Origin: Amphirosellinia nigrospora
Lineage: Eukaryota > Ascomycota > Sordariomycetes > Xylariales > Xylariaceae
Reading direction: 5' to 3'
Length of the DNA stretch: 64,000 nucleotides
NCBI GenBank assembly: GCA_004123355.1
Contig: SCHM01000004.1
Coordinates: 3,318,316 to 3,382,315, forward strand
The notes beneath the pieces were generated by a model. The model worked only from the letters and a program-made list of their open reading frames with translations. It had not been told where the DNA came from and ran no database searches. The position numbers were made by a program, and so were the translations under genes. How positions within the stretch are numbered: the stretch's first letter is position 1; each line of letters begins with the position of its first letter. Shown here in pieces: positions 1-64,000 of this stretch.

Positions 1-1400
1 TATGTAAGTCATCCTGGTTCCTTTTGTAGCAACTAGATCTAACTAGTTAGGATCACGATTACGTTCGCGCTCCCGTATTATTACATACGATATCTAGCTT
101 TCCTAGAGAGATGCTGGCGAAGACTTCGCAGCTGGTTTTGCAAGGTCTCAAATTATGCATTGAGCAACCTGGACCACTCCGTAGTGAAATTATGACTTCC
201 CCCGATTTTTGGTTGATCCTACGGACCTTGGCAGGGAACCCCAACTCTTCACCAACGGTCTTCGACATTCTCGAAGGAGGCGTGTCGGGCTCACCGTCAG
301 CGATCATCGCAGACAACTATGAGGCTGCGATATCTCTTCTAAATGAGTATGCTACCGCAGCTCAGGTTGGAGCAGCGGATGAACAAAAAGGTGAAAGGCG
401 TCAGAGAAACGCGCGACCACCAAAGAAGGAAGCTGCCAGGTACGTATCCTACAATCACCACTGTGGGTACAGTTTAGCTAAGTATCTCTAGTGAAAACAC
501 AGTTGTCTCACGTGGGGTGAAAGCCGTCAACCTCATATCGAGCATGACGGCCCGAATCCCACACCTAATGAAGCAATCGCATCTCGAGGACAGTGAAGGT
601 ACCCTAAAGCCAGCCTTCCCCCCGTCAACACATCACGTCGAAACTAATCTCTCCGCAGCCTGGTCTGCCTATTGGCTTCCTATCTTCCAAGCGCTCACCA
701 CTCAATGCACAAATCCTTGTAGGGAAGTGCGTCAATTAGCTTTCTCCTCGCTGCAAAGGTCGCTTCTATCGCCGGAACTCACCTGTAGTGACCATAAGGA
801 GTGGACGGCTATTTTCGGGGAGGTACTGTTCCCGTTGATTCTCAAATTGTTGAAGCCTGAGGTCTATTCATCGGATCGCGATGGTATGAGTGAGACGAGA
901 GTGCAAGCTGCCTCTCTTCTTTGCAAAACCTTCCTGCAATATCTCGTCCTATTGTCCAAGTGGGACGGTATGTTGGATCTCTGGCTCCAAATCATCGACA
1001 TAATGGACAGGCTTATGAACAGTGGACAAGGAGACAGTCTAGTAGTTTGTACCGAACAATTTCACCACTTTCACTATTGACCAGTTTTCTATAGGAGGAA
1101 GCTGTACCCGAAAACCTGAAGAACGTCCTTCTATTCATGTCCAGCAGCGGATACCTTGTGCCGCCGACCAAAGATGCATCGCAAGAAAATTTATGGGTCG
1201 AGACCTGGAAGCGGATAGACCGATTTCTCCCTGACCTACGAAAAGATTTATCATTAGAAGGAGAGGAAGAAGAGATTGTGGCACCTGAAAAACCAATAGC
1301 GGAATCACAACCTGTGACAGAAGAGGAAGCGCCGGTGCAGACAGGGTCAGGAGATGACCAGATAGAGAAAGTCACGGTTGAAGGCACGGTTGAAGATTGA
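1..1400 (+). CDS. GEA2: Arf guanine-nucleotide exchange factor (GEA/GBF1 type), 3' part
   Basis: This is the C-terminal part of a large Sec7-family exchange factor that loads GTP on Arf at the Golgi; the Sec7 domain itself lies upstream of the window. Readable exons are 1-3, 51-439, 492-1041 and 1095-1400, with introns of 47, 52 and 53 bp that all keep frame. The translation contains segments typical of the GBF1/Gea C-terminal helical (HDS) region: LLHTISSFPREMLAKTSQLV, then a stretch near 520-560 (VVSRGVKAVNLISSMTARIP), and finally EAVPENLKNVLLFMSSSGYL near 1098. An acidic, Glu-rich tail ends at the TGA at 1398-1400. No frameshift is needed. The likely substrate, ARF1, is encoded 34 kb downstream. 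The family call is strong. The exact paralogue name is by analogy to yeast, since filamentous fungi usually have a single gene. Confidence 0.9.
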
Positions 1401-1815
1401 CAAGGACATCAATATACATCTAAGAGATGGTCCAAAACATGAATCGTAATATTTGGGAATGCCATGGTCTCCGTCCGAGACCTGGGAAGCGAAGTATCAG
1501 GTTGTATAATAGACAGCATTAAAAGAGCAGCGTTGTTAGCACATAACATGGATATGCCTCGCAAAAGGCGAGAAACGTATCTCTTACCTTAGGTACACAG
1601 TCTATATACTGTAAGTTCTCACAGATAATCTTGGAAGTTTAATATCAATCGCACTGTCCCCACAATATTTCTCATTAGCGCAACCTTACCTTAGGTAAGG
1701 CTCTTGCAACACATCCCACCACAGCGCAACTCCGATCTTTTGGTTGTAACAATTACAACAACAAGAACAGAAGACCGCTGTGAAGCAACGTCAAGAAATA
1801 TTAGCAGAGAAAAAC
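1401..1815. other. Intergenic, GEA 3' flank and snRNP gene promoter
   Basis: No coding signal. It holds two copies of a near-palindromic ACCTTAGGT element (about 1586-1594 and 1688-1696) that recurs elsewhere in the window. Confidence 0.6.
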
Positions 1816-2788
1816 ATGGCTTCCGGTCCACCCATCGCCACGTATGTGTCATTGCACTCCGACACATATCGTCCCTGGCTTTGTCGCTGGTCAATCCGTT
1901 CGTCAGTTTAGGTAGCTAACCACGTAAGGTAAACAGAGTTTATGTGCGCAATCTGGAGGAGCGCGTGAAGCCCGAGACTCTCAAGGAGGCCTCGGTGCCG
2001 TGTTCTCCGACTATGGCGACATCATCGACATCGTGGCCAAGACCAATCTGAAGGCGAAGGGGCAGGCCTTTATCGTGTTTGATAAGCCCGAGTCCGCGCT
2101 CCAGGCCATCGAAGAGGTGCAGGGCTTCGAGCTCTTCGACAAGCCCATGCAGCTCGCCCTCGCCAGGACCCGGAGCGACGCCACCGTCTCTGCCACCGGG
2201 AACAAGGAAGAGTTCGAGCTACATCAGAGGAGGAGACTGGCCGAGAAGGGTATGTCGCATATTCCATTAACTCAGAACCACGTTACTTCCGTCATCTATC
2301 TGTCTATCTACCAACCGCGGATGGACGGACGGAGCGAACAAAACAAATAGCGAGCTAACCTGCTGTCACAACACAGACAAGAGGAAAGCAGCCGAAGCCG
2401 CAGAAGAGCAGAAACGACTCAAGCGCCCCGGCGCCGTGGCCTCGGCGGCCGAAGCGAACCGGCCCACGAAAGCGGCGCGCGGTGCCGGCGGCCTCAAAGC
2501 TACCGGCGGCGCGGCGGGCGCCAATACCGTCGTGCCCGACGAGTACCTGCCCCCCAACAAGATCCTCTTCGTCCAGAACCTGCCCGACGACTACGACATC
2601 GAGGCGCTCACGGGCATCTTCGGCCGCTTCGAGGGCTTCCGCGAGGTGCGTCTCGTCCCCGGCCGCAAAGGCATCGCCTTCATCGAGTACGAGGCCGAGG
2701 CCGCGCCATCACCGCCAAGGAGAACACGGCTGGCATGGCGGTCGGCGATGGGAACAAGTTCATCAAGGTTACATACCAGCGCCAGTAG
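1816..2788 (+). CDS. U1A/U2B''-type small nuclear ribonucleoprotein, two RRMs
   Basis: This is a spliceosomal snRNP protein expected to bind a U1 or U2 snRNA stem-loop in the nucleus. Exon 1 (1816-1841) encodes MASGPPIA and joins at 1937 after a 95-bp intron. RRM1 carries RNP2 VYVRNL and RNP1-like KGQAFIVF, and the helix AIEEVQGFELFDKPMQLALA is classic U1A/U2B''. A second intron spans 2250-2376. A Lys/Ala-rich linker follows, then RRM2 with ILFVQNL and KGIAFIEY. The stop is at 2786-2788. Two positions need one extra base to stay in frame: near 1990 (KEA-LGAVFSDYG) and near 2702 (EAEA-AITAKEN). Both are GC-rich runs, so assembly error is likelier than a dead gene. The sequence does not separate a U1A role from a U2B'' role. 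The 3' half is clearly GC-richer than the 5' half. Confidence 0.85.
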
Positions 2789-3302
2789 TGGTGCTATACG
2801 TAGGTGTTTCCAGATACGGATGATAGTGGCTAAGCGTCCAGGTAGGCTGGGTTCCGTAGAATGTAATTGATTGTACGATCGTCTATGAAATCTTATTGCT
2901 TGAGTTTTGCTATCGTCTCGGATTCTGATTCCGGTATCTGGCTGATTCCCAGGGACACCATAAAAAAGGACTATTGTGACTTTTTCCTTGTAATCAATGA
3001 CTTTTACCAAGTGTTTTTCTCTTGTCTTTACTATTCGAGATACTAATGGTCTTCCCCTTTTTGAGTGATATATAGGGCATGGATGACTCGCCTATTATGT
3101 TTAATAATAGTTCTTAATAATAGTGAAAAGCCTGTTTTGGTCCGGCTGTAGTCTGTCAATATTAATCAAGAATATAAATGATGAACCGTGGTACGCCTGC
3201 TTCATGAATTTAACAATACATGGCCAAAGGGAAGCTCCTCTCCTGGCTTTACCCATCCTTCTGCCACACAACACGTCTGTTCGATGTGTTTTATACTTCG
3301 CC
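2789..3302. other. Convergent 3' intergenic spacer
   Basis: This lies between the 3' ends of the snRNP gene and VMA8. It is AT-rich with no supported gene; ORFs here are shadows or 3' flank. Confidence 0.6.
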
Positions 3303-4396
3303 TTAGAATATAACATCGTCATCTTCACCCGTAGCCAATATGTCGGCTGGCCCCGAATCGCCCTTTCCTTCATCTGACTTGGCTGCTGCGGTTTTCTTGG
3401 CTTCATTTCGGCATCGGCAGCTGCTACGTCTCGTTGTTTCTTGCCGGCTACCTTCTTGAGTCTGTAAAACTCTTCTCTGTCCAGCTCATCAAGCTCAGAA
3501 TTGATATCTGTATATGTTAGTGAGTACATCACACTGAGCTCAGAGACCTAACGTACACTTGATGGTATTCTCCGTCCTGGGTATAATAACATGCTCACTA
3601 AGAACCACATTAGCCAACACGTCAGAACGAACGCAAAAGGGTTATTACATGGCATTCACTGTTGATATAGTCAGCTTAAAATCCAAGAAAATCTCAGAAT
3701 GAAAGACACTAACCTCTCCGGTTCACGACTTTAATCACCTCGTCCAAGATGACGAAAGCGGTCTGGAGACTTGCCAGCTCAACGAGCGTCTCCACAGCGC
3801 GAGCATATGTCTCGCGGCACCGCTGGACCTGCTGACCACCCTTGCCTAGACCAGTCAGACCAAAATCATTGTTGCCCTCTGTCAGGTAACTCTCGAAAGC
3901 TGGCAAGAAAACACCGGAGACGTTCTCCTGCTTCGTCCGTAGTCTAAATCGCGCCGACTTGGCCGATTCTTGTACTTGGTATCCAATGTCGCCGCCAACG
4001 GCGTATGTGACCTCGGCGAGGGAGAAAGCGGCGATCTGCATAACCCGACCCATCTTGCGTTTCGCCTCATCGATTCGGCGCGTGATTTCTAGAAATCTCG
4101 TTAACACCCGCTCGTACTACATACAATAAAGCCGAGCGTTGTACCTCGAAAGCGCCTGTTGTGATGTCTAGGTCAGCCTGCAGAAGTGTAAAGGTCCGAG
4201 GGAGGGCGTACTTGGTGAGCGCTCACTCTTACGCTTGAGCAAGCTGTGACCGGTTTCAGCGCCCTTTAGCTTTGCCTTCATGATACCCAACGACTGTCTC
4301 GTCGGGAAGACGGCCTCCCGGTCCTAGCAGCAGCAGCGTTAGCTTAAATAGGTATTGTGGTAGTAGCTCCTCTAGAACATACCCAGCGCCCGACAT
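3303..4396 (-). CDS. VMA8: V-type proton ATPase subunit D
   Basis: Subunit D is the central rotor stalk of the V1 sector that acidifies the vacuole. Reading the minus strand, the exons are 4383-4396, 4212-4323, 4145-4155 (11 nt), 3714-4088, 3649-3658 (10 nt), 3557-3597 and 3303-3507. Joined, they give the conserved blocks FPTRQSLGIMKAKLKG, ALTKRFREITRRID, AAFSLAEVTYAVGGDIGYQV, VNAIEHVIIPRTENTIKY and INSELDELDREEFYRLKK, with the acidic tail EDDDVIF. Two of these blocks are complete only if the 11-nt and 10-nt exons are included. One missing base is inferred at 4219-4221 (SE-ALTK) and one at 3400-3401 (EMK-AKK), both in short G runs. The exon 1/exon 2 join is also one base out of frame, so the first five or so residues (MSGA...) are uncertain. 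It is divergent from SYF1. Confidence 0.92.
3649..3658 (-). other. VMA8: 10-nt microexon of VMA8
   Basis: It is flanked on the minus strand by acceptor CAACAG and donor GTAATA. It joins ...CGGAGAG to TGAGCATG to give N-R-R-V-N-A-I-E-H-V, the conserved family sequence. No other in-frame path gives V-N-A-I. Confidence 0.85.
4145..4155 (-). other. VMA8: 11-nt microexon of VMA8
   Basis: It is flanked on the minus strand by acceptor CAACAG and donor GTACAA. It supplies the codons for K-R-F-R-E in the invariant ALTKRFREIT block. Without it the upstream exon (ending ACC AA) and the downstream exon (starting AA ATC ACG) cannot give the family sequence. Confidence 0.85.
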
Positions 4397-5073
4397 CTTT
4401 GGTCACCTGGCTTGTTGATGCGTCCGTGTATAGCACTTTTTGGAGGAGCGAGAGGACGGGCAGTGTTCGGCGGCGACGCAGAATCAAAGATGACGAGACG
4501 TCGTCGTGGTCGTGTATGATGTAGGTCGAGTTGAAGCTTGGGATTGCTTGTAGATATCGATAGACTCCTACTGTAGGTAGACACAGCTGCAGGTGTAGGC
4601 ACTTACACTAGAGCTGCCGCATTGGCCATGACGACCTTCGGACAGTGTGTAAATTGCAGGTTCCCTGATAATACACTGTACCCGCACCTAAGAGGTACTT
4701 TATCCCCACGATAAGCAAGTACGTACTGTAGGTATATACTGTATCTAAAGGAAGTTCCACTCCAAGTTGGAAGCATGAACCCCACTTAAAAACACCTAGG
4801 AAAGTCACGGTTTATCGGTCGACGCTCGATGGCTGTTAGAGTTCAGTCGATCCCGCGACTGGCACACACCCACCCATCCACCCAGGCGCCCACCACTGGA
4901 AGTTTGGAAGTCTGGAAGTTGTACCCAGTCCGCGTTTGCGTTTGCGTGTGCCTCACAATGCGTTGATGTTGGATGATCACCACCCAATCCTGCATTTCCG
5001 CATTCCCGCGAACCTCGCGCGGACGGCCATCGATCACGAGCCGCCCGGTAGGGAGCCGAGGGAGTCCGACAAG
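4397..5073. promoter_or_regulatory. Divergent VMA8/SYF1 promoter region
   Basis: This 677-bp gap separates two divergently transcribed housekeeping genes. A TAGGTA-type element occurs near 4572. No distinct binding site is certain. The ORFs crossing it on the minus strand are shadows. Confidence 0.5.
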
Positions 5074-7669
5074 ATGCCGCCCAACGGCCTCGCCAATGGC
5101 AATCGTGTTGCCCGCCAGCCCGATCTTCACCTTGTCGTAAGCGGCCGCCACTCGTCTATCCCTGGCTTGATGCGCATTGCTAACCGCGACTGCAGTCTGA
5201 CGAAGACGCCATTTACGAACGAGACGTCCTGCGGGATCCGGCAGCACGAAGCCCTGGTTGGCCTACATTCAGTTCAAGTTTCAGCATGGCACGCCACAGG
5301 AGCAGGCCTTCGTCCTCGAGCGCGCCTGTCAGCAGCTCCGAGATCCTACAAGCTTTGGAAAATGGTGACATTGATCCCCGCCACCCCTAACCTCGCGCCC
5401 ACGACCTACTGACACTCTTGATAGTATCTCCGATTCCGTACGAAACATGTCTCGAAGCTCAACGCTGCTGTCTTCGCTGCCGAATACCGAAAGGTCAATG
5501 CGCTGTTCGAACGAGCTCTAATTCTCTTAAATAAAATGCCGCGCATATGGGAGATGTACCTCAAATTCTTGCTGCAACAGCCCTCATCACCCTGACCCGG
5601 CGGACCTTTGACCGAGCTTTACGTGCCCTTCCCATCACTCAGCATAACAGAATATGGGCCATATACCGTCCGTTTGCCAACTCGGCTGGTGGCGACACTG
5701 CCGTCAAGATCTGGAGACGGTACATGCAGGTCCATCCTGAGGACGCCGAGGATTTTATCGAGCTCTTGACGCAAGAAGGCCTGTATACCGAAGCGGTCCA
5801 AAAGTACATGGAGATTCTCAACAACCCGCGCTTCAACAGCAAACAAGGCAAAGGTCACTATGAACTATGGAGTGAGATTGTTGACCTACTTGTTGAGCGT
5901 GCCGTCGAAGTTGAAACTGGCTACGAGACCGGTATCGACGTCGAACGGATTATTCGAAGTGGGATCGAGCGCTTTGCCGATCAAAGAGGAAAACTTTGGT
6001 GTGGCTTGGCTACGTATTGGGCGAGAAGAGGGAGCTTTGAACGCGCGAGAGACGTGTTTGAAGAGGGCATAACCACCGTCATGACCGTCCGCGACTTTAC
6101 TCTTATATTCGACACATATGCTGAATTCGAGGAATCTATCATTGGTGCGCTCATGGAGATGGCTTCAACGCGCGCAGAAGAAGGGGTGGTAGACGAAGAC
6201 GCCGACTTCGATTTAGATATAAGAATGATGCGCTTCGAGCAGCTGATGGACCGAAGACCATTCCTGTTGAATGATGTTTTGCTTCGACAAAATCCGAACA
6301 ACGTCACCGAATGGGAGAAACGGGTCGCTTTGTGGAGTGATAATAAGATTGAGGTCGTCAAGACATATACCGATGCTATTGCTGCTATCCAACCAAAGAA
6401 AGCAGTAGGTGCCTTTCACCAGCTATGGGCGAATTATGCCAAGTTCTACGAAAGGGGGGGAGATATACGAAACGCGAGAATCATCATGGAAAAGGCTGTC
6501 AAAGTTCCGTTCAAATCGGTTGCCGAGCTCGCTGACATGTGGATCGAATGGGCTGAGATGGAACTCCGTAACGAAAACTTCGATGACGCCGTCAAGATCA
6601 TGGCAAAGGCTGTGCAAGCTCCGAAACGCTCGACAGTGGATTACTTTGACGAGACTCTTTCGCCCAACAAAGAGTGCACAAGAGCTGGAAGTTATGGAGT
6701 TTCTACGTTGATCTGGTAGAGAGTGTCAGTTCACTAGATGAAACCAAGAAAGTCTACGAGAGGATATTTGAACTTCGGATCGCTACGCCGCAAACCGTAG
6801 TCAATTATGCCAACCTGCTGGAGGAAAACAAATATTATGAGGAGTCCTTCAAGATCTTTGAGAGGGCTCGACCTTTTCAGTTACCAGTAGCCTTCGAGCT
6901 TTGGAACCTCTATCTCACAAAAGCGGTCGATCGAAAGATTGGGATCGAACGATTACGAGACCTCTTTGAGCAGGCCGTGGAAGATTGTCCAGCCAAGTTC
7001 GCCAAGGTATTGTATCTTATGTACGGTAACCTCGAAGAAGAGCGAGGGCTCGCAAGACATGCTATGCGGATTTACGAGAGAGCAACGAGGGCGGTTTCTG
7101 ACGAGGACCGTGCGGATATGTTCAATTTATATATCACCAAATCCGCCTCGAATTTCGGACTTCCCTCCACTCGACCGATCTACGAGCGGGCCATTGCGGC
7201 TCTACCCGATGAAGAGGCCCGAGACATGTGTCTGAAGTTTGCCGACATGGAAAAACGCCTGGGCGAAATCGACCGCGCTCGCGCTATCTACGGTCACGCA
7301 TCCCAATTCTGTGATCCTCGTACCAACCCGGCGTTCTGGACCAAATGGGAGCAGTTCGAGGTCCAGCATGGCAATGAGGACACTTACAAAGAAATGTTAC
7401 GTATCAAGCGCAGTGTTCAGGCACAGTATAACACTGATGTCAACTTTATCGCGTCTCAAGCCATTGCCCGTACCCAACAAGCCCGCCTAGCGGAAACAAA
7501 TGGGGATGCAGAAGTAGCAGACGCCATGGAACAACTCGAGCGCCAAGCACGAGCACCTACAGGCTTTGTCGCCTCAAGCACGGGAATTGCTGGAACCCTA
7601 CCGAAGGAGCAACCCGTGGTAGCATCGAACCCGGACGCTATTGATATCGATGGCATGGATGATGATTGA
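5074..7669 (+). CDS. SYF1: Pre-mRNA-splicing factor SYF1 (HAT-repeat, NineTeen complex)
   Basis: SYF1/XAB2 is a nuclear scaffold of the Prp19-associated complex, built almost wholly of half-a-TPR (HAT) repeats. Exon 1 (5074-5136) gives MPPNGLANGNRVARQPD. Exon 2 (5196-5364) gives SDEDAIYERDVLRDP and the first repeats. Exon 3 (5425-7669) carries the rest, including RIWEMYLKFLLQQPLITLTR, ELWSEIVDLLVE, KLWSFYVDLVESV, AFWTKWEQFEVQHGNEDTYK and MLRIKRSVQAQYNTDVNFI, the strong SYF1 signature near the C-terminus, then an acidic tail DIDGMDDD. Four single-base omissions are needed, near 5240, 5336, 5583 and 6664. Three fall in C runs (for example CCCC read as CCC). The total of about 830 residues fits the family. 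Confidence 0.93.
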
Positions 7670-8525
7670 AACGATTAAGCAGATATTTTTCTTTGTTTAA
7701 CTTGTACACTTGGCATAGTGAAAAGGGGTCTGGACGGCCGGGGGTGGTTAATTAGTATTACGCCACGATATCACAGATCTCTTCGACTGATACCGTTTAG
7801 GCTCGAATTCGCAACAACTCGTGAATCCAGCATCTATCTCTATAGATGGTTTACATATTTGAGGGTCAATATAGGCTAACTTTCGAATCTCCTTCGCCAT
7901 AGCACTGCCGTGTCACTAGATAAGCAGCTTACTGTTTTCTTCTTCCTTGACAGCATTTACATATCACCACGCCCACTGACCAAATTCGGCAGTTCTCTTC
8001 TCACACAGTAATGCTAGCATAGTGCTTATAATGGAGATGTTTTATTTCATAACAGGCGGTGGTACAGTTTTATACAACTCAAAACCTTAAGGCATGTATG
8101 TAGGCAAAGAGGAATCGAAGGCCTGCCCATGATACATGCATATAAACCAGAGTGCAAAACTGCAAACTCCGCCATACTAAAGCAGAAATTCGTTAGTAAT
8201 CCGGTTCCTTCGCTTTCCGTTGCCCTTTTTCCTTCCCTTGTGTGTTCGAATCACAGCGCGTTTCCCAGCTTCAACCCGAAAAACTCCGAAGACGAAACCT
8301 CGTTGCGCCGTCTTGTGCTTTCCCTGCAGCAGATTCTCCCTCCATGCCAGAAAACTAGCGCTTCTCTCTCTACTCTGCCGGTGTGACGCGCTACCAATCA
8401 TTTCAGTGCGAACATGATGATGCCTGTGTTGTTTTTATTTATGTCTCCCAGTGGTGCCGCCGCAACTTCTTCTTGATCAAGAAGGAGCGGATCATGACGG
8501 GGCAATCCCTGCCGGCGGTCGCCAA
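7670..8525. other. Convergent 3' spacer
   Basis: This lies between the 3' ends of SYF1 and the small minus-strand gene. The short ORFs at 8129-8417 overlap in both strands and frames and match nothing I know. I see no RNA gene; a TTCGAATC-like loop at 8228-8236 has no tRNA A-box partner. Confidence 0.5.
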
Positions 8526-9172
8526 CTAGGCGTTCGCGCCGCCGTTGCCGTTGGCGCTGGCCGTCGAGGACTTGCGCCCCTGGACGGGCGAGGCCGGGTC
8601 CGAGGCGCTCTTGGTGCTGCTCGCGACGGACCAGCGCTTCGAGTGCGCCTTGTGGAACTCCTCGACGGCGTCGCGGTTCCGCTCCACGTGGCCGTCGCGC
8701 GAGGACGGCGTGGCGTAGATGCTGCCCTTGCGCTTCTGGAAGCGGAGGGTGGTGTTTTGGAGGCGTCTTACGTCACGCGTGTTGTGTTAGTCCGACGTTG
8801 TATCTCGGAGTATAGTGTGTATGTGTGTGTATGAGTAGAGTATGTGTTTATGTGTATGTGTCCTGGAGTAAGTGTGTATATGTGTGTCTACGATAGGTAG
8901 GTAGATAGATGAAAGGATTTTTGGAGAGTGGTTCGAGACTCGGATGGACTTGTTGATTATAGGACGGGAATAGGGGGGGGACGGAGGGAAGGGGTGCGGC
9001 GTAGTCTATAAAGGGCAGATTTGGAAGGAAAGTTGGAGGTTGGAGGTTGGAGAACAAAACTCACCCATTCGTCAGTCATTGTGTAATCTCGCGAATTGGT
9101 CCGTTCACGCCCGAGCGGCGGCGAGCTGGATCCGAGGGAGTTGGTGAATACGGGGTGTTCCGTGTTGGCCAT
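8526..9172 (-). CDS. Conserved small fungal protein of unknown function
   Basis: Exon 1 (9065-9172) encodes MANTEHPVFTNSLGSSSPPL and ends TNSRDYTMTDEW at a GTGAGT donor. An intron of about 300 bp, rich in TG repeats, follows. Exon 2 (8526-8766) encodes DASKTPPS, QKRKGSIYATPSSRDGHVER, AVEEFHKAHSKRWS, and a Ser/Ala/Gly-rich tail ending NGGANA. The order (DEWDASKTPP, then a basic QKRKG and a SIYATPSSRDGHV core) resembles small conserved proteins annotated as hypothetical in many filamentous ascomycetes. I do not know a function. Two single-base omissions are inferred, one at the exon 2 start and one near 8745 in a C run. Exon 2 is strongly GC-rich, unlike exon 1. The plus-strand ORF covering exon 2 is its shadow. 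Confidence 0.6.
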
Positions 9173-11736
9173 GGTTCCTGAGGAGGTTCGGCGTCTCTGC
9201 CTGCCTGCCTGCGACTTACACGGATTAGTAGACGATCAAGGGGTAAAGTAAAGTAAAAGGGAGCTCTGGAGGTAGGAAGATCTTAGTTTGCTGTCAAAAC
9301 GTGGGCTGACGAACTATTCTTTTCTTTTTGTTTTAATTGTAGATATGCTTCGTTGGGAAGACCTGGGTTGTGCCTGGTGTTCTACTCTTGTTGAAAGATC
9401 GAAGTCTTGAGTGGAGTGTAGGTAATTGTTGATAGGATCGCGGGAAGAAGGACGGGTGGTGTTTCGTCCGACGACTTTTATGTACGAAGACAATGAGAAT
9501 CGTAGTCAAGTCGTGTCTCTTGTGACGCTAGTGGCGTTGAATCAGAGGTATGACAAGTAATGTGGTTTATGTTTTGGTGTGAGTCGAGCCGTTCTTGCTG
9601 AGACAAAGAAGAAAACAAAGGATCGAGAGGTTGAGTCGGTGACTGTCCTTGATTTTATACTACCTTAAGTCAAAGTATCTACCTACATACATATCGGTAC
9701 TTCCTAGCCTTTAGCACTTACTCGGCAGACGATGATGATGCCGTCCGTGTGTTGATCTCCGAGGAAGTAGTAACCCCAACTACCTAGTTTAGATATCTGG
9801 CACTTACACACACTTACACATCGACCTACTGTATAGTTACATTGTTTATGGTACCAGCCAGCATCATATTACCCACAGCTATACTCCCTATCTATTCCTC
9901 GTCTATCTCCTCCAATTGTCTTAGGCAATGATACGCGTTCCGTCATTCAATGGACGAATATCACAACGCCTCTCCTGTCATGGCTAACCACTCCTGCGAC
10001 ATGCCCAATGCTTGTCCTAGCCCTGTTGGTTGCCTCCCGCGGGTATCCGAAACTGATTGGCCACAACAGAAAGCTACTGCAGGTAGCCAAGCAACCGAGG
10101 GCATAAGGTTTGGGGCGGTGCAAGACTGGTCATGGCCGGACCAGGCCGGACAAAGAGGTGTGTAGAAATCTGAGGGACGCGAGAGGTGGGCAGCCAGACA
10201 TACACCATGATCTCTAGATTGTGCATATGGGGAATTAGGTTGCACTGTGATGGGCAGGTTGGGATGACCCTTGATTGCTTGATCGGACGTGATAGGTACA
10301 TTATAGTCTTGCCGGAGCATGAAGAAGGAGAGAAAGAAAGAGACCTTCCTAGGTATGAACTAACAGACCTACCAATGCTCGCTCGCTTGTCCACGTCCAA
10401 TGGGTCGATCAATCAGGTTCTAGAGATTACACTGCATCTGACGGTACTTCTGCCCTCCCCCGCTTTCTGCTAAACTATCTACAGCAGTCTAGTCTTCCAA
10501 GTTCACTTTCACCCGATCTACGCTACGCTAGCAGATAGTGTAGGGTTGCAGATAGTTCGGCAGTAAAGGCGAATAGGTACTGACTATACTACGTATTACA
10601 GCATATAATCACCCGACCGTTTTCTCTAACCCAGCTACCTAGTATCGTCTCCTGCGACGCTCCCCACCAAGATTCCTATCCTTTTTCGTGAGCGTCAAGG
10701 TTTGTTGATTGGTTTCCAATAGTTTGTGGGAAGCACTTATACATGAGTCTACAGTTTCAATTTTGTATCAGACACAATCTATATACCATGGTTAGACGTG
10801 GCTGGCAACAGGTGTCTTGTCTGACCGAGGTGGTCTATGCAATCGCTCTAGTCGTATTAAAGACAGCATTGTGGAATTATGTCATGGTGGCCAATCCTAA
10901 ACTCTTAGTTCCGTGACGTCAGCAAATAACCGCCTTTCTCCCAAGTACAACCATCTCAATACCAGCCGATGCTACATCAGAAGACGGGCAGAAATGGGTA
11001 GTGTGGTGGTGTCTGTCGTACGTAGAACAGACCGTGTCGATCATCCGGGGCCCTTAAAGAGATCTACAAACGTTCCAGATACGAAGGGTATACTAGATTT
11101 GAGATAATACAACAGTTCGTAAAATAACTGATGCTTTTGGCTGTTTGACGTATTGATCCATTCACTCATAGTAAAACCAGATGAGGTCGGTCTAGGCCCT
11201 TGATCCTGTTGTGGAGGCCGCGCATACCCGGACCAACCCGTCCATCATTGGTCACCTGCTGAATGATCGAGTGACCCTGCGCCGGAACTCGGAATCCGGA
11301 AACTTGGATTTGAACGAGTACATATACCAAAACACAACAACTTAGGTAACAATCTAGTAGCTCAAGTAATAGTAATTTTTATTTTGTAAAGCCAAATGCC
11401 TACAGTATAGGTCGAGGTATCCCGAGTTATCAGGAAACTTACCTGGGAAGAGGGTTCTAAGTCATCCATCTATGGATTGACAACTGCAGCTGTTGGCACC
11501 TGGTTATGATTAGGTATTGTCACGCTGAGACAACTACCGAACTCATTGTAACCAAACAGCTCGTTATGAATAGATTCAAGCTGGAAATTCTTCGTTTTGT
11601 GCTGTCTATACTGAGTTGAGGTTACCATAATCAAATTCATCAACTTTCTACTGGGTATCGCTGTCTGCCGGGTGCTTGTCATTTTTTGACTGTGCACTCA
11701 TATCTCGACGACCAGCATGACTCACCAATAAACCCT
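9173..11736. other. Long intergenic region, no gene seen
   Basis: This 2.56-kb region is bounded by the 5' ends of the small minus-strand gene and the CCA-adding enzyme. It contains a CCTGCC tandem (about 9200-9212) and many TACCTA/TAGGTA words. Overlapping ORFs at 9.95-10.47 kb lie on both strands, with no codon bias or family match. I see no tRNA, transposase or long repeat. Confidence 0.5.
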
Positions 11737-13571
11737 ATGCTCTCTTCATCCCGCCTCGTTACATGCACCAGACCGAAAGCCTTAGTCTTCACTACTTTTC
11801 TACGTGCACATCGCCCAATCACCCTCATGCCTAAGAGGAAATCAGATGTGTTAGAAAATACCTCCGACATCCAACGACCTCACAGGATAAGAAAGATGGC
11901 TACGCAGCCAGCAACAACCACGATTGAACTGACTCCAAAGAGGCGCAACTCAAAGAACTCCTACTTGATGCCGCTAGCCATGTAAATAAATCACAGTCTA
12001 CAGATGAACCTGTAATCTTGCGATGGGCCGGAGGCTGGGTCCGAGACAAACTGCTCGGTATCGAGTCCCACGACATCGACACCGCCATCAACATTATGAC
12101 GGGCGAGGCTTTCGTCTCGAAGATACAAGAGCTTTGCGAAAAACCCGATACACTAGAGAAGCACCGCATGACGGGCGCCGACGTAGGCAATCTATACAAG
12201 GTTCCCAAGAATCCTGACAAGTCGAAGCATCTTGAGACTACCACTATGAAGCTATGCGGTTTGGATGTCGACTTCGTCAATCTTCGTAAAGAGACATATA
12301 CCGAGGATAGTCGAAACCCACAGATGGAATTCGGTACTGCTGAAGAAGACGCGCTACGTAGAGACGCCACCGTGAACGCCTTATTTTATAACCTTAACAC
12401 GAGCAAGGTCGAGGATTTTACCAGCGGGCTTACAGACATGAAGGCAAAGCTGATCAGAACGCCACTGGAGCCCTTCCAGACCTTTATGGATGACCCTCTG
12501 CGGGTTCTACGACTTGTTCGATTCGCCAGCCGACTAGGATTTACAATTGATCTGGCAGCGGAGGAGGTCATGGGCAACACTAAAGTCTTAAACGCGCTCA
12601 AGCTCAAAATCAGCCGTGAACGAGTTGGTGTGGAAATTGAAAAGATGCTTAGAGGTACGGCCTATTCTACTAATGAAATCTACCTATCCCTAACAGAGAG
12701 TAGGGAAGGACCCTCGAAGATCGTTACAATACATTAATGATTTGGGCCTGTACCACACCGTTTTTACGGATCCAGCTAAGTCAGATATGTCCTTACCGGA
12801 CCTGTCTCTGTGGAGTAGAGCCTATGAATGTCTCAACTACCTTAGGAACCAAGTGTCCGACTCTATCTTTGACACCCTTGTCCAAACAGATGAGGCTTCA
12901 TACTACGCCTGGACGCTCTCTGCCCTAGCCCCTTGGGCACTCGTGGATGAGCCAATTCATACTGGCAAAGGCAAACCACCGCTTCCATACATTTGTTTGG
13001 CCGGCCGCGAGGGAATCAGGGCAACAAATAAGTTATGCGACGTTATTACTGCCGCGCACAAAAATAGAGCAGATATACTGGGTCTCAAGACTGCAGTCAA
13101 TCAAAAGGCCACTTATATCAATGAACGCGACAGGTTTGGCATGGCTATACGAAACTGGGACGCCAAAGGCGGCCACTGGCGGCTTCAGATCTTATTCAGC
13201 CTCCTTGTTGAGGCGATGCAACGGTGGAGGTCGGAGGCACAAGCTCTAGTCAGTACCATATCTCAAACCTATGGCAAACCCCAGGTCTAACCTTGTATAG
13301 CAAACAATGACGAATTCCTGGGCGAATGGCAGCTATTCTTGAAACATCTCCAGGTTTTAGATGTTTTAGATGCGCCTTCGCTGAAAAAGATCATTGACGG
13401 CACCCAACTAGCTAAAGCCTTGAACGTTAAACCGGGAAAGTGGATGGCAGGGCTTTAGAAGTTTGTGTGGCATGGCAACTTCGTCATCCAGATGCCACGG
13501 ACCCAGCTGGGGCGGTCGAAGAGGTTGCTAGTAGAAGACAAGAACTGGGCATACCATCGGCTAAGAGATAG
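11737..13571 (+). CDS. CCA1: CCA-adding tRNA nucleotidyltransferase
   Basis: This enzyme adds or repairs the 3' CCA end of tRNAs in cytosol, nucleus and mitochondria. The nucleotidyltransferase head is clear: RWAGGWVRDKLLG, then SHDIDTAIN (metal-binding D-x-D), the RRDATVNALFYN block, and DDPLRVLRLVRFASRLGF with SRERVGVEIEKML. Introns are 12655-12703 and 13253-13300. The C-terminal part ends LNVKPGKWM, ALEVCVAWQLRHPDATDPAG and SRRQELGIP. Single missing bases are inferred near 11938 (AAAA run) and 13455 (GGGG run). There are two in-frame starts. ATG at 11737 gives an Arg/Ser/Thr-rich, acid-free leader typical of mitochondrial targeting. ATG at 11827 gives MPKRKSDV, suited to cytosol and nucleus. 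Confidence 0.93.
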
Positions 13572-14285
13572 TCATGCGAGCTGATTGATCTCCATCTATA
13601 ACGCTCATCCTCCAGGCAAGAGATTATAACTGCAAGTAAGCCCACACATTGTCAAATATCTGCAAACGCTGAGACTGACTGTACTTAGAAATGGACTACG
13701 GGGCCTGGATGTCGTACCACCTCTACTTGTTCAGATGTCAAATATTGGTTGCCCACCTTGGTGCGCTGAACGAGTTTTAAGCTGGTACCATGGACGCGAA
13801 TCTCAGAAGAATTTATTCCCTTGCATCCTGGTGCTACTTAATAACGTTACGAGGTTCCCTTTCGTCTGGGCAATAATTCATGTCGCCCAATCAATTCAGC
13901 CCCTTATTGCTACCAACCAATTGGAATATAGTACACATAACACGCTTATATATTCGAATATCATATTCCCTTCATTTTTTCTCAGTGCCTCTATCCTGAA
14001 AATTTTAATGGTTGTCAAGAGTTATTCACCTCCCTTGTTAAGACTGTGACGACGTAGGTACCTGGCTAATTTCCCACTCTCTCCCCAGGGGCATTTCAAG
14101 TTACCAAGGTGTATAAGAGAGGTTGATATTCCCCTTCCCTACTCATCAGCGTCCTGAACAGGTTTAACCGACATTCATTCCATTCATTCATTTCTTTTCC
14201 TGGGTCTGGCACTCGTCTTCGTCTTCATTTTCCGTAGATAACCGAAACCGCATAAACCTCTTAAACGCCTTCAGCACGCTCCAAC
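13572..14285. other. Intergenic, promoter of the secreted-protein gene
   Basis: It contains a 104-codon ORF at 13735-14049 with no recognisable features, which I do not call. Pyrimidine-rich tracts at about 14170-14240 look like a fungal core promoter/5' UTR for the gene starting at 14286. Confidence 0.5.
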
Positions 14286-15066
14286 ATGCGAACACAACAG
14301 ACCATCGCGGTAGCCTTGATGGCTCTCGCCAACATGGCCAGCTGCCAAATGACGCCGCTCGGCGATGATACTGAATGTTCGTCCCTGGCGGCCGGGAGTT
14401 CCAGCGTCCAGCCAAGTACCTCGATTCACGTTTCCACCTCTTCAGCAGCTTCCAGTTCCGTGGCCGCAGCCAGCACTCCTACCGGTCATGGTGGCGCGAC
14501 GCTCTCTTCGGGCTTACCTCTGTCGCGGCGACCACGTCCAAAGCTGCCTCCACGCCTACCGTGAAGACCACGAGCGCTGCTACATCTGATGCTACCACGC
14601 CTGACGCTACCACATCTGACGCCGCCTCGTCTACCGCGACTAAAACTCCTCAGCTCAGCATCACGCTCACGCCCATCTCAACCCCAACGGCGACCACGTT
14701 CGTCTCCGTCACGACCCGGCCAATTCCTCCAGCGCCCCGGCCGCGTCGTCCGGCGCCGCCCCGGCCGGCGGCACGAGCCAGGCTCTCACGGGCCCTGCAC
14801 CGCCGAGGGGATGTTCAACTGCGTCGGCGGAACCCAGTACCAGCAGTGCGCCAGCGGACGGTGGTCGAAGCTCGTCACGCTGGCCGGGCAGACGTGCAAG
14901 GAGGGCCAGACGACGACGCTTTGGCGACGCCACCACGGCGGCCACCGCTACCAGCCTCGGGTTACTGATTAGCCTCCTCCTCCTCCTATCAACCTCTGGT
15001 TATGTAACATCATCATTTGCTGCTCCAGATTCCGTAGCTATTTTAGAGACGGGATCGTCAATATAG
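14286..15066 (+). CDS. Secreted Ser/Thr-rich, probably GPI-anchored protein with four-cysteine module
   Basis: The N-terminus (MRTQQTIAVALMALANMASC) is a signal peptide. A long mucin-like Ser/Thr/Ala/Pro stretch follows, with repeats of the type ATSDATTPDATTSDA near 14580-14625. Then comes a compact cysteine module, CTAEGMFNCVGGTQYQQCAS followed by GRWSKLVTLAGQTC (about 14795-14898), spaced C-x7-C-x8-C-x14-C. It resembles the small chitin/glucan-binding modules (CBM19-like) on fungal wall proteins. The C-terminus is hydrophobic (SLGLLISLLLLL, about 14953-14988), as expected for a GPI signal. The pieces lie in different frames, so about four single-base omissions are needed, in GC-rich DNA. 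The exact protein is therefore uncertain. It is likely a cell-wall or surface protein. Confidence 0.6.
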
Positions 15067-15715
15067 AAAAAAGAGGGGTTTGGCTGGCCCGCCTTCTCAC
15101 CACTTTATTTTGTGTGTTTGTGTGATGTGTATGCATGTATAGATACTTCAGTAAGAACAGACTGGTTTCGTGAAGCATATGATAATCTTACCCTCCTTTG
15201 CGCTCCATCCAGGCCCTTTCACTTGCTCCAATAAGAGAAAGTTAAAACACATCTTTATAATGTGCTTGTAGATGATTACGTTGCCTTGATTAGCTTATCC
15301 TTATCTAGCCTTCGTTCTCATTTCATTCTAATCCATCCCAAAATTTCTGCTATCATCAAGGTTAGAATCTGCTCATAATAAACTGGCAAATGGAGATACG
15401 CGGTCGATGGTGTCCTTGAGGTCCATTAACCTAAGGCAATTTAAGAGAATTGAGGCTACCTAAATAGTACCCAAGGTAATGCAACAAACTATCCTGAGTC
15501 GCTTCGCGCCCTTTAGGGCATGACATAATATACAGGTTTGATCGAAGGGAGTATATTAGCGAGGTTTTATACATATCCTATAAACATTATCACGTTACAA
15601 GCGTTACAAGCCAAAGACAAAGCGATATTTCCCTAGTTTCCCCCAAAATACGCCGCCGATGCTTTTCCACACATACAAATTTACATGTTAGTACAGTCTA
15701 GTGGGATTAACGCCA
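15067..15715. other. Intergenic convergent spacer
   Basis: This lies between the 3' ends of the secreted-protein gene and HSP78. No coding signal was seen. It holds CTACCTAAAT/CCTAAGG words like those in other spacers. Confidence 0.55.
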
Positions 15716-18143
15716 TTAAACGGGTGTCTCTTGGGATTCTGAACCAGATTCGGAAGCAGGATCCGAAGTAGACTTCTCCGTAAAGATCTCTAACCCACTC
15801 TTATCCTCCTTAATGCGGACACCAGCAGCATCGCCACGTCTAAGCTCTCCTCTGATAATCTTGTCGGCAAGACCATTGCTTATTTCTGTCGTGATGAGGC
15901 GGTTAAGTGGTCTCGCACCAAATCTCGGATCATATCCACGCTCAGCAAGCCAAACCCGCACCTCGTCGTTGACATTGAGTTTGATGCGTCGGTCGTCGAG
16001 GCGCTGCTGTAGCTCACGGAGTCGGATATCGACAATCACGAAGAGCGTCAAGCTTCAGTCGTTTGAAGAGAATGAATGAGTCAATGCGGTTCAGGAATTC
16101 GGGTGCGTAGTTGGCCGCAACTACATCCATCACGGCTTTTCGCACATCTGGGCTGACATCACCTTCTGGTGTCTCGAGTAATGATGGATAGGGTTACTGC
16201 CCACAAGGATATCTGCTCCGAGATTTGACGTAAGAACGATTATGGTGTTTCTGAAGTCAACCTTGTGTCCCTGGGCATCCGTCAAGTAACCTTCATCCAG
16301 AACTTGCAGTAGTAGGGACGATATATCTCTGTGAGCTTTTTCAAACTCGTCGAAGAGAAGAACCGCATACGGCTTCCGTCGCACCGCCTCTGTTAGCTGA
16401 CCGGCGTCGTCATAACCAACATAACCCGATGGTGCACCTATGAGCCTAGAAATCGTATGCTTCTCCTGGAACTCGCTCATGTCGAATCGTACGACTGCTT
16501 GCGGTCGAAAACAAGAAACTAGCAAGTTTTTTACACAGTTCGGTTTTACCCACACCAGTAGGGCCGAGAAAGAAGAAGCTTGCTAAGGGCCTATTGTCTC
16601 CGCTAAGGCCGGCGCGCTGCATTCGCACTGCATTAGCAACAGCTTTGAGCGCTTCATCCTGTCCTCGAACAGATTCCCGAAGGGTGTCCTCCATGTGAAT
16701 AAGTTTTTCGACGTGACCAGATGTAAGCTTTGACACGGGTATTCCAGTAACTCTTGAGACCACGGTCGCGATGTCGTCGGCAGTTACAGAGTCGTGGATC
16801 AGGGTGCCGGGACCTTGAGTCTCCAAGTCCTCTCGCCTTCCCTTGGCAATTTGCTTTCAAGGTTGGGAATCACCCCGAAACGCAGTTCGGAGGCGCGGGC
16901 GAAATTCCCACTTCTCTGAGCGTGGTCCAAGTCAATGCGTGCCTTATCGAGGTCTTCTTGCACTTTTTTCAAAGCTTCAATCTGGCCCCTCTCTTTTTCC
17001 CATCGTTCAGTGAGTGTTTTCTCCTCCTCTTGGAATTTCTTTAGATCTGATTCGAGCTTCTCTCGGCGTTCTCGACTTGCTACGTCCTTTTCCTTCCGCA
17101 AACTTTCTAGCTCGATTTGGATTGTCATGATTTTCTGATCAAGGCGCATTATATCCTCGGGCTTGCTTTCTTGTTGTAGCCGTAAGGAGCTGGCTGCTTC
17201 GTCCATCAAGTCGATTGCTTTATCCGGTAGAAATCGGTCGGTGATGTAACGATTCGAATAGGTCGCAGCCGCCACAGAGCATTATCGGTGATTCTCACAC
17301 CGTGATGGACTTCGTACTTTTCCTTAATACCTCTGAGAATGCTAATGGTATCTTGCACGCTGGGTTCGTTGACGAGGATTGGCTGAAAACGGCGGGCTAA
17401 CGCCACATCTTTCTCAATCTGCCTGTATTCGTTGAGTGTAGTAGCACCACAGCACTGCAGCTCGCCTCGAGATAGCGCGGGCTTGAGAAGATTGGAGGCA
17501 TCGATCGACCCCGGGCCTTGCCAAGGCCCAGCAATATGTGCAATTCGTCGATAAATAAGATGACTTCGCCATTGGCTTGCTCAACTTCGGTTAGGACTTT
17601 CTTTAACCGCTCTTCGAAATCGCCTCGAAACTTGGCGCCTGCGATGAGAGAGCCCAGATCCAAAGAGATCACTCTCTTATTCTTGATGCTCTCTGGGACG
17701 TCCCCGCGGACTATGCGCAACGCCAAACCTTCTAATACGGCTGTCTTTCCCGTACCGGCACTTCCTATTAATACAGGATTGTTCTTTGTCCGTCGTGACA
17801 GCACTTGTATTGTTCGTTGTATTTCGCTGTCCCTCCCGATGACCGGGTCAAGCTTCCCATCTCTTGCCTTGGCAGTTAGATCGACACCGAATTGTTCGAG
17901 CGCAGGTTTCTCCGGCTCACCGCCGAGATCCATGCGGTGAGTACCGCCGGGTGGATGGGGTCGGCCATTCGAGTAAGTCCGCAACGCATGTATAGGTAGG
18001 GAAACCCGAGCGTTTCTTGATATTGCGGCAGGGAGGCCGGCTCTAACACGTATTGGGAGGTTTGCGTCCGATCGTCCAAATCCTCTTGATGCCGCCACGA
18101 AGGACCGTCGTGACGACGAGACAAGATTCCGCTTCGCCAACAT
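15716..18143 (-). CDS. HSP78: Mitochondrial Hsp78 (ClpB-type AAA+ disaggregase)
   Basis: This is the mitochondrial-matrix ClpB protein that dissolves aggregates with Hsp70. ATG at 18143 ([15 protein letters not shown]) opens an Arg/Ser-rich presequence; no bacterial N-domain follows, as in Hsp78. NBD1 has [20 protein letters not shown] (Walker A) and ILFIDELH (Walker B). The ClpB coiled-coil M-domain is at about 16860-17200. NBD2 has [25 protein letters not shown] and the arginine-rich [15 protein letters not shown]. The C-terminal domain ([15 protein letters not shown]) ends at 15716. No intron is obvious. About six single-base omissions are needed, near 17510, 17272, 16830, 16508, 16174 and 16035. 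The best-conserved motifs are spread over all these segments, so I treat them as sequence error in a live gene. It is divergent from eEF1B. Confidence 0.92.
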
Positions 18144-18757
18144 GGTAAAGCTCAAAACAATTAGAGGCAAGTAAAAGTTGGATGAACACTTCGTATGGTC
18201 AAGAGAGAGAAAAAGCTTAAGTAGTACCTAGTGTGGCATGACCACGACCGCCACGCCACGCCGTCTCTCACGTTGTCGTCAGGAGCTCGAGAGCTTTCTG
18301 GAAATGCCAAGATAGTGCTAGCTACCCCCCAAACCCAAGTGAATCTCCTCGTAGCTTCCAAGCTTCTTGGTGGGGCATTTTATCGATAAGATAAAATCTA
18401 CTAGGTACGAACATGGGGGTCTTGGAAACATTTGGACCTCCTGAACTGAGAGAGGGGTAAAAGGTGCGGAGTCAAGGTCTAGGCAAGCTAGCGCCTGTTG
18501 CTCTAGCGCACCGTGCCAACCCAGAGCCTAATTACTGGCCCAATCTCAACACCTGGGTCACTGGACTTGCTGCTCCTGGAAAAATTTCCAAAATACAGAT
18601 TTCATCTCCTCCTCTCTAAGTTGCCCCACCTACCCTTCCTTTTTTTCCCTTCTTATTCTTCACAGGCAGTTTTCTTCTCCTCGTCCCTTTTTCAAGATAC
18701 CCTCACTTATTTCACTTCGCCCACGCCAAATTCATTCTCTCACTCTCCAACGTCAAA
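18144..18757. promoter_or_regulatory. Divergent HSP78/eEF1B promoter with heat-shock and stress-type sites
   Basis: TTCTGGAA at 18296-18303 is a perfect TTCnnGAA heat-shock-element core about 150 bp upstream of HSP78. AGGGG near 18453 is a stress-response-type site. On the eEF1B side, 18600-18690 is a long pyrimidine-rich tract, typical of strongly expressed translation genes. These are motif matches only. Confidence 0.45.
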
Positions 18758-19954
18758 ATGGGTTTCATTGATCTCCTCACCGACAGCGGCCTGACCTGTA
18801 AGTTGAGAGCGTTGTCTTAGTCTCCAGTCAGTTGCTTCGCAAGGCGTGTCCGGCAGGTTTCCGATATCTTGTCCGACTGCGAGAATAGCAACTTGCGCCG
18901 TGATCAGTTCGGAAAACTAATAGGCTCACTAGTGCTCACCGGCTGGTTGGCTACTCGGTCATACATCATTGGGTAGGTCTCAAGATTTCCTCTCGGCGCG
19001 CTTCTTATTTTCTCAATCGCTGTCAGCCCCTCAAGAATAGCCTTTTCTGTTTACCCGCCATTATGATGAGAACATTGGTCCGTGTTTCTGAGCAGCTTAA
19101 GACCCTGTCAAAGGAGGAAACGTACTATAGCACTCTGTGCAACTCTGAATTAGCAACCCTTTGCCCTTTTTCTTGTCCCCCGTGGGATGTTGTACTTCTC
19201 GCCATGGCCTTTACTGACTTGGGCACCAAGACACTCTCCCTCTCAAGCCGATGTTGCTGTCTTCAAGGCTATCAAGTCTGCCCTGACGTCGCCCGGTACC
19301 CCATGCCGCCAGATGGTACAAGCACATCGCCTCTTTCGAGGATGAGTTCGCGACTCTGTCCGGCGATGCGTCCAAGCCCTACACTGCCTACGGCCCCGAT
19401 GAGGCTGAGACCACTGAGACCCTGCAAAGGCGCCGGCCGCTGAGGAGGGAGGCGACGATGACGATGTCGATCTATTCGGCAGTGACGACGAGGAAGAAGA
19501 TGCTGAGGCCGTTCGTGTCCGCGAGGAGCGTCTGGCTGCCTACCGAGAGAAGAAGGCTGCCAAGCCTAAGGTAGCTGCTAAGTCTGTTGTTACTATGGAA
19601 GTCAAGCCCTGGGGTAAGTTCTTCCGCGTCATCCATAACAGTCCACGCATTCGCTAACCGGGCCTTTTGCTAGACGACGAGACCGATATGGCCGCTCTCG
19701 AGGCCGCCGTCCGAAGCGTTGAGAAGGACGGTTTGGTTTGGGGTGCTTCCAAGTTGGTGCCTGTTGGCTTCGGTATCAAGAAGCTACAGATCACCTTGGT
19801 CATTGAAGATGACAAGATTTCGCTCAGTGATCTCGAGGAGGAGATCCAAGCCTTCGAGGATTACGTGCAGTCTACCGATATCGTAAGTAATATGACGCTC
19901 CAGCATCGCCGCATTTTCTAACAACTTCTACAGGCTGCCATGCAAAAGCTATAA
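18758..19954 (+). CDS. EFB1: Translation elongation factor 1-beta (eEF1B-alpha/beta)
   Basis: This is the guanine-nucleotide exchange subunit that recharges eEF1A. There are five exons: 18758-18797 ([12 protein letters not shown]), 18933-18972, 19231-19613, 19674-19882 and 19934-19954. The N-terminal GST-like part reads [20 protein letters not shown] central acidic region ([15 protein letters not shown]) is followed by the catalytic EF1-GNE domain: [37 protein letters not shown] and [19 protein letters not shown], with the C-terminal KL. Intron 2 (18973-19230) is long at 258 bp and has a perfect TACTGAC branch point at 19211. Two single-base omissions, near 19303 and 19425, fall in CCCC runs. 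Confidence 0.93.
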
Positions 19955-20559
19955 ACGAATTAAGACAGAAAAAAACAGGTATCCAGCAAAAAGCCACATG
20001 GACGTATTGCATGAGAGAACGGCATTGGAGCTACGGGCAACAATGTTTGATGACATGACTGTAATGAGGCTTGGGTAGTGGGGATGAATCAGGGCAAAAA
20101 TCTCCACAAAGGAGCTTCACATAGAGGTCAAGGGGTTACGAGCGTAAGGCTAGGGTGCCATGATGAATGACCAACTCTGAACAATGACAATACTTTTCAT
20201 GTGTTACATATTAAGCGCTACTATCACATCCTAGGCGCCTGGCGTTGCATGAACTATTGGTTGTAAGTGATAAATGCCTACGACATTCTGACATGATACT
20301 ACCCATAGTGTCTAAGATATCACTTCAAATTCGGACCTAACCTTGGATACCTAGGAGCTCTTGATGGTTACTATTATTATACAATCAATTAAACGGAATT
20401 CTCAACATATGGTCTTATCTAAACCCCTTTTAGTAAGCTATCTCATCACTCTAAGTCCTGTTGACCGGGCCATTCATTCCGAACTCAGTTTCCCCCTGTT
20501 TTTTTTTAACTCCAATCATTATCCATGGCAAAATACAACCCGCGACGCAGAATATGAAT
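19955..20559. other. Convergent 3' spacer
   Basis: This lies between the 3' ends of eEF1B and ADE16/17. It is mixed-composition DNA with no supported gene; the ORF over 20361-20600 overlaps the ADE 3' exon antisense. Confidence 0.55.
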
Positions 20560-22460
20560 TTAGTGGTGGAAGAGGCGCACGTTCTGTTCCACGAAGATGA
20601 TACCGAGCTTCTCGGCGGTCTCGTATACGGCGGAGTCATTTTGGCTGCCACCAGGTGCGGCGATATACTTAGCACCAGAGCGATGTGCGCGGTAAATGTT
20701 GTCGATGAAGGGGAACTAAATAGTACCGTTAGCGAGATGCACAAACCATATGCGGGTTTCCAAAATGGGGGCCTGATAACTTACGAAAGCGTCGCTGGAG
20801 ACTCCGACATCTCCCAGCTTGCTGAGCCAGTCATTGCGCTCTTCCTCGGAGAATGCCGCGGGCACCTCTTCGAAGACGGCCTCGAATTGCTCACGCTCGG
20901 GGCCTGACTTGGGGAGTTCACCGCTCACTAGTAGATCAATGGCGTTGCTCTTGTCCGGACGCTTGGTGCCCTTCTTCCACTTGATGCCGAGGACCCGTGG
21001 GTGGAAGCGGAGCCACCAATTGTCGGCCTTGTCGCCAGCAAGACGAGTGCAGTGAATGCGAGATTGCTGACCGGCGCCCAAACCGATGACCTGGCCGTCC
21101 TTAGCGTAACAGACCGAGTTACTTTGCGTGTATTTAAGCGCAATTGTAGCAACAGTCAAGTCTCTAGCGGCTGACTCGGGGATAGTGAAGTCCTTGGGTG
21201 TCACAGTCTGCTTGAATGAATCGGGTGAAATCTCAACGTCATTACGCTGTTGCGCGAGAGTAACGCCGTAGACAGTCCTGGTCTCCATGGCGTCGGGCTG
21301 GTACTCGGGGTCCATCTGAAGAACAAGGTACTTGCCTCCCTTCTTCTTCTTCAGGATCTCGAGGGCAGCATCTTCATAACCAGGTGCAATAACACCGTCT
21401 GAAACCTCTTTGGAGATGATACTGGCCGTGGGAACGTCAACTACATCACTTAGAGCAATGAGATCTCCGAAGCTGCTCATACGATCTGCACCTCGGGCAC
21501 GTGCATATGCTTGGGCGAGGCCAGAGCTTTCAATACCCTGGATGTCGTCAACGAAATACACCTTGCGCTCGTCCGCGCTCAGTGGCACACCGATTGCGGC
21601 ACCTGCAGGTGATACGTGCTTGAAGCTCGCAGCGGCGGGCTTTCCTAACGCCTTTTTCAGCTCCTTAACTAAGGCCCAGCTGTTCAGGGCATCTAGCAGA
21701 TTGATATAACCAGGTGATCCGCCCAAGACCTTGAAAGGAAGATCCGCCGACGATGTATATGCGGCCGCAGGTTTCTGGTGAGGGTTGGCGCCATACCGGA
21801 GGGCCAGGTGTTGTTGACCATCGGCGTAGCGCGAGCGGAAAAAGGCTGATATGTGGGTGTCGTAATCGGCGGTGTGCTCAAAAGCCTTTAACGCGTACGT
21901 GTTGCGGCTCGATTCTTTGATTTCGCCTTGCTCTAATTCCTTTAGGAAGGCAGGGTAGTCCCGGGGGTCACTGAGAATAGTAACACGGGCGTGGTTCTTG
22001 GCGGCTGCTCGGATGAGCGTGACGCCGCCGATATCAATCTCCTCGACAGCTTCGGGAACGGTCACGTTGGGCTTCGCAATCGTGTCCTTGAAGGGATACA
22101 GGTTACAGATGACGTAGTCGACCTTATCGATGTTTTGTTCCGCTAGGTCCTTCTCGTCGGATTCGAGATTACGAGCAAGGATACCGGCGTGTACCGCTGG
22201 GTGGAGGGTCTTCACTCTCCCGGAGAGCATCTCAGGAGCCTTAGTGATGGCCGAGATGTCTCTTGTAAGACGTCAGCACGGATGCGCAAGACTGATGATA
22301 ACAGCACGACTGCCTACTCAACAGGGAACCCAGATTCGCGAATCATCCGGGCAGTACCGCCAGAGGCTAGGATTCGGACATTCTGCTGAATCAGCCCTTT
22401 GGCCAAATCCAGTAGACCTGTCTTGTCGTAGACAGAGAGGATAGCGATCCTCTGAGACAT
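20560..22460 (-). CDS. ADE17: Bifunctional AICAR transformylase/IMP cyclohydrolase
   Basis: This enzyme catalyses the last two steps of de novo IMP synthesis: formyl transfer from 10-formyl-THF to AICAR, then ring closure. Exons on the minus strand are 22318-22460, 20785-22261 and 20560-20715, with introns of 56 and 69 bp. The product is 591 residues, the usual length, and needs no frame correction. The N-terminal MGS-like cyclohydrolase domain begins [20 protein letters not shown] and includes [19 protein letters not shown] and the nearby [17 protein letters not shown]. The transformylase domain has [26 protein letters not shown] (catalytic Lys/His region), and the C-terminal [11 protein letters not shown] and EQNVRLFHH. 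It is divergent from PSF1. ADE16 and ADE17 are yeast paralogues, so the number is a convention. Confidence 0.97.
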
Positions 22461-23235
22461 GGTATTAAGAGGTCTCTGGGTGATTTGCGACTGAGTTGTG
22501 CGTTGCAAGCCAGGGGCCTAGATAGAAGTTATCCAAGTCAGCACAGGTCTAATACCAAGATACTTTATGTGAAAGGGTATATGTACTTCAAGTTCCGATA
22601 CGATATTCCACTTCAACAATGCTTGAACAACTTATATCAGAATGCGACAAGAAGTGTGGCCGGCGCAGAGAGGTGGTACGGCAGCTACAATGTATGTAGA
22701 TGGGACTATAAAATTTCATCGCGGGGTTCTTTTTCTCTCACTCAACCCCACCAAAATTTCACGGTTGTCCGATAGCTCAGGGGAGTTTGTCTGCACAGCT
22801 TGAGCTCAGTGACCCCGCAGGCGCCGTTGCCGGGACGTTTAGCCCCACCTTCACCTCGGCCAGAAGGCTCAGAAGGCTTTGTTTGCCCCACGACTCAGCT
22901 TCGACGTCAACCCCACCTACCCTTTCATATGTACACAGATAACTACCAAAATTATACGCATACACTGTGTCAAAATCTTTGCCAAAGATCGTAATCTACC
23001 AAATCTCATACTGTGAAATCCCAGGATCCTCACCTATAAGTCCATATCATATGCAAATTAGCTATTTGGCGTAGCGTAATTTTGGCCTCAATCATCATAC
23101 CTTTCTAAACGCGCTTGCTACTCGACTAGAAGCGCGTTCAGAATATCAGTTACCTAAGATACCGACTAGAGGCACCTCCAACCCGTCTCCGTCTACTACG
23201 AAAACGTCATTCTCCCGAGCCGTAATTTTCTAGCA
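22461..23235. promoter_or_regulatory. Divergent ADE17/PSF1 promoter region
   Basis: The sequence CGACTCA at 22891-22897 (TGAGTCG on the other strand) is a half-match to Gcn4/Bas1-type sites, which control purine and amino-acid genes in yeast. This is weak evidence on its own. No gene is seen. Confidence 0.4.
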
Positions 23236-24007
23236 ATGTACGGCGACCTTGGAAACAAACTTGTGAGTTGTCACAGCTGTGCTTGATTGGCAACTAAACT
23301 CGGCCTAATAAGTAGGTTAGGTCCAACAAGCCAAACGCACCCAAAACTTAGCCCATCTGCCGCCCTATCAAACCGAATTGGTCCGCGCTGTTACTCGGGA
23401 AGTACGCGATCTGGACAAAGATGTCGCCGCCCTATTAGAACCTTTCCAGGGTTCATTCCATCCCAACGATGACCAAGCCGTTGCATGCACCTTATTAGTG
23501 AATCACCTGTCGATGCGAAGAAATAAAAGGTGCCTGCTCGCCTACCACACCCGAACAGACAAACTCGAGCAGCTGGTATGGAGAGGCTACGATGTGGTCG
23601 ACTTGGCTGGCCAGCAGGTTAGAGATAGCACGGGAAATGCCGGCGGTTCGTCTAAGATAGCAAACGGAGACGGAGGCATGAATAATCTGAGCCCGCAAGA
23701 AGAGGATTATGTTCGACAGTATAGCGATCTTCTCGCCGCCTACAAAGGGCAGTGGACCGATATCGATCTGACCGGGAGCCTCGAACCACCACGAGATCTG
23801 TTCATCGATGTACGAGTTTTAAAGGACGCTGGGGAGATCCAAACAGAGTATGGGTAAGCAGTCAAGGCATAACCCCTCTCGTTTACCGAACGGTCACTTA
23901 CGCTTCATTAAAGAGCCATTACCTTGACAAAAAACAGCCAATTCTATGTCCGGCAAGGGGATGTCGAGCGCTTAATTGCACAAGGCTATCTACAGAAGCT
24001 TAGTTGA
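23236..24007 (+). CDS. PSF1: GINS complex subunit Psf1
   Basis: GINS is part of the CMG replicative helicase. Exons are 23236-23262 (MYGDLGNKL), 23321-23853 and 23914-24007. Joined, they give 217 residues with no frame break, close to the family size. Recognisable blocks are the start VQQAKRTQNLAHLPPYQTEL, the helices VTREVRDLDKDVAAL, CLLAYHTRTDKLEQLVWRG, NLSPQEEDYVRQYSDLLAAY, ppRDLFIDVRVLKD, and the small C-terminal B-domain TLTKNSQFYVRQGDVERLIA with GYLQKL. A low-complexity Gly/Asn insertion at about 23635-23690 separates the A-domain helices. The start was chosen because MYGDLGNKL is the near-universal Psf1 beginning. Confidence 0.96.
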
Positions 24008-26520
24008 GCAGTTAAACGAAAGAGGAGTCGGGCGTCGTACCCAATATTATCGGTCACCTTCAGGTCTACGTGCCTCCACGGTTAGTCACGACCGAATTAG
24101 TTAAAGAGTGGACATTGCCAAACCGGCCATCAGTCGACCGCTTCACAACAACGGCTATAGTGTTAAGAGACCAAGGTCCTTGCAATGCATTGCGTCCAAG
24201 TAGGAGTTGGGTTGCTTAGGATACCCGGCATCGGATATGAATACACTTTTGGCTGCGCGGCTCGAATGCCTGCGTGTGACGAGGCGCAGCAGCCCAAAAA
24301 GTGTATTCACTCTATACTCAAGTCAGTGTTCTAACCCGGCACGAGACCTCTCGTTGCAGAAGGATTGGCCACGATCCTTGGGCTGCTACCCCGGTGAATT
24401 TATCCCAAAGAATCACCTTATGGCATGATGATGTTGATGGTTCTGAATCCACATAGATCTCCCTTCATTTTTCCAATTGCACACATTGCCCAACTCCCCA
24501 ATGCCTACGCCCCCATGATGCTTGAAACGTAGCGGTTGGATGCTCATAACACTAAACCTTTAATCCTTGCGGGGAACATGTCCAAACGCACATCTGACCC
24601 CGGGTTTTTTTTCGGTGTTCTATGTTGTTGCATTCAGCTTGTAGACGGAGAAGGAAGAAGGCCAATAGGGTCTCTTACCTGAGGGCCGTCCCGTTGCAAT
24701 TACCGGTGTTGGGGAATGCCAGAGTTTCATTTACGTAACGCGATGCAAGGCGTCTGCATCCACATACAAGGGAAAACCGGTGGACACCAATCCCTGTACC
24801 TACACTAAGTACTGCCTTTTCAATATGGTGGACATTGGCTCAGGACAGACATGTACAGGCCGATGAAGCGGCCGTACCAGCATGTCTCCAGGTTTGCAAA
24901 GCATAAGATAAATCCACTGCCTAGCATTACCATCTCTAGGCACGTCACTGCGGACTAAGATCAAAGTGGAAATTTTCGATCAGTTACCCATTCGGACAGG
25001 CAAAACAGCGAGAAATCAGCAGTCAAGGGGTGCGCACGTGCGAACTAGTGTACACACAGATATGGGGAACTACAACGTCAATGAGCCGCAGGCTGCACAG
25101 GGATTGAGGGTAGTAGCGTGGTGGCTGCAGCCATCGAATTCACCAATGGGACTCCAGATCGATTTCTGCTTCTAACCTCACCTACTATGTAACGCCTGAT
25201 GCAGCAGACTGTGGCAATTGCACCAATGGCATAGAATGGCCGCCTGTCGTTCATTTCAGGCCTAGGTTAGGATTTTTGGAGAAAGTCACGGGGTCTTATG
25301 ATCTGGCAGTGTTGAGAGGTCTATCAGGGTTGTATGTATGCCTAGAAAAGCTACATCTGGCCACTGATCGTCGAAGCCAATGTAACGATTGCCCGTAAGG
25401 CCCTTGTATGATTATATCGCCCTTAAAGATGCAGAATCCTCGAGGACCAAGGGTTCCGTACAGCCAGACGAAATCGGATGCAAGACGGGTAGGTAGCACT
25501 GGGTTGGGCTAATTTTTCCGGGCCTTGAAGCACTGTACAAGGGGAATACTGACGACACGGGATGGCATCGCGGGGAAACACGCCGCCTACAAAAATGACG
25601 TTTTCCTTCAGTGCCTCATCTATTAGAAAGAAGCATAATCACTTGTGTGATTATAATCTGTGTAGAAGGTACTAGCTTAGAAGAAATAAGGGAAATAGGG
25701 AAGTAGTCACTAAAATTAGCATGCGCCAATGCATCGCTGCAAAATAAATATATAGCTTGGTACTAGGTAGGAATAAACCTGACAACAAGATACTACATAG
25801 GTGAGATGTCTACCGAGGTATAGACAGATATGGTCCATATCAGCACATTTTTGAGTCGTGACGGTCGGCCCAGGCTCTTCTTAGATGCAGGTGACGCAAG
25901 TTCTGGATTTATACAGTATGAATTGATAGGGAGTGCCCTGTCGAAGACTGGCAACCTCTAGCGCGCGGAGCTTTTTCAAAATTTTATCAGCAAGACATGC
26001 AGGCGACCGTTGTACCTACCTTAGGTTATCTTAGCGACTAGTCTAACATAGTAGTACTGGAATCCACCATAGATATATATGAAGAAAGCCGCTACCTATT
26101 TATTTAGCTCCGTGATATAGTCACCATTGCCGATCCAATTCTTCGATTCGACGAATCCTCCTCCATTCGCGCTTTAGATAAGGCCTACCTATCTTCCCGA
26201 AACCATTCTTACGTTAAGCTTTAACATTTCGCTCCTTGTTTCGAAGTAGCCTCTTTAGCTCAATCGTCTACTTAGACACATACATGCACCAGGCTTACGT
26301 TAAACTTCGACATCACTTGTAGGTGCTTCACCGGCGGCATAGCAACATCCAGCTATCCTGTCCCGCCAGGGTTCCCACCGTGCTATTTATATGCCTCTGA
26401 TCCTGTATATCACAAATATACGTGTCTCTGCAGATACCCCAACTGGTTTGATCTGTTGGGAAATCCGCTGCTGTTATTTCATGTAGATTGCCTTCTCATA
26501 AGTCGGGTGCGGATACGGCC
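24008..26520. other. Long intergenic region, no gene seen
   Basis: This is 2.5 kb between PSF1 and the SulP transporter. All ORFs are under 80 codons and lack family signals. It contains the hairpin annotated at 24239-24308 and several TACCTA/TAGGTT words near 26015-26030. No transposon or tRNA was recognised. Confidence 0.5.
24239..24308. repeat. Imperfect inverted repeat (hairpin)
   Basis: The left arm GAATACACTTTTGGCTGCGC (24239-24258) pairs with the right arm at 24284-24308 (reverse complement GAATACACTTTTTGGGCTGC plus TGCGC), with small bulges and a loop of about 25 nt. It lies 230 bp past PSF1. It could be a folded transcript end, a short non-autonomous element relic, or chance. Confidence 0.5.
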
Positions 26521-29500
26521 ATGTCTGCCTCATCATTTGGCTTTACCTGGGCTCGGAGGTCTCCCTCTCTTAGTTCGCACCCGGACGACGGAGAACCTGC
26601 CCATGGTAGCTTCCAGCAACAACCCGTCTTGCATCAGGGCCAGCCGAATCGAGACAGGTCTCATCTTCATTCGGTTCACCCTCTCACCGAGAGCCAACAA
26701 GGTCTTTTATACCTGGCTCTGCTCAAGATCATCTCTGTGCGTTCATTATTCTTCTAAACGACCGTTCTTATTCTTTCTTGTTATTTCTAACATGTCTTGT
26801 TAGCGCCCGTTGATAGTGCTGGATTTGCCGTAGTGTTCGCGAAGATACCGCACAACTGGCTTCATACATCCTAGCCAGCAAGGAAGACAAACAAAATGCC
26901 TCTTTTCTGGCTCGGAGATCATCACATTCATCACTGCTCAACTCCGACCATATAGTAAATGATGATACTCAATATAGCCGTGCCGATAGAATAGAGGAAG
27001 TTTCGGAGCCACCTTCGCCTGACGGTGAGACAGACACTACGGAGGATGCTGGTCCTTCAATGTTGACAAGCATGCTTCGACAATCAACCATTGAAGATCT
27101 ATCGCCTTCTGCTTCTATAGACGATAGCATACACAACGAGGAGCTACGAAGATCACGTTCCACGATCACAATGTCACCGAACGTAGAATCCGAGCCAAGC
27201 CCGGGCGCGAGCGAGGCCACATCCGAAATAACCCCCTGCTTGGCCCCAAGTCATATAGGTCCCAATCCCCAGCCGACTGGAGGATCTAGAAAATCAGAAA
27301 CCCCAGAAAAACAGACACACCTGGTCGTCAATAGGAGAAGTGGCCAAGAAAAAGATACGTGGTCTTGGCGTTGCAATGAACCCAAAAGCGTGGGACAAGA
27401 AAACAATCTGGGACAAAGCCGTCATAGGCCCCCTGCACTGCCTACCAGCCGTAATAGTAGGATTGCTTCTCAATATTCTAGACGCTCTTTCTTATGGTGA
27501 GTTACCACCTTGGTATCTCGGGTAGCTCCCGCTAACGACTTGCAAGGCATGATTCTGTTTCCTCTAAGTAATCCCGTATTTGCGAGCCTGGGCCCCGCCG
27601 GGATTTCAATATTCTACGTTAGCACCATCGTCGCTCAACTTACATTCTCGGCTGGGAGCATATTCAAAGGTGGTGTTGGGTCAGAACTTGTAAGGACTAT
27701 CATATGTTAATTTGTACCGTACTAACCATACTTAGATTGAAGTCGTCCCTTCTTCCATAGCATGGCAGCTACGATAACTTCTATCGTTGGTGAAGACAAG
27801 CCAGATGCTGTGATTGCAACTACAATCACGTCTTTCGCGATCAGCTCTGTGCTGACAGGCGTTGTTTTCTACCTAATGGGCCGATTTAGGTTAGGCTACA
27901 TAATAGGTTTTATTCCTCGTCATATCCTGATAGGTTGTATTGGTGGTGTTGGCTGGTTCCTTATTGTCACAGGCTTTGAAGTGTCGGCTCGACTAGGCGA
28001 ATTCCATTACGACTTAGAAACAGCTCGACGACTATTCAAAACGGACACGCTTCCCCTTTGGTTGATTCCCCTTGCTCTCGCCATCCTTCTCTTTGGACTA
28101 CAGCGAAAACTTACATCTCGCTACGTCTTACCAGCTTATATCCTCTCTATTCCTTTTGTTTTTTATTTCATCGTCCTATCATTTGATAGTCTAAGCCCTG
28201 AACACCTGAGGGAAATCGGCTGGATTTTCGAGGCGCCTGAGGCCGGCCAGCCTTGGTGGTACTTCTGGACACTCTACAGTAAGGGCGAACATGACAATTT
28301 TTCACAGTTATCATACTAACTTAAAGCGATAGAATTTGAACTGGTTCACTGGGGTGCAATCATGGACACACTTGGGGCCATGTTTGCTTTGACATTTTTC
28401 AGCTTGTTGCATGTCCCTATCAACGTTCCTGCTCTGGCGCAGAACGCAGGAGAAGATAATTTGAAACTGGACCATGAGCTTAAGCTTCATGTATTTCTAA
28501 CCTTGTCTCTGGACTTGCAGGTAGCATACAAAACTACCTGGTGTTTGCAAACACCATATTCTTCATGAGATCAGGGGGTGACAGCCGGCTAGCTGGCTTT
28601 CTTCTGGCCGCGCTAACTTTTGTGGTGATGACAATTGGGCCAGCAACGATTGGTTTCATTCCCGTGATGATGGTAGGAACATTAATCTTCGTTCTTGGAT
28701 TTGAGTTGCTATTGGATGCTTTAATAGCACCACGTCGGAAGTTGAAGTTAGTCGAGTATCTAACTGTAAGTGCCTTCTAACAGAAACTTCTAAACTAGTG
28801 CTTTCTAACATTATTTGTAGATTGTAGTCATTGTGTTGACTATGGGCATCTACGACTTCGTGGTTGGTATCTTTGTTGGCATCATTTTAGCCTTTGTTTC
28901 CGCAATCTTCCACGCATCTCAAGTATCTGCGATTCGAGCGACCTACACGGGCGACCAAGTTGGGTCGATGGTTCGACGAAATCCTTCGCAACATGATTAT
29001 CTACATGAAGTTGGGACGCAGACTTACGTTATCAAGTTGTCTGGTTTTCTTTTCTTTGGAACTATTGTTGGGGTGGAGGAGAAAATTCGGGAGCTGATTT
29101 CCGATGACGCATTTAATCAACGCCCCATCAGCTTCATGATTCTCGATCTGCGACATGTTACGGGCATTGATTTCTCGGCTGCTGAAGGATTCAACACTAT
29201 TAGTAGATTGCTACACGGCAAAGGTGTGCATCTACTCGTCAGTGGCAAGGATGCTGGAAGCAGCGTGGGTTTGGATTGAGAGCAGTCGGCCTCGGATCCG
29301 ATGGCATTGACGTCAAGTTTATGCCTGATTTGAACTCGGCGTTAGAAAGCTGCGAAAATGAACAGCTCAAGACTTTCTACGCTAATCAAGAGGCGTTGAG
29401 AGTATCTCGACCTTCGCCTTCTAGGAATCTCGATGTCCCGAAGAACAATTCCGCTACCCAAAACCAAGCCTTCGACTTCCTATCACAGTCGCCAAGAAGA

Positions 29501-30172
29501 AATCATCTTCATGAGGCGGCAAGAAATGTGTTAACACAGCAAGAAATTCGACGAACAACTAGATGGCAGAGCATAAGCGAACCTCTCAGACTTATGCTAC
29601 AGGTCGGTACCCTGGAGTCTCATATACCCATTTTGATGTGTTGCAGGAGCTGGGTTGTTTAGTTTGAGGGCTTTTCTGCTTCTCTTCAAAACTCCGAAGC
29701 CACTTGGTAATAATTCCTGCAAATGACAATTACTAACACTATGTATAAATAGGTCTTCCATAATGTGAGTCAGAAGAATGAGGACTTCTGGTTCCGGGCT
29801 AAGCCGTACTTTTCCCGCAAAGAGTTTTCAGCTGATACAGTTCTGTATCATCGTGGAGAAAAGGCCAAAGGTTTCTATCTGTTGGAGAGAGGCGAGCTGC
29901 ACGCTGAGTACGAAACACCGCAAGGTTATTTATCGGAGCCAATTGTCCAGGGTACTACGTGTGGAGAGCTTCCCTTCTTCTCGGAGACCACTCGCACCGC
30001 TACCGTCCGCGCTGTTAAGGACTGCGTAGTCTGGGTCATGGATGTGAATAGCTGGAACCGACTCCAGGACGAAGAAAAGGACGTTGCGCAAGAATTGCTT
30101 CGTGTGTCGCTCAAACTAACTACGGAGCGAATGAACGCCATGACGAATTATATCTCGGCCGTAGGAAATTAA
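26521..30172 (+). CDS. SulP-family transporter with STAS and cyclic-nucleotide-binding domains (VSB1-like)
   Basis: This is a multi-pass SLC26/SulP carrier of the fungal type typified by yeast YGR125W/VSB1, which is needed for vacuolar storage of basic amino acids. The N-terminus (MSASSFGFTWARRSPSLSSH) is long, Ser-rich and polar, and its first exon junction (about 26737-26830) is uncertain. The carrier begins near GPLHCLPAVIVGLLLNILDA and has SulP blocks SYGMILFP and FRLGYIIGFIPRHILIGCIG. Introns are at 27497-27546, 27690-27735, 28279-28332, 28766-28820 and 29603-29752. The STAS domain (ISFMILDLRHVTGIDFSAAE) is at about 29120-29330. The last exon is a cNMP-binding fold: GEKAKGFYLLERGELHAEY, CGELPFFSETTRTATVRA. 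About five single-base omissions are inferred (near 27225, 27290, 27750, 28495 and 29265). Substrate and membrane are inferred from VSB1 only. Confidence 0.88.
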
Positions 30173-31471
30173 TCGCAAAAAGATAATGTGTTTTCTTCTA
30201 ACTCGCCAAAGATGGCTGGTATAGCTGCATAGGGTGGGAAAATATGAAAACCTAGTGCATACGCAGGGTGTATGCGGCATAATTTCTCTCGATATTCGTG
30301 GCGTTGGGTCGGCATGTCGTCATTTACGAGCGAAATAAAAGCATTTGTACTTGGTTATCCTATACTGGCAGCATATCTTAGGGTTGCAAAACATCAAAAA
30401 CTATATGTACCTTGACCCGATTCCCTCATTACTGACTGCTGGCGTGGTGTGTAATACTGCTGGAACCGAAGAACGCCAGTCTTGAATTCTGCATCTGTAA
30501 CGAAAGGAACTGCGTAGTCCAGATACACTTCGCTTTCTTGCTATTGACTTGACACATATAAAGTTCCGTGACTACATAACTGCTCATCTCCTTTCCCCAA
30601 CCCTTCACATGGTTACGACTCGTAAGTGGTGGCCGCCGCTTTTGTTAAAAATGAAGAAGTGTTAGTCCTAGTCTTGCTTCGACTGCAGCTCAAATCTAGG
30701 TGTAAGTAAAATTCTTGAGCTGGCTACGTTATAGCTGCCCTGGGAGTTAATGGACTATGTGATTCATAAGCTAATGATATTGGGGTTACGAAGGCGCGCC
30801 CCAAGATTTTAGGTTCTCGCGTGGCTTGGAAACCTGACTAGAAAGTATTAGAAAGTATTTTTGTTTCTGTTTTTCGTTATTGTTTTGCTCCTCTATCCAT
30901 GGGAGAAGTGGAATAACAATTTGTGCTGGTTGCGTGCGATCAATCTTGTATGGGCTGTGGGGTGTAAGTGGCATATTATTCATCTAAGTCTATACCGCGG
31001 AACAAGCCCGCGCTGGTGACCAAGCAACAAAACGTCACCAGTACCCCCATACAAGCAAAAAGATCCATAATGAGTAAGAAATATGATCTCTTCTTAATTA
31101 ATCATCCTAGATACCGCGGAATTGTTAAAGAGGCCTCGCTTTTGCGAGAAGAGATCACGTAAATCTAGGGCGCGTGGTTCCGCGCTTGCTTATGAAATCC
31201 CTGGGCGAGTAAGTAAGCATCGCGGAACGAGAGCTTTCACAATACCCCCTGACACTCAGACATCATTGAGTTTCCGTTTATGAGGTCTAAGAATGATGAA
31301 CATATATAAGAACAGACGGGAGCTGTCCTCGGGACGCTCTTTTGATATGTGCCACACCAGTCTTCTTTTCACTATCAACTACGCTGAACTACCTATCAAA
31401 CAAGTCCAATTTCGAGATATCTGCCCCTATCTTTTGAGTACCACTATCACCAGCACCATCCTACCATCACA
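30173..31471. other. Intergenic, upstream region of the SDR gene
   Basis: No gene is supported; the ORF at 30968-31162 has no features. The part nearest the SDR gene holds a cluster of CGCGGAA words, annotated separately. Confidence 0.5.
30995..31228. promoter_or_regulatory. Cluster of four CGCGGAA motifs upstream of the SDR gene
   Basis: The seven-base word occurs at about 30996-31002, 31115-31121, 31178-31184 (reverse strand) and 31221-31227. The first two are embedded in the palindrome CCGCGG. Inverted CGG/CCG pairs are typical Zn2Cys6 activator sites. The cluster lies about 240-480 bp before the SDR start. This is a motif observation only. Confidence 0.4.
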
Positions 31472-32542
31472 ATGAACTACACCAAGACCAACCACTCAGC
31501 CCCTACGGCTCCATCTCGCCAAAGCTTCCCGCCTCTCAGCAGCAGCCAAGAGCGTCCTCATAGCCGGAGCCTCAAGCGGCATCGGGCAAGCCACGGCGCG
31601 CGCATTCCTCGAAGCCGGCTGCGAGCGCCTCGCGCTCGTCAGCCGTCGGCTGAACCTCTTCTCTTCCCTGGTGTCTGAGCTCAAGGCGCAATACCCCAAG
31701 GCGAACATCGTGACATTTGCTGCGGACACCCGAGACGCCGCGGCGCTCGAGGCCGCCTTCGCGGGCGCCAAGAAAGCTTTCGGGCAAGAAACCTCGTCCG
31801 TCGATGTCGTCGTCAACTGCGCGGGCTACCAGCCCCCTCGCGCCCGTCGCTGGGAAGGGCCAGGGGGACCTGGAGGAGTGGTGGAGCGGCTTCGAGGTCA
31901 ACGTCCTCGGCGCCGCGACGCTCCCGCGTCATTGCTTCTCACGCTAGCCCTGAGGCTATCGTGCTGCAGCTCGGCACGGCTGGCGCTTTCTTCCCCGCCC
32001 AGATGCCCAGTATGTCATCCCTTCTTTCTTCCTCTTTGTAATATCCCTCCTTTTCTAGTGGTAGGCAGTAGTGTCTGATGCCTGAATATTTAGTGTCTGG
32101 GTATGCCGTTAGTAAGCTCGCCCTCGTCAAGCTCATGGAGTATTTCGGGGCTGAGAACCCGGGACTCCGCGTTATTACGGTGCACCCTGGTATCCTGCCA
32201 GGTACCGAGGGCGGCAAGAGGATGGTTGCGCAGTCGGGACTCGACTGGCCTGGCGACGATAGTGAGTCCAATACCTTTCATCTTTTTGTTCCTCTTCTTC
32301 CTGCCGTCAATTGATGCCGGTTCTTTACGAGATATATCGCCTGCTGATACCACGCGCACTATTTAGTTAACCTACCTGCTCACTTCCTAGTCTGGGCAGC
32401 TAGCGACGAGGCCAAGTTCCTCAAAAACAAGTTTGTGTTTGCTAATTGGGATGTCGATGAGATGAAGGCTAGGGAGCAGGAGATTGCGGGTTCCCCTGAG
32501 CTGATGGTCGGTCTTAATGGCTTCCCTCGAAACGTCGAGTAA
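31472..32542 (+). CDS. Short-chain dehydrogenase/reductase
   Basis: This is an NAD(P)-dependent oxidoreductase of the classical SDR fold. MNYTKTNHSAP begins it, followed by the cofactor motif VLIAGASSGIGQATARAFLE (T/AGxxxGxG), the NCAG strand (DVVVNCAGYQ), EEWWSGFEVNVLGAA, and the catalytic YAVSK (32101-32115) in the second exon, with the usual LRVITVHPGILPGTEGGKRM after it. Introns are 32010-32093 and 32262-32390. The last exon ends at 32542 with FPRNVE. The first exon needs several corrections of one or two bases, near 31505, 31535, 31832 and 31950, mostly in C runs. Residues 31540-31950 are much GC-richer than the later exons. No substrate can be told; it has no cluster partners. Confidence 0.8.
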
Positions 32543-32868
32543 CTGTGTACTGTCAGTATTAGAAGAGAGTCGTAGACAATAGAGAACTTACGTGGTTATA
32601 TAACACAATCGTTGGGCATTCAAAAATTTGGAATCAATAACAATAATGAGCCGCTCAAGCCAGTTCAGAGAAAAGGAGAGAAGAGGTTGAAAGATAGATG
32701 AGATTAAATACCATGTCCAATCACTTTAATTCCTTCATAAACGTACATGGTATTCTACGCCGAATTTACTCTTTTTGTAGCCCGCCGTTCTGCTCGGACC
32801 CCAATACGCCAGACTAACCAGGTCTAAGAGAGGCCATGCTTCCAAGCCGGATACCAGACCCGTATTCT
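32543..32868. other. Convergent 3' spacer
   Basis: This 326-bp spacer lies between the SDR and EMP24 3' ends and has no coding signal. Confidence 0.6.
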
Positions 32869-33610
32869 TTACACGACGCGCTTCACCTCGAAGAAGCGGC
32901 GCAACCACCAAACTTGGAAGAGAGACTCGCCAATGACAACGCCGATAACGAAAAGATTCCACCACTTGACTCTACTGTTTGTGCTCTCGGCTGTGTTTCG
33001 GTGGGTTCGCTCGCGCATGACGATATACGATTGTTCATCCTTGACTTGGCTGATCAGCTCATTGAGGGTTTTAACTATGTGACACTGTCAGCATGCGGCT
33101 CAGATGATGGCTTGCAATGGCGATATCCTCGTACTTTCGACTTCTAAGGGGTCCTGTGGAGCATCGGATTCCGAGACGTAGACGATGCCGTGGACATTAA
33201 ATGACACTTCCTTGCTGTTCGCACCCCAATGCTCGTTACCGAAGCAGTAGAGAAACCTGCCGTCATTCTTGGCAGTGAATGAGTAGTCCCCGTTGGAGAC
33301 TTCTTTTTGGAATGTCTCATATTGGCCGATTGGGTTTGTGATCTGGGAGCAGTTCATCCAGTCAGCTATTGGGTTTCCCAGTGACCTATGTACGTCGATG
33401 AACTCCAAATCATACCCAGAAGTCAATGTCCAGATTGCCCGCACTGCCGAATTCCCTGTCGCCGACCTGGAAGGTGACGGTCATGACATCGTCCTTGTGG
33501 AGCTCCTCGTGGAAGCATTCTCGGCCGTGGGCTGGAAGATTTATGTTGTGGCCTAGCACACCCTGCAAGAGGCCGGCAGCCGTTAATAAGGCGGCGGAGG
33601 AGAATAGCAT
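32869..33610 (-). CDS. EMP24: p24-family ER-Golgi cargo receptor, Emp24 type
   Basis: p24 proteins cycle between ER and Golgi in COPII and COPI vesicles and help sort GPI-anchored cargo. Exons on the minus strand are 33416-33610, 33135-33342 and 32869-33074, giving 202 residues without frame problems. The signal peptide is MLFSSAALLTAAGLLQGVLG. The GOLD domain starts NINLPAHGRECFHEELHKDD, with two conserved Cys (RECF and FLYCFGNE), and contains GDYSFTAKNDGRFLYCF. A coiled coil (LNELISQVKDEQSYIVMRER) precedes one membrane helix and the cytosolic tail RRFFEVKRVV, with the FF COP-binding pair and terminal VV. The tail supports the Emp24 (p24-beta) subfamily rather than Erv25. It is divergent from ARF1. 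Confidence 0.94.
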
Positions 33611-35730
<2,120 letters not shown>

Positions 35731-36904
35731 AGGATATACACATGACGGCATCTCGATCGCTCGACCCATTTCTTCCTCCTCACTTTCCATGGGTCTGTTG
35801 TAGCTCGTTTCCGGAGCAGGCACGATATAGTCATAAAGTACGCATCATCTCGGTAAACTTTTTCCTCTAGTAGTGGATGGTCCTACACAGTGAACCTACC
35901 GCTCATTCTCTCTGCACGGCCGATCCAATGGTTCAATACAGAAAGTCTGAATCCGGAAAGAGCAAGGAAGTGGGGGCCACGGGGGCGGAATTTGTATGGA
36001 TTGGTGTTACAGACAGCAAAAGAAGATCTCCCTGCGTTGATTAACAATTCAAACGGCGAGTCTTTGCTTGCAAATGGTCTGGTCTGGCGCGGGAGGTCTA
36101 TCATTGACCTGATCTCGCTGTATTGATGTGTTCCCCGTTGTGCTCACTCCTAATAAGACTGCTTTATCACATTAGTATCGAAGTTTCATGCCCCGTGTTT
36201 CCCACTTCTCGCACGTAGCCAAACTTTGATTTCAAGGCCCCCGTCCTTGGTTTGTTAGGGAATACAATAAAAGTGGCTTTTGTTTTGGCCTCTGTCGATT
36301 TACGCTCTTGAGACAACCTTGATCATGGGATAACGAACTAGATCTAAGCTACATAGTCACGCGATAGCCTGCAGTCTTGAGGTCTAAAGGGCGGCTTTTA
36401 GGGGGCTTGAGAGGACTGATAACTCGAAACTATGTTATTTCGGAGCTTCAACCTTGTACAAGGATCCCATGTTTCTGTCTTACTTCCTATTTTGTGACGT
36501 AACCAAGTTCGATGACATAAACGGGCTGGGTTTCTACTCAGGATAAACCCAGTTGTCATGACCTAGACATTTTGGTATGTCGTTGAACTTCACAATAAAT
36601 AGGCACAATTTAATCATGGATAAATGATTCCGTAATAGCGGTCAAACGGCTTTCCGGCCAAGCTAAATACCGGTAGAATGAAACCGTACAGGTCCCGCCT
36701 ATGCCGTAATCGGCCGACAGGGCCGACAATGGCCGACGGTATTTCACTAGTTTCCGATCCCAATTCCTCTTTATACTGATAACCGGAGATCACTCATTCA
36801 TTAAACTGAATTGGCCTGGCTTTGCTTTACTCGGTCGAGTAAATCTGTGGAAGCTGAGTTGGGCTATTGAGGCTATCGAGGTTACAATTCCCAATTGGTT
36901 TACC
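35731..36904. other. Intergenic, ARF1 3' flank and GCV1 promoter
   Basis: No gene is supported; ORFs at 35.88-36.12 kb are open on both strands and are not convincing. The three-site GGCCGAC array near 36.72 kb is listed separately. Confidence 0.5.
36712..36737 (+). promoter_or_regulatory. Triple GGCCGAC direct repeat upstream of GCV1
   Basis: Three copies of the same seven bases occur at 36712-36718, 36721-36727 and 36731-36737, spaced 9 and 10 bp, close to one DNA turn. They sit about 170-190 bp before the GCV1 start. This suggests a cooperative activator site; the factor is unknown. Confidence 0.4.
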
Positions 36905-38346
36905 ATGAAGTTCCCTCGAGCTGTATCGACAGCCGGAAAGGGCATCCGCGCCCTCGGCATCTCGACAGAGACCACTCAAACTCGTGTGCGGGCTTTCTCG
37001 TCCCTGGGCGTCACCAGCACGAAGACCAGTGCCGCTTCGAAAACACCAACAACAACAAAGCCACAACAAGCGAGGCCAACATCAACATGTCTTCGTTCGC
37101 CAAGTTGTCGGCGGATTCTCACACCCACAGCCGTAGGACATTCGCCTCTTCGTCCTCATCCAACAAACCTCTAGGCAGAACGGCTCTCTACGACCTCCAT
37201 CTTGCCCACGGCGCCAAGATGGTGCATTTCGGCGGTTACGAGATGCCCGTGCAATACTCGGGGCAGGGCGTGATCACGTCGCACCACTTCACGCGGGAGA
37301 AGGCGTCCCTCTTCGACGTCGGGCACATGGTGCAGCACCGGTTCGAGGGGCCGGGCGCGACGGCCTTCCTGCAGCGCATCACGCCGGGGAGCATTGAGGC
37401 GCTGCCGACGCACCACGGCACGCTCTCGGCACTCCTGTGGCCGAACACGGGCGGCATCGTCGACGACACCATCGTCACGCGCTTGGGGCCCGAGCTCTTC
37501 TACGTCGTCACCAACGCTGGCTGCCGGGAGAAGGACCTCGACTACCTCGAGCAGCAGCTCGCGGACTGGGACGGGGCCGAGGTCCGCCACGAGGTCCTCG
37601 ACGGCTGGGGCCTCATCGCCCTCCAGGGCCCCCTCGCCGAGAAGCTGCTGACGCAGGTCCTGACCGACCCCGCCGACGCGAACCTGCGCGAGCTGTACTT
37701 CGGCCAGAGCCGCTTCGTCAAGGTCAAGGGCGCCGCGGACCCCGTGCTGATCAGCCGCGCGGGGTACACGGGCGAGGACGGCTTCGAGATCTCCATCGCG
37801 CCGGCCGACACGGTGGCCGTGACGGAGGCGCTGCTCGCCGCCTCGGGGCCCGACAAGCTGCAGTTCGCGGGCCTCGGCGCGCGCGACAGCCTCCGGCTCG
37901 AGGCGGGCATGTGCCTGTACGGACACGACCTCGACGACACGACGACGCCCGTCGAGGCCGGGCTCGCGTGGATCGTCGGCAGGACCGGCGGACGCCCGCG
38001 TCGGCCAACTTCCACGGCGCCGACGTCGTGCTCGCGCAGCTGAAGCCCAAGAGCAAAGGCGGGAGCGGCGTCGACAGGCGGCGCGTCGGACTTCTCGTCG
38101 AGGGCGCGCCTGCGCGCGAGGGGGCCGAGATCCGTTCCGACGACGGTGACGAGAAGATTGGCGTCGTCACCAGCGGCTGTCCGAGCCCGACCCTCGGGGA
38201 ATATCGCCATGGGCTACGTCGAAGATGGCATGCACAAGGTCGGCACCGAGGTCCAGGTCCTCGTCCGCGGACGCTCGCGGAAGGCGGTCATTACTAAGAT
38301 GCCGTTCGTGCCGGCGAAGTATTACAAGGCGCCTGCTTCTGCGTAA
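36905..38346 (+). CDS. GCV1: Glycine cleavage system T-protein (aminomethyltransferase)
   Basis: T-protein transfers the methylene group of the H-protein-bound aminomethyl arm to tetrahydrofolate in the mitochondrial matrix. ATG at 36905 gives a presequence of Arg/Ser/Thr type ([20 protein letters not shown]). The mature enzyme starts near [20 protein letters not shown] and has [20 protein letters not shown] (folate-site region), [21 protein letters not shown] and [13 protein letters not shown]. The C-terminal beta-barrel has [13 protein letters not shown] and [10 protein letters not shown]. Three single-base corrections are needed, near 37045, 37983 and 38202 (the last an AAA run read as AA). 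From about 37225 on, GC at third codon positions is extreme compared with the presequence. There are no introns. Confidence 0.93.
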
Positions 38347-38923
38347 GCCGGTGGGCTCCTATCATCCTAGGGACTGTGATGTTGTGAGAGTTTCGTGAGA
38401 CAGTGTACGTATGCTGTATGCTCATTCAAGACTGGGATGAGACATTAGGTTGTGGCTATGTATACGCTATGATTGTCAAGTGGTGCTCTTCTTTTCAAAT
38501 AATTATGATAACTGCTCGAGTTTTTCAACATGATAGGGTCGGAAAAGGTTATGAAAAGGGGGGGTGGGGAGAATAGGATTAGATACCCTCAACGAAGATC
38601 TAGATGAATCAACTTGATTATAACGAACACTTTTATTGTAATCTATTTGTCTACTCAAACCAACTTTCTCTTCGTGTGTGTGTGTGTAGGTTTATACCCG
38701 CGGCTCAATAGTCACGACATCGATTCTATAGGAAAGAGGCCAGTTATTGTATAAGTTTTTTTTTCTTTTCTATTTTAATCTTACTTAGTATGATTGACAC
38801 GGCATTCGGGTATCCAACTTGGTTGCTTCAAACTCAAAAATAGCAATATTGTCATTGTTGCCATGTCTGGTATTTTTCAACCAAAACCTAGTCTCCAACT
38901 TCGCCCCTTTTCCGCTTCCCTTC
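38347..38923. other. Convergent 3' spacer
   Basis: This lies between GCV1 and the DUF5519 gene. It contains a GTGTGTGTGTGTG tract near 38677-38689 and poly-pyrimidine runs. No gene was seen. Confidence 0.55.
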
Positions 38924-39820
38924 CTATGTCTCTCCGAGCAAGTCCATACGAACCTCCTTGGCGATGACCCACCACCCTGCAGCCTCGATGATCTGACAAA
39001 CGACCTTGAGCTCGTCCCTAGTCCGCGGGCGTACACCATGGTGAACTGGCGGGGAACCGGCATCTTAACAGGAACAGCGGCTGGTGAGGGGATGTCGCTG
39101 GCCCCAGCCCTTCTCGATGACCTCCTTGGCATCCTCCGGATGAAGGTTCATGTGCAGGGAGTGGTCAGAGTTGTGGACGTGGCAGATCTCGCCTTGGCAG
39201 GTATTGTTGACCGGGTAGCGCGCAAACAGGCCCAGGCCGTGCTTCTCGAAGCACGACGTCCCGATGCCCATCTCCTCGCTGTGGCCCAGCCCGTGGTTCT
39301 CCAGGATCCGGCGGAGCGCGAGGTAGCAGTCCCTCGACCCGAACTGGTTGACCTGCCGCTGCGGCGCGATGCCGACGACCTGGGGCCGCGGCCCGCACCG
39401 GTAGGGGAGCGGCTTCTTGCGCAGGATCCCGCTCGTCGGCTGCGCCGTCTTGTCCGAGGGGAGGGGGTCGAAGGGGTCGCGGAGGGCCCAGAGCTTCAGC
39501 CAATTGATGCGGATGTAGCCATTGAAGGTCGACGGCGTGCCGCCGGGGCCGAGCTTGATGAAGTTTTGGTAGTCGTTGTGGATGAAAAGGATGATTGTGG
39601 CCAGCCCGATGAGCGCCGCTACCGTGGCTGGCTGGAGGAAGTGGATGGCAAGTATGAGCGAGGTAGAGAGGATAAAGATGGTCGGCCCGTCGAGCGTGAC
39701 GGTCAGCGAGTCCTGTCTTATAGTCACACTAAAATACGGAGGTGTGGTGCTTTCGACGGAAGGGGCCTCTGTGACTAAGGATTGAGTACTCAGTTGTGCC
39801 TGAGTTAGAGACGTCGCCAT
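38924..39820 (-). CDS. Membrane-anchored luciferase-domain (DUF5519) protein
   Basis: The N-terminus (MATSLTQAQLSTQSLVTEA) is polar. Two adjacent hydrophobic segments follow (TIFILSTSLILAIHFL and ATVAALIGLATIILFI, about 39600-39680), so the protein is probably membrane-bound. The rest is a fungal 'luciferase domain' (DUF5519-type) protein: LGPGGTPSTFNGYIRINWLK, PYRCGPRPQVVGIAPQRQV, EICHVHNSDHSLHMNLHPED, KEVIEKGWGQRHPL and QFTMVYA-PRTRDELKVVCQI with EAAGWWV. The name reflects a remote relation to bacterial luciferase-associated sequences, not light emission. The function is unknown. The HVHNSDHSLHMNLHPED His cluster is the family hallmark. Two single-base corrections are inferred, near 39075 and 39010. 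The coding third positions become very GC-rich between about 39070 and 39500. Confidence 0.75.
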
Positions 39821-41437
39821 GATGGTTGCTTCTGGACGTGAAGACAAGTTTAATTGGGGGTTATTGAATACATGAAATGATACGGGTCAGATCTCATAAA
39901 AGTAGATAGTAGCTACTGAGTACTAGCGCAGGTACGAGTTATCATATGACACTGAAGAAAACAAAGAGAGAGGGAAGATATCGATGGACCTAGGAAGCCT
40001 GTCTAATAACACGGTAAGTAGGTCATGTGCCTTGCATATAGCGAAAAAGTAGGGGGGTGGTATGAGTTGGGCTCCCTTTTATGTATGTCGGGGCCCTTTC
40101 AAGGTGTCTCTTTCCAGCATACTCTCTACTGCACGAGGTCAAGTGACGATGCTCGTCCACGTTGGTCGAACCAGGTTGAATTACCTGATGGTGAGCGATG
40201 ACCGGCTCTGCGATGGCAAGCCAAGTGTGATTGGGCCGGTGCTAGGTCTATGATGTTTCCATGACAATTACCAGAGCACCGATCATCACCGATAATACTC
40301 ACGGGAGCCACTGTTCCTCAGCTCGAGACACAGCATTCTCGTGACACGCACGGTCATCGATTGGCTGGATTTTCGTGTTGGCTAGGCAGCTTTGCTTGCT
40401 TGGAGTTGTTAATCCTAGGGTTCTCAGCCCGTATATATTTGTATAAGTAATTAGAACTCTGTTTAGTAACGAACGAATGTAACGAGACTACAACTCGTTT
40501 GCGGTTTCGTAACATTTATTTTGCGAGGTGTCTTGGTGACATCCAGACTGTGTCTTAGCGGAAAAAACCTGGCGGTTGGTAGCATTCGTTAATGCGGATA
40601 CGCGGTCTGGGCCCGTGTTCGGAGAGCGGTGCTAGGGGCTGTCGACGGTCATCAGGCCCGTATCGGCGGTTCCCTTGGCCGGCTGCGTTACCTGAATGGC
40701 TTCTGTGCCAATTTCAGGCCCAATACTCAACGACCCAGATGTGGTGACAGCGAAGCTACGGCATGGCCTTGCAGCCAGCGGCCGGCCGTCGGTACCAATT
40801 AGAAAGTGTATGTTGACGACCCAACCAGAGGTTCGCTGTGTAATCTGCGGCTAGAAGTAGATAAGCGGTAGGGCAGGGACAATATGGTTCGACCGGAACT
40901 CCGTAAACGGCAGAGGACGTCCTTGCATCGTTACAGAAACGGGAACAGAGGGTCGCGTGAGTTGTCAATGCCTATCTGGACTGTCATTTCCCCTATCCTA
41001 CCAATGAGGCTTCGGGGTATGTTGCCTTAGGCTACCGAGCGGGTATTGGATGACCGGAACCTCTGCGTGTGGACCCGGGCCTGCCCGGGGGAGGCCTGCA
41101 CCTACTGCCACATCAATATTCGCCTACGATACGTACTTCCATCTGTGCCCACGAAACGAAACGGAATGTATGTGCGAGTACCTACAACCTCGGATAGTCG
41201 AGTCGTACATAAATGATCAACCCTATATACCGCCTCTTTGAGATGCTTTGTCCTTTCTCTTAGTTGATGAACTATACGTCAGGCCAAGATTTCTGTTTAT
41301 ATTTCAGAGAGGGCTACGTTAAGCGGTGCCCTAGAGGTCATCAAACCATCGTACTTCACTCATTTATCCCGGATTGCAGATGGAAATCTTCTCTCAGATG
41401 TATGATGACTAGGTGATGGCTTGTCGCCGCATTCAGC
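39821..41437. other. Intergenic region, no gene seen
   Basis: About 1.6 kb. ORFs are short, lie on both strands and have no family signal. No repeats of note. Confidence 0.5.
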
Positions 41438-41599
41438 ATGGCTCTTCCGATCCATCTCTTTCCGTCGATATGCGGTCTAATTCGAGAGCACTCTATAAGC
41501 TTAGATAGGCTGACGCAACTCATTAATATGGGCGACGGGGTTGAAGCTTATGAAAGGCTATGCTCTGAAAGGATGCGTCTTGACTTTCCTCGTTGGTGA
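41438..41599 (+). CDS. Possible small protein or first exon upstream of the HET pair
   Basis: A 53-codon open frame starts MALPIHLFPSICGLIREHSI and ends ERMRLDFPRW. Its stop codon overlaps a GTGAGC donor (41597-41602), and a TTTACAG acceptor lies near 41627-41633. It could therefore be a first exon, continued perhaps by PIRYEYRDLRLLDVTIPRVP in the next frame. I recognise no family. It is close to, and on the same strand as, the HET genes. It may equally be chance. Confidence 0.2.
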   Translation: MALPIHLFPSICGLIREHSISLDRLTQLINMGDGVEAYERLCSERMRLDFPRW

Positions 41600-41859
41600 G
41601 CTTCTTATTGCAATCCTTTGCATTTACAGTCAGCTACCCCGATCCGATACGAATATCGGGATCTGCGACTATTGGATGTGACGATACCTAGGGTACCGAA
41701 CTACTGTAGGCGCCCCTAAAACACAGCGTTTTAGTGCCAAGGAATGCAAGTAGGACAAGTAGCATATGGCTGGTCGAATTCCCCCAAAGCCGTTTTTTTA
41801 ATCCCAAGGGTCTCCTGAACACGTTAAAGGGACGCTGTGGTCACTCAGTATAACACAGC

Positions 41860-43838
41860 ATGGAAACTGAGCATGAATCTTCCTTGGTCTACCCCTGTGA
41901 TCGTCCTATTTCAATGAGTATCAGCATTTTCCCTCCTACTCGGAATGAAAATGAACAATTGGACTCATGTCCCAATTCCTGGATGGATTGTGGCGAGGGG
42001 TACCTTAAATTCCTCAGGAACGCGAACCAATTCAGGAACTCAAACCAGACTCCTCCAACAGGATCAATGTCCCCAAAAGACCATCTAGTCACCCTCTTGC
42101 CGCAGACGGCGGGTCAAATATGATCAGATCATTCCTCCTTATTGTTGGACGCATTTTCGCGAATACCTCGCTGTCTAGTCATCGTGTTGGGAGAGAGGAT
42201 GCGCTTTGTCGTTCCTCCTTTCCAAGGCTCTTGTCAATTGAGAGGGTCAGGAGAGTAGAGCAGTTAATTTACTAATATCATCGTCTACTTTTAAGCGGGA
42301 TAGATGGGCCTCCATTTAGTATTAACTTGAGCTTCTTGGTTTTCAACATTAGCGACCAACGCGACTCAGGTTCATCTCCCGAGGATACTGAGATAATCAA
42401 CCAGATCCTAGCCGTTATCGATTGGTTTAGCCTGTGGGCTGATCAAAGGGGAGGGCACACTGACGTCCGTGATATGGATCTTTCGGGCACGGCGGGAACA
42501 CTGAAGGACTTACAGCGACGAGAATGTATTCAGCAGGCAAGAAACCCTACGCTTGCCTCCGTTTTAAAGAGACTTGGCGTCTGCCCAAGCAGGTTGTGGA
42601 ACCTCGCAACTGGCAGGAATGATGACTTTCATTATATGCTCTTTATTCTAAATCACCTATCAGAGCATGAGCAGCACATGATGAATGCACTGAAGAGTTG
42701 TGTATCCGTACATACGATGACACAACCATTACCCAGCAACTACACAAATGCCCCGATGGCACTTATGGGACCTTCGAATTCCCCCTCGAGAAGCTGAATG
42801 AAGCATTTCGCAGCCTTGGCTCGCCTACACCTTGAATCCCTCGGCCTGGGACTTGTCCATCTGGGGTCCAGGGACCATGCCATACATGTTGGACACAGGA
42901 AAGCGATTAATTGCGATATCTCACTTCTGGTCTGATGGACTGGAAATGGATTGAACAGGCAAGGAGTAGTCACGCCCGCCTGATTCAATATTGGGTTTCC
43001 CTTGCCAAGTCGCTCGATTGTGAAGGACTCTGGTGGGATACACCATCCGTGTGGCGATGGAGAAGCAATCTCGACGCAAAGCGCTAAACATTATGCTCGA
43101 GAACTTCTCCCGGGCGACGTACGTTGTCGTGCACGATCAAGAGCTAGTCAACATGCCGTGGATGGGCAGTTCTAACGCTGCTATCGCTATCCTGATTTCA
43201 TCTTGGTTCACGCGAGGATGGACAGCCGCTGAATTCTACGCCACGAGAAAGAAAAATAATAGCGTGAAGGTGTTGTTAGAAATTCAAAAGATGTGCTGAA
43301 ACCCGTTATCAAGGATCTTGACCGCGATATCCCATCCCGACCCCAACAGACTACCACCCTCGCGCACTTCAAGGCGTCTACCATTCTCCGTGGTGTCAGA
43401 GGGGAGGTCACTGACCTCCGCGGTCTCTTGCAAGTTCTGCGAGCGAGGTCTACCGCCTGGGACAAGGACAAGATGGTTGTTGCCAGCTTAATGACACTAG
43501 ATCGGCGACATAGACACGTCTCAATCCACGCCTGCGTTGACACGGAATACCCTACTTGAGTTGATGACAGTTCACACGACATCTATATTCTATAACAAAG
43601 TGCCTATGGCGGTCGAAGGGGGTTGGTCGTGGTGTCCACCCTCCATATTCGACTTGGATGTCGGTACTTTCTCAAGGCTAGGCCGGATACTCCCAATGGG
43701 TGGCAGCGGCCTTTGACGATCAGCGAGGTTGGCTCCATAGACGGCAGCTTCACTCCGGACCCAGTACAGCTTACTATCAAGACAAGGTGTACTACAGCCG
43801 TACAGTTCCCACCCATCTCTGGCTTACAGGATCTTTAA
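41860..43838 (+). pseudogene. Decayed HET-domain gene (upstream tandem copy)
   Basis: This is a relic of a heterokaryon-incompatibility (HET) domain gene, paralogous to the one at 44434-46862. Its N-terminal part (CPNSWMDCGEGYLKFL, then SPKDHLV) matches the neighbour's CPNVEWWAGRNYQRYL...TKEQLV. The middle (MLFILNHL...) and a DTT-QLHKC segment also correspond. HET-core remnants follow: LIAISHFWSDG, GLWWDT, ATYVVVHDQELVNMPW, SSWFTRGWTAAEFYA and LRARSTAWDKDKMVVASLM. The copy looks broken, with roughly five or more interruptions, clearly more decayed than its neighbour. The divergence between the two suggests an old duplication. No activity is expected. Confidence 0.7.
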
Positions 43839-44433
43839 AGCCCTGAAGACACCCAAGACATGCCTAACCTTAGAGATTGGTAGGGGAACTATAGAATCTA
43901 AGTAGTAACCTGGGGCATCCTCGCGGAGCCAGTTTATAACATCAGTAAGTACGTAGATTGCCGCTACATCGGTTGCGTGCACGCGCCTTTCCCATGGCCA
44001 TTCACGGCTACACGATTGAATGTGCCATTGGACACAATGATCGGGATAAGGACAACGTAGCGCGTCCAGCTATCGATGCCCAGGTTATTTTTGCTGAGAT
44101 CAATGGTGATAACCAAGGCGATGGCCGGTCAATATCGCAGCGAGCGCGGAACCGCAGTTACACCCTATAGAGGCGCAGAAGTGCAAATGATCCTTGTCGG
44201 CGGTATCATTCCGCAGCTGAACTGCTATGCAGAGATGAGAAAGGTATAGCACGCTACTTGGGCCAATCAACCAATTACTTAATTACTCAACAATCACTCA
44301 CTACATAAATAGATAGAAGTAAACGAGGATCAGCTCATTTCTACTCACCCTCTTTCTTTTACTTCTCATGACTGAGCTTCCTGGAACCGGTGCGGCTGAG
44401 CACATCAACTATAACTGGCATGGCTGACTCCAA
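43839..44433. other. Spacer between the two HET copies
   Basis: A short ORF (43958-44170) might be more relic of the upstream copy's C-terminus, but the match is too weak to call. Confidence 0.4.
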
Positions 44434-46862
44434 ATGCAGGCCAACGGTGACGGCGACGCGAACCCGATGAATGAATTCGCCGGTTTAGATGCCAGTCTCC
44501 TTCCCGAGCCACAGTACCTAAATACGTGCCCGAATGTAGAATGGTGGGCTGGTAGAAACTACCAGAGATATTTGAATAGTTTCAAGGCTAGAACAAAAGT
44601 ATCTCCTTTAAGTGCGGGGCTGACAACAAAAGAACAGCTCGTCAGGATGGTGTTCGCATTCTTCTATCATAGCGGTATTCGAAATTGTCATCATGAGCCC
44701 TGTGTGAGAAAGCAGGAGGAGTACAAACAAGCACTACCAGATTGTCAATGGAGCCCCCTACGCCAGTGTATCGCGACCTGGATATCTTGCTGGATATGCG
44801 CATGGTCTCGGTAAGCCCTAATAATGACAAGTATCTTGCACTGAACGTTCCTGACTATCATTGTAGAAATTTTGCCACTCAAGAGGGCGAAATCGATGAT
44901 TCCCCGTTCTTGGAAGATCCCACACCGTTCTTATTCGCCGAGGTATATGAAGAGAAACATGCATCTGACGATGACACAATCTTCATAATGGAAATTGTTG
45001 CAATATTCACATGGTTGAGCTCTGGTTAGCAACTGACAACGACCTCCAATTGCTTCGGCCTCATGCAAAACCTTCTTGGGACGTCTTGTTGAAAATACAA
45101 AAGCGCGATTATATTCGAAGAGCCATGGTGGCTATTCAGGATCTTCCTCAGGGATCTGCAGGTCCTCCATATGGAGCCTATCTGTTATGCAAGAAGGCGA
45201 GTACAGTAACATGGTGTTCATTTTGGAGTACGTCCGAAAAAACTACAAGTCCTTCAGACAGCTGCGGCGAAAGCACTTGCACTGTACAGAACAAGTGTGT
45301 ATACATGCATTGGAAGACACAACCAAGATTCCGCAGCTGCATAAGTGTCTGACGGCTCACTGTAAACCCTTCAAAGTCCCCATTGAGAAATTAGAGGCAT
45401 TCTATAGGAATACAGAGGCGAGCAAAATCGCGATCTCGGTCCCACCAGAATGGCCGTCTACTGCCTGGGACATTTCGTCCTGGGTGCCAGGCTCCCCAAT
45501 TCGACCCTCGACACGCTCATTCCCAACACGTGGCATCAGCCCTACATCGCGATTTCTCACGTCTGGTCCGACGGAACAGGCATCGGTGTGAACAAGCAGG
45601 GAGTGGTCAACTCGTGCCTTATGGACTTTTGGTGTCAGATCGCTAGGGATTTAAATTGCGCCGGCATATGGTGGGATTCGATATGTCTCCCGACGTCCGC
45701 TGAAGCAAGAAACCAGGCTCTATGCGTTATGCTGAGAAACTATTCGTTTGCTAAGCACGTCGTCATCCATGACCAAGAGTTGCTCAATACCGTCTGGTCT
45801 GATGATGAGTCCCCTGCCCTGGCGATGGTCATCTCCACCTGGTTCACTCGAGCGTGGACTACTGCAGAGTTCGTTTCTGCTAACGCGAACATCAAAGTAC
45901 TCTTCAAACATCCGGACCCTAGTGAAACGAGGCCATTGATCGTAGGTATAGAAATGATCCTGGCTAGAAGACCGCCATGGGGATCTGCAACTGTGCCCAC
46001 GTTGGCGCATCTCGGTGCTACGCACGTTAGTAGCCTGCGAAGTGAGCGGTCGCCTGTAGGCGAAAATCCTTTCAGAAGATTGTTACAAATACTACGAACG
46101 AAATCAACAAGTTGGGAGAGAGATCGGGTCGTCATCGCGGCACTGCTATCTGGAATGAGAAGAAAGGTAACCGCTTTGAACTTGTCTGAGACGATTCCCC
46201 TTCTGACAAGGGAATTCCTGCTCGACCATCTTTCTATCCCAAGGACAGCGATATTCCACGACAAGGCCCCCCAGAAAACCTACGGCGCCTGGTCGTGGTG
46301 TCCACCGTCCCTATTTGACTTTGACCAGAGCGGTTATTCTGTGTCTCACAAAGACCTCATGATGGGTCAAATCGCAATATCGGAAGACGGATTCGCCGAG
46401 TCATTTTTCTTCGTTTCCATGATCACTCCAGAATGCCGACCAAGAGTGCGCGCATTCGGCTCCCATCCCGCCACGGCAGCTAAGGTTTATTATGCGTTGG
46501 AAGACCTCACTAGGTGTTTGATTCTCAAGGTAGGGAGAAAGTCGAAATCTGTAGCGCACGAGCCTGATACCCCTGGAATCTTGGTTTATCCTGTTCGTCA
46601 TGTGCGCCGTACCGCCCATGTGCGACGAGGAACAACCAGAAAGGATTTCGAAAACTGGTCGACACTATCCTGCCGGTATATCGGCAATGTGTACTCGCCG
46701 TCGGAGGACAATCCCGATGAGCGCACCGTCTACTGCGTCTTGGGAGATGATCTTGACCAAGCCGGAAGGCCGCTACAGTCAATGGAATCAAAACATGCCC
46801 TCGCAGGAGCCGATCACATGCCGTGGACCGTGATTGACGGTCTACATAGTTACTTTAGTTAG
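44434..46862 (+). CDS. HET-domain (heterokaryon incompatibility) protein with novel-looking N-terminal module
   Basis: HET-domain proteins mediate non-self recognition between fungal hyphae, often with cell death. A long clean frame (45450-46862, 470 codons) carries the core: PYIAISHVWSDG, GIWWDSICLPTSAEARNQAL, SFAKHVVIHDQELLNTVW, STWFTRAWTTAEFV, then a helical region (RRLLQILRTKSTSWERDRVV) and a conserved end (GAWSWCPPSLFDF, YCVLGDDLDQAGRP). Upstream, 44434-45450 encodes an N-terminal module of about 340 residues also present in the decayed neighbour: CPNVEWWAGRNYQRYLNSF, EDTTKIPQLHKC and VPIEKLEAFYRN. That part is spread over about three frames in this assembly; unseen introns or base errors could both contribute. 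The tandem arrangement with a relic is typical of fast-evolving HET loci. Confidence 0.75.
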
Positions 46863-49315
46863 CAAACAATCGATAACACATCATTACGGTAAACTTTTTC
46901 CAAAACAAAAAAAGAATTAAAAGAAGACTCGTTATATGTGTTTTCCTTCGCTATAGATAAAGTAATGGCATGTATTTGAATATAAAACCGAGCATTATAT
47001 AAGCATCTATAGGCCATAGGGGAAGTGAGAATGCGTGTTGTCGAAGGCCTCTTCAATCTCCGTAATAAATGAAGGGTCTAGTTATGAGGTAGGCCGCGGC
47101 ATAGGCATACCAACTCAAGAGTCGTTCGTTACATCTTTATACGAAAGTGTAGGTGCACGTTGCTTGATTTGCTGCCTTAATATTCCTATATATCTACTAT
47201 CATAGTGAATCGCTTGCATATGGGCTATTACAAGGGCTTCTGTGAAGGGCTTGGAAGGTGTTCAAATTAGAACAATTATTATTCTACGGAGTCAAAGGGG
47301 CCATGAAGGTCTAGTGCCTCGTTTCCTTCTAAGTAGGAGATCCTAGCCTATATACCCACACCCTTCATCCCTTAATTCCTTAGTTCCTATTTCTCTGCCG
47401 TCTCGGAGTCCGGAGGCAGGCCGGGGGTTACAATCGGATTTTCCCAACCGGAGTCCGAGTCCTGGGAGACACAGATACATGTGACATGGGGCTTGTCATG
47501 TCTCGCCGCCCGTCAAACCCTCCTCCAAAGCTTTGCGTTCCCCTTTTCGTTTCAGACTATCAGGGTTAGGCCAGACTATTGTCATAGTGTTATTGTGAGT
47601 GGGAGCACAACGTACAAATGATGCCATTAGATAGACTTCAGTCCTATTAAACCCTAAATAAGTGTGGCTGCTAATTAATTCAAAGACCACTTCATGCGCC
47701 TGTTAACCGGTTGTTAGCCCGATATAAATAAATTTTGTATGAAGTATATATTAATTAATCAGTAAGCAACATCTAATATGTTTCTAAGATTGGGTAAACG
47801 GTTTCACGTAGTATCTTGTATTTTTACTTTGGCTGAGTTATACTACTTAATACGAAACTTTTGCGAATATTCTACCGAGTATAGAGTTAGCATAGTTTCT
47901 CTAGTGCCATGTTTAACTGCTACTTAGTTGGTCACTACATAATATTTTAGATTCAGTAACAAGTACTAGATAGGCAGGCAGCAGGTCAGGTTGCTTGCTT
48001 AAGTTCTTTCCACGTTTCGTCGATGGGAAACGGTGTTGTGATCGATGGTAGTCTAGTACAGGATATCAAAGGTATGAGCTTATTTGTTTTGTTTTTGTGT
48101 GTATATAAGTGTCCAGTGCGTATTAGTAAATGTCACGAGGGCTTGTTGGAGGCGTGGTTTTCATGTTGCTTTAAAGAGTAAATATGAGTACTACAATATC
48201 TACTGAGTTGCTGTTAATCTCTTACGTCTGACTGTACTCAAGGTCGGTTTTTATCTCCTATCCTTCGAATATGATTCATATAACTGTTTCATGGAGGAAA
48301 TTAGACAGCGTTTGCGTAACTCGCTGAATAACTCAATACACGATATTGTATATAGGTCTTGAGTTTGAAAGGAGGACAATCACGGCCTCTGTATCCGAAA
48401 ACAAATTAACCCCACAATACTGTACGCACCCGGCGCACTGCTAGCCGCCTAACTACTGCTAGAGTAGGACTAATCTTGCGTATGTTAAAATATTACTGTA
48501 GGTGTGAGTAAGCCCATGAAGGCGTTTATATGATTCGCGCAACAGCAACAACAACAACAGGACCTGAGTCTCTATATGCCTCAATGCTTGAGATTATGAG
48601 AGTTAGGAAGATGGATCAGGTCCTATCATATAAATTTGTTCTAGAATGAAAATAGTCTTGGATTGCTTGTGCAAAAGTGGATCTTGCTCAGGCTGAAAGC
48701 GGCCAATGATCCAGGTGAAATTCTCCAGCATGGCACAAGTCTCAAGAGGTAGGAGTGGGCGCTTCCCGAATCAGGCTAGAGCGGCGGTGCATGTGGGTTG
48801 CCAACGCCGACGGTTGCCGGTTGCTCGTGGCAATGGGTTTGGCGGGCTGTGAGTGGATGCGCCTAAGAGTGGTTGTTGATTCTAAGTAGTAATTGGACGG
48901 AGACGGGCGATGAGGTAGTAGTGGAGTAGTATTATTGATTTTCCTTGTTCTGGCCCCCTGCCTCTGTTATCCGTCTTCGCGTTTTAGGAGAACTTCAAGT
49001 TCAGTCTTTGCCGGTCGTTGATGTGTGTATTTGAATATTTATGTTTCATATACATGTAATTTTTGACATCTGCATCGTCTTGTCCTTGCCAGCGCATACC
49101 CTCATCCAGCGATAGTGCTATACTGCTAGATTTGAATCTTCCTTGTTTCATCGTCATCGTTACCATCATCGGCCACCCCATTTATAGAGAAGACTACATC
49201 GTGACGACAGAGATCGTTCTTAGTCAACCCGGTTCGTTCATTCTTCACTATGGCGATTCTACCAGTATTGTTCACCTCTAATATTGTCGCAAAATAGCCT
49301 CTGCGGCGCCTTAAG
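46863..49315. other. Long AT-rich intergenic region, no gene seen
   Basis: This is 2.45 kb with many stops in all frames. It is notably AT-rich at about 47.70-47.96 kb. It has a CAA-type tract (AACAGCAACAACAACAACAG, near 48541-48560). No coding region, RNA gene or transposon was recognised. Confidence 0.5.
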
Positions 49316-51913
49316 ATGGCTGGCCGTCTACTTGGAATACAGGAGGGCGCTCACGGCACGGTCACAACTCCCCGCTCCCCGTCTACGAGAAATCTCGCAC
49401 GCCAAGCAGAGAGCGCCTTACCAACGACTCTTACGACGAATCTGATTACGATGAATATTCTACGACATCGTCACCGGGAACAGGCTCCTCGCGCCAAACC
49501 TCCGCCAGCGCCTCTCTCGCCGTTCCCATTTTATCGAAGCCACGCCTTCCTCTTGGGAGAGGACCAGGAAGGACACTTTTATCGCTTACCGAATAAAGTG
49601 ATTCGATACCTCTGCTTTGGCCTCGTATCTTTTATCGTCTTGTTAATCTTGACGTTGGCGCGGGCGAGCCACAACGAAAACAGGGCGTTCGTCGAAGGCA
49701 AAGTAGGGAAGAAGCCGCCGGCACCCCATATATGGGAATCCTACCCTTTCCTGACCAGGTATTATGGCGGCATAAGGACCCTGGTCCCGAAAGCCCAGAA
49801 CAAGCCCGAGTATCCACGTGCCGAGGATGAAATACCCCTAGACAAGCTGGGACTCACCCAAGATATTCATAATCCCGATGCCGACCAAGCTCAGGGAAGA
49901 GGCATCCCTCCGAGCAAAGAATTCGATTTACATCCCCAAAGCGTCTTCAAAACCAGCCCTGAACCGTTCACTGGGTGCTTCTTGGACAAGGAGCACAAGG
50001 TCCGAGTGCCCCCCATCCGCTACTACGACGGGCGCCCAAATGGTTTCCCGGATTCCGTGTTAGGTTCCTATGAGCTTTTCGGATTCCCCGAAGACGTCTG
50101 TTTTGAGCGCTATGGCAAGTATGGTCCTTATGGTCTGGGCTACTCCGCGAGATCTGGTGGTCTCGGTGCCGGAGAACATGGTGATAGAGAGGGATTCGAA
50201 TCCACCTGGGAGAAAGTACCGCGGGTTGATTGGCGATCAATAAACTGGGCCGAGATCCAACGACAATGTTATCAAGAAAATGCTGCTCGCTACAAGCCTA
50301 TGCCTGCAAGACAGCCCACGCCACAAGGCTTCTTTGTCGATGAGGGCATGTTCGACGACGACATTGTTGCCAAACGCCTTACTGCTCGAGACACCATAAA
50401 TAATGAGCCGTCGGCGTCCGGTACTACAGACGCTGAAGTAGGTTCACCCTCGGTTTTAGCCACACACGAAGGGCCTAAGGCAGCCAAAGGCAATGTCTTG
50501 CCTAGAACAGCTGTCGTTTGTGCGATGTTGGGACGAGTTTCTATGGAGGGAAGAGGATGTCATGAATTTGCGTTCGCTGATAACAGAACTGGCGCTGGCT
50601 TCAGGGGGTCGTTACGACGTCCACCTCCTCGTCCAGGTCAAGAATGATGCGGCCCATCCAATTTGGGCTGATTCGGATACTTACAAGCGCCGGATCGATG
50701 AAGCTATACCTGCGGAGTTTCGCGGTATTGTCACCTTATGGACAGAAACCCAGATGCTGGCTCTTTACCAAGGTATATATGACCTCTGGGCCCGAGGCCC
50801 AGATCTGCCCGTTCATGGCGTTTATCGCGGCCTACAAATGGCCATGCATATTTTGCATACATGCATCCCGAATATGATTATTACTGGCAATGGGAGATGG
50901 ATATCCGCTATACTGGTCACTACTATGATCTGTTTTCCAAAGTCGAAGGATGGGCGAAGGAGCAGCCACGCAAAGGGCTATGGGAACGAAATGCTCGATT
51001 CTATCTACCATCCGTGCATGGGTCATGGGAGGACTTTAAACAGATGGCCAGGGTGCAGACTGAGATGGGAGTCAAGGGTGCCGACAATATTTGGGACAAC
51101 GTACCAGGCGCTGAGAAGGACAAGGCGAACCGTGGCGACAAGCCCATCTGGGGTCCGGAACGACCCAACGACCCGAAGGATTGGTTTGATCCCGACAACG
51201 ATCCCGTACCACCTACTACGTACGACAAGGACAAATACGCATGGGGTGTGGGCGATGCTGCTGATTACATTACCTTGAACCCATTGTTTGATCCCGAACA
51301 CACGACCTGGGGTCTGACGGATGATATCACCGGATACAACGAAGGCGACGACAACGGAAAGCCCCCGCGACGCGTCCAGATCATAACAGCCTCGCGCATG
51401 TCGCGCACCCTCCTCCTGGCGATGCACAAAGAGACGGCCTTCCTGAAGCACCACGCCTTCCCCGAGATGTGGCCGGGCACCGTGGCCCTGCACCACGGCT
51501 TCAAGGCCGTGTACGTGCCGCACCCCGTCTACGTCGACCGCGAGTGGCCGACCGAGGTGCTGGCGCAGACGCTGAACAACGGCAAGAACGGCGCCAGCGG
51601 CGGCGCGCGCACCTCTGTGTTCGGCGACCGCGAGCACAACCTCGAGGGGCTGAGCTGGTTCTACCGCACCGGCTTCTCGCCCAACCTGTACCGCCGCTGG
51701 CTCGGCCTCTCGGTCGAGAACAACGTCGGCGGCGAGGAGTTCGAGCTCGTCGTCGACGAGAGCAAGAACGGCACCAGCGTCGACGAGATGCGCGGCGGCG
51801 AGGGCCGCATGTGTCTCCCGCCCATGCTCGTCCACCCCGTCAAGGACGTCGTGCTCCCCGTCGAGGAGAAACTGCCCGAGCTCACGATCCCCGAGTCGGA
51901 CCCGGCGGCCTAG
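49316..51913 (+). CDS. DUF3405 family type II membrane protein
   Basis: This is a fungal DUF3405 protein: a cytosolic N-terminus, one membrane helix (IRYLCFGLVSFIVLLILTLA, about 49600-49660), then a large lumenal or external domain. Family blocks are FTGCFLDKEHKVRVPPIRYY, SYELFGFPEDVCFERYGKYG, then WDEFLWREEDVMNLRSLITE, HPEYDYYWQWEMDIRYTGHY, WERNARFYLPSVHGSWEDFK, RVQIITASRMSRTLLLAMHK, and FPEMWPGTVALHHGFKAVYV with HPVYVDREWP. The acidic WEMDIRYTGHYY stretch recalls glycosyltransferase DxD regions, but no activity is established to my knowledge. The N-terminal 80 codons are uncertain: a different frame gives a more typical acidic Ser-rich leader (RERLTNDSYDESDYDEYST). Breaks of one base occur near 49400, 49540, 50510 and 50850. 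Codon third positions become extremely GC-rich after about 51365. Confidence 0.85.
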
Positions 51914-52862
51914 TCCGGCGCTGGCTGGTCGGACGAAGCTTGAACATAAACTGGATGATGGTCATGGTTCCTACTTAATTTTTTGTCTATCTGAACCATC
52001 GGATATATATATACGCATATGAACGGTTAGTCACGATGAGGCGTTGGCTGGAGACGATGAGGCGCTCGGCGTACCTACTTTATTATTCTCATTCTGCGCC
52101 GAAGTGTTTCGTGTGTGAAGAACTACACCAGGGGGGGAGGGGGCGGCAGGTTGGGGTTATGAATTCTGGATCTGTGCACAATGTTTTGTGCGTATGTATG
52201 TGCCTAAACTGGGAGCAAATGATGCCATTGGGTTTATGGGGTGGTATTGTATAGTATATACCAACGCCGTAGTTGACATGTTGTACAAACAACGACAGGA
52301 CGTTAGTTTGAAGGTCTAGATCACATGAATATATGATCAGTATAATAACTTCAGCAGCTAGTTTATGCAGGTGACAAGTTTGATGGGTTTGGAGAGTGCA
52401 GTTTTAGGATTTTACTTTATTTTAATATTGGAGCTCTTCTTATCTACTTGATGAATTTGATATATGCCCTCACTCTAGTGGCATGGCATTGTTATAGAGT
52501 ATAAACTCCGGCTGGGGAATCTCGCAGCTATTCTTACGTGGTCAAATTACACGACCAACTTAGCCTGTCCCTGACAGCAACAAATAGTCTTGACTGCCAG
52601 CTACTAGATGTGTATCAGAAAAATACCAGTAAACTACTGGGACCAGATATTGAGCACGCGACATCTACTTGCTGGTGGTATCAGTATGAGTTCCGTTAGC
52701 TCCAAGCATATTTCGATAATCGATCCAACGGATGAAGGATGGCATTGAGTATGCACGTCTTCAAGCACCTAGAAGGAAACAAAATCGAAGCTGCAAGGCC
52801 TGGGTAGTATAAGGCCATTAGGGTATCGCGAAAATGGATAGCAATGGTGGTAGTACATCTGT
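51914..52862. other. Convergent 3' spacer
   Basis: This lies between the DUF3405 gene and CUS2. It contains TATATATATACG (near 52004) and a G run at 52131-52143. No gene was seen. Confidence 0.5.
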
Positions 52863-54076
52863 CTAGATGACCGTCTCTCGTCTCGTCCCCCTTTTTTCAA
52901 TCTTTGTCGACGGCGCGTGGTCCTTGTCCGAGCGTCGAAACTTCTCCTTTCCCGAGGCGATGTAGCGCGCACTGTGCGGCCATCGAAGCGCGGCCGTCCA
53001 TAACATTGATGCAGGCGGCCGCAGCCTCAGGGTCCCGAACTTGACGCTCGCGATACCGTCCTCCTCGAGGTCATATAAGATGACGTTGGTCACGGTGCCG
53101 AGCTTGGAGCACTCGTCGCGGATATCCTCCTTGATCTCGAGCATGGCGGCGGGATCCTCCTCGAGCTCGCGCAGCGTGAACATGTGCCGTAACACGACGA
53201 CGCGACCCTTGGGCGCGTTGGTCTCGAGTTGTGCGGCGAAGGGGCTGTCGGCGTCGTCGTCATCCCAGTCGGCGAGCTTGGCGTGCAGCTTCTGCGTCCG
53301 CTTAATAACCTTCTGCTTCTCTTGCTCGCGGCCCTTGTCCCGCGGCTTGCCAGCGCCTGTTATGACGTTACTGCGATGGTTATTGTTGTTGGCGGCAGTG
53401 CTGCCCTGGTCCCCGGTACCGTTGCCAGCCTCATCCTTGCTCTCTTGGTCGTAGTGCGTCTTCTTGTATTTCGACTCGGCAGCCTGCACGCGCATGCGCC
53501 CGCTCGAGAGGCCCGACGCGGTGTATCGGAAGTCGGTGTCGTCGAGCAGCATAATGGCCATTTCGACGCTCTGGGGCTTAAAGAAGACAATCAGGCCGTC
53601 GCCCTGCAGGTTTCCCTTGTCGTCGCTATAGAGCTTGATGCGCGGCCGGCCGCTGTCGATCTCCTCAGCGATGACGCCGCACTTGCGCGAGAAGACATCG
53701 TGCACCTCGTCGACGGTCGCGTCGAGCGGCAAGCCCGTGACGTAGACAGCCGTGTTCTGACGCGGCGGTGCGGCGCCCGCTGTCTCTTGTTGGTGTGCTG
53801 GTGCTCGGCACCGCCGTTCTTCCGCTTCCTGCCTGCGTGGTCGTTGCTCTCGTCAGATGCCCCGCCGCCATATGCCGACTGCTGCTGGGCGAGCAGCTCC
53901 TCGTCGATGCTGGGGATCCATCGCTTCAGCTGATTGTCCCATTCAAATTCGGACCCGTTGTCTAGGACGCCGATGAACTTGTTATCGAGCCGCGAGAACG
54001 AAATGCGGTCGTCACTGTCGAACTCTTGTGGGTTGGTGGGAAAAGACAGGCCTGGCGGTGGCTCCGAGTCAGCCAT
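52863..54076 (-). CDS. CUS2: TatSF1/Cus2-type splicing factor
   Basis: Cus2/TatSF1 proteins help fold U2 snRNA and prime the U2 snRNP. The product starts MADSEPPPGLSFPTNPQEFD and has the family's WDNQLKRWIP segment before a basic linker (KRKNGGAEHQHTNKRQR). RRM1 reads AVYVTGLPLDATVDEVHDVF, with GDGLIVFFKPQSVEMAIMLL. A Lys-rich linker contains KLADWDDDDADSPFAAQ. The UHM-type RRM2 starts VVVLRHMFTLRELEEDPAAM and runs through DECSKLGTVTNVILYDLEED to GIASVKF and YIASGKEKFRRSDKD. A few single-base corrections are needed: near 53765, where the first frame passes into RRM1, and two or three between 52970 and 53030. There are no introns and the whole gene is GC-rich. A Cus2-specific role is inferred by domain order. 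Confidence 0.87.
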
Positions 54077-54836
54077 GGTGGTAGGGGATGGTGCGATCTC
54101 AGGCCTCGCCTAGATTGATTGTGCTCTAAATACTTCTTTCTAGCCTGAGTTGTGTTGTTACTGCGTCCTAAAGACAAAGCTCCGTTGGTTGGTGGTGTCT
54201 TGGAAATGCAGCGTATATGTATTTGGTAGCTGCAATCAATATTTATAGATGGTATGAGATTTGGTAGGTATTTACCTACCTAGGTAGGTAACTAATAAAC
54301 GTCACTGTAAGCTACAGCTTATAGACGGATTGGCGTGCACGACAAATTGAGCCTAGCGCTCTTGCTACTTCTGCTTGGGCTTGGCTCAGCCTATCGCCAG
54401 GCAGATGACTAGGACTCAATCCCCTTACATATTATATATTAACGTACCTACCTAGGTACTGTAAGTACGTGATCATTAAAAGTACTATTAGATGTAGTCA
54501 AACAAGACTACAACTCTATTCTACATGAATTACGGCCCACACTCCCCGTTAACGAGTAATATAGACAAAGTCGCTTTTAACGAATGTCACGACGAGTTGT
54601 ATCTTCTTGCACGGCCTCCGACCATGTCGAGCCAGAACGAGTAGGTTTGAATTACGAACTTGTACAATATTAACATTAGTATAAGATTAGTAGATGGAAT
54701 GTTGCAATAATTTACATTGGTACCTATGGTCTTATCTCGTCACTCACGGTCTACTTACAGAGAGAGTGCACATGTAAGTCGCTAGATGGTCTTCACCTCT
54801 CCAATCCGGCCATCAATTGCGATACCTCAGCACAGG
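54077..54836. other. Intergenic with TACCTAGGTA palindromes
   Basis: This is the upstream region of CUS2 and the downstream region of the surface-protein gene. It contains an 18-bp perfect palindrome at 54273-54290 and a second TACCTAGGTA at 54449-54458. No gene was seen. Confidence 0.55.
54273..54290. repeat. 18-bp perfect palindrome built of TACC/GGTA units
   Basis: The sequence is TACCTACCTAGGTAGGTA, identical to its reverse complement. Shorter versions recur in other spacers of the window. Confidence 0.8.
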
Positions 54837-55729
54837 CTACCTATACCCTGCTAACTCTGAAGGATGGCGGTTATGCCTCCCTTCTAGCTCTGAAACCTCA
54901 TTGTTAGGCAGTTCCGGCCCGTGTGCTTGGGGAAAGGGATACCCCGAGTCACCATATTGCTCCCAAAGTTGCTGCCGTTGGTCCATGGCCTGTTGGCCTT
55001 GCACGGTGCCATTTCTCTCTCTCCTCTTCTTGACGAAAGTCATCCAGAGACACCATCCAGCAAGCCCCGCCACGATCAGAGTCCCTACCACCGAGCCCAC
55101 AGCGATGCCGGCAATCACGCCTCCGCCAATCCCTTGGGATCCTTTATCGGTGCCTCCTGATCCTACTGCCGACGTAGGGGTATTTGCTGGTGTCGTTGTC
55201 GTTGTCGACGTCAACGCAGATGAAGTGGTCGACGTAACTGACGTAGTGGAGCTAGACAAGCTGCTCGAGCCGGAATCAATGAGGTAGATGTTGTGTGAAA
55301 TGAAGGACGCATCCTGTGCGTCCGACTCGTACACTGAGAAGTAGAATCCCGGATCGTTGGTGTTCGCATTCAGTCCATAGGTTGTTGCCGTCCACTCGTG
55401 GCTCGTAGCATTGGTAGGTTCTTTTCATCTTCAGTACGACTCCAAGCCTAAGGCGCTCGGACGTTCCAGCATCACTTACCTCCAATTATGTACGAGCTGG
55501 TGCTTGTGTGGTCGTTTGGCGTATGTACTAGCTTCAACAAGGCGTCGGTGAAGTTCATATGCCATTTGATGAGTACAGTGTCGCCGATGCGGTAGGTAGG
55601 TGAGTCTATAGAGTTGTCTGGCGGACCTGGTGAGTCAAACCCAGCATTGTTGTCTGCCCATGCCAGCCCAAGGGCCATACTCATGGCCACAATTTTGTCG
55701 AGCAGCATCGTGGACCAGCAAAGGGGCAT
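54837..55729 (-). CDS. Single-pass Ser/Thr-rich surface protein, possible wall sensor-like
   Basis: Exons on the minus strand are 55480-55729 and 54837-55420, with a 59-bp intron; the product is 277 residues in perfect frame. The N-terminus MPLCWSTMLLDKIVAMSMAL plus GLAWA is a signal peptide. An ectodomain follows (SPTYRIGDTVLIKWHMNFTD, TNATSHEWTATTYGLNANTN), then a Ser/Thr-rich stalk (SSSLSSSTTSVTSTTSSALT). There is one membrane helix (IAGIAVGSVVGTLIVAGLAG) and a basic stop-transfer KKRRER before a polar Gln/Glu/Pro tail. The layout resembles WSC/Mid2-like sensors and the many uncharacterised fungal surface proteins, but no WSC cysteine set is present. It has several N-glycosylation sequons (NFT, NAT). 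The function is unknown. Confidence 0.75.
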
Positions 55730-57059
55730 TTCCACCCAAAGTCAGGAATAACACATAGCACTGGGATGACATATCTTATACACATCGTACCAAAGGAGAG
55801 GAGGATTCTGCCTTGTTTACGGTATTTTGTTGCATTAGTGTTACTACCTCAAAATCCCATATATGATGAAAGTGGCTTAGAGTCGTTTATGGTGAAGATC
55901 GAGCCTTGAGCATCTGTCGAACAGGACCGAAGTCTAATCTATTTAAAGGCACAAGACACCCTTGTACAAAAAGGTAACCTTTCCTGTAAGGGTTAAAGCG
56001 CCTGCTCGTCACCGTGATCAGTATGGGGGTCGCGTTACGCCCTAATACTGACATTGAGGTCTGAACATGATGTGCTACTTTGGGTAGATTTATAAGCAAG
56101 TTGTGCGTTAATAGCTGCCCGTCGGACATTTCTATTGACAGTATGAGTTCAACATTGCTAAGCGGCGTTAGGTATAGCTTGCTAGAACAATGGTAGTTTC
56201 GACTCGTTTACTTGATTTGGGTTTCCGAGATGAGATCATTCACGCCTTATGAGATCTTAGCCATGTTCTAACCTCCTTTATCCAGTGAACGGCTAGGTGA
56301 CTTCCTAGGAAGTTGCAAGTTGTTGCGACACACATACTAATGAATCAGTGACGAACATAACACCAACTGTGACAAGGGCTTGCGCTCAAGTGCTTGGAAC
56401 TCGGTGTTCCATTCAGCTAACAATCTTTTGGGAGTCTATAAGGTCTAAGGTTTCCTATTTCTCACAAAGCCCCTCATTTCTCTGAGTGTTATTAAGTACG
56501 AAGCCCAAAGATCTTTGGCATTTAAATACCTACTTAAGTGTTATATTGCAACTGATTAAATCCGGGTTGGGACGTAACTTGTTACTTTCTTGTTTCCAGT
56601 TGTATTTAATTAACCATGCCTCATCAATGCACTGCGCTACAGCTTTTCGCGAAATATGAAATATGTATGGCATCTAACATCACTGTTTCAGCCATTGGCT
56701 CAGAAAACCCGTACACTTTGGTGATACGAAAATACTTGACTTTGGGGGCATGAATGTATCTACTTATGTAGAGCTTCTAAAGTTGGTAGGCTGGGCAATA
56801 TTGCCCTGTCGGTGCAATTATGATCCATTGCCCATCCAGTTAATATACTGGATGCCGTAAGCGTATACCATTCTGAACTCAAGCCTAAGGCTCGTGTTTT
56901 CCTCTCATAGTCATAATGCATTTTCTAGCCTATTGCCATTAACCTCGCGCCTGAACGCCAGACGCAAGTATGAACCCCAAACCATCCCATAAGAATTGGC
57001 TGCTCACCAGTAATAATTATACAAAGTCTGCAGCACTGTCATCAGTATCACAAGACTAC
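55730..57059. other. Intergenic region, no gene seen
   Basis: This is 1.3 kb between the start of the surface-protein gene and the end of SEC66. The only ORFs are short and without signals. Confidence 0.55.
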
Positions 57060-57917
57060 TTAGTTCTTGCCCTTCTTCTTCTTCTTAGCACTGCCCGGTG
57101 TCGATGCCGGAGTATTCAGCTCGACATGGACAGCTTCGTCGTCACTAACGGCTTTAGTAGATGAACCCTTAGTCGAGTCCTCCTCTAGCTCCTTCATGAA
57201 GTCATCCTTGATCGTCTCTCTCCGCTTCTCCCACCACTGCTTATCTGCTTCTACCCGGCCTTCGATCTCCTCTAGCCGGGTGCGTAGCACTGTGTTGGCG
57301 GCGATCTCGTTGGCCGACTGGAATATTGCTTGTCCCCAACCTGGTGCGAGGGCATTTGCCTGTCGCAGAAAAATGACACGTGAGTAACTATATCCTAGTT
57401 GCGGTGAGAGGAGAATCGTCCTCGGAGAAAACACACCTCGTTTACCACATCGCGCAGCTCTTCCTCGATCTCCTTCTCAGCTGCCAAAAATCTCTGGTTT
57501 AGGTCTTCGCCCACGCTGCCTCTTTGTAATAAGGTATTGAGCGCTTGCTTCGATGTGCGGATCTGAATGATGCGGCGAATATCCTCGACGGCTCTGCGCA
57601 TGAGGGCAGCTCGGACAACACTATCTGGGATCTTGGGTGTCTTCTCCTGGCCAGCTTCGGGTTCCATGTGAAGGAGCGACAAGTAAATGTTTCGTTGCAG
57701 ATGCGGCGGAAACCATGGTTCCAAGTTCGCACTTTGCACTACCGGTCGCATCATGTTAGCTCGGGTGTCCTGTCGCATAGGCCTCGTCTTAGCCTAGTTA
57801 GGCAACCCACCAGCTTTCCGTTTTCTGTAGATGGTCGAGAATGTGTATAGGGAACCGCCGAGGACGGTGATATACGCGAATGGGAGCGCTAGGCTCATCC
57901 AGTCGATCTCGAACATA
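57060..57917 (-). CDS. SEC66: ER translocation complex subunit Sec66 (Sec71)
   Basis: Sec66 is part of the Sec62/63 complex that drives post-translational import into the ER. Exon 1 begins at 57917: MFEIDWMSLALPFAYITVLG with GSLYTFSTIYRKRK, a short lumenal end and a membrane helix. The next segment contains NLEPWFPPHLQRNIYLSLLH, a strong family block, and RAALMRRAVEDIRRIIQIRT. After the intron 57360-57436 the last exon (57060-57359) gives ANALAPGWGQAIFQSANEIA and a coiled-coil-like RLEEIEGRVEADKQWWEKRR, with a lysine-rich end KKKKKGKN. The first splice or join (about 57790-57820) is not in frame by simple GT-AG choice, so one base may be missing there. Divergent promoter with RCL1. Confidence 0.9.
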
Positions 57918-58370
57918 TTGTAGATCTATGCACCCCAGGAACGGGAGAGAGACAGTGTTGGTGGGAATGAGAATGGAAACGAGAGACGGGAGCTGGATAG
58001 CCACTACCCGGTGGCATGTGCTTTTGGGGAATTTGGATCTTGACACTTTTCCACAGATGATGACAGTTTCCCCATTGTCCCAGCTAATCGGCTTAGCCAC
58101 AGATTTACATGCGGGGAAGCGCATTGTGGCTGAATAGGTATGGTAGGTACGTTGATGTGTAGCATGTCGCACACTAACCTTATTAGGTACGCTGCTTGTA
58201 TACGTATGTACTAAGTAGATACACTATCGGGCCCACTAATTTCTCTAATGCAAGAGCGCGATCTAGCTTACCGCCTAAATTTTGTTGGCAGAATAGTCCG
58301 GACATGATATATACTAAATCATATCGCGTCGCAGGAAGCTTTCAAGCCAGCTTAAACGGTGGTCGGGAAG
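57918..58370. promoter_or_regulatory. Divergent SEC66/RCL1 promoter region
   Basis: This 453-bp gap lies between divergent genes. TAGGTATGGTAGGTACG (near 58135-58151) and TAGGTACG (near 58185) belong to the window's recurring TACCTA family. No other site is certain. Confidence 0.45.
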
Positions 58371-59591
58371 ATGTCGGCCTCACGACCTGAATTCGTCAAA
58401 CTGACAGGCCACAAGAACTTCACCCAGCGACTTGTACTCGCAACCCTTACCGGTCGACCCCTACACATCTCCAAGATCCGACCCAATTCCCCCACCAGTC
58501 CCGGTCTCGCCCCGCATGAGGTCTCGTTTCTTCGTCTCCTCGAAGCTATCACCAATGGCAGCTCTATGCAGATCTCCTACACCGGAACGACAATAACATA
58601 CCAGCCGGGACTCATCACCGGCGCTGTAGCCGGTTATGGCGCAGGCGACGGCGACATCATCGAACATAATATCCCAGCAACGTGTACCCGGGGCATCACA
58701 TATTTCCTCTTGCCCCTTTGTCTGCTGGCCCCTTTCTCCAAGGCTCACATGAATGTACGCTTCTCCGGCCCGGGCGTGATCACGGCGGCCACTGAGACGG
58801 GCGACCTGTCAATCGACTCTTTCCGCACTGCGATCCTTCCTCTATATGACCTATTCGGCATACCAGTGGTCCGAATCGAGTTGCGAGTTTTACAGCGGTC
58901 ATGCACTGGACAAAGAGGAAGCGGTGGTGCCGGCATAGTTGAACTTAGGTTCGCGAGCCAAGTACGCCTACCCAAAACACTACATCTTCATAGGAATCCT
59001 GGGCGGATAAAACGAATACGAGGTGTCGCATACGCAACTGGAGTGTCCGCCTCGAACAATGCTCGTATGATACATTCTGCGCGAGAGGTGCTGAATGCCT
59101 TTTGCGCGGATATCCATATTGCCGCACAGTACGACCAAGCGCCGCTAGTCGCAGACCTAGGAGACAAGGCGGGAGGGAAGAAGAGAATGGGCATTGGCTT
59201 TGGTCTCAGCTTAGTTGCTGAATCAAACGTCACCGGTGTGCTATTTTCAGCAGATACTGTCGTGCCATCGAAAGGAGGCATGATTCCAGAGGATATCGGG
59301 AAGAGGTGTGCGTATCAGCTCCTGGACTCGATTAGTCAGGGTGGCTGTGTCAGTAGAGCAGCGGCTCCGACAGCGTTGACACTGATGGCGATGGGATCCG
59401 AAGACGTCGGCCGTCTTCGGGTTGGGAGAGATATAATAGGTAGCGAAGAAATTATAGAGTTAGCGCGAGATTTGAAGAAGTTTGGCGCAAGTAGTTGGGG
59501 CATAAGAGACGTAGACGAAGACGACACAGACGACATCATGATTGCCGTCAAAGGATCGGGTCTAGGGAATGTGAGCAGAAAGGTCGCGTAA
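58371..59591 (+). CDS. RCL1: RNA 3'-terminal phosphate cyclase-like protein Rcl1
   Basis: Rcl1 acts with Bms1 in early cleavage of pre-rRNA in the nucleolus. The single exon encodes 406 residues with no frame break. ATG at 58371 gives MSASRPEFVKLTGHKNFTQR with the usual LVLATLTGRPLHISKIR and GLAPHEVSFLRLLEAITNGS. Later family blocks are GRGITYFLLPLCLL-like, GPGVITAATETGDLSIDSFR, RGVAYATGVSASNNARMIHS, LVAESNVTGVLFSADTV and PEDIGKRCAYQLLDSISQGG. A short acidic insertion near the end (RDVDEDDTDDI) is not unusual. It resembles RNA cyclase, but Rcl1 proteins lack the cyclase catalytic His, in keeping with a non-cyclase role. Its 3' end lies only 52 bp from that of the DSC4-like gene. Confidence 0.95.
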   Translation: MSASRPEFVKLTGHKNFTQRLVLATLTGRPLHISKIRPNSPTSPGLAPHEVSFLRLLEAITNGSSMQISYTGTTITYQPGLITGAVAGYGAGDGDIIEHNIPATCTRGITYFLLPLCLLAPFSKAHMNVRFSGPGVITAATETGDLSIDSFRTAILPLYDLFGIPVVRIELRVLQRSCTGQRGSGGAGIVELRFASQVRLPKTLHLHRNPGRIKRIRGVAYATGVSASNNARMIHSAREVLNAFCADIHIAAQYDQAPLVADLGDKAGGKKRMGIGFGLSLVAESNVTGVLFSADTVVPSKGGMIPEDIGKRCAYQLLDSISQGGCVSRAAAPTALTLMAMGSEDVGRLRVGRDIIGSEEIIELARDLKKFGASSWGIRDVDEDDTDDIMIAVKGSGLGNVSRKVA

Positions 59592-59643
59592 TTGACCATA
59601 CAATATCCTATAATTTTGTACAATGATCCTCCGCCTACTAGTG

Positions 59644-60781
59644 TTACGGTTGTCGTGGCTGTGTGGTAGTTAACCTCGCTCTTCTTTGGGCTGCCAACGC
59701 GGCTAGAGTTGCATTATATCCGACATTTTGCAAAGCGTAAGCGGCTGCGCTCTCTGGTGTGTTTCCTGTGCTATGCCAAGCAGTACGGAGCTCCTGGGGA
59801 ATATGGAAGTTCCCAATGATCGCATTCCCTGACTGTAAGACATCTGTGAGATTCCTTGATTGACTAGACCGCTGGACCCCTGGCTGTTCAAGCAGTCTAC
59901 TTCCTTCTCCGCCTGTTGTCTCGCTATCACTATTACCGTCGCCGTTATGATTTCTCAAAGACCGCATTTCAACATTATTAGTTTCGTTTACGTCGTCTAT
60001 TTCAGGGTCATCTCTCAAGACCCCCCGTTCTTCCGAATCGTGATCTTGGGTAGTGGTTGGTATCGCAATGGCAATTCCCGTCGAACCCGCGTTGACTCGC
60101 GGAGGCTTTATCACGTTCCGAATCTTCTCTTTTTCTATGTTTACTGTAACCATGAAGCACTGGATCGCCAAGACTGCCGCATCAAGCAGGATTAAAGTGA
60201 ACCTCGAGGATGGAGCCGTCTGCCCGATGAAGTCAACAAGGATGCCCCGTGTAAATAGCCCCGGGATGCTTCTCCAGCTTCAGGGGGCGATGAAATTAGA
60301 TGCAGAAGTATGCATAGCAGGTTCGGAGCGATAATAGCCGAAATATGGTAGTTAGGCACTATCAACACAGTGTCCTCGGTCTTGGGGCTGACGAAAAGCG
60401 TTTGCGCCATCCATCGTATGAATAATCGAAAGAAAGAGCAGCTGCGCAGAAGATAGTCAGCCCTCCAGGCTAATAAGGATACGACTGACGAAACGAGGAG
60501 CTAGATGGGGGGCGCGTACTCCATATAGTACAGTATACATAATTCGGCATACACCAACGTGTCCAGGTTGAGGGAAAGGTGTACTAGGAATTGTAGCTTT
60601 GTGTCAAGGCCTTCCTTTGCCGATGGTGAGAGGGACGAGCTCTGCGAACCGGCAGAATCATGCTGTTGTCGTTCGGGGCTAGGGGACTGACGATCATTCT
60701 GGTTATCGTTGTCGGCTCCGTGGTGCTGGTGAGGATGCAAGAGATAGTCCGCCGGCAAGGTTGGAGAGGATCATTGTTCAT
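59644..60781 (-). CDS. DUF1746 protein, DSC E3-ligase subunit 4-like
   Basis: Exon 1 (60520-60781) starts MNNDPLQP and continues through a polar region to LDTKLQFLVHLSLNLDTLVY and AELCILYYM; exon 2 (59644-60441) follows a 78-bp intron and gives SFFRLFIRWMAQTLFVSPK. Hydrophobic segments include ISAIIAPNLLCILLHLIS and the block around LVDFIGQ and FTLILLDAAVLAIQCFMVTV. These are the pattern of the fungal DUF1746 domain found in Dsc4/DscD, part of the Golgi/ER Dsc ubiquitin ligase that activates SREBP. The C-terminal half is polar and ends with PQELRTAWHSTGNTPESAAA and LAAQRRARL. Single-base corrections are needed near 60745 and 60236 (G run). The assignment to the Dsc complex is by domain only. 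Confidence 0.75.
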
Positions 60782-61338
60782 AGCTCAGCCTCATTCGACG
60801 TGTATAGCGATGTGAGGAGGATAGGATCTCACATGCTGTGGAGCGGTGTTCATCTGATGGCGGAGATTGGGGCGGCCTAGATTTCTGTAGAGGTGTACAG
60901 GTGGTTTACTGCCTGACTAACTGCTATAGCCAGCAACGGCGCGTTGAATGACAGCTGATAAGGTGGTCGAAGGATTCGGGACTTAGGTACTTACGATGGA
61001 TCTAAATGTGGTGATGTTTAATTCTATGTACATAAGGTAGGTACCTAACTATCGAGTCCCAAGATATACATTCATTAAAAAGAGTCTAACAAGAGGTTTT
61101 ATCCCTTTTAGGGTATAGGTTGCATGATGCTTGGCGAACCTGATAGGTACATCCCACCAGAACTTCACAGTACAGCTCCTCCCCCACTTTGGAGGGGCAG
61201 TCGCTTTTTTCGGTTGAGTCAGACCTCGAACTAGGTACCTAAAATCGAGAGATTAAGGCCGGTCCGAGTCTTTCGGTAATTGTTATAACTTATCGCCCCT
61301 ACAAAACGCAAGGGAAACCGCACTCTTGATCAAGAGCC
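60782..61338. promoter_or_regulatory. Divergent DSC4-like/FRS2 promoter region
   Basis: It contains AGGTAGGTACCTA near 61037-61049 and AGGTACCTA near 61231-61239. No gene was seen. Confidence 0.45.
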
Positions 61339-63927
61339 ATGGCGACCCCGGCAAACGGCTCATCCGGCGACCTCGCCATCGACATCCTCTCCGCCTTGTC
61401 CAAGGTCGATACCTTATCCTCCACTGCTGAGTTCCCCAACGCCACGTTTGCCGACCTGAAAGCATCCCTAGACAGACTCAGCTCAAGGTCCATGGTATCA
61501 TATAAACAGATAGATCAAGAAACGCCCTTTCTAGAACCCGAAGGTCAGCTTATTGCTGAGAAAGGCAGCCATGAGGCACGCGTCTTTGAAGCCGTTAGAC
61601 AAGCTTTAGATGGCCTGAGTATCGCTGATCTCGAGTACGCATCCTGACGACCCTCGCTTTCATTTTTGAAGCGAAAAACGTGTACACTTGCGCATTCGTG
61701 CGGTTTCGCCGTGGCCTCATAGCAATGCTGACTCCGACTTCGGATAGGAAGACTATCGGAGACAAGTCTGTAACAAAGCTCGGACAGGGCAAGGCATTCA
61801 AGGTATTCTTCTTGGTATCTAGTTAATAGCTATATTGGCAACTAACCAAATTGAAAAGGAGAAATGGATATCAAAAGGGAAGGACGGGAAGCTTGTCGCA
61901 TCTGTACAGTCGCAGCACCGGCCTCTTTCCTCTATTCCAGCGCTAACTTGACTCAGATCGACTCGATTCAAGATGTCACTAGAGAGCAACTGAGGACGAT
62001 ACAAGCGACGCATACATGTTCCGACGCCAAACTCCTAGCCGAGCTGAAAAAGCGGAAGTTGGTGAGGCTGCAAAAAGAGATCAGTTTCAATATCCAGAAG
62101 GGTCCCAAATTCGCGCTCAGTATAACAAAAGAGGAAACAGATCTAACGGACGAGATGCTAGCGTCAGGAGCTTGGAAGACAGCGACGTTCAAGCCCTATA
62201 ATTTCAATGCCCTCGGCGCAGATCAACATACGGGTGCATTGCACCCATTGATGAAGGTTCGGGCGGCCTTCCGCGACATATTTTTCGTGAGTAATACCAA
62301 CCCTCAACTTCTGCTCCGTTTGGCTGCTGCCAAGAATGGCTTTGTGGACAAGAACTGTCTCCACCATCACCATATTCTCGCACGCCTCACCTGAATACTA
62401 GATTACTGACGTGTAATCTGACATTAAGGAGCTTGGATTTGAAGAAATGGCAACGTAAGTATTTCTTAACCGTTTTGCCCCGGCCAATCTCAAGAGCAGA
62501 AATGCGGTTGTTAAATCGGGATGATGGCTTACACGTTCCCTATGTCACCGAGATACTTTACAGATTAATTTCAAGCGCACGAATACTGACCGCGAATTCT
62601 GCAGCGACCGTTTTGTGGAATCTGGCTTCTGGAATTTCGACGCCTTAGTTGTCCCACAATCGCATCCTGCGAGAGATTTACAAGACACGTTTTTCATTTC
62701 CGATCCCAAAGTGGCAATCAGACCACATGCTGAAGATACGAACGACAAAAGTAACTACGACGCATACTGGGAAACATCCGAGCTGTCCACGAGAATGGAC
62801 GATTCGGATCGATTGGGTTCCGTTATAACTGGCAGGAAGAAGAAGCCTTGAGGCTAGTTTTACGGACTCACACGACTGCCGTTTCAACTGCTATGCTACA
62901 TAAGCTAGCCTCTAGGCAAGGTCCCGATGGTCGACCTCCCCCTGCCCGCTATTTCTCGATCGATCGAGTTTTCCGAAATGAAACAGTTGATGCTACACAT
63001 CTTGCCGAGTTTCATCAATGTGTGAGTGTGTCTCGGAGGTTGAAAAGGCTCGCTCTCTCTATTTTGGTGACTTTTGGTACATGAAGGTTCCTTCTCGGGC
63101 CAAGTTTATGTCTCAGAAGCTCACTAGTGCACCGTAATGCGGTTAGATTGGCAGTAACTGACAAAATGTGCGCAGGAAGGTGTAATCGCTGATTATAACC
63201 TTACATTGGGTGGCCTGATGGACTTTATGACAATCTTCTTTGCGGTGAGCTGTTCTTAAAACCATCATTTTTGGCAACTTTTGGAGCATAAGGTTTCCCC
63301 CTTTTTTTCTTCAAATAAGAGATTGCCGAGAAGCTTACCAAACTCCAACAATCACGCTCTAAATGGCGATAACTGACTCCGAGCATTGTAGAAGATGGGA
63401 ATTCACGATCTTCGGTTCAAGCCCGCCTATAACCCCTACACTGAGCCAAGTATGGAGATTTTCAGTTTCCATAAAGGCCTAAACAAATTAGTTGAGATTG
63501 GCAACAGCGGTACGTATACGTGTACACCTTTTCTGATGAAAAACACCCCGCTATGCAGCACTAGTTCACAAGGCTTCTACTTGCGGACTTCCACTGACAA
63601 GTTTTTCCGTATTTAGGAATGTTCAGGCCGGAGATGTTGGAAAGCATGGGCTTACCGAGCGACATGCGTGTTTATGGCTGGGGTCTGAGCCTCGAAAGAC
63701 CAACGATGATAAGTCAGACGCCACCCCCCCATCCATTCTTGCTGCTACTAGGCCATGTACAAAGCTTGCGATGTGTATTAGCCTGAAGATGCTGCATCAC
63801 TACATGAGCGATCGCTAACGTACGTATCGTAGAATATGGAATCTCGAACATTCGAGAGTTGCTGGGCCACAAGGTAGATCTCAACTTTATCGAGAAGAAC
63901 CCTGCAGTGCGGTTAGACAAAGACTAA
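61339..63927 (+). CDS. FRS2: Cytosolic phenylalanyl-tRNA synthetase alpha subunit
   Basis: This is the catalytic chain of the alpha2-beta2 class II enzyme that charges tRNA-Phe. Exons are 61339-61634, 61748-61802, 61859-61903, 61957-62286, 62429-62454 (26 nt), 62605-63021, 63176-63244, 63392-63509, 63617-63712 and 63833-63927. Blocks match yeast Frs2 closely: [40 protein letters not shown], the class II motif region [56 protein letters not shown] (motif 2), [36 protein letters not shown] and [16 protein letters not shown] (motif 3). The end is NPAVRLDKD. One single-base omission is inferred near 62770, where a run of four A reads as three ([11 protein letters not shown]). All catalytic regions are present. 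About 500 residues, the normal length. Confidence 0.96.
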
Positions 63928-64000
63928 ACAAAATGGCCTCCGGGGAGGCAAAAAGATGGACATGGCGTTCGCTGAGTGTATCTTCTTCCTCTTTCGATAC
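63928..64000. other. 3' flank of FRS2 at window end
   Basis: This 73-bp flank is non-coding as far as visible. Confidence 0.5.

Follow-up and report, generated by a model that had tools for sequence, protein, structure and literature searches.

Two putative constitutive microexons (11 and 10 nt) in the VMA8 gene for V-ATPase subunit D of Amphirosellinia nigrospora

The VMA8 gene of Amphirosellinia nigrospora, which encodes V-ATPase subunit D, raises the question of whether two segments of 11 and 10 nt lying between short introns are genuine coding exons and, if so, what kind of exons they are. The gene was analysed in a stretch of 64,000 nt (the window), where it was modelled with seven exons at positions 4396–3303 of the minus strand (Table 1). 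All six introns were of the GT–AG type and 49–59 nt long. The start codon of E1 is an assumed one; in yeast, subunit D begins with MSG. E3 read GCGCTTTCGAG (11 nt, 4155–4145), with CAACAG before it and GTACAA after it, and E5 read TGAATGCCAT (10 nt, 3658–3649), with CAACAG before it and GTAATA after it. The coordinates, lengths and bounding dinucleotides proposed for these segments in the first-pass annotation were right when re-read on the minus strand, and two microexons in VMA8 were the best reading of the DNA. Both were internal exons of at most 15 nt between GT–AG introns of 51–56 nt, and each started and ended within a codon. The codon at intron 2 is cut after its second base and the codon at intron 3 after its first; intron 4 follows the first base of its codon, and intron 5 the second.

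Table 1. Exons and introns of the modelled VMA8 gene (positions in the window).
Feature	Positions	Strand	Description
E1	4383..4396	-	First 14 coding nt from the start codon (MSGA..) in the model; join to E2 out of frame
Intron 1	4324..4382	-	59 nt, GTATGT...CTAG
E2	4212..4323	-	112 nt, broken near 4223: the frame of DREAVFPTRQSLGIMKAKLKGAETGHSLLKRKSE differs from that of ALTK
Intron 2	4156..4211	-	56 nt, GTACGC...CAACAG; branch-like GCTGACC
E3	4145..4155	-	Microexon of 11 nt; completes K (1 base), encodes R-F-R and opens E (1 base)
Intron 3	4089..4144	-	56 nt, GTACAA...TTCTAG; branch-like GTTAACG; donor +5 = A
E4	3714..4088	-	375 nt, subunit D core; PF01813 9.1e-29, PDB phmmer 1.7e-55
Intron 4	3659..3713	-	55 nt, GTTAGT...CAACAG; branch-like GCTGACT
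E5	3649..3658	-	Microexon of 10 nt; completes V (2 bases), encodes N-A and opens I (2 bases)
Intron 5	3598..3648	-	51 nt, GTAATA...TTCTTAG; branch-like GCTAATG (TCTGACG further up); donor +5 = T
E6	3557..3597	-	41 nt, EHVIIPRTENTIK
Intron 6	3508..3556	-	49 nt, GTACGT...ATACAG; branch-like ACTAACA
E7	3303..3507	-	Last exon to stop; broken near 3401, with INSELDELDREEFYRLKKV..DAEMK and the ..DDDVIF end in separate frames

The locus matched the PF01813 profile with 105.6 bits against a curated cut-off of 25.7 bits. E4 alone gave 101.1 bits, and the pieces in the first frame of E2 (18.1 bits, E = 0.0026) and in E7 (23.2 bits, 7e-05), each under the cut-off by itself, matched the profile in order. 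A profile search of the genome, in which only the best candidates were scored, found this one PF01813 locus. When E4 with a few flanking bases was compared with the subunit D chains of the PDB by phmmer, the best match was 3j9t_M, a yeast chain (189.4 bits). The spliced product of 185 residues from ALTK to DAEMK aligned with the same chain without gaps over residues 38–222 and scored 298.5 bits, a gain owed to E6 and E7 as well as to the microexons. The E4 protein, scanned once against each of two collections without a fungal set (genome_contigs and viral_contigs), found no VMA8 relative there.

The residues encoded by the two microexons were conserved in the family, as judged from four printed alignments among the 12 distinct PDB sequences matched. 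The stretch at the first microexon, which was covered in 8 of the 12, read KRFR, VQFR, LRFR and LRFR in the four alignments. The stretch at the second read RRVNAIEHV in three of them and RRVNALENV in one. The two peptides had been described as family-invariant; according to these alignments they are strongly conserved, not invariant.

VMA8 lay between plus-strand genes, with two RRM-bearing frames at 1928–2870 (convergent) on one side and SYF1, a pre-mRNA splicing factor gene, at 5535–7669 (divergent) on the other. Both neighbours are apparently RNA-processing genes, and the RRM-bearing frames presumably resemble U1A/U2B''. Elsewhere in the window, an open frame at 58356–59591 carried RNA 3'-terminal phosphate cyclase together with its insert domain. 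A scan of the window against Rfam at the gathering threshold gave no match.

The joins possible within a bounded stretch around each microexon were enumerated, unspliced or with one or two introns; donors could be GT or GC, acceptors had to be AG, and no intron could be shorter than 40 nt. The joins were scored against the corresponding stretch of 3j9t_M. Around E3 there were 78 joins (1 unspliced, 33 one-intron and 44 two-intron), of which 24 were open in frame. The microexon join ranked at the top with a score of 68, and the next score was 54, shared by two open joins, one with its acceptor 12 nt upstream of E3 and the other with its donor 12 nt downstream of the exon; either would insert four in-frame residues. 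Around E5, 8 of the 50 joins (1, 22 and 27, respectively) were open in frame, and the microexon join again ranked at the top, with a score of 89 against 63 for the next. A one-intron join without E5 was also open (IKVVNRRGYEHVIIPRTENT), but it scored 58 against 89 and lost VNAI. No other join fitted the model peptide over its full length, the target in this comparison being the model itself. By the enumeration, the claim that the conserved peptides are restored only by the tiny exons holds for bounded joins with at most two introns. In dinucleotide shuffles of the two gaps, a segment bounded by AG and GT that could supply the missing residues arose in 0 of 300,000 and 1 of 300,000 trials, rates that understate chance because the codon phase was fixed, as were the outer splice sites. 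Furthermore, all six VMA8 introns contained a [CT]T[AG]A[CT] motif whose A lay 9–17 nt from the 3' end, and in mononucleotide shuffles of single introns such a motif occurred 8–30 nt from the end in 16–31%.

The spliced gene did not give a single intact ORF. Two frame breaks were clear, one near 4223 in E2, where the start of ALTK is 11 nt from the intron 2 donor, and one near 3401 in E7, which separates the frame of DAEMK from that of the DDDVIF end. A third break appeared at E1/E2 as modelled and hinges on the assumed start codon and donor. All breaks were left unmended throughout. The statement that both phases fit was therefore borne out locally, at the microexons, but not across the upstream exon, since E2 reads LLKRKSE and ALTK in different frames. 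Breaks of the frame were also seen in other genes of the assembly (48.1 Mb in 11 contigs). In SYF1, the frame changed at 6662–6677 of the window with no space for an intron, and the two profile matches, one reaching position 95 of the profile and the other starting at 91, overlapped in the DNA. In a DUF3405 gene, three overlapping frames met at 50517–50518 and 50849–50861 with continuous profile positions and no intron space. In a beta-tubulin-like gene (locus L005, minus strand), the frame changed within an exon after GQLFRP, judged against the expected tubulin sequence. Because these intron-free breaks occurred in SYF1, the DUF3405 gene and the beta-tubulin-like gene, the breaks in VMA8 were read as assembly indels, and residual assembly indels are the simplest account of them. 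The breaks in VMA8 and the other genes mean that base-level accuracy was imperfect, which counts against the microexon reading; however, it is unlikely that an indel created the microexons, because both fit the peptides, the phases and the splice sites.

The consequences of skipping the microexons and of keeping the introns were read from the gene model. The lengths of 11 and 10 nt are not divisible by three, so the loss of either exon shifts the downstream frame. Skipping of E3 gave ALTKNHAPNR followed by a stop, and skipping of E5 shifted the frame into stops. When both were skipped, the frame was regained only after E4 had been read out of frame with stops. Skipping thus left no usable frame of the kind that a switch-like microexon would leave. 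Retention of intron 4 or intron 5 brought a stop two codons in. With intron 3 retained, the stop came at residue 22, roughly 15 codons in, and with intron 2 retained the frame was shifted and met no stop until residue 95. These outcomes indicate that both exons are needed for subunit D.

Three other explanations, a decayed copy, a nested intron and a regulated switch, were each considered and rejected. The frame breaks, two of them clear and the third at E1/E2 as modelled, could mark a decaying or non-functional VMA8 copy in which the microexons are relics of an already broken frame, but no second PF01813 locus came up among the best candidates scored in the genome, E4 was open across all of its 375 nt, the product was close to subunit D of the PDB, and the intron-free breaks in SYF1, the DUF3405 gene and the beta-tubulin-like gene suit assembly indels that are spread over the genome; decay is accordingly quite improbable. 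The segments might also be non-coding parts of a stwintron or other nested intron, so that the whole stretch from E2 to E4 or from E4 to E6 is removed. Nested introns are known in the Pezizomycotina (PMC6616335), and the one-intron join that omits E5 stays open. However, the direct E2–E4 join shifts the frame, conserved residues would be lost, and one-intron joins of the right length numbered 0 of 33 and 0 of 18 in the two regions, under slightly tighter bounds than in the enumeration above. No join of the right length removed the whole stretch and kept the outer exons in frame, one shorter join around E5 stayed open, and a nested intron is hardly credible.

The donors give a slim chance to regulation, in which condition-dependent inclusion of E3 or E5, or removal of the adjoining introns, would set the level of V-ATPase in a manner comparable to Xlr2. 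The donors that follow the two microexons (4144–4139, GTACAA, and 3648–3643, GTAATA) lacked G at +5, whereas all 11 of the other donors compared had it (four in VMA8 and seven in beta-tubulin), a contrast with a chance of 1 in 78 that was noticed post hoc. The comparison covered seven beta-tubulin introns, read by eye and re-checked by script, and the six VMA8 introns; when introns were called automatically at tubulin, actin and ATPase loci (12 exon pairs), none could be trusted, in part owing to frame breaks. A kept intron 5 or intron 3 would moreover bring an early stop. Nevertheless, the contrast between the donors is small, a kept intron 4, whose donor has G, also stops two codons in, the residues of both exons are conserved, and skipping yields no useful protein. 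Three matches to U1 snRNA were found in the genome, all of them below the Rfam gathering score; two of the three were read, and these U1-like genes start with the canonical ATACTTACCT (locus L018 from 1501, plus strand; locus L019 from 1658, minus strand). As a long shot, the donors without G at +5 may make the intron downstream of each microexon the last to leave, and VMA8 could then tune the supply of the V-ATPase rotor through delayed splicing. The peptides of both microexons belong to the rotor shaft.

It is very probable, judging from the sequence, that VMA8 carries two constitutive, frame-essential microexons that are spliced by sequential intron definition. The gene would be an ordinary VMA8 with six short GT–AG introns, in which two pairs of closely neighbouring introns leave no more than 11 and 10 nt of coding exon between them. 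Each flanking intron would be recognised across itself, with its own donor, branch site and acceptor. Fungi are thought to use intron definition, according to PMC2219887, and the sequence was consistent with it in that all six introns combine a length of 49–59 nt with a branch-like site. Introns of this kind would make recognition of the exon itself unnecessary. The contention that such exons challenge exon-definition models is therefore unsupported, since fungi pair splice sites across short introns and intron definition sets no minimum exon length, provided that the host is such a fungus. The limit set by an exon of 10–11 nt is on simultaneous assembly on both neighbouring introns. Because one such exon cannot hold two spliceosomes at once, the flanking introns would probably be removed one after the other, an order suggested by analogy with plants, in which the two introns beside a microexon are probably spliced out consecutively (PMC8831610). 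The microexons would be leftovers of intron placement and not switches. We infer all three elements, namely, the splicing as modelled, the constitutive inclusion and the sequential order, from the DNA.

The microexons thus appear real on the sequence evidence and would be ordinary in kind, although unusual in their size and in their pairing within one gene. If RNA confirms them, VMA8 would offer a clean pair of constitutive exons of 10–11 nt in a housekeeping gene with short introns. They would also serve as a test case for the order of spliceosomes around an exon too short for two, and automatic gene models of fungal VMA8 may be wrong.

A microexon in VMA8 was not reported among the matches listed in the open-licence literature, and in the available parts of PMC4545319 and PMC3990503 microexons came up only as a matter of aligner settings. 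Microexons of other genes are described in several sources. The Xlr2 gene of Trichoderma virens has a 20-nt microexon that was proven by RNA-seq and is switch-like (PMC11121469). It resembles the VMA8 exons as a very short internal coding exon of a filamentous ascomycete that was absent from the annotated gene model, whereas it differs in its length (20 nt against 11 and 10 nt), in its regulation by glucose, in belonging to a transcription factor and in its evidence, which was RNA-seq there and inference here. Exon II of Aspergillus niger rtnA (15 nt) is likewise a tiny exon under intron definition in the Pezizomycotina, but it adjoins a stwintron and can be skipped (PMC6616335). In Phanerochaete, nearly one third of the P450 genes had microexons (PMC1184071). 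The shortest exon of 6 bp and the frequent introns of 45–55 bp in P. chrysosporium are close to the VMA8 arrangement, although the host is a basidiomycete and the genes form a large multigene family (PMC1184071). Codon-sized microexons in the NACHT-ankyrin family of Tuber melanosporum are cited in PMC4986451. Plant microexons of at most 15 nt are also coding and often missed in annotation; they differ in their plant hosts, in forming conserved clusters traced by RNA-seq and in an upstream intron whose removal tends to be delayed (PMC8831610). The claim that gene finders miss such exons was supported by two of these sources (PMC11121469; PMC8831610).

A likeness within the same genome was exon 2 of the beta-tubulin-like genes, which was 24 nt long in both of the loci found (L003, 1159–1182; L005, minus strand). 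It is a short internal coding exon with short GT–AG introns on both sides, as in VMA8, but it is more than twice as long as either microexon and is a multiple of three. The supposed rarity of the VMA8 pair was in part overstated, since fungal microexons have already been reported; even so, most of these short exons are longer than the 11 and 10 nt found here, and in VMA8 two such exons occur in the same gene.
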